Shown: positions 1 to 39,757 of the stretch, in pieces | Position numbering within the stretch: position 1 is the stretch's first letter | Layout of the letters: every line of letters starts with the position of its first letter | DNA from: Microcystis aeruginosa NIES-4325 | Lineage (GTDB): Bacteria; Cyanobacteriota; Cyanobacteriia; Cyanobacteriales; Microcystaceae | Length of the DNA stretch: 39,757 bases | Assembly: GCF_008974145.1 (NCBI RefSeq) | Contig: NZ_BJKP01000033.1 | Span: 1 to 39,757, forward strand | Direction: 5' to 3' | Notes under the pieces: generated by a model | Seen by the model: only the letters and a program-made list of their open reading frames with translations | What the model was told of the DNA's origin: nothing | Databases searched by the model: none | Position numbers and translations under genes: made by a program

Positions 1-36
1 ATGTTGGTTAAGTTCTTGTTGTTGCTCTGGAGTCAT
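1..36 (-). CDS. Start of a probable transposase gene (first 12 codons, runs off the window)
   Basis: On the minus strand an ATG at 36 opens a frame reading MTPEQQQELNQH to the window edge, with a purine-rich GGGAAAAG about 8-10 nt upstream. From memory this N-terminus resembles ISKra4-type transposases of cyanobacteria, which commonly begin MTPE followed by glutamine- and glutamate-rich residues. Only 12 residues are visible, so the call rests on that resemblance and on context: the neighbouring methyltransferase lacks its N-terminus exactly where an insertion-sequence end would lie (about 40-100). It could also be an unrelated gene. Confidence 0.35.
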   Translation of the reverse strand, partial: MTPEQQQELNQH

Positions 37-101
37 TTTTGTCTTTTCCCTACTCTTTTCTCTATCCCATACCCAATTGATGCTTTTGTCAAGTAGTTTA
101 T

Positions 102-890
102 TTGTTCTTCAGCTTTGACTTGCTCCCAGAAATATTGGCTCAATATAATCCTGAGATTATTGTCGGCAGCCCTCCTTGTCAAGACTTTTCCAGTGCCGGT
201 AAGAGAAACGAGGGTTTAGGACGAGCGAATCTAACGCTCACATTTGCTGAAATTGTCACTAGAGTAAGTCCCCAATGGTTCGTTATGGAAAATGTGGATA
301 GAATTGAGAAAAGTAAAATACTCACTCAGGCAAAACAAATTTTTAAAAGTCATGGTTATGGTTTAACTGGAAAAGTTATTAATTCTTGTTACTGCGGAGT
401 TCCTCAAACTAGAAAAAGATATTTTCTGATCGGTAAAATGAACGAAGAAGATGATTTTTTAATCGATGAAATCAATGACAATTTATCAAGTCAACCTCTG
501 ACTGTATTTGACTATATGGGCAAAGAATTAGATATAGAATACTATTATAGACATCCTAGAAGCTATCAAAGAAGGGCGATATTCAGTATTTATGAACCTA
601 GCCCTACTATTCGAGGAGTAAATCGACCAGTTCCCAAAACCTATCGACAACATCCTGGTGATGCTTGTTATCTTCATGAAAAATTAAGACCGTTAACAAC
701 GAGCGAGCGAAGCTATATCCAAACTTTTCCTAAAGACTTTATTTTTGCGGGAACAAAATCTAATCTAGAACAAATGATTGGTAATGCAGTTCCTGTTAAT
801 TTGGCCAGATATGTAGGCCAATGTATTCTTAACTATGAATTGAAAAAGGGGAAAAAGATAACCTATCGACAACTACAGCTATTTTCTTGA
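102..890 (+). pseudogene. C5-cytosine DNA methyltransferase, N-terminally truncated
   Basis: This is the distal part of an m5C DNA methyltransferase, which transfers a methyl group from S-adenosylmethionine to cytosine. Visible motifs are the catalytic PPCQ loop (motif IV, residues 24-27 of the frame), ENV (motif VI), QTRKRYFLIG (motif VIII) and GNAVPVNLA (motif X). A target-recognition stretch containing EPSPTIRGVNRPVP lies between VIII and X. The catalytic Cys normally sits about 75-80 residues in, after the SAM-binding FxGxG motif I; here it is near residue 26 and motif I is missing. The frame closes upstream at a TGA (78-80), so no longer start exists. The TTG at 102 is only the first possible start codon, not a convincing one. 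Probably a remnant left by insertion of the element to its left, and inactive. No cognate endonuclease is seen. Confidence 0.8.
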
Positions 891-930
891 TTTACTGGCA
901 AAAACAAATCTCCAAAAAACTCTAATTCTT

Positions 931-1137
931 ATGAAAGCATCCCTTAGAAAACACCGATTTTTCTGGTATATTTTCTTAAATTTCTGTCTAACAATTCTTT
1001 TCTCCTCCATCGTGCAAGCTTCTACGGGAAGCACTATCGATAGGTGGCAGGCCTTCGCGTTAACCCTTTTAGGATTGGTCGCCTTTGCTTTATTTATCTA
1101 TCTGTTCCTTGTCATCTTTGTACCGGAGAGGTTTTAA
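931..1137 (+). CDS. KdpF-like small membrane subunit of the potassium-transporting ATPase
   Basis: A 68-residue protein with two hydrophobic segments (about residues 11-30 and 42-64) that ends in VIFVPERF. That tail is typical of KdpF and of the cyanobacterial KdpG-like small subunits, which stabilise the KdpABC complex in the plasma membrane. The N-terminal 35 residues are longer than classical KdpF (about 29 residues) and resemble the cyanobacterial form. Its stop lies 2 nt before the kdpC start, so the two are one transcription unit. In complete operons kdpA and kdpB come first; here the preceding gene is a broken methyltransferase. Whether it is KdpF or KdpG in the cyanobacterial naming cannot be decided from sequence alone. 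Confidence 0.7.
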   Translation: MKASLRKHRFFWYIFLNFCLTILFSSIVQASTGSTIDRWQAFALTLLGLVAFALFIYLFLVIFVPERF

Positions 1138-1139
1138 TT

Positions 1140-1784
1140 ATGAGTTTTGCACGCGAGGCCGGTAGAGCCATCCGTTCTACCCTAGTTCTCTGGGTGATTA
1201 CTGCCCTGATCTATCCTTTCTCGATGATCGCCATCGGTCAAATTTTTTTTCCCTGGCAAGCAAACGGGAGTTTGATCACCAATAATCAAGGTCAAGTGGT
1301 GGGTTCGACTCTAATTGGGCAACCTTTCACCAGCGATCGCTATTTTAATAGTCGTCCGAGTACCACCGCCTACAGTACGGCCGATCCGAAAAACGATCCT
1401 AACAAGATCCTGCAAACCGGAATTTCGGGAGCGAGTAACCTAGCTCCCAGTAACCCTGTATTAATTGATCCCATTAAACGAAAACTGGCTCCCGATCCGG
1501 CGAAAGCTATAGAGGGGGAGATTCCCCGATTAGAGAAAGCGGCAATTAAACCCACAGCGGATCTAGTATATACCTCCGGTTCCAGCCTCGATCCCCATAT
1601 CACCCCAGAGGCCGCCAGAGCGCAGATCGAGCGGGTGGCGCGGGTGCGGGGATTACCGACCAATCAAGTAGAGATACTGATTAGCAAAAACACAGACGAT
1701 CGCTTTCTCGGCATCTTTGGCGAACCGGGGGTTAACGTGCTGAAACTGAATCTGGCTCTAGACGCGATCGCAAATACCCGATAG
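1140..1784 (+). CDS. kdpC: Potassium-transporting ATPase subunit C
   Basis: A 214-residue KdpC, the single-span subunit that assembles with KdpA and KdpB in the high-affinity K+-pumping P-type ATPase. The ATG at 1140 is chosen because it follows the kdpF-like stop by 2 nt and gives the usual KdpC N-terminus. One membrane helix is near residues 13-35. The family signature follows: GSTLIGQPFTSDRYFNSRPS, then SGASNLAPSNP, DLVYTSGSSLDPHITPEAA and a C-terminal FGEPGVNVLKLNLALD. No part looks damaged. Neither kdpA nor kdpB is in the window, and the upstream side is disrupted, so function depends on whether those genes exist elsewhere. The next gene is convergent. Confidence 0.93.
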   Translation: MSFAREAGRAIRSTLVLWVITALIYPFSMIAIGQIFFPWQANGSLITNNQGQVVGSTLIGQPFTSDRYFNSRPSTTAYSTADPKNDPNKILQTGISGASNLAPSNPVLIDPIKRKLAPDPAKAIEGEIPRLEKAAIKPTADLVYTSGSSLDPHITPEAARAQIERVARVRGLPTNQVEILISKNTDDRFLGIFGEPGVNVLKLNLALDAIANTR

Positions 1785-1947
1785 GCCTGTGAAATTCGAG
1801 GAGTCGAAATCCTGTTTAAAAGGTATAGGAGAGCGGGGATCGCCAGGGTTGGGAGTGGGGAGAATAAATCAAAATAATCTCCTGAATACTGACTCGAAGA
1901 ATACTTGACGACCGATCATTTTATCCAGAACTGAGTTAACCTACTAT

Positions 1948-3159
1948 TCACTGCTGAGAAGATTCTAAGAGTGATAACAGGTTCTGACTATGTTCGATCT
2001 CGTAGGTGACAGATCTTTTATTATTTTTCTTAACTACTTTTCCGTCCTTGACAGCCATTTCTAACCAATTCTGTAATTGGGATTTATTGACACCAAGATC
2101 GGCAACCAAAGATTTTAGATTTTGAGGTGTATTTAAATGTTCTAGGATAATCGGCAGCACAGCTTCATAAATACTGGTTTTCTCGTTTGGCACTGCCATA
2201 ACTGGCTCATTTTTGTTTAAAATAGCTCTCGTTTCTGTAAGCAGTTTATCTAAAGAATCCCTAAAAGGAAATACAGGAAAAGGTTTGGCTCCCCGTTTAA
2301 TTAACTGCTGATTACCATCGGGAATATTACCTTGTAAACGCACAAATACGGGAATATCTTTGATTTTTTCCAAAGCTTCGGTCGCTCCGTGCCAAGTACC
2401 TCCTTGATTCGCTGTGGCACTAACTACTAAAGCATGATCGGCTAAAGCATAGATATATTTATTTCTACCCATAGCATTGCCAACACTAAATCCCGCTTCG
2501 GGATCGTGGGTAGAAATTAAAGTCAGTTTTCTCTGTTGAATTAGTGGACGATAATCGCCCCTAACCGCCGTTTTTACCAAACTATCGGCTAAAACGCCTA
2601 GTACTGTTCCTCCGGCTTCTAGACTTGCTAACATGGCCGTACGATCTACTCCCTGCGCCCCTCCAGAAATCACCTGTAGACCATTTTTAGCGCACTCTTG
2701 GGCTACCTGTCGGGTGTAGTTCAATCCTTCTGCGTCCACATCTCTAGAACCAATTATCGCTAATCCTGCCAAAGAAAGCAATAAGCGATCGCCAATGCCA
2801 TAGATAATGGGAGGGGCAAGATGTTTAAGTTTCTGTTTGAGACGTTGGGGATAAATATCCTCTCCCCGTCCGATAATCCATAGTCCTTGGTTTAGCCATT
2901 TTTCTAGGGTTAATCCTAGCAAAAAACCCCGATTGAGTAGGGAAAAAAGACGCCCAGAATCCAGTTTAGCGATCGTGATATCTGGTAATTTTTCCTGTAA
3001 ACTGCGATCAAGCAGGTCTGCGGGAGTTAATTGCTGTTGCCGTAGCCAACTAGCCAGACTATTATACTCGCTCAAGGTCAAGGGGGAGGGTTCCGTAGGG
3101 CGATTTTGTCCAAAATTGGCACAAAGTAAGAGAATTGCTTGAGTATCGGTGGCTAACAT
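1948..3159 (-). CDS. DprA-like Rossmann-fold DNA-processing protein (partner of RecQ-PRTase)
   Basis: A 403-residue member of the DprA/Smf superfamily. The Rossmann core spans about residues 95-310, with IIGSRD (135-140), VISGGAQGVD (163-172) and a later VVSATANQGGTWHGATEAL segment, the positions where DprA binds DNA or nucleotide. A C-terminal stretch (about 325-395) looks like a winged helix. Classical DprA loads RecA on incoming single-stranded DNA during transformation. This copy is diverged (GGAQGVD rather than the usual GxAxGID) and is not in the normal dprA context. Its ATG abuts the stop of the upstream helicase gene (TAG then ATG, zero spacing), implying translational coupling and a joint function. 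It could be an accessory, possibly defensive, DprA or the genome's only DprA; finding a second copy elsewhere would decide. Confidence 0.85.
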   Translation of the reverse strand: MLATDTQAILLLCANFGQNRPTEPSPLTLSEYNSLASWLRQQQLTPADLLDRSLQEKLPDITIAKLDSGRLFSLLNRGFLLGLTLEKWLNQGLWIIGRGEDIYPQRLKQKLKHLAPPIIYGIGDRLLLSLAGLAIIGSRDVDAEGLNYTRQVAQECAKNGLQVISGGAQGVDRTAMLASLEAGGTVLGVLADSLVKTAVRGDYRPLIQQRKLTLISTHDPEAGFSVGNAMGRNKYIYALADHALVVSATANQGGTWHGATEALEKIKDIPVFVRLQGNIPDGNQQLIKRGAKPFPVFPFRDSLDKLLTETRAILNKNEPVMAVPNEKTSIYEAVLPIILEHLNTPQNLKSLVADLGVNKSQLQNWLEMAVKDGKVVKKNNKRSVTYEIEHSQNLLSLLESSQQ

Positions 3160-5235
3160 CTAAGAATCTCCCCACGAATTCATGGCTAAAGCTAAAGGAA
3201 AAACGGGACCGCTTGCTGCTTGCCGTAATAAGGCAGCGATCACGGTAAATGTCCAACGAGAATCGACCACATCATCGATTAATAGTACCGCACCAGATTG
3301 AACCTGATTCCAGTTGATCTTAAAGACATTATCTAAATTATGGGCTTGTTGGTAGCTATTCTGCATCTCTTTTTGATGAGAATTTTGACGAATTTTGTTG
3401 ACCACTGGATAGAAAGGTAAACCTAAACGATTGGCTAATTTCTCAGCAAAATCCGCTACTAAAAGGGGACGATTTAAGGAAGGAACACAAGTTACCCAAG
3501 TAGGGGAGGGATTCGGTTGCCAACGTTGAATCATGGCAATACAGCCATCAATTAAGTGGCTATCAAAGTCATTATCTTCGTATTTTCCCTTTTTCACTAA
3601 GTAACCCCAGCCGCTATTTCCCCATAATCCTAAAGCTCTTCCTTCCTCCGCTTGTAGATGAGGTTTAATATTACCTGAAAATCCCGATAAAGCTTGAGGA
3701 AAAGGCCATTTTTTGCGAGGTTCAATGAGATAATCACTTGTCATCAAGAACTTTTTAGCTAGTTGCAATTTTTCTTGGCTATAAGTCGGAGATAATAAGG
3801 TTCTGCCCAGACAAACAGCACATTTACCACAAGCATTCGGGAAAGGATCATCTAAAGCTTTGGCCAGAAATTCCATCAAACAGCTTTGACTGTTCATGTA
3901 TTCTTGCATTTGAGCTTGTTCTTGACGACGAATAGTTTTTAAATGGGCGATTTTTTCGGGATTAGGTTGATAATTAATGACGGTAGTGTACCATTTTGAG
4001 CCTTGTTTGGTTACTGGTGCGGGAGACTCTAGAGATAATAGTTTGAGAACCTTGTCAATTTTTCCTCTAGATAAGTTTATTTGCCTCTCAATCTCTAGGA
4101 CTGATAAGCCATTTTCAGCCTGATTAAGAGCAGTTAAAACCCTTTGGGCGTGAATTTCAGTAGTAAAGGCTGTTTCGATAAAATAGTCGGCGATTTCATC
4201 ATCTTCTTGTCCACATAGAAGAATACCATAGGCTTGATCAACCCCTCTCCCCGCACGACCTACTTGTTGATAATAATGTACGACAGAAGCAGGTCTTTGA
4301 TAGTGAATTACGAAGACCAAATCTGGTTTATCGAAACCCATTCCTAAAGCAGTAGTAGCGACTAAAACTTTAATTTGATTATTCAGTAATTGCTCTTCTA
4401 ATTTCTCACGTTCCTCACTTTCACTATGATAGGCTTTAGCAGTAATATTCTGACTATTTAACCATCGTGCTACGGTTTCCGCATCTTTGACGGTTAAAGT
4501 ATAGACAATACCACTTCCGGGCAACTGGGGTAAGATACTGGCTAACCAAGCTAAACGAACTGCTGGACTAGCAAAAGAAATATTTTGGAGTCCGAGACTT
4601 TCTCTAGTCAATTTTCCCCTTGATATTTGTAAGGTGCTACCTAACTGACTTTTAATATCTTCAACTACGCGGTTATTAGCAGTAGCCGTAGTGGCAAGAA
4701 CGCAAATATTAGGCGGTAAAACTTGTAAAATGCGAATAATTCGGCGATAGTCAGGGCGAAAATCGTGACCCCAATCAGAAATACAATGAGCTTCATCAAT
4801 CACCAATAGACCCACTCTAGACGCAATTGGTAAAAGAACCTTTTCTCGAAAGTTTTCGTTTCCTAATCTTTCTGGGGAAATCAACAATAAATCCACTTGT
4901 TCTGTTAATAATTCGGTCTTGATCCTTTCCCAATCTTCTGTATTACTAGAATTAATAGTTTCTGCTCTAACATTAATTCTTCTGGCGGCGGCTATTTGAT
5001 TTCGCATCAAGGCAATTAGAGGCGAGATTAGTAAAGTAATTCCCTTTCTTCGATCCCTCAGTAATCGAGTCGCTACAAAATAGACAAAACTCTTACCCCA
5101 ACCCGTACGTTGAACTACTAAGAGACGAGAGCGACCACCTACTATAGATTCTATCGCTTCCCATTGACCATCGCGAAAGTTAGCATGAGGATTATTGAGA
5201 GCAGTGCGTAGTAAAGATAAGGCTTGGGATTGCAT
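3160..5235 (-). CDS. RecQ-family DNA helicase fused to a C-terminal phosphoribosyltransferase-like domain
   Basis: A 691-residue protein. Residues 20-350 are a superfamily 2 RecQ helicase: Walker A QRTGWGKS (42-49, unusual Trp), DEAH box (147-150) followed by the RecQ-typical CISDWGHDFRPDY, TATAN, and motif VI QQVGRAGRG. A RecQ zinc site has Cys 452, 469, 472 and 475. Instead of a standard HRDC domain, the last 130 residues resemble a type I phosphoribosyltransferase of ComF kind: VPSLNRPLLVADFAEKLA, RQNSHQKEMQNSY, and the PRPP-loop-like VLLIDDVVDSRWT (650-662). Unwinding of DNA in the 3'-5' direction is the family expectation. The downstream DprA-like gene begins immediately after its stop. 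I know RecQ-PRTase and DprA associations only from comparative genomics of putative conflict systems; the role of the PRTase domain is not established. Confidence 0.9.
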   Translation of the reverse strand: MQSQALSLLRTALNNPHANFRDGQWEAIESIVGGRSRLLVVQRTGWGKSFVYFVATRLLRDRRKGITLLISPLIALMRNQIAAARRINVRAETINSSNTEDWERIKTELLTEQVDLLLISPERLGNENFREKVLLPIASRVGLLVIDEAHCISDWGHDFRPDYRRIIRILQVLPPNICVLATTATANNRVVEDIKSQLGSTLQISRGKLTRESLGLQNISFASPAVRLAWLASILPQLPGSGIVYTLTVKDAETVARWLNSQNITAKAYHSESEEREKLEEQLLNNQIKVLVATTALGMGFDKPDLVFVIHYQRPASVVHYYQQVGRAGRGVDQAYGILLCGQEDDEIADYFIETAFTTEIHAQRVLTALNQAENGLSVLEIERQINLSRGKIDKVLKLLSLESPAPVTKQGSKWYTTVINYQPNPEKIAHLKTIRRQEQAQMQEYMNSQSCLMEFLAKALDDPFPNACGKCAVCLGRTLLSPTYSQEKLQLAKKFLMTSDYLIEPRKKWPFPQALSGFSGNIKPHLQAEEGRALGLWGNSGWGYLVKKGKYEDNDFDSHLIDGCIAMIQRWQPNPSPTWVTCVPSLNRPLLVADFAEKLANRLGLPFYPVVNKIRQNSHQKEMQNSYQQAHNLDNVFKINWNQVQSGAVLLIDDVVDSRWTFTVIAALLRQAASGPVFPLALAMNSWGDS

Positions 5236-5338
5236 GACAATTACAAACTAGCTTAACGTACTAAATTTCCCCGAATGCTCGGTAAAATCTCTAACAATTA
5301 AAATTAATCATCTGATACTACCAAAATTATCCTAACTT

Positions 5339-7972
5339 CTAACCCTGGTTATCGGTAAGGGGTCGATGTTTCTCGACCAAATCGATCGCTTGGGTGACAC
5401 TTTCGGGGAAAATTACCACCAAACCACCCTCGGAAACCGTACTTAAAGCCTTCTCTAAAGCTTCCGTTTCATCGAGAATAACTTCTGGACGCAAACTGGC
5501 ATTTTCTTGGCTAATTCCCCTGAGAATTAAATCGGCCACTTCCCCCCGGCGGCGACCGCGAGTATCGTTATCTTCCTTAACAATAATTCTATCGAACATA
5601 AGCGCCGATAATGTCCCTAATAAAATTAAATCATCATCGCGTCGATCGCCCGGCCCCCCAACCACGCCGACTTTTTCCCCAGGCCAATTGCCGACAAAAC
5701 CGCCGACGGCTTCGTATCCGGCGGGATTATGGGCATAATCGATTAAAGCGTGATGGTGTCCCAAGTCAAACAGGTTCATCCTACCGGGGGTCTGGGCTAC
5801 GGAAGGTTTAAAAGTCCGCACCCCTTGGCGAATTAACTCGATATCGATACCCTGCACAAAAGTGGCTAAACAGGCGGCCAGGGCGTTAGCAATCATAAAA
5901 GGAGCCATTCCCTGCATAGTCACGGGAATATTAACCGCTTCCTCGATTCTCAGCGTCCATTCTCCCTCTAGAATCGACAGATAGCCATTCTCATAGATGG
6001 CGGCCATGCCACCGCGACGGATATGGTCGTGAATAATCGGGTTATCGGGACTCATGGAAAAATAAGCGACTCTTCCCTTGACTTTTTCGGCCATACTAGC
6101 GGTCAAGGGGTCATCGGCATTTAAAACCGCGTGACCCTCGGCGCTAACCACCTCGGCCACAACGCTTTTTACTTTCGCCATTTGTTCGATGGTGTCGATA
6201 TCACCGATACCCAAATGGTCGGCGGCCACATTTAACACTACCCCCACATCGCACTGATTAAAGGCTAAACCCGAACGCAGGATACCACCCCGGGCCGTTT
6301 CCAAGACAGCAATCTCCACTGTGGGATCCTTCAAAATCATACTGGCACTGTAGGGACCGGTGTTATCGCCCTTTTCTACCAGATAATCATCGATATATAC
6401 GCCGTCCGTCGTGGTAAATCCGACTACTTTCCCCGTTTGTCGGCAAATATGAGAAATTAATCGGCTAGTGGTGGTTTTGCCGTTAGTTCCCGTAATTGCC
6501 AGAATCGGCACGCGGCTGGGAGTACCGGGGGGGAATAACATATCGATAACTGGGGCGGCGATATTGCGGGGTAAACCGCGACTAGGGGCGACGTGCATCC
6601 GAAAACCGGGGGCGGCGTTGACTTCTACTATTACCCCGTCCACTTCTCGCAGGGGTTTGCGGATATCCTCTGTTACCACATCGATACCAGCAATATCCAA
6701 ACCGATTAATTTTGCCACTCTTTGGGCGATCCAGACGTTTTCGGGGTGAATTTCGTCGGTACGATCCACAGCGATGCCCCCGGTGCTTAAATTAGCCGTG
6801 GCCCGCAGATAGGCGATCGCCCCTTGGGGTAAAATGCTGGTTAATTCATATCCCTGTTTTCCTAGCACATTAAGGGCGGTTTTGTCAATAGTTATTTTAG
6901 TTAAAACGTTGGCATGACCATCACCCCGGTTGGGATCCCGATTAGTAATGTCGATTAATTCTTCTATAGTTGAGCGCCCATCACCGACGACGTGAGCGGG
7001 AATCCGTTCGGCCACGGCGGCGACTTTGCCATTTATGACTAAAATTCGGTGATCACTGCCTCTATAGTACCTTTCTACGATCACGCTGCGGGTTTTCGAG
7101 GCGGCGCTGGCTAGATCATAGGCTTCCTCTGCTTCCTGCTGATTTTTAACATCGATGCTGATGCCACGGCCGTGGTTGCCATCGAGGGGTTTAATGACGA
7201 TGGGAAATCCGCCCACTTCCTCGATTGCCGCTGACAACTCATCCAAGTATTGAATCACTGTACCCCGGGGGACGGGAATGCCGGCATCCTTGAGGATAGT
7301 TTTCGTGCCTTCCTTGTCACAGGCCAACTCAACGGCTAAAATCCCCGAAAAACTGCTTAACGTGGCTTGAATGCGCTTTTGGTGAACGCCATAGCCCAAT
7401 TGCACCATCGAACGAGCGCTCAGGAGTAACCAGGGAATATTTCTAGCTTGTGCTTCTTTAACGATGGTTTCGGTACTCGGACCGAGGGAGGCATTATTGC
7501 ATAAATCGCGTAAATCGGCTAAATCCTGGGCTAATTCTTCCTTAGAATAGGTTCCCGTATCGACAATCGATTGACACAAACGCACGGCAGCCCGACCCGC
7601 ATAACGTCCCGCTTGCTCGTCAACGTACTCAAACACCACGTTATAGACTCCGGGGGTGGAGGTGCTTCTAGTGCGACCAAAACCGACGGGAGTTCCTGCC
7701 AATTCCTGCAATTCTAGGGCGATATGTTCGATGATATGGCCCATATAAGTGCCGGTGCGGACTCGTTCAAAGAAACCGCCGCGATAACCGGGGGAGCAGT
7801 AATGTTCGACTAAACTGGGGAGAACGTCGATTAATCCCTCGTAAAAGCCGGGGATTTCATTCGATGGCTTCTCTGCGAGATCTTCGAGATCCAGACGCAT
7901 AACAATGAGCTTGTCGCGACGAATACTCCAGTAGTTGGGACCGCGCAGGGTTTGGGTTCTGAGAATTTTCAT
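5339..7972 (-). CDS. cphA: Cyanophycin synthetase
   Basis: An 877-residue CphA, which polymerises aspartate and arginine into the nitrogen reserve cyanophycin using ATP. The ATG at 7972 is preferred over one 33 nt upstream because MKILRTQTLRGPNYWSIRR is the conserved family start. Domains in order: N-terminal domain (1-160), ATP-grasp (about 210-480, with VIKPLDGNHGRGISIDV and the metal/ATP-site VEVNAAPGFRMH), and a Mur-ligase-like domain (about 485-870) with P-loop GTNGKTTTSRL, DNTGPYSASMIL, and YAHNP. All key motifs are intact and the length is normal. It follows cphB by 107 nt on the same strand, the usual cphB-cphA order, so synthesis and breakdown enzymes are probably cotranscribed. Confidence 0.97.
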   Translation of the reverse strand: MKILRTQTLRGPNYWSIRRDKLIVMRLDLEDLAEKPSNEIPGFYEGLIDVLPSLVEHYCSPGYRGGFFERVRTGTYMGHIIEHIALELQELAGTPVGFGRTRSTSTPGVYNVVFEYVDEQAGRYAGRAAVRLCQSIVDTGTYSKEELAQDLADLRDLCNNASLGPSTETIVKEAQARNIPWLLLSARSMVQLGYGVHQKRIQATLSSFSGILAVELACDKEGTKTILKDAGIPVPRGTVIQYLDELSAAIEEVGGFPIVIKPLDGNHGRGISIDVKNQQEAEEAYDLASAASKTRSVIVERYYRGSDHRILVINGKVAAVAERIPAHVVGDGRSTIEELIDITNRDPNRGDGHANVLTKITIDKTALNVLGKQGYELTSILPQGAIAYLRATANLSTGGIAVDRTDEIHPENVWIAQRVAKLIGLDIAGIDVVTEDIRKPLREVDGVIVEVNAAPGFRMHVAPSRGLPRNIAAPVIDMLFPPGTPSRVPILAITGTNGKTTTSRLISHICRQTGKVVGFTTTDGVYIDDYLVEKGDNTGPYSASMILKDPTVEIAVLETARGGILRSGLAFNQCDVGVVLNVAADHLGIGDIDTIEQMAKVKSVVAEVVSAEGHAVLNADDPLTASMAEKVKGRVAYFSMSPDNPIIHDHIRRGGMAAIYENGYLSILEGEWTLRIEEAVNIPVTMQGMAPFMIANALAACLATFVQGIDIELIRQGVRTFKPSVAQTPGRMNLFDLGHHHALIDYAHNPAGYEAVGGFVGNWPGEKVGVVGGPGDRRDDDLILLGTLSALMFDRIIVKEDNDTRGRRRGEVADLILRGISQENASLRPEVILDETEALEKALSTVSEGGLVVIFPESVTQAIDLVEKHRPLTDNQG

Positions 7973-8079
7973 GATGTAGCTGGTGTTCGCTGTTGAGAAG
8001 CACAAAGAAGCCGTTCTCTATTGTCTGATTTTCTGAGATCGGTAAACTGTTCATCGTGAACAGTTTTTTAGGAGTTTTT

Positions 8080-8934
8080 TTACCCCAATTTAGGGATAAC
8101 TTGCTGTTTTTTGAGATGATAGCCATCACCGTAGGCAAGAATATGTACCCGCAGGTTATGCAGACTCAGGGGTTCGTTTGCGGTGACATGATGGTGGTTA
8201 GTGTGGGACATTTCCCTAGCATCAATTACCGTCACTGTACCGCAGCCGATTACTGTCATCGTGCCATCCCGTTCAAACATAGCGCAGGTATCTTCATCGA
8301 TGCCAATTCCTAAACGTTCGGGATAACCGGAGATAGCGCTCATTAACCGGGCCATGCGGTTGCGATTGTGGAAGTGTTGATCGACAATAACTTCAGGAAT
8401 GAGACCTAATCCCATGGCCATATCCACTAGGGCGCGATTGGGTGCTTCCCCGCTGCTGCCCCCAGCAATCATGTGATGACCCATAACGGCAGCCCCGGCG
8501 CTAGTTCCGGCCAGGGTTAGTTCTCCCTGTTGCACTCTTTGTCTGATTCTTTCCATCAGGGGGGTATCGGAGAGCAAACCGCATAAACGCAGCTGGTCGC
8601 CTCCAGTCATAAATACACCTGTACACTCTTCGATGTAGGCCTGGAATTGGGGGTCTTCTCCCTGTACACGATCGCGAATATCGATGACTTTGACGTATTT
8701 TGCCCCCATTTCCTCGAAAATCTTCTGGTAGCGATCGCCGATTAAAATCGGTTCTCTGGAAGCGGAGGGAACAATAGCGATCACTGCTTCGCTACCCCCA
8801 GCGCAATTCCAAAAGGTATGCAGTATCTCTTTACCGTGGACTTTATCTTCGGCACCCCCAATGACTAAAATCGCCGTTTTGAGAGATATGGGGGTAGGAT
8901 TTTGGTGGTGTTGGGTTTCTAGCTCGATGATCAT
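8080..8934 (-). CDS. cphB: Cyanophycinase
   Basis: A 284-residue serine-type exopeptidase that cuts cyanophycin into beta-Asp-Arg dipeptides. Motifs are AILVIGGAEDKVHGKEIL near the N-terminus, VFMTGGDQLRL, and the nucleophile elbow GTSAGAAVMG, then DQHFHNRNRMARL and IGIDEDTC. I chose the ATG at 8934 because it gives the normal family length (about 270-285). An upstream ATG at 9063 would add 43 residues with no resemblance to the family. Located just upstream of cphA on the same strand; the 373 nt between this start and trmD hold the divergent promoters and a cluster of inverted repeats. Confidence 0.95.
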   Translation of the reverse strand: MIIELETQHHQNPTPISLKTAILVIGGAEDKVHGKEILHTFWNCAGGSEAVIAIVPSASREPILIGDRYQKIFEEMGAKYVKVIDIRDRVQGEDPQFQAYIEECTGVFMTGGDQLRLCGLLSDTPLMERIRQRVQQGELTLAGTSAGAAVMGHHMIAGGSSGEAPNRALVDMAMGLGLIPEVIVDQHFHNRNRMARLMSAISGYPERLGIGIDEDTCAMFERDGTMTVIGCGTVTVIDAREMSHTNHHHVTANEPLSLHNLRVHILAYGDGYHLKKQQVIPKLG

Positions 8935-9131
8935 GTCACTGAACGAATAGACATTTTTAGGGGTGGAAGGTTTTTCGGGAAGATGGACAGGTATCTTGAT
9001 GTTATTTTCCCTGAACGGTTGACGTAAAAAAATGCGGTTTAGGAATATTTTTCGGGACATCAAGCAATAGTAGAGGCGATTTTAGCAATTTTCTTCGAGC
9101 CACTGGCAATGACGGACTGTTAGTTAACTTT

Positions 9132-9294
9132 AAGTCTAGGCTAGACTTCGATCACTCAAGCTAGAGCCAGAAAAACCCCTAGACAGTACAGCATAGTCTA
9201 TCATGTTATTGAGATAGACTAGCGCAAAATTAGCAACATTTTAACCGATCAAGCCGTGACAAAATGATACATTAAACACTATCCCAGTCTAGGC
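9132..9294. repeat. Cluster of AGTCTA/TAGACT inverted and direct repeats between cphB and trmD
   Basis: A perfect inverted repeat AAGTCTAG-g-CTAGACTT lies at 9132-9148. A second one, TAGTCTATC with a 10-nt loop and GATAGACTA, spans 9194-9221. The 9-mer AGTCTAGGC occurs at 9133-9141 and again at 9286-9294, just before the trmD start. The recurrence of the same core in a divergent intergenic region suggests an operator or a small structured repeat; no binding protein is known to me. Confidence 0.5.
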
Positions 9295-9307
9295 CTTAAT
9301 TTTCCCC

Positions 9308-10003
9308 GTGCAGTTTGACATTATCACTCTCTTTCCCGATTTTTTTACTTCACCGCTGCAGTCAGGGTTGTTGGCAAAAGCTCTCGAACGCGACATCGCT
9401 AGGGTAAATTTGGTCAATCTTCGGGATTTTGCCCATGATAAACACCGTCGTGTCGATGATGAACCCTACGGTGGTGGTGTGGGAATGTTATTAAAACCAG
9501 AGCCAATTTTTGAGGCGATCGAGTCTTTAGCAACTTTACCACCCCGGGAGATCCTGCTGATGACTCCCCAGGGGGAACCTCTCAATCAAGCTTTACTGAA
9601 AACTTGGGCTAGTAGTTATCAGCAGTTAATTCTCATCTGTGGGCATTATGAAGGGGTAGATGAGCGTGTTTGTCAGCATTTGGTGACTAGAGAGGTATCT
9701 TTAGGGGATTTTGTCCTAACTTGTGGCGAAATCCCTGCTTTAGCGATTATTAACGGGGTGACGCGGTTGTTACCCGGGACGGTAGGTAAGGCGGAATCGT
9801 TGAAATTGGAGAGTTTTGAGGCAGGTTTATTGGATTATCCCCAATATACCCGGCCGCCGGTGTTTCGCGGTTGGCAAGTGCCGCCGGTTTTGCGATCTGG
9901 GAATCATCAGGATATCGCTGATTGGCGCTATCAACAACAACTCCATCGCACTAAGGAACGCCGTCCAGATCTCTGGCAAAAATGGCTAGAGGAACAGGAT
10001 TAA
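9308..10003 (+). CDS. trmD: tRNA (guanine-N1)-methyltransferase
   Basis: A 231-residue SPOUT-class enzyme that methylates G37 of tRNAs reading CNN codons, preventing +1 frameshifting. The GTG at 9308 gives the conserved start M-QFDIITLFPDFF. Family motifs are YGGGVGMLLKPEPIFEA, the knot segments ICGHYEGVDERV and SLGDFVLTCGEIPALAIINGVTRLLPG, and the C-terminal RPPVFRGWQVPPVLRSGNHQDI. Complete and of normal length. It stands alone here rather than in the rpsP-rimM-trmD-rplS operon of many other bacteria. Confidence 0.97.
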   Translation: MQFDIITLFPDFFTSPLQSGLLAKALERDIARVNLVNLRDFAHDKHRRVDDEPYGGGVGMLLKPEPIFEAIESLATLPPREILLMTPQGEPLNQALLKTWASSYQQLILICGHYEGVDERVCQHLVTREVSLGDFVLTCGEIPALAIINGVTRLLPGTVGKAESLKLESFEAGLLDYPQYTRPPVFRGWQVPPVLRSGNHQDIADWRYQQQLHRTKERRPDLWQKWLEEQD

Positions 10004-10319
10004 TCTCCAAAAATCCTCCCGTAGGGAGTGGGGAGAAAGGAAATGAGAGATAAGAGATGGGGAAGTGGGTACTTAAGAATAGACCTCTTGTAAAAATCAA
10101 AAATTGTCGTGGTTAGGTTAAATCTTACTGGAAATTCCCGCTCTCTCTGAGAACTTAAATTGAGCTAAGACGTATTTAAACTGCTTATTCTTAGATTAGC
10201 CGAATCTCCCCCAATCCTTTTACTGTTGCAAGAGAACGAATCATCGATGATATTCAATCCCCCTGGCTACGATCGAATTATCTTAATCTACAAGGCAAGT
10301 TGCCCAAAAGGAGACGACC
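10004..10319. other. Intergenic region between trmD and kdpD, no gene recognised
   Basis: No convincing gene. It begins with a purine-rich repeat (GGGAGTGGGGAGA at 10024-10036, also at 1851-1863). At 10306-10313 there is an AAAAGGAG ribosome-binding site for the GTG of kdpD. A 30-codon frame (10247-10339) overlaps the kdpD start and looks spurious. Confidence 0.6.
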
Positions 10320-11435
10320 GTGCGACGGGGAAGACATAAAATTTTTATCGGTATGGCTCCGGGGGTCGGGAAAACCTACAAGATGCTGGAGGAGGGGCAT
10401 AGTCTCAGAAAACAGGGAACCGACGTGGTGATTGGACTGCTGGAAACCCACGGCCGGAAAGAGACCGCCGCCAAAGCCGAAGGATTGGAAATCATACCGA
10501 GAAAAATCCTAGAGAAAGAGGGATTCACTCTCTCGGAAATGGATACAGAAGCGATTATCGCCCGCTCACCCCGGCTGTGTCTCATCGATGAATTAGCCCA
10601 CACGAACGCACCCGGTTCGGAGCGAGAGAAACGCTTTCAGGACGTGGAGATAATTTTATCCCGGGGAATCGATGTTTACTCGACCGTAAATATCCAGCAT
10701 ATCGAGAGTTTAAACGATCTGGTTGCCCGAATCACCGGGGTGGTGGTGCGGGAGCGAATACCCGATCGAATTTTGGAGGAAGCTGATGAAGTGGTCGTGG
10801 TAGATGTTACCGCGGAAACCCTAGAGGAAAGATTATTAGCGGGAAAAATCTACGCTCCCGAAAAGATCGAACAATCTTTAAATAATTTCTTTCGACGGCG
10901 CAATTTAATCGCCCTCCGGGAACTCGCCCTGCGCGAAGTGGCCGATACGGTAGAAGAAGAAGCGAGTAATTCAACATTTATCGGTCAATCCTGTCCCATT
11001 CACGAACGGGTATTAGTCTGTATTTCCACCTATCCCAACTCTTTACGATTATTACGTCGGGGAGCGCGGATAGCGGGGTATATGAACGCGGAATTTTTCG
11101 TGATTTTCGTCGATAAACCCGATCGCTTTCTCACCAAAGAGGAGGCGTTACATATCGAAGCCTGCGAACGTTTATGTCGGGAATTCGAGGGGAAATTCTT
11201 ACGGGTTAAAAGCTATCAGGTGGCGGCAGCGATCGCCGAAGTGGCCGAACGGGAACGGATCACCCAGATTGTGATCGGGGAGAGCCTTCAATCGCGCTGG
11301 AAGAATTTCATCAAAGGTTCTTTCACCCAAAAACTTATGCGCCTGATCTGGCAGAAAAATATCGATCTTCACATCATCGCCACCGATCCAAAAGTAGCAA
11401 TTAAAGACGCGCGAGCCAAGGGGGTGAAAAGGTGA
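10320..11435 (+). CDS. kdpD: Short cyanobacterial KdpD (KdpD domain plus Usp domain, no histidine kinase)
   Basis: A 371-residue protein equal to the N-terminal sensor part of enterobacterial KdpD. Residues 1-210 form the KdpD domain with P-loop-like GMAPGVGKTYKMLEEG, the DELAHTNAPGSE segment and DVYSTVNIQHIESLND. Residues 228-360 form a universal-stress-protein domain. No membrane helices and no transmitter kinase follow. Cyanobacterial KdpD proteins are known to have this truncated form, so it is not a deletion here. The GTG at 10320 follows AAAAGGAG with good spacing, and the frame is closed at 10284, so it is the only usable start, although the N-terminus is somewhat shorter than I would expect. 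It lies 8.5 kb from kdpC and points the same way, which is unusual since kdpD normally ends the kdp operon. Confidence 0.92.
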   Translation: MRRGRHKIFIGMAPGVGKTYKMLEEGHSLRKQGTDVVIGLLETHGRKETAAKAEGLEIIPRKILEKEGFTLSEMDTEAIIARSPRLCLIDELAHTNAPGSEREKRFQDVEIILSRGIDVYSTVNIQHIESLNDLVARITGVVVRERIPDRILEEADEVVVVDVTAETLEERLLAGKIYAPEKIEQSLNNFFRRRNLIALRELALREVADTVEEEASNSTFIGQSCPIHERVLVCISTYPNSLRLLRRGARIAGYMNAEFFVIFVDKPDRFLTKEEALHIEACERLCREFEGKFLRVKSYQVAAAIAEVAERERITQIVIGESLQSRWKNFIKGSFTQKLMRLIWQKNIDLHIIATDPKVAIKDARAKGVKR

Positions 11436-11562
11436 CTACCTTTCTGCCACTTCCCACTTACCCAGTTCCCCTCTCAAATCAGCAACGCCTTGGCTTCTCT
11501 GGGATGATATTCTAGGAGTTAATCTTTAATGCAAATCCGTTGTCACTTAAGGGAGTTAACTC

Positions 11563-11670
11563 ATGCAAGTAAATAATCTCGGCTTTATCGCTAGTATCCT
11601 ATTCGTCCTAGTACCCACTGTTTTCCTCTTGATTCTGTTTATCCAAACCAGAGAGGAAACCGAGGGTTAA
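11563..11670 (+). CDS. psbM: Photosystem II reaction centre protein M
   Basis: A 35-residue single-span thylakoid membrane protein at the photosystem II dimer interface. The translation contains NNLGFIASILFVLVPTVFLL followed by TREETEG, essentially the standard PsbM sequence. A GGGAG ribosome-binding site lies at 11551-11555, 7 nt before the ATG. It is monocistronic: kdpD ends 127 nt upstream and a strong terminator follows 9 nt after the stop. Confidence 0.97.
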   Translation: MQVNNLGFIASILFVLVPTVFLLILFIQTREETEG

Positions 11671-11679
11671 ATTAGGCCC

Positions 11680-11715
11680 GGAGAGACCAGTTATTTGGTC
11701 TCTCCTTAATTTTTT
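11680..11715 (+). terminator. Rho-independent terminator of psbM
   Basis: A perfect 10-bp stem, GGAGAGACCA (11680-11689) and TGGTCTCTCC (11696-11705), with a 6-nt loop, followed by TTAATTTTTT. It ends 7 nt from the stop codon of argJ, which is on the other strand, so it probably separates the two convergent transcripts. Confidence 0.9.
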
Positions 11716-11722
11716 GGTGGCT

Positions 11723-12964
11723 CTAGGTAGTGTACTCGGCATTAATTTTGACGTAATCGTAACTAAGATCGCAACCCCAGGCCGTACCTGTTCCCGAACC
11801 GTTACCGATACAGATAGACATTAAAACGGTATCTTCTCGTAAATAAGCCCCGCTTGCTGCCGCTTTCAGGTAATTACTGGCACTAGCTCGATCGAACGCC
11901 AAAGGTTGACCATTTTCCATCATCACGAAGTCGCCTAACTTGATTTGCAGGTCTTCTTGATGGAAGACAACCCCGGCCCGGCCCGCGGCCGCCGCAATTC
12001 GTCCCCAGTTGGGATCTCGACCGAAAACCGCCGATTTTACTAAGGAAGAACCGGCAATGGTGCGAGCAATCTGACGAGCGGACTGATCATCGGCCGCCCC
12101 CGAAACCCGCACTTCTATTAAACAGGTGGACCCTTCCCCATCCCGGGCGATCGCTTTAGCCAAGTATTGACAAACTTCCGTTAACATGGCCTCTAACTTT
12201 TGGGCATCCCGGCCCATTTCTGTGATCGCCGTGGTGCGCGATTGACCGTTAGCCAAGGCGATCAGACTGTCATTGGTACTGGTGTCCCCATCCACCGTAA
12301 TCTGATTAAAACTTTTATTAGCCGCCCGACTTAACATATTTTGCCAGAGAACCGTCGATACTGCGGCATCACAGGTAATAAAGGAGAGCATCGTCGCCAT
12401 ATTCGGGTGAATCATCCCCGATCCCTTGGCAATTCCCCCAATTGTGACCGGACGACCATCGATGGTGGTTTGCAAGGCGATCGATTTGGGGACTAGATCC
12501 GTGGTCATAATCGCCCGGGCTGTGCTTTCGCCGCCATTTTCCGACAATAAACCCGCTAAGGTCGGTAAAGCGGCGGTTAACGCATCCATGCGAATCCGTT
12601 GCCCGATCACTCCCGTAGAAGCCAGCAAAATTGCATCGGCGGGAATCCCTAAAACTTGGCTCAAGGCGGCGGCACTATCGAGAGCGTCTTGCCATCCGGC
12701 TTCCCCCGTGGCGGCGTTTGCTTGGCCGGCATTACACAAAATCGCCCTGGCGCTGGCTTTAGTTTGTAGGCGTTGACGGCAATAATCGACGCAAGCGGCC
12801 CGCACTTGACTGGTGGTAAAGACTCCTGCGGCGATCGCTTCTGTTTCCGAGACAATGAGGGCTAAATCGGGCAAACCGGACGGTTTTAGCCCCGCGGCCA
12901 TCCCTGCGGATTTAAATCCTTTTGGGGCGGTGATCCCCCCCTCTATTTCCTGCCAATCGGCCAT
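11723..12964 (-). CDS. argJ: Bifunctional ornithine acetyltransferase / N-acetylglutamate synthase
   Basis: A 413-residue ArgJ that recycles the acetyl group from N-acetylornithine to glutamate in arginine biosynthesis. The ATG at 12964 is chosen over one 132 nt upstream: it has AGGAGAAGGG just before it and gives the standard family start and length. The self-cleavage site lies in GSGMIHPNMATMLSFI, where the Ala-Thr bond is cut so that Thr becomes the nucleophile at the start of the beta chain. Other motifs are QITVDGDTSTND and GRDPNWGRIAAAAGRAG. Arginine supply connects functionally with cyanophycin synthesis by cphA 4 kb away, although they are separate units. Confidence 0.97.
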   Translation of the reverse strand: MADWQEIEGGITAPKGFKSAGMAAGLKPSGLPDLALIVSETEAIAAGVFTTSQVRAACVDYCRQRLQTKASARAILCNAGQANAATGEAGWQDALDSAAALSQVLGIPADAILLASTGVIGQRIRMDALTAALPTLAGLLSENGGESTARAIMTTDLVPKSIALQTTIDGRPVTIGGIAKGSGMIHPNMATMLSFITCDAAVSTVLWQNMLSRAANKSFNQITVDGDTSTNDSLIALANGQSRTTAITEMGRDAQKLEAMLTEVCQYLAKAIARDGEGSTCLIEVRVSGAADDQSARQIARTIAGSSLVKSAVFGRDPNWGRIAAAAGRAGVVFHQEDLQIKLGDFVMMENGQPLAFDRASASNYLKAAASGAYLREDTVLMSICIGNGSGTGTAWGCDLSYDYVKINAEYTT

Positions 12965-13144
12965 TTTCTCCCTTCTCCTACTCAAATTCGACAATCGATT
13001 ATAGCAACTAAAAAGCCAAAAATTAGCAAAGGGTTTGACCGTTTCGGGTTGGGAAGTGGGGAAAAAAGGCCGACGGCTGATAATTCCTGGCTGCAAATTA
13101 GCCTAAAATACGATTAATTAACCAGGATTTTGAGGCGATAGTTT

Positions 13145-13552
13145 ATGGAACGCGGGTTATTGTGGACACCTTTATTAATTCTATTTATTTGGTTGGCTTG
13201 GAGTGGTTGGAATGAATACCAAAAAGTGGAAATCTATCGACAATGGGCCGAAAACTTCGATCGAGCTAAGTATGATATATATTCTGTCTTAGGTCAAAAA
13301 GATAAAATTATCACTTGGGGAAAGCCAACTCGTAAGGGAGTGATTAATTTACAAACTTTTTCCCTAGAAGAGGTAAAAGAAATCCGTCTGTTAGTTAATA
13401 ATCAAGTGGTGGATTTAGATGCTCTTCCCCCGCAGGGTTCCCCTTTCCTAGAATTTATTTTTAAGGAGCGAACTCCTGAAAAAATTCCCTTTACTGAAGT
13501 TGAATTGGCTAGTCGGTGGGCGAAATTTTTACAACAACAAATCTTAATTTAA
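13145..13552 (+). CDS. Small cyanobacterial-type membrane protein, function unknown
   Basis: A 135-residue protein with one N-terminal hydrophobic segment (residues 5-20, LLWTPLLILFIWLAW) and a soluble, charged remainder, so probably anchored with the C-terminal part on one side of the membrane. It includes a beta-rich stretch (about 55-115) with LEEVKEIRLLVNNQVVDLDALP. I do not recognise a named family. Codon use and length look like a real gene, and it stands between the divergent argJ and convergent AarF-like genes. No function can be assigned. Confidence 0.75.
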   Translation: MERGLLWTPLLILFIWLAWSGWNEYQKVEIYRQWAENFDRAKYDIYSVLGQKDKIITWGKPTRKGVINLQTFSLEEVKEIRLLVNNQVVDLDALPPQGSPFLEFIFKERTPEKIPFTEVELASRWAKFLQQQILI

Positions 13553-13564
13553 TCGCGATAATTT

Positions 13565-15214
13565 CTAGCGCAATCTCCCTGATCGCAGGATACCGACAAC
13601 TAACCATAAACCGATAAAACTAGCTGTAGCAAATAATACGGTACTAATAATAGTTAATTGCCGAGATTGGGCGCTGGCTGTGACAATGGCAGCCCCGATA
13701 ATTAAGGAGCCAATAATCACACTAAAAGCTAGTCGATTGGCGGAATTATCTAAACTGCGACGGAGATTATCTAATTCGCGAATTTTCAGATTAACATTTA
13801 AAGTTTCCGAGGTTAAACCATCTAGTAAAACTTCGATTTGACGGGGAGATTTCAGGGAAAAAGATTTCAAGTCTAAAACTGTTCTTAGGGCAGTTTGTAG
13901 GGGAGTGCTACCGATTAACTGTTGTTCAAGAATATTAGTTAATAGCGGTTTGACTTCTTCTAGGATATTAATATCAGGATTAAATTTTCGGGCAGTTCCT
14001 TCTAGATTAGCGAGACTTTTGGCAAATAAACCTAAATTACCTGGAAGCTTAATTCTATTGCGACGGGCAACTTGCAAAAGTTCATAAACTACCTCACTAA
14101 AGTTAATTTGATTTAAATTCAGGTTATAATATTTTCGCAGCATCCGCTCATAATCCACCTCTAATTGTACTAAAGTAATCGGCACCACTGACTCGGATAG
14201 TTTAATAGTTAGTTGACTGCATCTTTTCGCATCTAAGTCAACAATTGCTAATAACAATTCTGTTAAAATTTGTTGAGTTTGCGGGTCTAATCTGCCCACC
14301 ATACCACAGTCAATTAAAGCTACTCTCCCATCGTCAAGATAGAAAATATTACCCGGGTGAGGATCGGCATGAAAGAAGCCATCAATATAAATTTGTTGAA
14401 AAAATGACCGAAACAAAATCCTCGTTATTTCGCTTTTTCTTTGGGAAATTGTTTGCTCGGTTTCTGGACTAGAAACATCGGCTTCTAAAATTTGTTTTCC
14501 TTCTAACCATTCTAACACTAATAGCCTGGAATTAGTTAAGTCCCAATAAATTTTAGGGATAACTAACTGTTTGGGTTCTGACCACCGACTCTGGGTTAAA
14601 TTATAGCGCAATTGGTCAGTATAATGACCTTCTTGGGTAAAATCTAATTCCGCATTGACTGCTTTAATAAACTCCTCTGCTAAGTTAACAACGTCGTAAC
14701 TTTGACCAAATTCTGTTAGGGCAACTAAATCAGCAATTCCCTTAATTAAGGCACTATCTTGGGCGACAATTTTTTCGATACCGGGACGCAAGACTTTAAT
14801 CGCTACTTCCTCCCCAGATAATAAAGTTGCCCGATGAATTTGCCCGATCGAGCCTGCGGCGATCGGTTGGGGATTAATATATTTAAATACCTGTTCGATC
14901 GGTTTTGCTAACTGTTCGGTGATGACTATTTCTATATCCGTCCAAGCAACGGGAGGAACTTGCGCTTGTAGGGCGGTTAAAGCCTCGATATAATTAGCAG
15001 GTAGCAGATCGGGACGGGTACTAAGTAACTGTCCCAATTTGACATAAAAAGGCCCCAATTCCACGAGGATTTTTTTGAGAACTTCTGGGGTGGGAATCTG
15101 GGGATTTTCTGTTTTTCCCAGGGTTAAAACCCCGCGCATATAGTCCCAACCGTTGCCGAGAACTATCTCCAGGATTTCTTTTTGTCTTTGACTGGTTTGG
15201 GGGAGTGAGAACAC
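13565..15214 (-). CDS. AarF/ABC1/UbiB-family atypical kinase
   Basis: A 549-residue UbiB-family protein. Characteristic motifs are the KxGQ element KLGQLLSTRPDLLP (about 59-72), the alanine-rich nucleotide loop AAGSIGQIHRA, the VAIKVLRPG lysine, ELDFTQEG, and the catalytic and metal-binding DGFFHADPHPGNIF followed by ALIDCGMVGRL. Two hydrophobic C-terminal segments (about 495-545) suggest membrane anchoring. Family members support ubiquinone synthesis in proteobacteria; in cyanobacteria they are linked to plastoquinone or tocopherol metabolism and stress, but the substrate is not established. Cyanobacteria carry several paralogues, so I give no symbol. Tandem TTATCAGT repeats begin 5 nt before its start codon. 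Confidence 0.93.
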   Translation of the reverse strand: MFSLPQTSQRQKEILEIVLGNGWDYMRGVLTLGKTENPQIPTPEVLKKILVELGPFYVKLGQLLSTRPDLLPANYIEALTALQAQVPPVAWTDIEIVITEQLAKPIEQVFKYINPQPIAAGSIGQIHRATLLSGEEVAIKVLRPGIEKIVAQDSALIKGIADLVALTEFGQSYDVVNLAEEFIKAVNAELDFTQEGHYTDQLRYNLTQSRWSEPKQLVIPKIYWDLTNSRLLVLEWLEGKQILEADVSSPETEQTISQRKSEITRILFRSFFQQIYIDGFFHADPHPGNIFYLDDGRVALIDCGMVGRLDPQTQQILTELLLAIVDLDAKRCSQLTIKLSESVVPITLVQLEVDYERMLRKYYNLNLNQINFSEVVYELLQVARRNRIKLPGNLGLFAKSLANLEGTARKFNPDINILEEVKPLLTNILEQQLIGSTPLQTALRTVLDLKSFSLKSPRQIEVLLDGLTSETLNVNLKIRELDNLRRSLDNSANRLAFSVIIGSLIIGAAIVTASAQSRQLTIISTVLFATASFIGLWLVVGILRSGRLR

Positions 15215-15218
15215 GGTA

Positions 15219-15254
15219 TTATCAGTTATCAGTGATCAGTTATCAGTTATCAGT
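15219..15254. repeat. Tandem TTATCAGT/GATCAGT short repeat
   Basis: About five copies of a 7-8 nt unit (TTATCAG, TTATCAG, TGATCAG, TTATCAG, TTATCAG) lie just upstream of the AarF-like start. A related TACCAGTGATCAG follows at 15263-15275. Simple sequence of this type expands easily. Confidence 0.8.
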
Positions 15255-15329
15255 GGGTAAGTTACCAGTGATCAGATTTGAGTTTTAAGTTAGCAGTATT
15301 AAGTAGGTAGGCGTTAAAAATTATCAAAT

Positions 15330-15386
15330 ACCCCCCTTATCAAGGGGGGACTAAGGGGGGATCGACACCCCCCTTATCAAGGGGGG
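15330..15386. repeat. Two direct copies of a palindromic CCCCCCTTATCAAGGGGGG repeat
   Basis: The same 20 nt, beginning ACCCCCCTTATCAAGG, occur at 15330-15349 and 15367-15386. Each copy can fold into an 8-bp stem (CCCCCCTT with AAGGGGGG) around a 3-nt loop. The stretches after each copy (ACTAAGGGGGGATC and CAGGGGGGATC) are also alike. It is a small dispersed cyanobacterial repeat rather than a gene-specific terminator. Confidence 0.8.
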
Positions 15387-15515
15387 CAGGGGGGATCAGA
15401 GACAAAATCTATCTTCAATTTAATTATAACTACTTACTTAAATAGAAGTTTCCTACTGTCTTTTCACTGATTACCGTTTACTGTTTACTGAAAAAGCTGG
15501 TAACTAATATCAATC

Positions 15516-16577
15516 CTATAACAATTTCTCCAATTTGGGATCGGTTTGTAATTGCTTGAGAACTTGTTTAATATCTTGGGTACGATCTTTGTGGACAACG
15601 AGAGTCGCTTTCCCGTCGCGAACAATTACCAGATCTTTTAAACCAATAGTAACGATCACTTCCTCCTCATCACTAGCATAGATAATAGAGCCTTCCGTAT
15701 CCAAACCGACATGATTTGCCAGTTCAATATTTTTGCCCTTTGCTTCTAGTAATCTTTCCAGAGAATTCCAATCTCCCAGATCATCCCAACCGAAATTAGC
15801 GGGTAAAACGTAAGCGAGTTGGGTTTTTTCCATCAAAGCATAATCGATACTTTTTTTCTCTAAATCCTCATAGGCAGCGATGCCCCGATCGATCAGAGGC
15901 TGTAAAATATTATTAGCGTGGGTTTTTAGCTCCTCTAAAACCACTTGTCCCTGAAAGATAAACATTCCGCTATTCCAGCTAAAAAGTCCCGTTTCTAGGA
16001 ATTTTTCGGCCGTGGTGCGATCGGGTTTTTCCGTAAAACGACTCACTTTATAGACGGGTAAACCATTAAATTCGCCTTGATTTTCTCCCTGTTCGATATA
16101 ACCGTAACCAGTGGAGGGATAATCGGGTTTAATCCCTAAAGTAACGATCGCTTTTTGGCTGACGGCCACTTCTACGGCCGCTTTTAAAGTGTTAATATAA
16201 GCCTCTTGATTACCAATATAATGATCGGCAGGAAAAAAACCGATCGCCACTTCTTTACCATAACGTTTTATCACTTCTAAAGTAGCCCAAGTCACAGCCG
16301 GGGCTGTATCCTTGCCCACCGGTTCCACTAATAGGTTACTCTCCGGTAAATCGGGGAGTTGTTCGCGGACACCATCAGCGATCGCACTAGCGGTAATTAC
16401 CCAGAGATTTTCCCAACCTGCCCCTAAAGATAATAGACGATCGGCTGTTGCTTGTAAAAGACTGCGACCACTACCATCAAGACAGAGAAACTGTTTCGGA
16501 CGCGCTAGACGACTGAGGGGCCAAAAACGTTCCCCTTTACCACCGGCGAGAATGACTGGAACAAGCGACTGATTCAT
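15516..16577 (-). CDS. Mannose-1-phosphate guanylyltransferase
   Basis: A 353-residue nucleotidyltransferase making GDP-mannose from mannose-1-phosphate and GTP, the precursor for mannose and fucose in surface glycans. It has the N-terminal signature LAGGKGERFWPLSR with PKQFL, then FFPADHYIGN for the metal-binding site, GYGYIEQG, FTEKPDRTTAEKF and the NSGMF motif. The short form has no phosphomannose-isomerase cupin domain, unlike the bifunctional ManC/AlgA proteins. I chose the ATG at 16577; a GTG at 16589 in the same frame would add four residues and cannot be excluded. Neither has a clear Shine-Dalgarno sequence. Confidence 0.93.
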   Translation of the reverse strand: MNQSLVPVILAGGKGERFWPLSRLARPKQFLCLDGSGRSLLQATADRLLSLGAGWENLWVITASAIADGVREQLPDLPESNLLVEPVGKDTAPAVTWATLEVIKRYGKEVAIGFFPADHYIGNQEAYINTLKAAVEVAVSQKAIVTLGIKPDYPSTGYGYIEQGENQGEFNGLPVYKVSRFTEKPDRTTAEKFLETGLFSWNSGMFIFQGQVVLEELKTHANNILQPLIDRGIAAYEDLEKKSIDYALMEKTQLAYVLPANFGWDDLGDWNSLERLLEAKGKNIELANHVGLDTEGSIIYASDEEEVIVTIGLKDLVIVRDGKATLVVHKDRTQDIKQVLKQLQTDPKLEKLL

Positions 16578-16657
16578 AAAAATTGACACTTATCGGTTAA
16601 GTTGAACCGATTGTATCAGACGGCAGCGAGGGGTGAGCGTTTTCCCGACCCAAAGCT

Positions 16658-16682
16658 AAAAAGCGGGCAAATAACCCGCTTT
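16658..16682 (-). terminator. Rho-independent terminator of petC-petA
   Basis: Read on the minus strand: AAAGCGGG, a 7-nt loop, CCCGCTTT, running into further T residues. The stem is 8 bp and perfect, and starts 27 nt past the petA stop codon. Confidence 0.85.
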
Positions 16683-16709
16683 CTAGCAAAAATAACCGAA
16701 ATATTGCGA

Positions 16710-17696
16710 TTAGAAATTCATTTCGGCCGCTTGTACTGTTTCCACTTGTTTTTTCTTAATAACTAAGAGGATTTGGCAGAGCATAATACCACCGAGGAAT
16801 AAAACTAATCCTTTGATCCGGCCGGGATTTTGTAGGACAACTTCCGTCTCTTTTTGACCAAAACCGCCGACATTGGGGTTACTGGTTAAAAATTGTCCCA
16901 CTTCGATCGCTTGACCTTCCGAGACGATTAACTCAGGACCTGCGGGAATATTTTCCACCACGGGGCCAGCTTCGGAAGTGATGGTGACTTCATAACCACC
17001 GGCTTCGGTTTTGCTGATCTGGCTAATTGTACCTGCGGTAGAAGCTTTGAAAGCGTTATTATTGCTGGGTTCACCGGTGGGGTACACTTGACCGCGACCA
17101 CGATTGGCCCCTAAATGCACAGCATATTTACCGAAGTGAATACCTTTATTTTGGCTAGGATCGGGGGCCAAGACGGGGAAAACGATTTCTTTGTATTGAT
17201 CCCCGGGTAAGGGGCCGACGATAACCACGTTATCTTGACCTTCTTTGTAGGATTGGAAATAGACTCCACCGAGTTTTTCCTGCATTTCTTCGGGAATGCG
17301 ATCGGGGGGCGCGATTTTAAAACCATCTGGTAGCATTAAGACTGCACCGACGTTTAAACCCCCCTTGGATCCGTCGCCTAACACCTGTTGACTGGCGGGA
17401 TCGTAGGGGATTTTTACCACTGCTTCAAAGACGCTATCGGGTAATACCGAGTGGGGGATTTCAATTTCGGCGGGTTTTTGGGCTAAATGGCAGTTCGCGC
17501 AGACAATCCGACCTGTGGCCTCTCTGGGGGTTTCTGGGGCGGTTTGTTGCGCCCAAAAAGGATATGCTTGGGCAGATTGGGGGTTAATGACATCGCTGGT
17601 TAGGAGTAGGGAAACGGTAGCGATCGCCACGAGGACGGCTTTCACTAGGGCCTGTCTGTGGACTTGCGGGAAGCTTAAAAAGTTGAATGTTCTCAT
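16710..17696 (-). CDS. petA: Cytochrome f of the cytochrome b6f complex
   Basis: A 328-residue apocytochrome f. A signal peptide (about 1-44) ends in SAQA, and the mature protein begins YPFWAQQ, whose Tyr supplies the amino-group haem ligand. The covalent haem site is CANCH (with His as the other ligand). A C-terminal membrane helix (about 293-313, [18 protein letters not shown]) anchors it in the thylakoid membrane with the large domain in the lumen. The ATG at 17696 is chosen because it gives the standard signal peptide; an upstream in-frame ATG at 17828 would overlap petC. It follows petC by 43 nt, the normal petCA operon, and a terminator closes the unit. Confidence 0.98.
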
Positions 17697-17739
17697 CTCT
17701 ATCGGTTGAATAATTCCAAATCTCGTCACATTGAATAAT

Positions 17740-18279
17740 CTAGGACCACCAGGGTTCTTCACCGGTGCGGAAGTCGGTTTCCGTCCAAGTGGAGAAGACG
17801 ACTTTATCATTATCGGTGACGTTGGCATGGGCGAGGGCTAAGGATAGAGGCGCTGGACCGCGAACTACTTTTCCTTCGGCATTGTACTGGGAACCGTGGC
17901 AAGGACACATGAATTTTTCTTCGCTGGCATTCCAAGGCACCACACAACCTAAGTGGGTGCAGACGGCGTTAATTCCGTAGTTGGCCAGGGTTTTGTCCTC
18001 TTGGACGACTAAATAGGTGGGGTCGCCTTTTAAACCTTGGGCTAAGGTGCGATCGCCAGCGTTATGGCTGGTCAGAAATTGACTGACAATCACATCATTG
18101 CCTAGGGCATCTTTTGCGGTGACACCGCCACCCGTACCACCGGCCGAGGGGGGAATAAAATACTTAACAATCGGATACAAAGCCCCCGCTGCTACTCCGG
18201 TAATTGTACCAAAGGTCAACAGGTTCATAAATTGACGACGCCCCAAATCGGGAACATCTGTACCGGAAACTTGACTCAT
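17740..18279 (-). CDS. petC: Rieske iron-sulfur protein of the cytochrome b6f complex
   Basis: A 179-residue Rieske protein passing electrons from plastoquinol to cytochrome f. The N-terminus has a twin-arginine-like GRRQFMN before the membrane helix (about 20-43, [22 protein letters not shown]). The 2Fe-2S cluster boxes are [10 protein letters not shown] and CPCHGSQY, each giving one Cys and one His, with the second Cys of each forming the disulphide. Length and all ligands are normal. An AAGGAG element lies directly upstream of the ATG. First gene of the petCA operon. Cyanobacteria often have several petC copies; pairing with petA marks this as the major one. Confidence 0.98.
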
Positions 18280-18581
18280 TGCTCCTTATCTCCAAATGTA
18301 AATTTTTGTAAACTAATTCTCATCTAAGGGCGATTTTGTGCATCTCGATCAAGACGAAAACCCAGAGCTTAAAGAAGGTTTACAAGGGCTGTATTAGATT
18401 ATTACAGATATTGAGTCACGGACAATTGCCACAGCAAAGCTGCGTCAAATGCGATCGCCATTAACGGTCATCAAAGAAATGACCATAACAACCTAGTCAA
18501 AATACTTTTCTAATTCTGCCTGAGTATGATACATTTGTTTGATGGAGATATAAAGTTTCGATAGCAAGGATAATCGTTGTC
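18280..18581. other. Divergent intergenic region between petC and the methyltransferase, no gene recognised
   Basis: It should contain the petC promoter on the minus strand and that of the methyltransferase on the plus strand. A HIP1 octamer sits at about 18450. Two short open stretches (18337-18398 and 18411-18496) end in stops and have no start or recognisable similarity; they may be decayed coding sequence. This is the left boundary of the AT-rich accessory island. Confidence 0.5.
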
Positions 18582-21233
18582 ATGGTACAAAATCTTTACA
18601 GTATAGTAATGGAACTGACAGCACCATCGTCATCGACATTGCTGACTGTAGATCGTACTAGGAAAATACTTAATGATTTTGCCTATAATTTTGAATGGAC
18701 ACCCAGTGATAGCTTAGATATTCCATCAACGAATGATTTTGCCAATGCTCATCTTATTGTTGAACATGGATTAGAACATCAGGCTGTTATTACTTTTTTG
18801 AAAAGACCCTATGCCGACCTTAATTATACTCAGAAAAAAAATCTTTTGGGCATTTCCTATAATAATTTACTTGACTGGCATATTCAAGTTGAATCCGAGA
18901 AAATCCTTTATGTTTTTAACAGATGTAGCCCAGAAAAAATTGCAAAATCATATCCAATTTCTCGCGAAAATTTAGACAATCTCAGAAGCGGAGTATTTGA
19001 AGCCATTTCAGGGCAACGCCATCATCCTAATCTTCCTGCTTTGGATGATGCTTTGATTGAAACGATTTCATTCTGGAAGCGAAATCTATATGCCGAAATG
19101 GAAGAAAATATATCTAATCAACAGTTTTCGGCTTTGTTTAATGCTATTATTTTTACGAGAGCCGTTGAAGATAATTATCGCCGCTCATATCCCCAAAGGT
19201 ATGAAGAATTTTCTAATTCAAATACCCTATTTGAAACCTTCTTAAAAAATAACAGCAATTCCTTAACCATTCGAGAGTCAATTCTTAAAACTCTTGAAGA
19301 TTGTGGACAAACTAACATACCTGAGTATTTAATTGATCGATCCTTACTCAGTGCTTTTGATAGTTTAAATACTCAAACTGTGAAAGCTTTGCTGCAGGAT
19401 TTTTATAGAATTAAATCTGCAAAACCCTATGAATATGATTTTTCTCTCATTTCTAAACACGCTCTTAGTCGAATTTATGAAAGATATACCAGTATTTTAA
19501 GAGTTGAAGAATCCGATCAACTAAGCTTATTTCCCCCCCTACCAACAGAGCAGAGAAATAAAGCTTATGGAAGTATTTATACTCCTCAATTTATTGCGAG
19601 GTTTTTTGCTCGGTATCTACGGGAACAAATGCCTCCCATTGAATTTCAACAATTAAAAACGTTAGAACCTGCTATCGGTTCAGGAATCTTTGTAAGAACT
19701 TTATTAGAAATTCAGTGTGATCCTATGCAGGGAGAAGTTACAACTGAATTGATTCAATCAGCTTTTCAGAATGTTTTTGGATTGGATGTTGATCCTAATG
19801 CTTGTCAAGCGGCACTTTTATCTCTTTCACTTCTTCACTTAGTTTTGACAGATCAATTACCGTCACAATTATCCATTAAAACAGCAGAGTCAATTCAATA
19901 CTATCAAGATCATCCCGAATTAAAAGAGAGTTTTAGTGCAGTTATTACTAATCCCCCCTTTGTTGCTTTGTCGGATCAAACAGAAGCAATGAGAAAAAGA
20001 ATTGCACAATTTATGGGAGATGATGGAAGGGGAAGAATTGATTTATCTTTAGCTTTTATCAAAATAGCATTAGAAGTATTAAAACCGGGTGGTTATGGAT
20101 TATTTGTTTTACCTCATAAATTTCTTTTGTCAAAAAGTGATGCTAAAATTCGTCAACTTATCACCCAAGAAGCTTGGATTCGTTGCTTAGTTGATCTATC
20201 TGCTATCCCAATTTTTGGTCAAGTAGATACTTACATTGTTCTTCTCATTTTTCAGAAGCGATTTAATGTACAACCAGAACCTTTAGCGACGATTTCTCAT
20301 TGTCAAGAATTAGTGGGACGTGCTTTACAAGATGTTGTAGAAGGAAGGGAAGTAGAAAGTCAATTTTACAGTGTTTTTAAAGTTCCTCAAAATGCTTTTA
20401 ATGGGGAAGACTGGTTGATCAAACCTCCTTCAATTGCTCGAATTCAACAAAAGCTAGAAACTTTACCAAAACTTTCAGAGTTTATGAATATTCGCGTTGG
20501 AGTGCAAACTGGCAACAACAAGGTATTTATTGTATCTAAATCTCATATTCCTAAAGGAGAGGAAGCTATTTTTATTCCTTATTTATCTGATCGAGAAATG
20601 GAAGTTTATACTACTCCTCAGAAAGTTAGTCAATATCTTTTTTATCCTTATTTTGAGGAAAAATTATTGGAAGAGGATGAGATTAGAAATAAATATCCCA
20701 AAACTTGGAAATATTTGTTACTACATCAAGAAATGTTAGAATCTCGTTACGCCGTAAAAAAGGAAAATAAATCATGGTGGCAATTAGATAGCCCCCGTTG
20801 TGATTATTTACTTAGACCTAAAATTATTAGTCCCCATTTGTCAATTATGCCTCGTTTTTCCCTTGATATTGAAGGCAAGTTTGCTGTTATTCGTTCCCCA
20901 ATTATTTATCCTAAAGATCGTCAACTGGAGAGTGATTTACTGCGGTATTTTGTCGCAATTTTGAATTCTAGTATTTGCTATCGCTATATTTCTGAACATT
21001 CGCATAAATATGGTAGTGGTTACTCAATGTTAGAACCAAAAACGCTTTTAAAAACTCCTGTTCCTGATCCAACAAAAGTGTCATCCTTTGATATGTCTCA
21101 GCTTTTACGTCTTGTTGATCAGCGTTTTTTAGCATCAGGAAAAGAAGCAATTCAACTTGAAATTGAAATTGATAAAGCTGTCTCTAAGCTTTACGGATTT
21201 ACTGAAGAAGATTGTTCTATTTATGGTGTATGA
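18582..21233 (+). CDS. Eco57I-like N6-adenine DNA methyltransferase, type IIG-like large protein
   Basis: An 883-residue protein. The central catalytic domain (about 320-570) has YGSIYTPQFIARFFARYL, the SAM-binding motif LEPAIGSGIFVRTLLE and the catalytic ITNPPFVAL (NPPF), so it methylates adenine N6. A C-terminal TaqI/Eco57I-like specificity domain (about 630-860) contains RVGVQTGNNKVFIV and a repeat-like LNSSICYRYISEHS segment. The N-terminal 300 residues sit where type IIG enzymes carry a PD-(D/E)xK nuclease, but I see no clear D...ExK motif, so it may be a methylase only. AAGGA at 18566-18570 supports the ATG at 18582; an in-frame ATG at 18609 is an alternative. AT-rich with no HIP1 site, unlike the flanks. 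Followed after 9 nt by an unknown gene, probably cotranscribed. Confidence 0.87.
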   Translation: MVQNLYSIVMELTAPSSSTLLTVDRTRKILNDFAYNFEWTPSDSLDIPSTNDFANAHLIVEHGLEHQAVITFLKRPYADLNYTQKKNLLGISYNNLLDWHIQVESEKILYVFNRCSPEKIAKSYPISRENLDNLRSGVFEAISGQRHHPNLPALDDALIETISFWKRNLYAEMEENISNQQFSALFNAIIFTRAVEDNYRRSYPQRYEEFSNSNTLFETFLKNNSNSLTIRESILKTLEDCGQTNIPEYLIDRSLLSAFDSLNTQTVKALLQDFYRIKSAKPYEYDFSLISKHALSRIYERYTSILRVEESDQLSLFPPLPTEQRNKAYGSIYTPQFIARFFARYLREQMPPIEFQQLKTLEPAIGSGIFVRTLLEIQCDPMQGEVTTELIQSAFQNVFGLDVDPNACQAALLSLSLLHLVLTDQLPSQLSIKTAESIQYYQDHPELKESFSAVITNPPFVALSDQTEAMRKRIAQFMGDDGRGRIDLSLAFIKIALEVLKPGGYGLFVLPHKFLLSKSDAKIRQLITQEAWIRCLVDLSAIPIFGQVDTYIVLLIFQKRFNVQPEPLATISHCQELVGRALQDVVEGREVESQFYSVFKVPQNAFNGEDWLIKPPSIARIQQKLETLPKLSEFMNIRVGVQTGNNKVFIVSKSHIPKGEEAIFIPYLSDREMEVYTTPQKVSQYLFYPYFEEKLLEEDEIRNKYPKTWKYLLLHQEMLESRYAVKKENKSWWQLDSPRCDYLLRPKIISPHLSIMPRFSLDIEGKFAVIRSPIIYPKDRQLESDLLRYFVAILNSSICYRYISEHSHKYGSGYSMLEPKTLLKTPVPDPTKVSSFDMSQLLRLVDQRFLASGKEAIQLEIEIDKAVSKLYGFTEEDCSIYGV

Positions 21234-21242
21234 ATACAAAAG

Positions 21243-21830
21243 ATGAGAATTGAAATAAACTCTCAAGATTTGAAAGAGCGTCCTCAATTAATTAAAAAGA
21301 TGCTAAGGCCACTTGTTTTAAAAAATAAGCTATTTGTTCAACCTGTTAGTAAAGGTGACGAATATGTTGCGTCTGTCAAAGATACTTATCAATCAACAAC
21401 GAATCAATATACTGAGAGCCGTTTTAAAACTTTTGTCCCTGACTTACAAGCTACCTATTATGAAAGATGGTATAAAACCTATCAAGGCAAAAAAGAAAAA
21501 TTTTATCTAGACCGTGCTTATCTTCATTTTTATATCATTGATAAAACCTTACCAGAACCAGCAGAAAAAGAATTTTGTTTACTTCATTGCGATCCTAATG
21601 AACCTGATGATGCTGCTCATGCTAAATATAAACAAAGCTTACACCTTCACATTGAATGTTCAGATGCTTCTTGGCCTCATTGTGATGTTTGGCCTCGCGC
21701 TCATATTGCACTTAATAATGGATATTTAGATTATGTCCTCAAAGATATTAATTCTCTAACAAACGCAATGACAGAAGCTATACTTATGCTCAAAGAAGAA
21801 GTTTTAGCCTCGGTTAAAATCTTCGATTAG
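21243..21830 (+). CDS. Unrecognised 195-residue protein coupled to the adenine methyltransferase
   Basis: I do not recognise a family. The protein is mixed alpha/beta with a charged N-terminus, an aromatic-rich middle (ATYYERWYKTYQGKKEKFY, AYLHFYIIDK) and a conspicuous His/Cys/Asp/Trp cluster, LHLHIECSDASWPHCDVWP (about 151-169), that could bind metal or form an active site. A C-terminal helix (about 174-192) follows. No signal peptide or membrane span. It starts 9 nt after the methyltransferase stop, so its role is probably tied to that enzyme: a nuclease partner, a specificity factor or an inhibitor are all possible. I see no PD-(D/E)xK, HNH, GIY-YIG or PLD motif. Confidence 0.75.
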   Translation: MRIEINSQDLKERPQLIKKMLRPLVLKNKLFVQPVSKGDEYVASVKDTYQSTTNQYTESRFKTFVPDLQATYYERWYKTYQGKKEKFYLDRAYLHFYIIDKTLPEPAEKEFCLLHCDPNEPDDAAHAKYKQSLHLHIECSDASWPHCDVWPRAHIALNNGYLDYVLKDINSLTNAMTEAILMLKEEVLASVKIFD

Positions 21831-21847
21831 ACTTCTTGGATAATTAA

Positions 21848-21989
21848 TTTTTGAGAGTTCAAAAATGAGAAAAATAGGGATGAAGTTGCAAAAAATCTCT
21901 AAATAGACCCTTTATTAGAAACCGATGAAGAAACGGCAACCGCTTGGATAAATCAACAACTAGAAAGCTTGGGAGTAAAACTAATCTGA
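21848..21989 (+). pseudogene. Decayed gene remnant with an in-frame stop
   Basis: In one frame the sequence reads KNEKNRDEVAKNL, stop, then IDPLLETDEETATAWINQQL and a short tail to TGA at 21987-21989. The two halves read naturally as one protein C-terminus interrupted by TAA. There is no start codon or upstream domain. I cannot name the family. It lies between the methyltransferase operon and the nucleotidyltransferase. Confidence 0.4.
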
Positions 21990-22002
21990 TCAACACAAAA
22001 AT

Positions 22003-22299
22003 ATGAAAATTCCTCAAGAAAAACTCTCACAACTTTGCCAACATTGGCATATTCATAAACTTTCCTTATTTGGTTCAGTTTTACGAGATGATTTCACCGC
22101 AGATAGTGATATTGATCTGCTCGTTGAGTTTGAACTTGGTTTTACCCCCAGTTTTTTCAAACTTCATCAAATTCAAGAAGAACTATCTCAATTATTTGAT
22201 GGACGTACTATTGATCTCGTTACCATCAAATCTCTTAATCATCATATTCGTGAGCGTGTTTTAGCAACAGCAGAGGTGTGTTATGTCGCAGAAAGATAA
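22003..22299 (+). CDS. MntA-type minimal nucleotidyltransferase antitoxin
   Basis: A 98-residue minimal nucleotidyltransferase (MNT). The active-site motif is LFGSVLRDDFTADSDIDLLVEF, with Gly24-Ser25 and the metal-binding Asp36 and Asp38, and the partner acidic residue in TIDLVT. In HepT-MntA systems the MNT neutralises the HEPN ribonuclease HepT by adding AMP to a tyrosine near its active site. Typical order is mntA then hepT with overlapping ends, and that is seen here: a HepT-like start lies at 22283, inside the last codons. The HEPN gene is broken, so this antitoxin has lost its local toxin or serves another one. Confidence 0.9.
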   Translation: MKIPQEKLSQLCQHWHIHKLSLFGSVLRDDFTADSDIDLLVEFELGFTPSFFKLHQIQEELSQLFDGRTIDLVTIKSLNHHIRERVLATAEVCYVAER

Positions 22300-22414
22300 T
22301 CAAGTGTATGTTGAACACATGATTGACACAGCAAATAAAGCACTTAGCTTTGTGGAAGGTGTCAGTCGAGCAGTATTCGAGATGACATTCAACAATAATC
22401 ACGACAATTGTTGA
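22283..22414 (+). pseudogene. HepT-like HEPN toxin, only the N-terminal 43 codons
   Basis: The frame starts MSQKDNQVYVEHMIDTANKA and continues ALSFVEGVSRAVFE before diverging to a TGA at 22412. This matches the first helix region of HepT-type HEPN proteins (normally 110-120 residues), but the catalytic RxxxxH motif and the AMPylated tyrosine region further on are absent. Its ATG overlaps the end of the antitoxin gene by 17 nt, the usual arrangement. Truncated by deletion or rearrangement; the following DNA leads to the unrelated, oppositely oriented copper chaperone gene. Confidence 0.7.
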
Positions 22415-22452
22415 TTTTTACCAGAGAGGTATATTTTTAACGGGGGAGGATG

Positions 22453-22662
22453 TCAACCCTCACTGCTAGACTCAACAGTATGGCCGACTTCGCTGATCCA
22501 TTGGGCAATTTCTGCGGGGGATGCGGTGGTTTCTACCGTGACGATTTTATTGGCTACATCCACCGATATTTGGGCTGCTGGTTGCTGATTGTTAATCGCT
22601 TTAGTAATGGTATTAGCGCAACCTTCACAGGCAATACTAGGCACTTTTAGGGTAATTGTCAT
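22453..22662 (-). CDS. Atx1-like copper chaperone (heavy-metal-associated domain)
   Basis: A 69-residue single HMA domain. Metal is bound by the two cysteines of ACEGCANTI (Cys12 and Cys15), and a C-terminal loop His in EVGHTVE corresponds to the loop histidine of Synechocystis Atx1. In cyanobacteria this chaperone delivers Cu(I) to the P-type ATPases CtaA and PacS, which supply plastocyanin and cytochrome oxidase. The ATG at 22662 gives the usual start MTITLKVPSIACEGC; an upstream in-frame ATG would add 13 unlikely residues. It stands alone between the accessory island and polA. Confidence 0.9.
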   Translation of the reverse strand: MTITLKVPSIACEGCANTITKAINNQQPAAQISVDVANKIVTVETTASPAEIAQWISEVGHTVESSSEG

Positions 22663-22737
22663 TGTTGTAACTCCAGTAACTTTATAGCTAAAAACTAGCA
22701 TAAATTGTCAGGGGTAGCTGATTTTTTAAGAGTTTAT

Positions 22738-22983
22738 TTACCATTTCAGCACTGCCGCTTCGATCCCCTGTTCCCGACGCAGTTGACTATCTTTTTCTAG
22801 CCATTGAATGACCTGTTTATGGGTTAGTTCTTCTAGGGTTACTCCCGTATCTTCGGCGATTATTTTTAGTAAGCGTAGGGAAGAAATCGTTAAACGAGTC
22901 AGGAATTTTTCGGGAGAAGTCAAGAGGGCAGCGTCCACATCTGCGGATTCTTCTGGGGTTAAAAATTGTCTGTTTTCGATCAT
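22738..22983 (-). CDS. Small uncharacterised protein immediately downstream of polA
   Basis: An 81-residue, probably all-helical soluble protein (MIENRQFLTPEESADVDAAL..., ending QGIEAAVLKW). I do not recognise a family. The ATG at 22983 lies 4 nt after the polA stop, so it is likely cotranslated; a longer frame from 23013 would overlap polA. Composition and codon use agree with a real gene. No motif suggests a function; the position only hints at a housekeeping role. Confidence 0.65.
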   Translation of the reverse strand: MIENRQFLTPEESADVDAALLTSPEKFLTRLTISSLRLLKIIAEDTGVTLEELTHKQVIQWLEKDSQLRREQGIEAAVLKW

Positions 22984-22987
22984 AGTT

Positions 22988-25858
22988 TTATTTGGTTTCC
23001 ATCCAATTGTCACCGGCTTTTATTTCTACCAAGAGAGGGATCGTCAAGGAGACAGCTTCTTCCATAGTCGTCTTGATTTTTGACTCTAGGGATGGCCATT
23101 CTTCCCTCGGTACTTCCAAGACTAATTCATCATGGACTTGCAGCAGTAATCTCGCTCGATAATTTTGCAGTACCTCGGCCAATTTTACCATCGCTACTTT
23201 AATAATATCAGCACTGGAACCCTGAATGGGCGCATTAGCGGCCGATCTTAATAATTGTGCTTCCTCGTTGTTGAGTTTGAGGCTATCTAAATCGATGTCA
23301 TGTAAGGACAGTCCCCGCAGTCTTTTTAAGAGGGGATTATCGAAGTTAAAATAACGTCTTCTGCCCAAAATTGTTTCCACATATCCCTGAGCGATCGCTT
23401 GTTTTTTGCTATTCTCTAAATACTCAAATACTTGGGCATAACGTTGATGATATTTTTCAATAAATTTTCTGCCCTGTTCCACGGTTAATTTCGATTCACG
23501 GGCGAATTTTTGCGCTCCCATGCCATAAATAACTCCGAAGTTAATTGTTTTTCCTAAACTGCGTTCTTCGGGGGTAATTTCCCCTTTATCAAAGAGCAAT
23601 TGAGCGGTGACTTTATGAACATCTTGATTACTACGATACGCTTCTAATAAAACTGGTTCTTGACTGAGATGAGCGAGAATTCTTAACTCGATTTGTGAGT
23701 AGTCCGCTGACACCAATAAGTAACCATCTTCGGGGATAAAAGCTTGACGAATTCGTCTGGAAAATTCACTGCGAATAGGGATATTTTGTAGGTTAGGATT
23801 GGAGGATGATAATCGTCCGGTGCTGGTGATGGTTTGATTAAAATCTGTATGTACTCTTGCGGTTTTTGGTTCGGCTAATTTCGGTAAAGCATCCACATAG
23901 GTGGATTTTAATTTGGATAAGGTGCGATGTTCAAGGATATAATCAATCAGGGGATGATCGCCTTGTAGTTTCTCTAAAACACTTTGATCGGTGGAGTAAC
24001 CTGTTTTGGTTTTTCTGGATTTTTTGCGGTTGAGTGCCAATCGATCAAAGAGGATTTCACTTAACTGTTTAGGAGAGCTAAGATTAAAAGTTTCTCCGAT
24101 AGATTCATAAGCTTTTTTTTCTATGTCTGCCAAGTCTCTTTCTAGTTGCTGGGACAAGTTTTTTAGATAATTGATATTAATTTTTATACCATAATTTTCC
24201 ATCTGCCACAGCACTATGACTAAGGGAGATTCTACCTCTGAGAATAATTGATATAAAGAGGGAATTTTAGTTAATTCTGCCTGTAATTTTTCTCGAAGTA
24301 AATAGGTAGCATAGGCATCTAATCCGCAGTAGTTGGCAGTGGTTGTAATATCTAAATCAGCGATAGTTTTTCCCGTAGGAATACCGAGACTTTTATAACT
24401 AAGGGAAGTGATACCGTCTAAATAGCGATCGCACAAATCTTCGAGATTATGAGTTAGTTCGGGATGGAGGACATAACTAGCCACCATAGTATCAAAAACT
24501 AGACCTTTAACGGTAATTCCTTGATGATAAAAAACATCAATATCAAATTTCGCATTCTGGAAGACTTTCGGATAATTATCACTGGCTAAAATTGGGCGTA
24601 ATTTTTCGAGAACTATCTCTAGATTTAAATTATCACCGCTCTGGTGGCCGATGGGAATATAGGCCATAGCATTTAATTCTTTTCCCCAACAGCAACCGAT
24701 GCCAACTAATTTGGCTAAACGAGGATTTAAATCCGTGGTTTCGGTGTCCCAAGCGACGGGAAAATGTGGATTAGTGAAAGTTGTTAATTTTGCCAGTAAA
24801 GCATCTAACTTAGGAATAGTATCAATAATGTCGGGAGCAATTAGAACCGGTAGAGAAATAGGGGGTAAATCAAACAGAGACAATTGATTAGAATCAGCAT
24901 CGCTAGTTAATTCTAGGGTAGGAGTGCCACCTAGATACTGTTGAATTTGATCGAGTTTCTGGAGAATTTTCTTTAACTCTAATCTTTCCAATAAAGGTTT
25001 AACTAAACGCCGATCAAAACCTCGGAGACGAAATTTATCCTCTTCGAGGCTAACGGGGGCATCAAGGGCGATTTTAGCTAAATAGCGAGAACTTTCGGCG
25101 GCGGTTTTTCCCTCTAATAATTTAGTTTTTACCATTCCATTGATCGATTGCAGATTGGTATAGATATCCTCTAAGTTATCGTATTTTTTTAATAAATCTA
25201 TCGCTGTTTTTTCGCCAATTCCGCGCACTCCGGGGATATTATCAGACTTGTCACCGCAAAGAGCTTTAAAATCTACTACCTGTTTTGGTGTCACCCCTAA
25301 CTTTTCCGTGACAGCTTGGGAATTAAATTCTGTATAACCCTGTGCCGATGTACTTTTGACTGCATTAATATCCAGATAGAGAACCGTGGTTTTTTTCTCC
25401 TCATCTACCAATTGAAATAAATCTCGATCGCCTGTTAAAATCTTGACTGTATAACCATGATCGCCAGCTTGTTTTGCCAAAGTTCCTAAAACATCATCTG
25501 CTTCGTAACCTGGGGAAGTCACAATAGGAATATTCATCGCTGCCAAGAGACTTTGCAGATTCGTTAAATCGGGGCGAAATTCTTCGGGAGTTTCTTGCCG
25601 ATTAGCCTTATAATTGACATCAGCTTCGTGGCGAAAAGAAGGAGCTGCTAAATCAAAAGCGACCGCTAAATAAGCAGGTTTTTGAGTTTCTAGTAACTGC
25701 ATCAGAGAGTTTAAAAACCCAAAACAAACACTGGTGGGAATGCCGGTAGAAGTACGCAGAGGTCCCGAACGAGACTTAGCAAAGGCATAATAGGCACGAA
25801 AAGCCAAAGAATGCCCATCAATCAGGATAAATAGCTTATTTTGCTCGGCACTGGTCAT
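22988..25858 (-). CDS. polA: DNA polymerase I
   Basis: A 956-residue family A polymerase acting in Okazaki-fragment maturation and excision repair. Residues 1-300 are the 5'-3' exonuclease (LIDGHSLAFRAYYAF, YEADDVLGTLA, LTGDRDLFQLV, ALCGDKSDNIPGVRGIGEKTA). Residues 350-550 are the 3'-5' exonuclease and appear active, with DTETTDLNP (Asp and Glu of motif I) and the later YCGLDAYAT. Residues 560-956 are the polymerase, with SSSNPNLQNIPIR, motif A VSADYSQIELRILAH, motif B TINFGVIYGMGA and motif C QVHDELVLEV. All catalytic residues are present. The ATG at 25858 gives the expected start. Confidence 0.97.
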   Translation of the reverse strand: MTSAEQNKLFILIDGHSLAFRAYYAFAKSRSGPLRTSTGIPTSVCFGFLNSLMQLLETQKPAYLAVAFDLAAPSFRHEADVNYKANRQETPEEFRPDLTNLQSLLAAMNIPIVTSPGYEADDVLGTLAKQAGDHGYTVKILTGDRDLFQLVDEEKKTTVLYLDINAVKSTSAQGYTEFNSQAVTEKLGVTPKQVVDFKALCGDKSDNIPGVRGIGEKTAIDLLKKYDNLEDIYTNLQSINGMVKTKLLEGKTAAESSRYLAKIALDAPVSLEEDKFRLRGFDRRLVKPLLERLELKKILQKLDQIQQYLGGTPTLELTSDADSNQLSLFDLPPISLPVLIAPDIIDTIPKLDALLAKLTTFTNPHFPVAWDTETTDLNPRLAKLVGIGCCWGKELNAMAYIPIGHQSGDNLNLEIVLEKLRPILASDNYPKVFQNAKFDIDVFYHQGITVKGLVFDTMVASYVLHPELTHNLEDLCDRYLDGITSLSYKSLGIPTGKTIADLDITTTANYCGLDAYATYLLREKLQAELTKIPSLYQLFSEVESPLVIVLWQMENYGIKININYLKNLSQQLERDLADIEKKAYESIGETFNLSSPKQLSEILFDRLALNRKKSRKTKTGYSTDQSVLEKLQGDHPLIDYILEHRTLSKLKSTYVDALPKLAEPKTARVHTDFNQTITSTGRLSSSNPNLQNIPIRSEFSRRIRQAFIPEDGYLLVSADYSQIELRILAHLSQEPVLLEAYRSNQDVHKVTAQLLFDKGEITPEERSLGKTINFGVIYGMGAQKFARESKLTVEQGRKFIEKYHQRYAQVFEYLENSKKQAIAQGYVETILGRRRYFNFDNPLLKRLRGLSLHDIDLDSLKLNNEEAQLLRSAANAPIQGSSADIIKVAMVKLAEVLQNYRARLLLQVHDELVLEVPREEWPSLESKIKTTMEEAVSLTIPLLVEIKAGDNWMETK

Positions 25859-26055
25859 AATTTAGCCTCAAATTTGCGTGTTATTTCCATTTTAAGGATT
25901 ACCGAGCCATTATTCAGCCATTAGCCTTGAATCGGCGATCGCTGATAACTGCTCGTCGATCACTGATACTTAACACCTCCTCAAAAAAAATATTTGCCAA
26001 AAAACCGGCGTAAGGGTATTTTAAGAATAATTTTATATGTTTACTGTGCGATTAC

Positions 26056-26982
26056 ATGAGAATCCTAGTTACAGGCGGTGCTGGTTTTATCGGTTCCCAT
26101 CTAATCGATCGCTTGATGGAACAGGGTCATGAAGTGATCTGTCTGGATAACTTCTACACGGGGGTGCGCCGAAACATCGTTAAATGGCTAGGAAATCCTT
26201 ATTTTGAGCTAATTCGTCACGATATCACCGAGCCGATCCGTTTAGAGGTGGATCAGATCTATCACCTGGCCTGTCCTGCTTCCCCAATCCACTATCAATA
26301 TAACCCCGTCAAAACAATTAAAACCAATGTTTTAGGGACTATGTATATGCTGGGCTTGGCTAAACGGGTAAAAGCGCGATTTTTGCTCGCTTCTACCTCA
26401 GAAGTCTATGGCGATCCCGATGTGCATCCGCAAACGGAAGAATATCGAGGCAATGTCAACTGCATCGGACCGCGTTCCTGTTATGACGAAGGTAAACGGG
26501 TGGCGGAAACCCTAGCTTTTGAGTATTATCGGGAGCATAAAGTCGATATCCGGGTGGCCCGGATTTTCAACACCTACGGCCCGCGAATGTTGGAAAACGA
26601 TGGTCGAGTGGTGAGTAATTTCGTGGTGCAAGCTTTGCGCGGTCAACCCCTGACGGTTTATGGTGAAGGTTCCCAAACCCGCAGTTTTTGCTATGTTTCT
26701 GACCTGGTGGAAGGGTTAATGCGTTTGATGAATGGGGATTTTATCGGGCCAGTTAATCTCGGCAATCCCGACGAATACACAATTCTGGAATTAGCGCAGG
26801 TGATCCAAGGCATGATTAATCCCGAGGCCGAATTGGTCTATCAATCACTGCCGGAAGATGATCCCAAGCAACGACAACCGGATATCACTCGTGCTAAAAC
26901 CTATCTAGATTGGAGTCCAACTATTCCTCTGCGCCAGGGTTTAAAAATGACGATCGAGGATTTCCGTTCTCGTCTAAGCTAA
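26056..26982 (+). CDS. UDP-glucuronate decarboxylase (UDP-xylose synthase)
   Basis: A 308-residue short-chain-dehydrogenase-like sugar epimerase-family enzyme that converts UDP-glucuronate into UDP-xylose. It has the NAD-binding [11 protein letters not shown] (6-16), [21 protein letters not shown] with the catalytic Ser/Thr, and the YxxxK pair within CYDEGKR, which is the signature separating UXS from other members. [10 protein letters not shown] and the C-terminal [12 protein letters not shown] are also typical. The next gene, 45 nt downstream, makes its substrate, so the two form a pathway operon from UDP-glucose to UDP-xylose for extracellular or lipopolysaccharide glycans. Confidence 0.93.
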
Positions 26983-27027
26983 TCCCTAATCAATAAATTG
27001 AACTTAATTGTCACTGGAGTGATTATC

Positions 27028-28413
27028 ATGCGTGTTTGTGTTATCGGAACGGGTTATGTGGGTTTAGTCACTGGGGTTTGTCTAGCACATATTGGCCATC
27101 ATGTTATCTGTATTGACAACAATGAAGAAAAAGTCAAATTGATGAAATCGGGACAATCTCCCATCTATGAACCGGGGTTATCGGAATTAATGCAGTCTTC
27201 GGCAGCCTCCGGCAATCTGGAATTTTCCACGGACCTAGAAGCGGGAGTTAAACACGGCGAAATTCTCTTTATCGCTGTTGGTACGCCCGCACTACCCACA
27301 GGAGAAAGTGACACCCGTTATGTGGAAGCGGTGGCCCGGGGTATTGGGGCCCATCTCAACGGTGGTTATAAAGTAATCGTCAATAAATCTACTGTTCCCA
27401 TCGGTTCTGGGGATTGGGTACGGATGATCGTCCTCGATGGTGTGGCCGAGAGACAAAAAAATCTCGTGGCTGCGGTTGGCGGCATTAGTACAATAGAACG
27501 CATCGAAGCGGCATTCGATGTGGTCAGCAATCCCGAATTTTTACGGGAAGGTTCGGCGGTTTATGATACTTTTAACCCCGATCGCATTGTTTTAGGCAGT
27601 AATAACCCGAAAGCCATCGAAATGATGAAGGAATTGTACGCGCCTTTGGTGGAACGCCAATTCGCTGACGATACCTCCTTGCCTCCCGTTCCCGTGGTGG
27701 TTACGGATCTCAGTTCGGCGGAAATGATTAAATACGCAGCTAACGCCTTCCTAGCCACCAAAATCAGCTTTATTAACGAAGTAGCTAACATCTGTGATCG
27801 CGTGGGGGCCGATGTCACCCAAGTGGCTAAAGGTATCGGTTTAGATTCCCGTATCGGTAGCAAATTCCTCTCGGCCGGGATCGGTTGGGGGGGTTCCTGT
27901 TTCCCTAAAGATGTGTCGGCTTTGGTACATACCGCAGAAGACTACGGTTACGAAACGGAATTACTTAACGCCGCTATCAATGTTAACAAACGTCAACGGA
28001 CAATTGCGATCGAAAAACTGCAACAGGAATTAAAAATCCTCAAGGGGAAAACCGTCGGTTTGTTGGGATTAACTTTTAAACCTGATACCGATGATATGCG
28101 CGATGCTCCGGCTTTAACCATGATCGAACAGTTAAATCGTTTGGGTGCTAAGGTAAAGGCCTATGATCCGATCGTTTCCCAAAGTGGTTTAAGTCACGGT
28201 CTCAGTGGTGTGATTATCGAATCGGATCCAGAAAGATTAGCCGATGGTTGCGACGCTTTGGTGGTGGTGACGGAATGGCAAGAATTTCTCCGTCTCGACT
28301 ACGGCAAAATGGTTAAAACCATGCGCGAACCGGTGTTGATTGATGGTCGCAATTTTCTCGATCCTGCGGTGGTGACAGCAGCTGGTTTCCGTTACCTCGG
28401 GATCGGACGTTAA
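27028..28413 (+). CDS. ugd: UDP-glucose 6-dehydrogenase
   Basis: A 461-residue NAD-dependent enzyme oxidising UDP-glucose to UDP-glucuronate in two steps. The Rossmann motif is VCVIGTGYVGLVTG near the N-terminus; substrate binding includes SNPEFLREGSAVYD, and the catalytic cysteine is in GIGWGGSCFPKDVSAL. The C-terminal domain has LLGLTFKPDTDDMRDAPAL. The ATG at 27028 with GGAG at 27015-27018 gives the family start MRVCVIGTGYVG; a TTG at 26998 would add ten unlikely residues. Probably cotranscribed with the upstream decarboxylase gene. Confidence 0.96.
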   Translation: MRVCVIGTGYVGLVTGVCLAHIGHHVICIDNNEEKVKLMKSGQSPIYEPGLSELMQSSAASGNLEFSTDLEAGVKHGEILFIAVGTPALPTGESDTRYVEAVARGIGAHLNGGYKVIVNKSTVPIGSGDWVRMIVLDGVAERQKNLVAAVGGISTIERIEAAFDVVSNPEFLREGSAVYDTFNPDRIVLGSNNPKAIEMMKELYAPLVERQFADDTSLPPVPVVVTDLSSAEMIKYAANAFLATKISFINEVANICDRVGADVTQVAKGIGLDSRIGSKFLSAGIGWGGSCFPKDVSALVHTAEDYGYETELLNAAINVNKRQRTIAIEKLQQELKILKGKTVGLLGLTFKPDTDDMRDAPALTMIEQLNRLGAKVKAYDPIVSQSGLSHGLSGVIIESDPERLADGCDALVVVTEWQEFLRLDYGKMVKTMREPVLIDGRNFLDPAVVTAAGFRYLGIGR

Positions 28414-28658
28414 TCCCAGTAATCCGCCTTTTCAGCAGGACTGACGCGGTTGGGGAAGGGACAAGAAGCACCAAACCCCTACCCCCTCTCCTGGGGGCGA
28501 AAACTGCGAAATTATGCCGGCTGAAAAACGAAAACTTCCTAGCTGACCATAAGGATATTTGCTATAGTTACATGATATGAACAGGAGCCACTAGAATACG
28601 GGGGCAATGGGTAGAATTAAATTGAGAAACTAGAAATCAGTTTTAGCAATACATACCT

Positions 28659-29342
28659 ATGGTTAGCTCTGTTCAATACCGCTACACTAACGAACAAGTT
28701 AGGGACTGGTTACGGGGATTACTGACAATTGCTTGGTCTGACGGGGACTATAGCACCAGCGAACAGGAATCGATCGCCCGTTTCGCTCATGAATTAGAAT
28801 TAGATGACGACCACGTTCTCTATCAATCGATTAGTCCCGAAGAATTGGCCGCAAGTTTCGGTCATGACCCCAAAATATCAGAAAACTTCCTCCGCACGGC
28901 GGTCATGGTAGCGATCGCCGATGGTATTTATTCCCCCGCAGAAGCGCAATTACTGCGTAGTTATCGGGATGCTTTCGGGTTAGAAATCGAGGCCTTGTCA
29001 GCTTTAGAACATACTGTCTGTGAAATTCCCGAAATTACCACGGAAGCGAATAAATCCGAGTTTATCAGTGCCGAACATCCCCACCCAGATCTGCTGCATC
29101 CCCTCAAAGATTGGTTAGATGGGGTAGAAATGCACGATCCGCGCTTGGCCCGGTTTATCTGCAAAATGGTGCCGCCTCAATGTCCTTTTGAACGCGATAT
29201 CGTGCTTTTTGGCCATAAATTAGTCCATATTCCGCCCCTGTGCAAGTTAAATCCTCTCTACGAACAATTAGTCGGGTTACGCTTCCGCGCCCTATCATAC
29301 TTGGCCGATGATTGTCAAGAAGATATTTCCGAGTATATTTAG
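28659..29342 (+). CDS. TerB-like protein with C-terminal Mo-dependent nitrogenase-like domain
   Basis: A 227-residue soluble protein with two parts. Residues 10-135 are helical and resemble TerB/DjlA-type domains (LLTIAWSDGDYSTSEQESIARF and VMVAIADGIYSPAEAQLL, two related acidic helical hairpins). Residues 145-227 match the domain named after the C-terminus of Mo-dependent nitrogenase-family proteins, with WLDGVEMHDPRLARFICKMV, PPQCPFERDI and LCKLNPLYEQLVGLRFRAL. That domain is common in cyanobacterial proteins, including species that do not fix nitrogen, and its role is unknown. No nitrogenase genes are near. The start lacks a clear ribosome-binding site. Confidence 0.75.
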   Translation: MVSSVQYRYTNEQVRDWLRGLLTIAWSDGDYSTSEQESIARFAHELELDDDHVLYQSISPEELAASFGHDPKISENFLRTAVMVAIADGIYSPAEAQLLRSYRDAFGLEIEALSALEHTVCEIPEITTEANKSEFISAEHPHPDLLHPLKDWLDGVEMHDPRLARFICKMVPPQCPFERDIVLFGHKLVHIPPLCKLNPLYEQLVGLRFRALSYLADDCQEDISEYI

Positions 29343-29467
29343 CCAATTTAACTAAAATTGCGACTAACATGGCATAAATATCCTGCTGACAGAAAATATC
29401 TCAGCCTAAAGGCTTTTCCTAGCTAACTCTTTCGTTAAAAGGTTAAGTCGCCGTTGACAGAGAAAAT

Positions 29468-31156
29468 ATGAGTAAAAACTCCCGACGAGTCGATTTTCCT
29501 GATTTACCCGGGCTAAGAAACCTGCGCTCCTATGGATGGCAGTGGTTGGGCCGAGATATCCTCGCTGGTGTCACCGTGGCAGCCTACGCTATTCCCCAGT
29601 GTATGGCCTACGGCGACCTGGCTGGGGTCGATCCGGTGGTGGGATTGTGGACTCTCGTGCCGGCGGCTCTAGTTTACGCCCTTTTCGGCTCCTCACCGCA
29701 ACTATCCCTCGGACCGGAATCGACCACAGCAGTGATGACAGCAGCAGCGATAGCACCGATGGTGAGCCTTCAAGGAGAAAATTACGGCAGTTTAGCGGCT
29801 TTTTTGGCTCTAATGGTCGGTTTAATCTGTTTGGTCGCTTATATCGCCCGTTTGGGATTTCTAGCTAATTTACTCTCCAAACCGATCCTGATCGGTTATA
29901 TGGCGGGAGTGGCGGTAATCATGATTGCGGGACAACTGGGTAAAATTAGTGGTTTGTCAATCCATGAAAATACGGTTTTTAAAGAAATTTTAGCTTTTTT
30001 TCGGGGAATAAACCAATGGCACTGGCCAACCCTTAGCCTAGCTCTACTGCTGCTACTATTTCTATTTATCATCCAAAAATATTTTCCCAAAGCCCCCGGT
30101 CCCTTGCTGGCGGTTTTACTGGGAACCCTCGCCGTCGCCACCCTCCATCTTGATCGAGAAGGGGTGGCAGTAGTGGGCCAAATTAACAAGACTTTGCCCA
30201 ATTTTGGCTTACCACCCCTAGATTTTTCCCAATTACTACCCCTAGTGACCGCAGCCGTCGGCATTGCCCTGGTGGGCTATTCCGATAACGTCTTGACCGC
30301 CAGAGCCTTCGCCGCACGCCATAACCAAGAAATCGATGCCAATCAAGAATTTTTAGCCCTGGGACTGGGGAATCTGGCGGCGGGTTTTTGTCAGGGATTT
30401 CCCATCAGCAGCAGCGCCAGTCGCACTGCAGTGGGCGATTCGGTGGGCAGTAAAAGTCAGCTTTACTCCCTGGTGGTGGCAGTGGTGGTGGTGGCGGTCA
30501 TTTTCTCCCTCGGTCCACTACTGGCACTCTTTCCCAAGGCCGCTCTGGGTGCGCTGGTGATTTATGCGGCCTGTAAACTGGTGGATATTGCCGGCGCTAA
30601 ACGACTAAAACGCTTTCGCAATAGTGAGTTTAATCTCGCTGTCCTGACCATGGTGGGGGTGCTAACCACGGGGATTTTAAGCGGGGTTGCTATCGCTATC
30701 GGTCTCTCGGTTATCGATTTATTGGCCCGCATTACTCGACCCGATGATGCCGTTTTGGGTAGAGTACCGGGCGTGATGGGTTTACACGCGCTTCAGGATT
30801 GGCCAGAAGCGCAAACAATACCGGGGTTAGTTATCTATCGTTACGATGCCCCCTTATTTTTTGCTAATGCGGCCGACTTCAAACGCCGCGCCCTCAGTGC
30901 CATTGCCCGGGAGACAAAACCGGTAGAATGGTTTGTCTTGAATACGGAGGCACTTGGGGAATTGGATAGTACAGCCGTGGAGATTCTCGATGAATTAGCA
31001 AGGGAATTATCAAGACAGGGTATAATTTTCGCTCTCGCTAGGGTTAAACATGATCTGTACTTACAATTGCAACGTTCTCGCTTGTTAGATAAAATTGGCG
31101 AGGAGAGAATTTACTATACTTTGCCGGCAGCGATCGAAGCTTTTAAAAATCGTTAA
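29468..31156 (+). CDS. SulP-family anion transporter with STAS domain
   Basis: A 562-residue member of the SLC26/SulP family. About 10-12 membrane segments span residues 25-425, starting with the signature DILAGVTVAAYAIPQCMAYGDLAGV, then LSLGPESTTAVMTAAAI and GNLAAGFCQGFPISSSASRTAV. A cytoplasmic STAS domain follows (about 445-560, LVIYRYDAPLFFANAADFKRR, LNTEALGELDSTAVEIL). Relatives in cyanobacteria carry sulfate or, like BicA, bicarbonate with sodium; sequence alone does not settle the substrate. It stands alone with no sulfate or carbon-uptake regulator beside it. Confidence 0.9.
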   Translation: MSKNSRRVDFPDLPGLRNLRSYGWQWLGRDILAGVTVAAYAIPQCMAYGDLAGVDPVVGLWTLVPAALVYALFGSSPQLSLGPESTTAVMTAAAIAPMVSLQGENYGSLAAFLALMVGLICLVAYIARLGFLANLLSKPILIGYMAGVAVIMIAGQLGKISGLSIHENTVFKEILAFFRGINQWHWPTLSLALLLLLFLFIIQKYFPKAPGPLLAVLLGTLAVATLHLDREGVAVVGQINKTLPNFGLPPLDFSQLLPLVTAAVGIALVGYSDNVLTARAFAARHNQEIDANQEFLALGLGNLAAGFCQGFPISSSASRTAVGDSVGSKSQLYSLVVAVVVVAVIFSLGPLLALFPKAALGALVIYAACKLVDIAGAKRLKRFRNSEFNLAVLTMVGVLTTGILSGVAIAIGLSVIDLLARITRPDDAVLGRVPGVMGLHALQDWPEAQTIPGLVIYRYDAPLFFANAADFKRRALSAIARETKPVEWFVLNTEALGELDSTAVEILDELARELSRQGIIFALARVKHDLYLQLQRSRLLDKIGEERIYYTLPAAIEAFKNR

Positions 31157-31312
31157 CTGACAGCCAAGCTGAACAACCCCCATTTCTCACCAGTTGAATT
31201 GAGAACCTCATAGCAATTCTCGCCCATAAAAACTAGCTCTCTTGCATCAATCAAAAAATTTTCGGCCAATGTGGGGAAAAGAGTGCCACAATCACCGTTT
31301 TCTGACGACGAG

Positions 31313-32005
31313 ATGAAACCCTATCAAAAAATTCCTATTCGTGAATGTGGGCAACCCCTAGTACCTATACCCGCAGATAGGTTTGTTATACCTTATCCCC
31401 ATGCTTACGAGAAATTAGGGGCTAATTATCGGGGTAAATCTCCCTATTTTTTGCGACAAGGGGTGTTAAATGCCCTGATTGAGGCTCAAAACCTTCTGCA
31501 AGTCTATCAACCCGGTTGGCAAATTCTGATTTTTGATGCCTATCGACCAGTCGAAGTGCAACAATTTATGGTTGATTATACTTTTCAGACTCTCCTAGAC
31601 ACAAGAGGATTAGCTAAAGAGAAACTATCGGAGGCAGAAAGTCAAGCGATTTTAACAGAAGTTTACACTATTTGGGCAGTTCCCAGCGATAATGCCGCCA
31701 CTCCGCCCCCTCATAGTACCGGAGCGGCGATCGATATTACCCTGGTGGATGAGAAGGGACAAACGATCGACATGGGGGGAGAAATCGATGAGATCGGAGA
31801 GCGATCGCATCCCGATTATTATATCGCCGCAAAAAGCCCGCAAGAACAGAGTTATCATCAAAAACGAGTTTTATTAGCTGAAGTGATGGAGGAGGCGGGA
31901 TTTAGCCGACATAAGGGGGAATGGTGGCATTTTTCCCTAGGGGATCAGATGTGGGCCTGGTCGCTCGATCGAGCCTACGCCATCTATGGCAGAGTGGAGG
32001 ATTAA
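31313..32005 (+). CDS. D-alanyl-D-alanine dipeptidase, VanX/DdpX type
   Basis: A 230-residue zinc metallopeptidase of the M15D group. It has FDAYRPVEVQQFM, the zinc-ligand motif PPPHSTGAAIDITLVD (His and Asp) and the catalytic EWWHFSLGD (Glu, and the third ligand His). Family enzymes cleave D-Ala-D-Ala; in non-resistant bacteria this is used for cell-wall recycling. No vanA or vanH-like ligase or dehydrogenase is present, so vancomycin resistance is not implied. The ATG at 31313 (MKPYQKIPIRECG) is chosen because relatives start there; a GTG at 31271 in frame would add 14 residues and is possible. Probably cytoplasmic, since no signal peptide is visible. Confidence 0.87.
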   Translation: MKPYQKIPIRECGQPLVPIPADRFVIPYPHAYEKLGANYRGKSPYFLRQGVLNALIEAQNLLQVYQPGWQILIFDAYRPVEVQQFMVDYTFQTLLDTRGLAKEKLSEAESQAILTEVYTIWAVPSDNAATPPPHSTGAAIDITLVDEKGQTIDMGGEIDEIGERSHPDYYIAAKSPQEQSYHQKRVLLAEVMEEAGFSRHKGEWWHFSLGDQMWAWSLDRAYAIYGRVED

Positions 32006-32247
32006 GTAGGGTTTGCTGACAAAGTTTCTTGTGGGGACAGAGTGTGGGGTGTAGGGTTTTACCGATTTTGAGGGGGTCAATTACCTAATTTTCAGGGGAA
32101 AAGTCCTGGAATTTTCCCCCCAATCACTCCCGTCGCCGGTACTTTTTGATTGACAAAAGGTCTAAAAGTCTTACCCAACAAGGTTTTTAGATTTATTCAG
32201 CCAACCCTAGATCAATACTGATATACTAACAAAAGAAGACTCAAAGC

Positions 32248-32652
32248 TTAGACCGGCTTCTGATCGATAATCGCTAAAATTTGGTCAACAAAAGCTTGAT
32301 GATCAACCACAGGTTTAGAAATATAACCATCGGCCCGACTCTGGTTGAGAAAATTCTCTCGATCGCCCTCCATAGCGTGAGCAGTGACGAGAATAACGGG
32401 TAAATCGGCGGTTTCGGGGTTAGCTTTGAGAATTTGGCTGATTCTAATGCCATCTACCGATTTCCCTTCATAGACACTATGGGAGAGGGAGACATCCATT
32501 AAGATCACGTCCGCTTCCTTGTCCCGAGCAATACGAAGCACTTCTTCCACGTCTTCAGTCCCTTTGACCTCTAGACCACCTCGTTTGGTCAAAATTTTGG
32601 CGAAAATGCGAAAATTTATCGGGTCGTCTTCTACAATCAAAACAGTTGTCAT
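32248..32652 (-). CDS. Single-domain response regulator (CheY-like receiver)
   Basis: A 134-residue stand-alone receiver domain. The acidic pocket is Glu8-Asp9-Asp10 (LIVEDD), the phosphorylated residue is Asp53 in ILMDVSLS, the switch Thr is Thr90 in LVTAHA and the conserved lysine is Lys113 in YISKPV. No output domain follows, so it must act by protein contact or as a phosphate relay. No histidine kinase is adjacent. The insertion after Asp53 (SHSVYEGKSVDGIRI) is a variant seen in cyanobacterial DivK-like regulators. It is divergent from the topoisomerase gene, with 82 nt between the starts. Confidence 0.92.
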   Translation of the reverse strand: MTTVLIVEDDPINFRIFAKILTKRGGLEVKGTEDVEEVLRIARDKEADVILMDVSLSHSVYEGKSVDGIRISQILKANPETADLPVILVTAHAMEGDRENFLNQSRADGYISKPVVDHQAFVDQILAIIDQKPV

Positions 32653-32734
32653 AGGGATGCTTAGGGATAAACAAGGTTAAAACGGGCAAAATGCCTTATG
32701 ATTCACAGCTAGACAGATTGAAAACGAGAGACTC

Positions 32735-35347
32735 ATGGCCAAACAACTGGATTTCTTAGCTAGTGGTCAAATTATACCCACGGCCTTACACCAAGAGATG
32801 GAACGCTCCTATCTAGAATATGCCATGAGTGTGATCGTGGGGCGAGCCTTGCCGGATGTACGGGATGGACTAAAACCAGTGCATCGTCGCATATTATACG
32901 CTATGCACGAACTGGGTTTAACTCCCGATCGCCCTTTTCGCAAATGTGCGCGGGTGGTGGGGGATGTGTTGGGTAAATATCATCCCCACGGCGATCAGTC
33001 AGTGTATGAGGCACTGGTTCGTATGGTACAGGATTTTTCCAGTCGTTACCCACTTTTATCGGGCCATGGTAACTTTGGTTCGATCGATAACGACCCCCCA
33101 GCGGCCATGCGTTACACAGAAACCCGTTTGGCTGGCATCGGTGATCAGGCGGTTTTAGGAGGAATTAGCGAGGCTATAGTTAATTTTAGCAGTAATTTTG
33201 ATAATTCTCAACAGGAACCGGTTGTTTTACCCGCTCAGTTACCGATACTGATTCTTAATGGTTGTTCAGGTATTGCGGTAGGGATGGCGACTAATATCCC
33301 TCCCCATAATTTAGGGGAAGTGGTGGAAGGTTTAATCGCTTTGATTGATAATCCCGATTTAAGCGAGGAAAAGTTAGTAGAAATTATCCCCGGTCCCGAT
33401 TTTCCCACGGGAGGCGAGATTTTAGATGATACCGGCATTCGCGAGGCCTATCGCACTGGTAGGGGAATTATTCCCGTGCGCGGAGTGGCAAAAACTGAAA
33501 CCATTATCATTGAGGGCAAGCGCCGAAGGGAAAGAACGGCAATTGTGGTTACTGAGTTGCCTTTTCAGGTGAATAAGGCGGCATGGATTGAAAAAATCGC
33601 TGAATTAGTCAATTTAGGGAAATTGGAGGGAATTGCCGATATCCGCGATGAAAGCAATCGCGAAGGCATTCGGGTGGTGATTGAATTAAAGCGGGAAAGT
33701 CAACCGCAGCAGGTTTTGGCTGCTTTATATCAACAAACGGCGCTGCAGACTAATTTCGGGGCGATTATCCTCGCTTTGGTCGATAATCAACCCCGGCAGT
33801 TATCGTTAAAACAAGTTTTACAGGAGTTCTTGCGCTTTCGAGAAACGACTCTCACCCGTCAGTATGGTGACGAGTTGCAACAGGCCAGCGATCGCTTACA
33901 CTTAGTCGAGGGTTTATTATTAGCTTTGCAGAATATCGATCGAGTGGTGGATATTCTCAAAAATGCCCCCGATGGGACGACGGCTAAGTATCGTTTTCAG
34001 GCAGAATTGGGCATTAGTGACCCTCAAGCTGATTCTATCTTGGCTATGCCTCTGCGTCGTTTAACTGGTTTGGAAAGACAAAAGTTAGAGACGGAAGCGA
34101 CGGAATTACAAACAAAAATTCAACAGTTAGAAACTCTCCTCCATAACCGTCAGGAGTTTCTCAAGTCTCTGAAAAAAGAATTGCGCTCTTTAAAGAAAAA
34201 ATTCGCCGATAGCAGACGGACAAAAATTCGCACCGGGAAGTCGGGAAATAGGAGACAGGAGACAGCAGGGAAGAAACTGGATTCTGCTGTGAAAAAACAG
34301 GAGGCAGCAGAGAAGAAACTGGATTCTGTGGTGAAAAAACAGGAGACAGCAGAAGGGAAACAGGAGACAGAAGTTAAAAAACAGGAGAATAAAGTTAAGA
34401 AAAAGTCTGAGAGTGAGAATGCACCGAGTTTAAGTCTATTTACGCCCCAAGAACCCCCAGAAAATGCGATTTTATTGCTTGATGTCGAAGATAAAATTAG
34501 TTGGACGACACCAGAAGAGCGATCGCCGGAGCGGGGTTTAATTATCTATCAACAGGCGATCGAAAAACGGGAAAATTTCCTAGTTATCCTCGATAATGCC
34601 AAAGCTTACCCGATTGCTATCCGGGAAGTCCCCCCGCAGGCGAATCAACCAGTGTTAATCTCCAGTCTGCTGACCAAAACTGCCCAAAAAGAGTCAGAAG
34701 AGGTGTTAAATCAATTTTTCTTGACAGAACCTCAAAAAAGTCAAGAATTGCTTTTACTGAGTCAACAGGGGCGAATAAAGCGACTTCCCATCAATGAATT
34801 AGAGGGGGTTGGGAGTCGTGGTTTGTCCCTGATGAAATTGAAAGAAGACGATCGCCTATATGCTGCTATTTTTACTCACGAGGGCCTAGACTTAGCGATC
34901 GCCACCAGTAGCGGTCGGGTGTTGCGTTATCCCGTGCGCGAGGAATTATTGCCAATTATGGGTAAATCTGCCCAGGGTTTAGCAATTTTGCGATTGCGCT
35001 ACGGGGAACATCTAGCTGGCTGTGTTTCTCTCCCTCATCGGGAAAATCTACTTCTGATTTCGGGATTAGGTTACGGAAAAAGACTGGCGATCGAGAATTT
35101 ACGTTTATCACAATTAGGCGATCTTGGTTCACCCGCTTTACAATTCGTCAACAAACAGGATAGTTTAGCGGCCATGGTAGCAGCCAGGGCCGGCAGTATA
35201 GTGTTATTAAGTACCAATCAGAATCGAAAACTGCCCTTAGAGGTAGAAACTGTCACAGTCACGGGGAAAGACGGCACAGGTTCACAATTAGTCAAACTCA
35301 ACCCCACAGAAAAAGTTATCAAAGCACAATTGTTACACCGTCTCTAA
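32735..35347 (+). CDS. Type IIA topoisomerase subunit A (GyrA/ParC family) with a lysine-rich repeat insertion
   Basis: An 870-residue DNA breakage-reunion subunit. The active-site tyrosine is Tyr127 in AAMRYTETR, and the helix-turn-helix region [18 protein letters not shown] (80-97) includes the quinolone-determining positions. Residues 1-490 are the conserved catalytic part with its coiled coil. Residues about 565-870 form the C-terminal beta-pinwheel. I do not see the QRRGGKG GyrA box in the first blade, so it may be the ParC-like paralogue found in cyanobacteria beside true GyrA. Between the two parts, residues 500-561 are a low-complexity stretch made of repeats ([33 protein letters not shown]) that relatives should lack. 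The open frame is intact. A partner B subunit is not in the window. Confidence 0.92.
34262..34345 (+). repeat. 42-bp tandem repeat inside the topoisomerase A gene
   Basis: Two nearly identical 42-bp units (34262-34303 and 34304-34345) share AAGAAACTGGATTCTG and GTGAAAAAACAGGAG. A third, shorter, degenerate unit follows. The flank (34250-34266, ATAGGAGACAGGAGACA) looks like the GGAGACAGGAGACA repeat common in Microcystis intergenic DNA. The length of 42 keeps the frame open and encodes a Lys/Glu/Gln-rich linker. Confidence 0.75.
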
Positions 35348-35349
35348 CA

Positions 35350-35541
35350 ATGGCGAAAAAACCGAAAAATGTTGCCCGTAAACACTGGCAGGGGCAAAGA
35401 TGGTTAAAACTAACTCTGGTCGCAGTTTTTGGGTTTATTACTATTTGAACAAGCAAAAGTGCCAAAAACTAATGTCTGGTTAGAAAAATGTGCCGATTCT
35501 ACCTTCGACTTTTTTCACAGACCAGTGCTGGGATTTTATTG
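35350..35541 (+). pseudogene. Small gene with an apparent frameshift
   Basis: An ATG at 35350 opens MAKKPKNVARKHWQGQRWLK and a short hydrophobic stretch that stops at 35448. Just before that stop another frame takes over (FEQAKVPKTNVWLEKCADST, then FDFFHRPVLGFY) and runs to a stop near 35541. Both halves look like natural protein, which suggests one small membrane-anchored protein of about 64 residues broken by a 1-nt indel. Unknown family. A sequencing error could give the same picture. Confidence 0.4.
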
Positions 35542-35591
35542 ATTGTTGCCAGAGGGAAAATCCAGGGACGTTTACGGGTAAAATAAACCCG

Positions 35592-37193
35592 TTATTCCTC
35601 CTCCTCATCGGTTGTAGGGAATTTCATACTAGCCCAAGTTAACTGTTTTTGCGGGTCTTTTTCCGGTTCACTAAAACTCTCTTTGAGTTGTTCTTTTACC
35701 TGAGCAATATTGCCACTTTGAGCGGCATTCTTTAGATCATAGACATAACGGGCATTTTCGATCGCTTCCTCTTTACTACGAGAACTAGATTCAAAGCATT
35801 TTTCTAGGTCTTTGTAAATACCCTTGCGAGAGATTTTGAGAAAATATTGACGTTCTGTGTCGATTAGTTTAGCCAATAATTCTAGGTGCATGGAATCCTC
35901 GGCACAGATATCCGCGAGGATATCCCATTCTTCACTCCCCAAAAGATTATTATCCGCCCCCGGTCGCGGGTCTTGAAAAGTTTCTCCAGTCACTTGTTTA
36001 TAAATCTTCGGTAATTGGTCATCAAATTCGTGCTTTTCTTCCCTCCAAATCCGGCGAATTTCGCTGAGTTCCTCCGTGGTAATTAGGGTAATATCTTTCA
36101 TATCCTCTGGGGCATTAGTACGCACGCTCTCCTGTGCCTCTAATCCCCTTCTCAGCCAATATTCCCGCCATTTTTTAGTATAAGGGCCCGGTATGGGTTC
36201 GATCGATATTTCTCCATTTAGGTTTCTTTCAAATAATTGTACTTTCCCAACAAGACGACGGAAATCACGTCTCTCTCTATCATCCAAAAGGTCTAATTCA
36301 TTTCTGAGTTCTACGAGTGGTTGTAACCATTCCTTTTCTTGGTCATTCTGAACCATCATACTCAGAGATGTATCTTTATCTACCAAAGTACAAACCCAAC
36401 AACCAAAACGGGAACTTCCACAGCTAGGACTGGAGGTATCTACCACTAGGGGACATTCATTATCCGCAGTCGCTCCTCGATACATTGCTAATAATTCTTT
36501 GTTGTCTCCTCCCCAGGGATTTTCCCACTGCATTAAGTACATCCATACTTCATCAGTACGCCAATCTTCGATCGGACTATAAACGAGAGAATTGGGCATA
36601 TTTGCATTAGGACTCAAACGATCACGAAGTCTTTTAGCTTCTAATTTTTCCATCACCTTAGCACGACGAGAGCTTTCTGTTTTGCGGATTCCCAAAACTA
36701 ATATTGTTTCCCCACAATTTCTGATGACTTCACGAATAAAGTTATTAGAAGCGTTAATTTTCAGTCTTCCAGTACACCAACGAAATTTCAAACGGGGAGC
36801 AGGATAACCCTTACCTATTAATCCACTCCAAAAGCGATCTTCTACAGCAGGATAGAGTAAATGTGATTTAAATGGCATTCTATGAGCTTCTGAAGCTTTT
36901 TCCAGCTTTTCCATCGACTTTCTAACCCATGCGGAGACAATGGGATTTTCAACCATTGTGTCGGTGGTGATCACATGAATAGTTTTTTGTCGCTTCTCTA
37001 ATGGTAAAGCAGCGATCGCATTCCAGATTAACTGTAAAACTGCTGAACTATCTTTTCCCCAAGAAACACCAATAATCCAAGGAATCTCATCTAAACAGTA
37101 GAGCTTTTGTACTTCTTGAGTCAGTAGTTTAATATCTTCTACGAACTCATCAATAGTACGATTCGGTAGTAGAGAGGTTTGGATTGCGGTCAT
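35592..37193 (-). CDS. dndC: DNA phosphorothioation protein DndC (PP-loop ATPase, sulfurtransferase)
   Basis: A 533-residue PAPS-reductase-like protein of the Dnd system, in which sulfur replaces a non-bridging oxygen of the DNA backbone. The ATP pyrophosphatase loop is SWGKDS (44-49), with Trp where many PP-loop enzymes have Gly. Cys140 (RWCTGRLK), Cys258, Cys265 and Cys268 (CGSSRFGCWVC) fit the cluster-binding pattern expected for its 4Fe-4S centre; Cys247 is an additional candidate. The LGIRKTESSRRAKVME segment is typical. In complete systems DndC works with DndD, DndE and a cysteine desulfurase (DndA or IscS). Here dndB lies 158 nt upstream on the same strand, but the next gene downstream is unrelated and convergent. 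C-terminal residues 440-533 are charged and helical. Confidence 0.93.
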   Translation of the reverse strand: MTAIQTSLLPNRTIDEFVEDIKLLTQEVQKLYCLDEIPWIIGVSWGKDSSAVLQLIWNAIAALPLEKRQKTIHVITTDTMVENPIVSAWVRKSMEKLEKASEAHRMPFKSHLLYPAVEDRFWSGLIGKGYPAPRLKFRWCTGRLKINASNNFIREVIRNCGETILVLGIRKTESSRRAKVMEKLEAKRLRDRLSPNANMPNSLVYSPIEDWRTDEVWMYLMQWENPWGGDNKELLAMYRGATADNECPLVVDTSSPSCGSSRFGCWVCTLVDKDTSLSMMVQNDQEKEWLQPLVELRNELDLLDDRERRDFRRLVGKVQLFERNLNGEISIEPIPGPYTKKWREYWLRRGLEAQESVRTNAPEDMKDITLITTEELSEIRRIWREEKHEFDDQLPKIYKQVTGETFQDPRPGADNNLLGSEEWDILADICAEDSMHLELLAKLIDTERQYFLKISRKGIYKDLEKCFESSSRSKEEAIENARYVYDLKNAAQSGNIAQVKEQLKESFSEPEKDPQKQLTWASMKFPTTDEEEE

Positions 37194-37351
37194 TACATAT
37201 ATGCTTTTAAAGTTCTCCTCTCTATACTGTATGTCTAATTAGTAAAACCTATCAATAGTCACAGGAAAAGAGAGATAAAGCAAAACTGCTCAATCTCTGC
37301 TTGTGATTTCAGAAGGTATATAAGACTAAATTGCTCTAAATCTACTCGAAA

Positions 37352-38587
37352 CTAGATTAAAACTATCCCAGTTTTCTCTTGTACAGCATCTCTGGCGATT
37401 TTAAACGCTTTATCGACTGCTGTTGTCTGTGTAACTATCTTTTTAGCACCAGCATCATCAATCACGATACTATTTAGCCATAAAGCTGAGTCACGGGTAT
37501 AATCCAAACCTGCAAGTGCTTTAATTAGAGCTTCTCGCTGTAAATCAGTGAATTCTTGGCTAAAAAAGATGAAATGTCCAATGCGACTGAGTACCTGAAA
37601 CCCAACCGTATTAAAATCTACGCGCTGTTGTCTGAGATCGTATAAGTTGAGATTGACCGTTTGAGATGCGGGTTGTAGCAAAAGTCGCCAAGTACCGTTA
37701 TTTTTGGCGAATTCTGTGTAAAAAATCTTCAGTCTCTCTAACATTAGCAAAAATTCACTCTTACTTTGACGAGAATGAGATTCTATAACTGGTTTTCGAG
37801 ATGAACCAAAAAGAAATTCAGCGACACCGATTCTTAACTGACTCATAGTAAACATATATTTGGTGTCTTTTCCGATAGTACGAGAGATTTTATCAATCCG
37901 TCCATTGAAAATGACTAAATCTTTAGTAATTGTCCGAGTTAACTTAGCAAGAGGATCGGTAACGTCGAAAGCAGCCAATAAAGCAGGAGGGATGGGTTTA
38001 TTTTTGGCACAATCGGCAAAATCTTGATGAATTTGATCCATATCTGCTTCTTGAACCACCAGCACAGTTACGCTGTCGTTACGCAAGTCAGGTTTTTCAG
38101 GTAAAACTTTTTCGATCGCTTTTAACCGATGTTGACCATCAGTAACATAAAGTTCTACATCTATTGGCATAACAGCATAACCGAATTTGACTGGACCTGC
38201 ACCATAGGTAAAAACTTTGATCGGTGTATTCGAGTTAAAGATGAATGGGGGCAAAATATACTGATCTGTCTCTAGCAAATACTTTGCAATCTCGTTAACG
38301 TGCTGGGGAATAAGTGGTCTGTTCATGACCTCATCCGCATTAGACTTATTCTTTTTAGCTTCAGCACTCTGTAATTTTGCCAATTCAATAAGCAGACTAC
38401 AAGGTAGAGAAAAAACTAGATGAGTTCTTCCTCCCTGTTCGTAAACATGACAAATAAAAACTCTCGCACCTGATGTGGCCGAATCAGCGAAAGCTAAAGT
38501 CTGCGCTTCATCTTGTCTTTGACAGTGTACGAGGTCAGCACTGGAACGGTAGCCGTCGTCATTGACAGCCGATGTGATCTGAGTCAT
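37352..38587 (-). CDS. dndB: DNA phosphorothioation protein DndB (DGQHR domain)
   Basis: A 411-residue protein with the family-defining DGQHR motif (150-154, in LYVTDGQHRLKAI), preceded by RPLIPQHVNEIAKYLLE and followed by VVQEADMDQIHQDFADCAKN. DndB is known as a negative regulator of dnd expression that lowers the level of DNA phosphorothioation. The ATG at 38587 gives a start typical of the family (MTQITSAV); an in-frame ATG at 38617 is the alternative. It is the first gene of the minus-strand dndB-dndC unit. A good sigma70-type promoter and two perfect direct repeats lie upstream, and these are plausible sites for autoregulation. Confidence 0.92.
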   Translation of the reverse strand: MTQITSAVNDDGYRSSADLVHCQRQDEAQTLAFADSATSGARVFICHVYEQGGRTHLVFSLPCSLLIELAKLQSAEAKKNKSNADEVMNRPLIPQHVNEIAKYLLETDQYILPPFIFNSNTPIKVFTYGAGPVKFGYAVMPIDVELYVTDGQHRLKAIEKVLPEKPDLRNDSVTVLVVQEADMDQIHQDFADCAKNKPIPPALLAAFDVTDPLAKLTRTITKDLVIFNGRIDKISRTIGKDTKYMFTMSQLRIGVAEFLFGSSRKPVIESHSRQSKSEFLLMLERLKIFYTEFAKNNGTWRLLLQPASQTVNLNLYDLRQQRVDFNTVGFQVLSRIGHFIFFSQEFTDLQREALIKALAGLDYTRDSALWLNSIVIDDAGAKKIVTQTTAVDKAFKIARDAVQEKTGIVLI

Positions 38588-38692
38588 AATTAACCTTGAA
38601 AAAATGTCCAAAAACAATTAAGTACATACAAACGTCCGAGAAGTCCTACTGCAATAGGTACTTATCGGAATTTTTGTTTATGCACTGAATCT

Positions 38693-38721
38693 AGTTTAAA
38701 GAAAGCTTTTGGGCTTGTCAA
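38693..38721 (-). promoter_or_regulatory. Predicted sigma70-type promoter of dndB
   Basis: On the minus strand a perfect -35 box TTGACA (38721-38716), a 17-bp spacer, and a -10 box TAAACT (38698-38693). Transcription would begin near 38686, about 100 nt before the dndB ATG. Confidence 0.55.
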
Positions 38722-38745
38722 TATCCCATATAAAGTTAACATACC

Positions 38746-38788
38746 GTTTTTGCAGTCAAGATATAGACTGATTTTTGTTTTTGCAGTC
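38746..38788. repeat. Two perfect 12-bp direct repeats upstream of the dndB promoter
   Basis: GTTTTTGCAGTC occurs at 38746-38757 and 38777-38788, exactly 31 bp apart, close to three helical turns. The bases following each copy are also related (ending TAGACTGAT and TAGATTGAT), so the true unit is about 29-31 bp. The pair starts 25 bp upstream of the -35 box, a suitable position for an operator or activator site. Confidence 0.7.
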
Positions 38789-38902
38789 GAAAAGTAGATT
38801 GATGGGTAGAATTCAGTAGGGTATAGGTATGATACCCAAAACAGCGATCGCACACTACGGAACTTATGTACTAAGCAAAATAGGAGAGTAGTTAAGCTAA
38901 CG

Positions 38903-39063
38903 TCAACTAATAGCAAATTGGGAATCTTGCCTTAATTCTTGGCTAAGAAACCCTAAAACAATGGGTTCTGGAGGGATACCAGCTTTGAGAAGGTCTGAAG
39001 CGCCTCCTTCCTCAGTACCATCTCGTCGAATCCAAAATTTCCCATCAATGATGATTGTTTGAG
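38903..39063 (-). pseudogene. XisI-like protein, C-terminal fragment
   Basis: Read on the minus strand, the frame gives IIDGKFWIRRDGTEEGGASD, then LLKAGIPPEPIVLGFLSQEL and ends FAIS at a TGA (38905-38903). This pattern is the C-terminal half of XisI-type proteins (usually about 110 residues), first described as fdxN-element excision factors and common in cyanobacteria. The N-terminal half is missing: upstream is the end of the toxin gene, and the frame closes at about 39086. No xisH partner is seen. Confidence 0.65.
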
Positions 39064-39075
39064 AACAACATATTA

Positions 39076-39360
39076 TCAATAAACTTCATCATGAGTACCA
39101 ATGTCAAGTAAAACAATAACTTCCTTCTGGGTGTCTGGTTCAATTTCTATAGAAAAAATAATCCGACAATCATAACCACAAGAACAAGCTTTAAGTCCCG
39201 ATAATTCTCCTTTTAATGAATGAGTTCCCAAGCTCAAAAAATAAATATCTTCCCTCATTTGTGCCAATGTCTTCTCAATGGCTTTCTGTCGTTGGGGATT
39301 TCTGAGAACAAACTTACGGAAAGTCCGCTTAAATTTAGGCGTTAAGACCAGTTCTCTCAT
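39076..39360 (-). CDS. RelE/YafQ-family toxin (mRNA interferase-like)
   Basis: A 94-residue protein of the RelE/ParE superfamily, closest in pattern to YafQ. It has the start LTPKFKRTFRKFVLRNPQ, the central SLGTHSLKGELSGLKACSCG and the C-terminal DCRIIFSI and VILLDIGTHDEVY. The LxGxLxG..A element and the terminal GTHDEVY with its His are typical of these ribosome-dependent ribonucleases. The partner antitoxin gene lies 5 nt upstream. The gene looks complete. Activity cannot be judged from sequence. Confidence 0.87.
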   Translation of the reverse strand: MRELVLTPKFKRTFRKFVLRNPQRQKAIEKTLAQMREDIYFLSLGTHSLKGELSGLKACSCGYDCRIIFSIEIEPDTQKEVIVLLDIGTHDEVY

Positions 39361-39365
39361 GTTAT

Positions 39366-39581
39366 CTATTCTAAAGTTTCTCTCAATTCTCTCAGAATAA
39401 TTTCCAGGGGTTGAGGTTTAAATTCTCCTTGATGAAAAGCATTAATTGACTCCTTAGCATCCCTAGCAATTTCTTGACGACGAATATCAAGTAAACGATT
39501 TTGTAAAATTTCTAATAACATTTCCTGTTGTTCTAAAGATAGTTGCTCAACAGTATTTAAAGCTTGTTCTAAACTAATCAT
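39366..39581 (-). CDS. Antitoxin of the RelE/YafQ-type pair
   Basis: A 71-residue acidic, helical protein (MISLEQALNTVEQLSLEQQE..., ending LREL-RETLE). It has no clear DNA-binding fold, but the size, the position directly before the toxin (5 nt) and the amphipathic leucine-rich N-terminus agree with small cyanobacterial antitoxins that wrap RelE-like toxins. Such pairs usually autoregulate. The upstream side faces the psbA terminator, so the promoter must lie within about 45 nt of the start. Confidence 0.75.
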   Translation of the reverse strand: MISLEQALNTVEQLSLEQQEMLLEILQNRLLDIRRQEIARDAKESINAFHQGEFKPQPLEIILRELRETLE

Positions 39582-39623
39582 AATTTAACCTCAAACAAAC
39601 TACCCTATTTTTTATTCTAACAA

Positions 39624-39650
39624 CAAAAAAGCACCCCCTTGCGGGAGTGC
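39624..39650 (-). terminator. Rho-independent terminator of psbA
   Basis: On the minus strand GCACTCCC, loop GCAA, GGGGGTGC (39650-39631, one G-T pair) is followed by a T tract (39630-39625). It starts 21 nt after the psbA stop codon. Confidence 0.85.
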
Positions 39651-39670
39651 CTTTTCGTTCAGACTAGGAA

Positions 39671-39757
39671 TTAACCATTGATAGCAGGAGCGGTCAGAGC
39701 TACAGGAGCCTGTTCACCACTAGCTAAGTCTAAGGGGAAGTTGTGAGCATTACGCTC
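39671..39757 (-). CDS. psbA: Photosystem II D1 protein, C-terminal end only (partial at window edge)
   Basis: The last 28 codons and the stop are visible. The translation reads ERNAHNFPLDLASGEQAPVA and then LTAPAING, the standard D1 C-terminus. It includes the His and Glu ligands of the manganese cluster (ERNAH) and the processing site after LDLA, where CtpA removes the extension to expose Ala344, another manganese ligand. The rest of the gene lies beyond the window. Cyanobacteria have several psbA copies, and this fragment cannot tell which one it is. Confidence 0.97.
   Translation of the reverse strand, partial: ERNAHNFPLDLASGEQAPVALTAPAING

Follow-up and report, generated by a model that had tools for sequence, protein, structure and literature searches.

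The window, by which we mean the whole 39,757-nucleotide stretch of Microcystis aeruginosa NIES-4325 that was analysed, carries a two-gene operon in which a RecQ-like helicase with a C-terminal phosphoribosyltransferase (PRTase) domain is followed by a DprA-like protein (Table 1). The genes are referred to as psyrT (rqlH) and psyrA (rqlI), after the family to which they are assigned below. An ORF check of the window recovered both reading frames where the initial annotation had placed them, including the zero spacing it described between the stop codon of the helicase gene and the start codon of its partner. The operon lies between the cyanophycin synthetase gene cphA (TIGR02068, 1252 bits) and kdpC. 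Scans of the locus gave eight promoters against a shuffle mean of 8.7, and one terminator against a shuffle mean of 3.4, i.e. no signal above shuffles in either case. No inverted repeats of 10 bases or more were found around the 103 bp that precede psyrT.

Table 1. Positions of the genes and features of the psyrTA locus in the window
Feature	Position	Strand	Description
kdpC	1044–1784	opposite to psyrTA	downstream of psyrA
psyrA/rqlI	1948..3159	-	403 aa; DprA-like protein (antitoxin by family)
PsyrA C-terminal winged helix	1999..2166	-	about residues 332-387
operon junction	3159..3160	-	psyrT TAG abuts psyrA ATG, 0 bp
psyrT/rqlH	3160..5235	-	691 aa; RecQ-like helicase with C-terminal ComF-like PRTase (toxin by family)
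PsyrT ComF-like PRTase	3172..3618	-	residues 540-688; from hhalign and motif conservation
PsyrT PRPP-loop motif VLLIDDVVDSRWT	3250-3288	-	residues 650-662
PsyrT RecQ-type zinc region	3808..3945	-	residues 431-476 (Pfam)
PsyrT helicase core	4186..5178	-	residues 20-350; range set from Pfam hits and alignment
cphA	5339–8005	-	cyanophycin synthetase, 103 bp upstream of psyrT

Pfam recognized DEAD, Helicase_C and RecQ_Zn_bind domains in PsyrT, the last of these at 25.2 bits against a cut-off of 25. Conservation was assessed in a family model, also used as tree input, of 63 of 69 full-length relatives plus the window copy. GWGKS, D147, E148, H150 and GRAGR are invariant in all 64 members, and A149 is kept in 62. 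The initial annotation had remarked that the usual HRDC tail is missing, and HRDC is indeed absent from the Pfam hits at E values up to 0.1; as a refinement, the PRTase is preceded by a zinc region with four cysteines (C452, C469, C472 and C475), each conserved in 47 of the 64 proteins.

The ComF-like nature of the C-terminus emerged from profile comparison. Single-sequence HMMs gave weak matches below their cut-offs, namely 14.5 bits for Pribosyltran and 27.8 bits (E 2e-6) for the comF model TIGR00201. When residues 540-688 were compared by hhalign with 25 cyanobacterial ComF-like proteins, the probability was 97.2% over 134 columns (E 3.6e-11). Three other PsyrT segments and the DprA-like protein, run as controls, gave 0.1-0.2%. 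Judged by these profiles, homology of the region to ComF is clear, as had been proposed. A PDB profile search with the PRTase returned weak hits (E 0.48-1), 13 of 14 being PRPP-using or PRPP-making enzymes, and the matches in a structure search with full-length PsyrT were filled by RecQ; the PRTase fold is supported by profile homology, not by the structure search. Within the domain, D658 sits in the sequence DDVVDSRWT and is an aspartate in 63 of 64 family members. At the position where PsyrT carries DSRWT, the genome's own ComF reads TTGTT; S659 and W661 are invariant in all 64. In our reading, D658 would be the equivalent of the RqlH residue D663, a correspondence taken from the DIVD663 notation in PMC4670107.

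The 403-aa partner matches DNA_processg_A at 128 bits (cut-off 29.6) and retains the canonical DprA layout of N-terminal helical domain, Rossmann core and C-terminal winged helix. It is a diverged DprA-like protein, as first described, scoring 93 bits against TIGR00732, for which the cut-off is 191. Its own family model was made from 66 of 71 relatives plus the window copy.

Both proteins were matched by defence-system models. PsyrT aligns to the PADLOC PsyrT model (PDLC03928) with 978.5 bits and E 4e-295, covering residues 2-689 of 691 and model positions 5-687 of 689; PsyrA aligns over nearly its full length to PDLC03927 (426 bits, E 4e-128), with ShosA as the next model at 85 bits. PsyrT reaches 302 bits with TIGR01389 recQ, for which the cut-off is 640. 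Since both scores against the NCBI equivalog models are far below their cut-offs, the two genes are not the housekeeping recQ and dprA. The same genome holds a canonical dprA on another contig (C5; 262 bits, over the cut-off), so that psyrA is not its sole dprA, as well as a comF-like gene (C61; 105 bits, below the TIGR00201 cut-off) and two further RecQ-type helicases (C13 and C55), in which the PsyrT match is limited to the helicase part. A comF of natural transformation would be expected to stand alone and to be conserved in the genus; the window PRTase is fused to a helicase and occurs in one of 12 genomes.

Taken at sequence level, then, the gene pair is PsyrTA (RqlHI) in a cyanobacterium, a toxin–antitoxin system that had been described before, and the PADLOC matches led us to reject the idea of a new one. 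DpdF was also considered; helicase models of that kind match PsyrT with up to 300 bits, compared with 978 for PsyrT itself, which we took as a shared helicase. PsyrT and PsyrA are credited to the work of Sberro 2013 on Pseudomonas syringae (cited in PMC4670107), PsyrTA was treated as a defence system by Millman 2022 (cited in PMC10121019), and RqlHI was studied experimentally in extraintestinal E. coli by Russell and Mulvey 2015 (PMC4670107). The view that such associations had only been predicted computationally is therefore mistaken.

The window pair resembles the P. syringae system in its near full-length PADLOC matches and in having the toxin gene first, and differs from it in its cyanobacterial host, its 0 bp junction and the place of its PsyrT in a cyanobacterial clade. 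E. coli RqlHI likewise joins a RecQ-like helicase plus PRTase (698 aa) with a DprA-like partner (400 aa), and by our mapping it shares the aspartate discussed above. According to PMC4670107, 240 genera have an orthologue of RqlH or RqlI, and the pair was noted in the cyanobacterium Trichodesmium, where 2196 bp separate the two genes in strain IMS101, in contrast to the abutting genes of the window. M. smegmatis RqlH (Ordonez 2012, via PMC4670107 and PMC5512222) has the same RecQ–PRTase fusion but is described in PMC4670107 as a solo protein lacking an RqlI ortholog, unlike the paired window PsyrT.

The two genes travel together. Full-length PsyrT (at least 705 bits) was found in 14 of 244 cyanobacterial genomes, the best match beneath this group scoring 408 bits over model positions 7-487. 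In all 14 genomes PsyrA lies directly downstream, in the same order and with gaps of 0–152 bp. With a threshold of 230 bits, PsyrA is present in 15 of the 244, the additional genome (G105) having a 242-aa frame and no full-length PsyrT. The PRTase part was also used to scan a collection of one genome per species (84,980 species); at least 278 loci were confirmed, and the 80 best were retained. Among these best 80, six ending within 500 bp of the match were excluded; PsyrA is next to PsyrT in 72 of the 74 readable loci, from about 16 phyla, a count that takes in loci whose frames are broken (L049 and L063 among them), and the two readable loci where it is not adjacent are both from Parabeggiatoa. 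Joint movement across phyla, which the initial annotation had put forward as a check, is thus found.

A tree of PsyrT from 61 named loci (drawn from this set and from others), two viral contigs and the window contains 17 phylum labels (16 among readable loci), and its phyla are intermixed, as expected for horizontal transfer. The window copy falls together with an Oscillatoriales MAG and Planktothrix (support 95/98) inside a cyanobacterial clade. Distances in PsyrT and PsyrA are correlated over 56 loci (r = 0.92), while 500 shuffles of the labels reach 0.15 at most. Chance adjacency of a RecQ and a DprA gene was rejected on the basis of the pairing across genomes and these correlated distances.

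The scanned loci were picked by their likeness to cyanobacterial PRTases and hence say little about solo RqlH. Besides the two Parabeggiatoa loci, solo PsyrT was seen on six actinobacterial plasmids examined (seven listed), one of these copies being without the PRTase part, and on one archaeal plasmid examined (two listed). The pattern DDxxD[ST]xWT is kept in four of the six actinobacterial copies; it was unmatched in L164 and the archaeal L161, and L166 ends before the PRTase. In this small sample the catalytic motif therefore does not separate solo from paired PsyrT, and the existence of solo proteins means that PsyrT need not be a toxin everywhere. A pattern scan of viral contigs gave two loci, and none of the phage records covered 80% of PsyrT; carriage of psyrTA by phages looks rare.

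Within the genus, PsyrT is present in one of 12 genomes, the window's own included. Homology to the 11 congeners ends at window position 5327 or 5328, just beyond the end of cphA, in every one of them. In two congeners (G249 and G250) the end of kdpC (window 1773) is followed by 15 bp and then by a segment corresponding to window 2740–3183 at 94–95% identity. This remnant comprises the 5' portion of psyrA together with the final psyrT codons, with identical edges in both genomes. A third congener (G095) retains window 2851–3175 beside cphA, and no psyrA remnant was found in the fetched stretches beside cphA of the other eight. The three scars imply that an ancestor had the pair at this site, with the genes in the same order, and that the pair was then eroded. 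The remainder of the site in G249 and G250 is an 883-aa ORF, annotated in G250 as an N6_N4_Mtase–Mrr fusion; it is also whole in G237, and its 3' end is seen beside cphA in six of the 11 congeners. On the other side of kdpC, G250 has a HindV-like restriction endonuclease and a C5 methylase, and G235 has DUF488 and dual-OB genes (PADLOC candidate M45) beside cphA. Because congeners carry restriction–modification genes at the same place, the site looks like a defence hotspot.

Copies elsewhere keep similar company. On an E. coli plasmid the pair is flanked by the genes for the S and R subunits of a type I system, and on an Acinetobacter plasmid it adjoins pglX; these neighbours, seen without a matched random-site control, are the company of a defence system. 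A wider survey of flanking genes collected 175 ORFs from 47 loci, carried over 148 and scanned the 102 of at least 180 aa (40 loci). Eight of the 102 matched type I methyltransferases (PADLOC) and HsdM (Pfam); there were also two PD-T4-6, two LmuB, four glutamate dehydrogenases and four fatty-acid desaturases. Among the first 25 flanking Pfam families listed in this survey, which had no control set, the commonest were mostly ordinary.

We consider it likely that the window pair is a PsyrTA toxin–antitoxin system and a candidate anti-phage operon, in which the PRTase would be the toxic part and PsyrA would bind and restrain PsyrT. The domains, family, gene order, pairing across phyla, intact motifs, patchy occurrence and decayed copies come from the present analysis. 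The toxicity of an unpartnered PsyrT, its need for the PRTase aspartate and the binding of the two proteins would carry over from relatives. As set out in PMC4670107, E. coli is harmed by RqlH when RqlI is missing, this toxicity requires the PRTase and D663, the PRTase domain alone is not toxic, and RqlH and RqlI physically bind. PsyrTA has been named among the defence systems of bloom-forming cyanobacteria (PMC11265339), and a DprA–PRTase pair protects against T7 and lambda (PMC9122126). According to PMC12409345, no protection could be detected when the PsyrTA of E. coli NILS69 was overexpressed; growth of the strain was impaired, and plating improved for three phages, which was explained there by low lawn density.

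The mechanism that we propose borrows in part from a related system. The literature covered yielded no trigger for PsyrTA. To our knowledge, ShosT is a PRTase without a RecQ helicase, whereas the window toxin has the full RecQ core and its partner scores 426 bits as PsyrA against 85 as ShosA. In the account of Pu 2025 given in PMC12593503, ShosT has PRTase and pyrophosphatase activity and disturbs purine metabolism and DNA, ShosA binds DNA, and T7 Gp0.7 is a trigger of ShosTA. In our proposal, PsyrT would be a PRTase toxin that its helicase steers and that bound PsyrA keeps harmless. Phage replication or DNA damage may produce single-stranded DNA or aberrant ends, structures which both the helicase and the DprA fold would recognise, and this recognition may loosen the hold of PsyrA. 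The freed PRTase would then spend PRPP or alter nucleotides, harming DNA metabolism as reported for ShosTA, and the infected cell would stop making phage. For the window copy, the trigger, the substrate and the protection against phage are our inference.

The initial annotation had left the choice between uptake and defence open; of the two, defence is the likelier role. A natural-transformation module, with the helicase–PRTase acting as ComFA/ComFC and PsyrA as DprA, would suit the homology of the PRTase to ComF and of PsyrA to DprA, and the same parallel was drawn by Russell and Mulvey (PMC4670107) and in PMC5512222. Against it, a separate canonical dprA is present in 10 of the 12 genomes of the genus (it was not found in G095 and G247) and a comF-like gene, always below the TIGR00201 cut-off, in all 12, compared with PsyrT in one; moreover, no competence protein was found among the six neighbouring proteins scanned. 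Uptake is accordingly highly improbable, and we rejected it as a main role, given that the genome has dprA and comF-like genes elsewhere and given how PsyrT is distributed. The observation behind the initial annotation is confirmed, and its interpretation is partly supported.

Unlikely, though it deserves more weight than uptake, is the model of Russell and Mulvey, in which the pair repairs host DNA and toxicity is a by-product of the missing half. It draws on their findings that RqlH without RqlI induces SOS and raises the mutation rate and DNA-damage sensitivity, that helicase mutants of RqlH show more SOS, more filaments and lower viable counts, and that solo RqlH is common in Gram-positive bacteria, together with the joint DNA function proposed there (PMC4670107). 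A repair role fits poorly with so patchy an occurrence (one species out of the 12 in the genus, and 14 out of 244 cyanobacterial genomes), with the scars left in three congeners and with the restriction genes that G250 has at the site; PMC4670107 reports no detected fitness loss in rqlHI double mutants. It is improbable that the operon is a selfish addiction module, kept because loss of psyrA kills the cell and of no benefit to the host. Relatives do behave as toxin–antitoxin systems and some copies are on plasmids, the Nostoc one beside parA and parB, but congeners with pieces of psyrA and no PsyrT show that loss is possible, and a position in or beside restriction–modification and BREX genes fits defence at least equally. 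There is also a slim chance of a bolder version of defence, in which the helicase would walk along single-stranded DNA at phage replication forks while its unusual PRTase puts phosphoribosyl on DNA bases, and PsyrA, as a repurposed DprA, would block this on host DNA and hand damaged host single-stranded DNA to RecA. A DNA-modification idea for the system goes back to Russell and Mulvey (PMC4670107); the bolder version, if true, would mean a new DNA modification used in immunity.

Under the preferred PsyrTA reading, the striking gene pair turns out to be a toxin–antitoxin system already on record, and no new machine. What the present analysis adds is modest, namely near-strict pairing over about 16 phyla, one intact copy at a chromosomal site where relatives in the genus are scarred, and clear profile homology of the toxic domain to ComF. 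With the window copy in laboratory strains, the target of the PRTase and the signal for its release become testable.

One clade of PsyrT proteins, comprising 17 of the 64 members of the family set, lacks the whole zinc-region cysteine quartet (C452, C469, C472 and C475 in the window protein), and this absence is a loss. The clade draws its members from several phyla, and near-identical copies are present both in different families and in two records from viral contigs. At the C-terminus of another PsyrT (L010, genome G125), the sequence DDIVNSRWT carries N in place of the family aspartate that maps to RqlH D663, and this protein is possibly a detoxified copy. Two Parabeggiatoa psyrT genes (L055 and L074) have no adjoining psyrA, and the motif is retained in both of their products.

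Remnants of psyrA were found in three congeners as scars that also hold the last codons of psyrT. Genome G105 has a lone PsyrA-like piece (332 bits, in a 242-aa frame) and no full-length PsyrT. In the copy on pSymB of Sinorhizobium meliloti, the psyrT frame is intact, and the psyrA-like stretch next to it is divided between two frames.

Coordinates of methylase, repeat and psyrTA variant features
Feature	Position	Remark
C5-cytosine methylase	window 102-890	N-terminal part missing relative to whole congener copy
Dispersed short repeat	window 1807-1905	shortly after kdpC
psyrA scars	L169:6873-7310, L170:4745-5187, L179:4227-4552	three congeners
Lone PsyrA-like piece	G105:C2:181814-182509	
Copy with divided psyrA-like stretch	L168:5019-6409	S. 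meliloti pSymB
PsyrT clade without zinc quartet	L079, L082, L083, L088, L089, L095, L097, L101, L102, L104-L106, L111-L113, L116, L117	

Within the genus, window positions 900-1947 have 38-43 matches per genome, and among the matches listed the majority of the short ones fall in the dispersed repeat. The methylase at the contig start is approximately 50-60 N-terminal residues shorter than the congener copy (L170:2677-3615), which adjoins a HindV-like endonuclease. Because congener homology begins no earlier than window position 128, close to the contig start, the methylase gene is either broken or cut by the assembly.

PsyrA itself also occurs in a shortened form. The proteins of L014 and L015 are 335 aa long and lack the C-terminal winged helix, and the Dolichospermum protein (L042) apparently has the same form, judging from frame length. 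This architecture fits the dispensability of the RqlI HTH reported in the E. coli RqlHI study (Russell and Mulvey 2015, PMC4670107).
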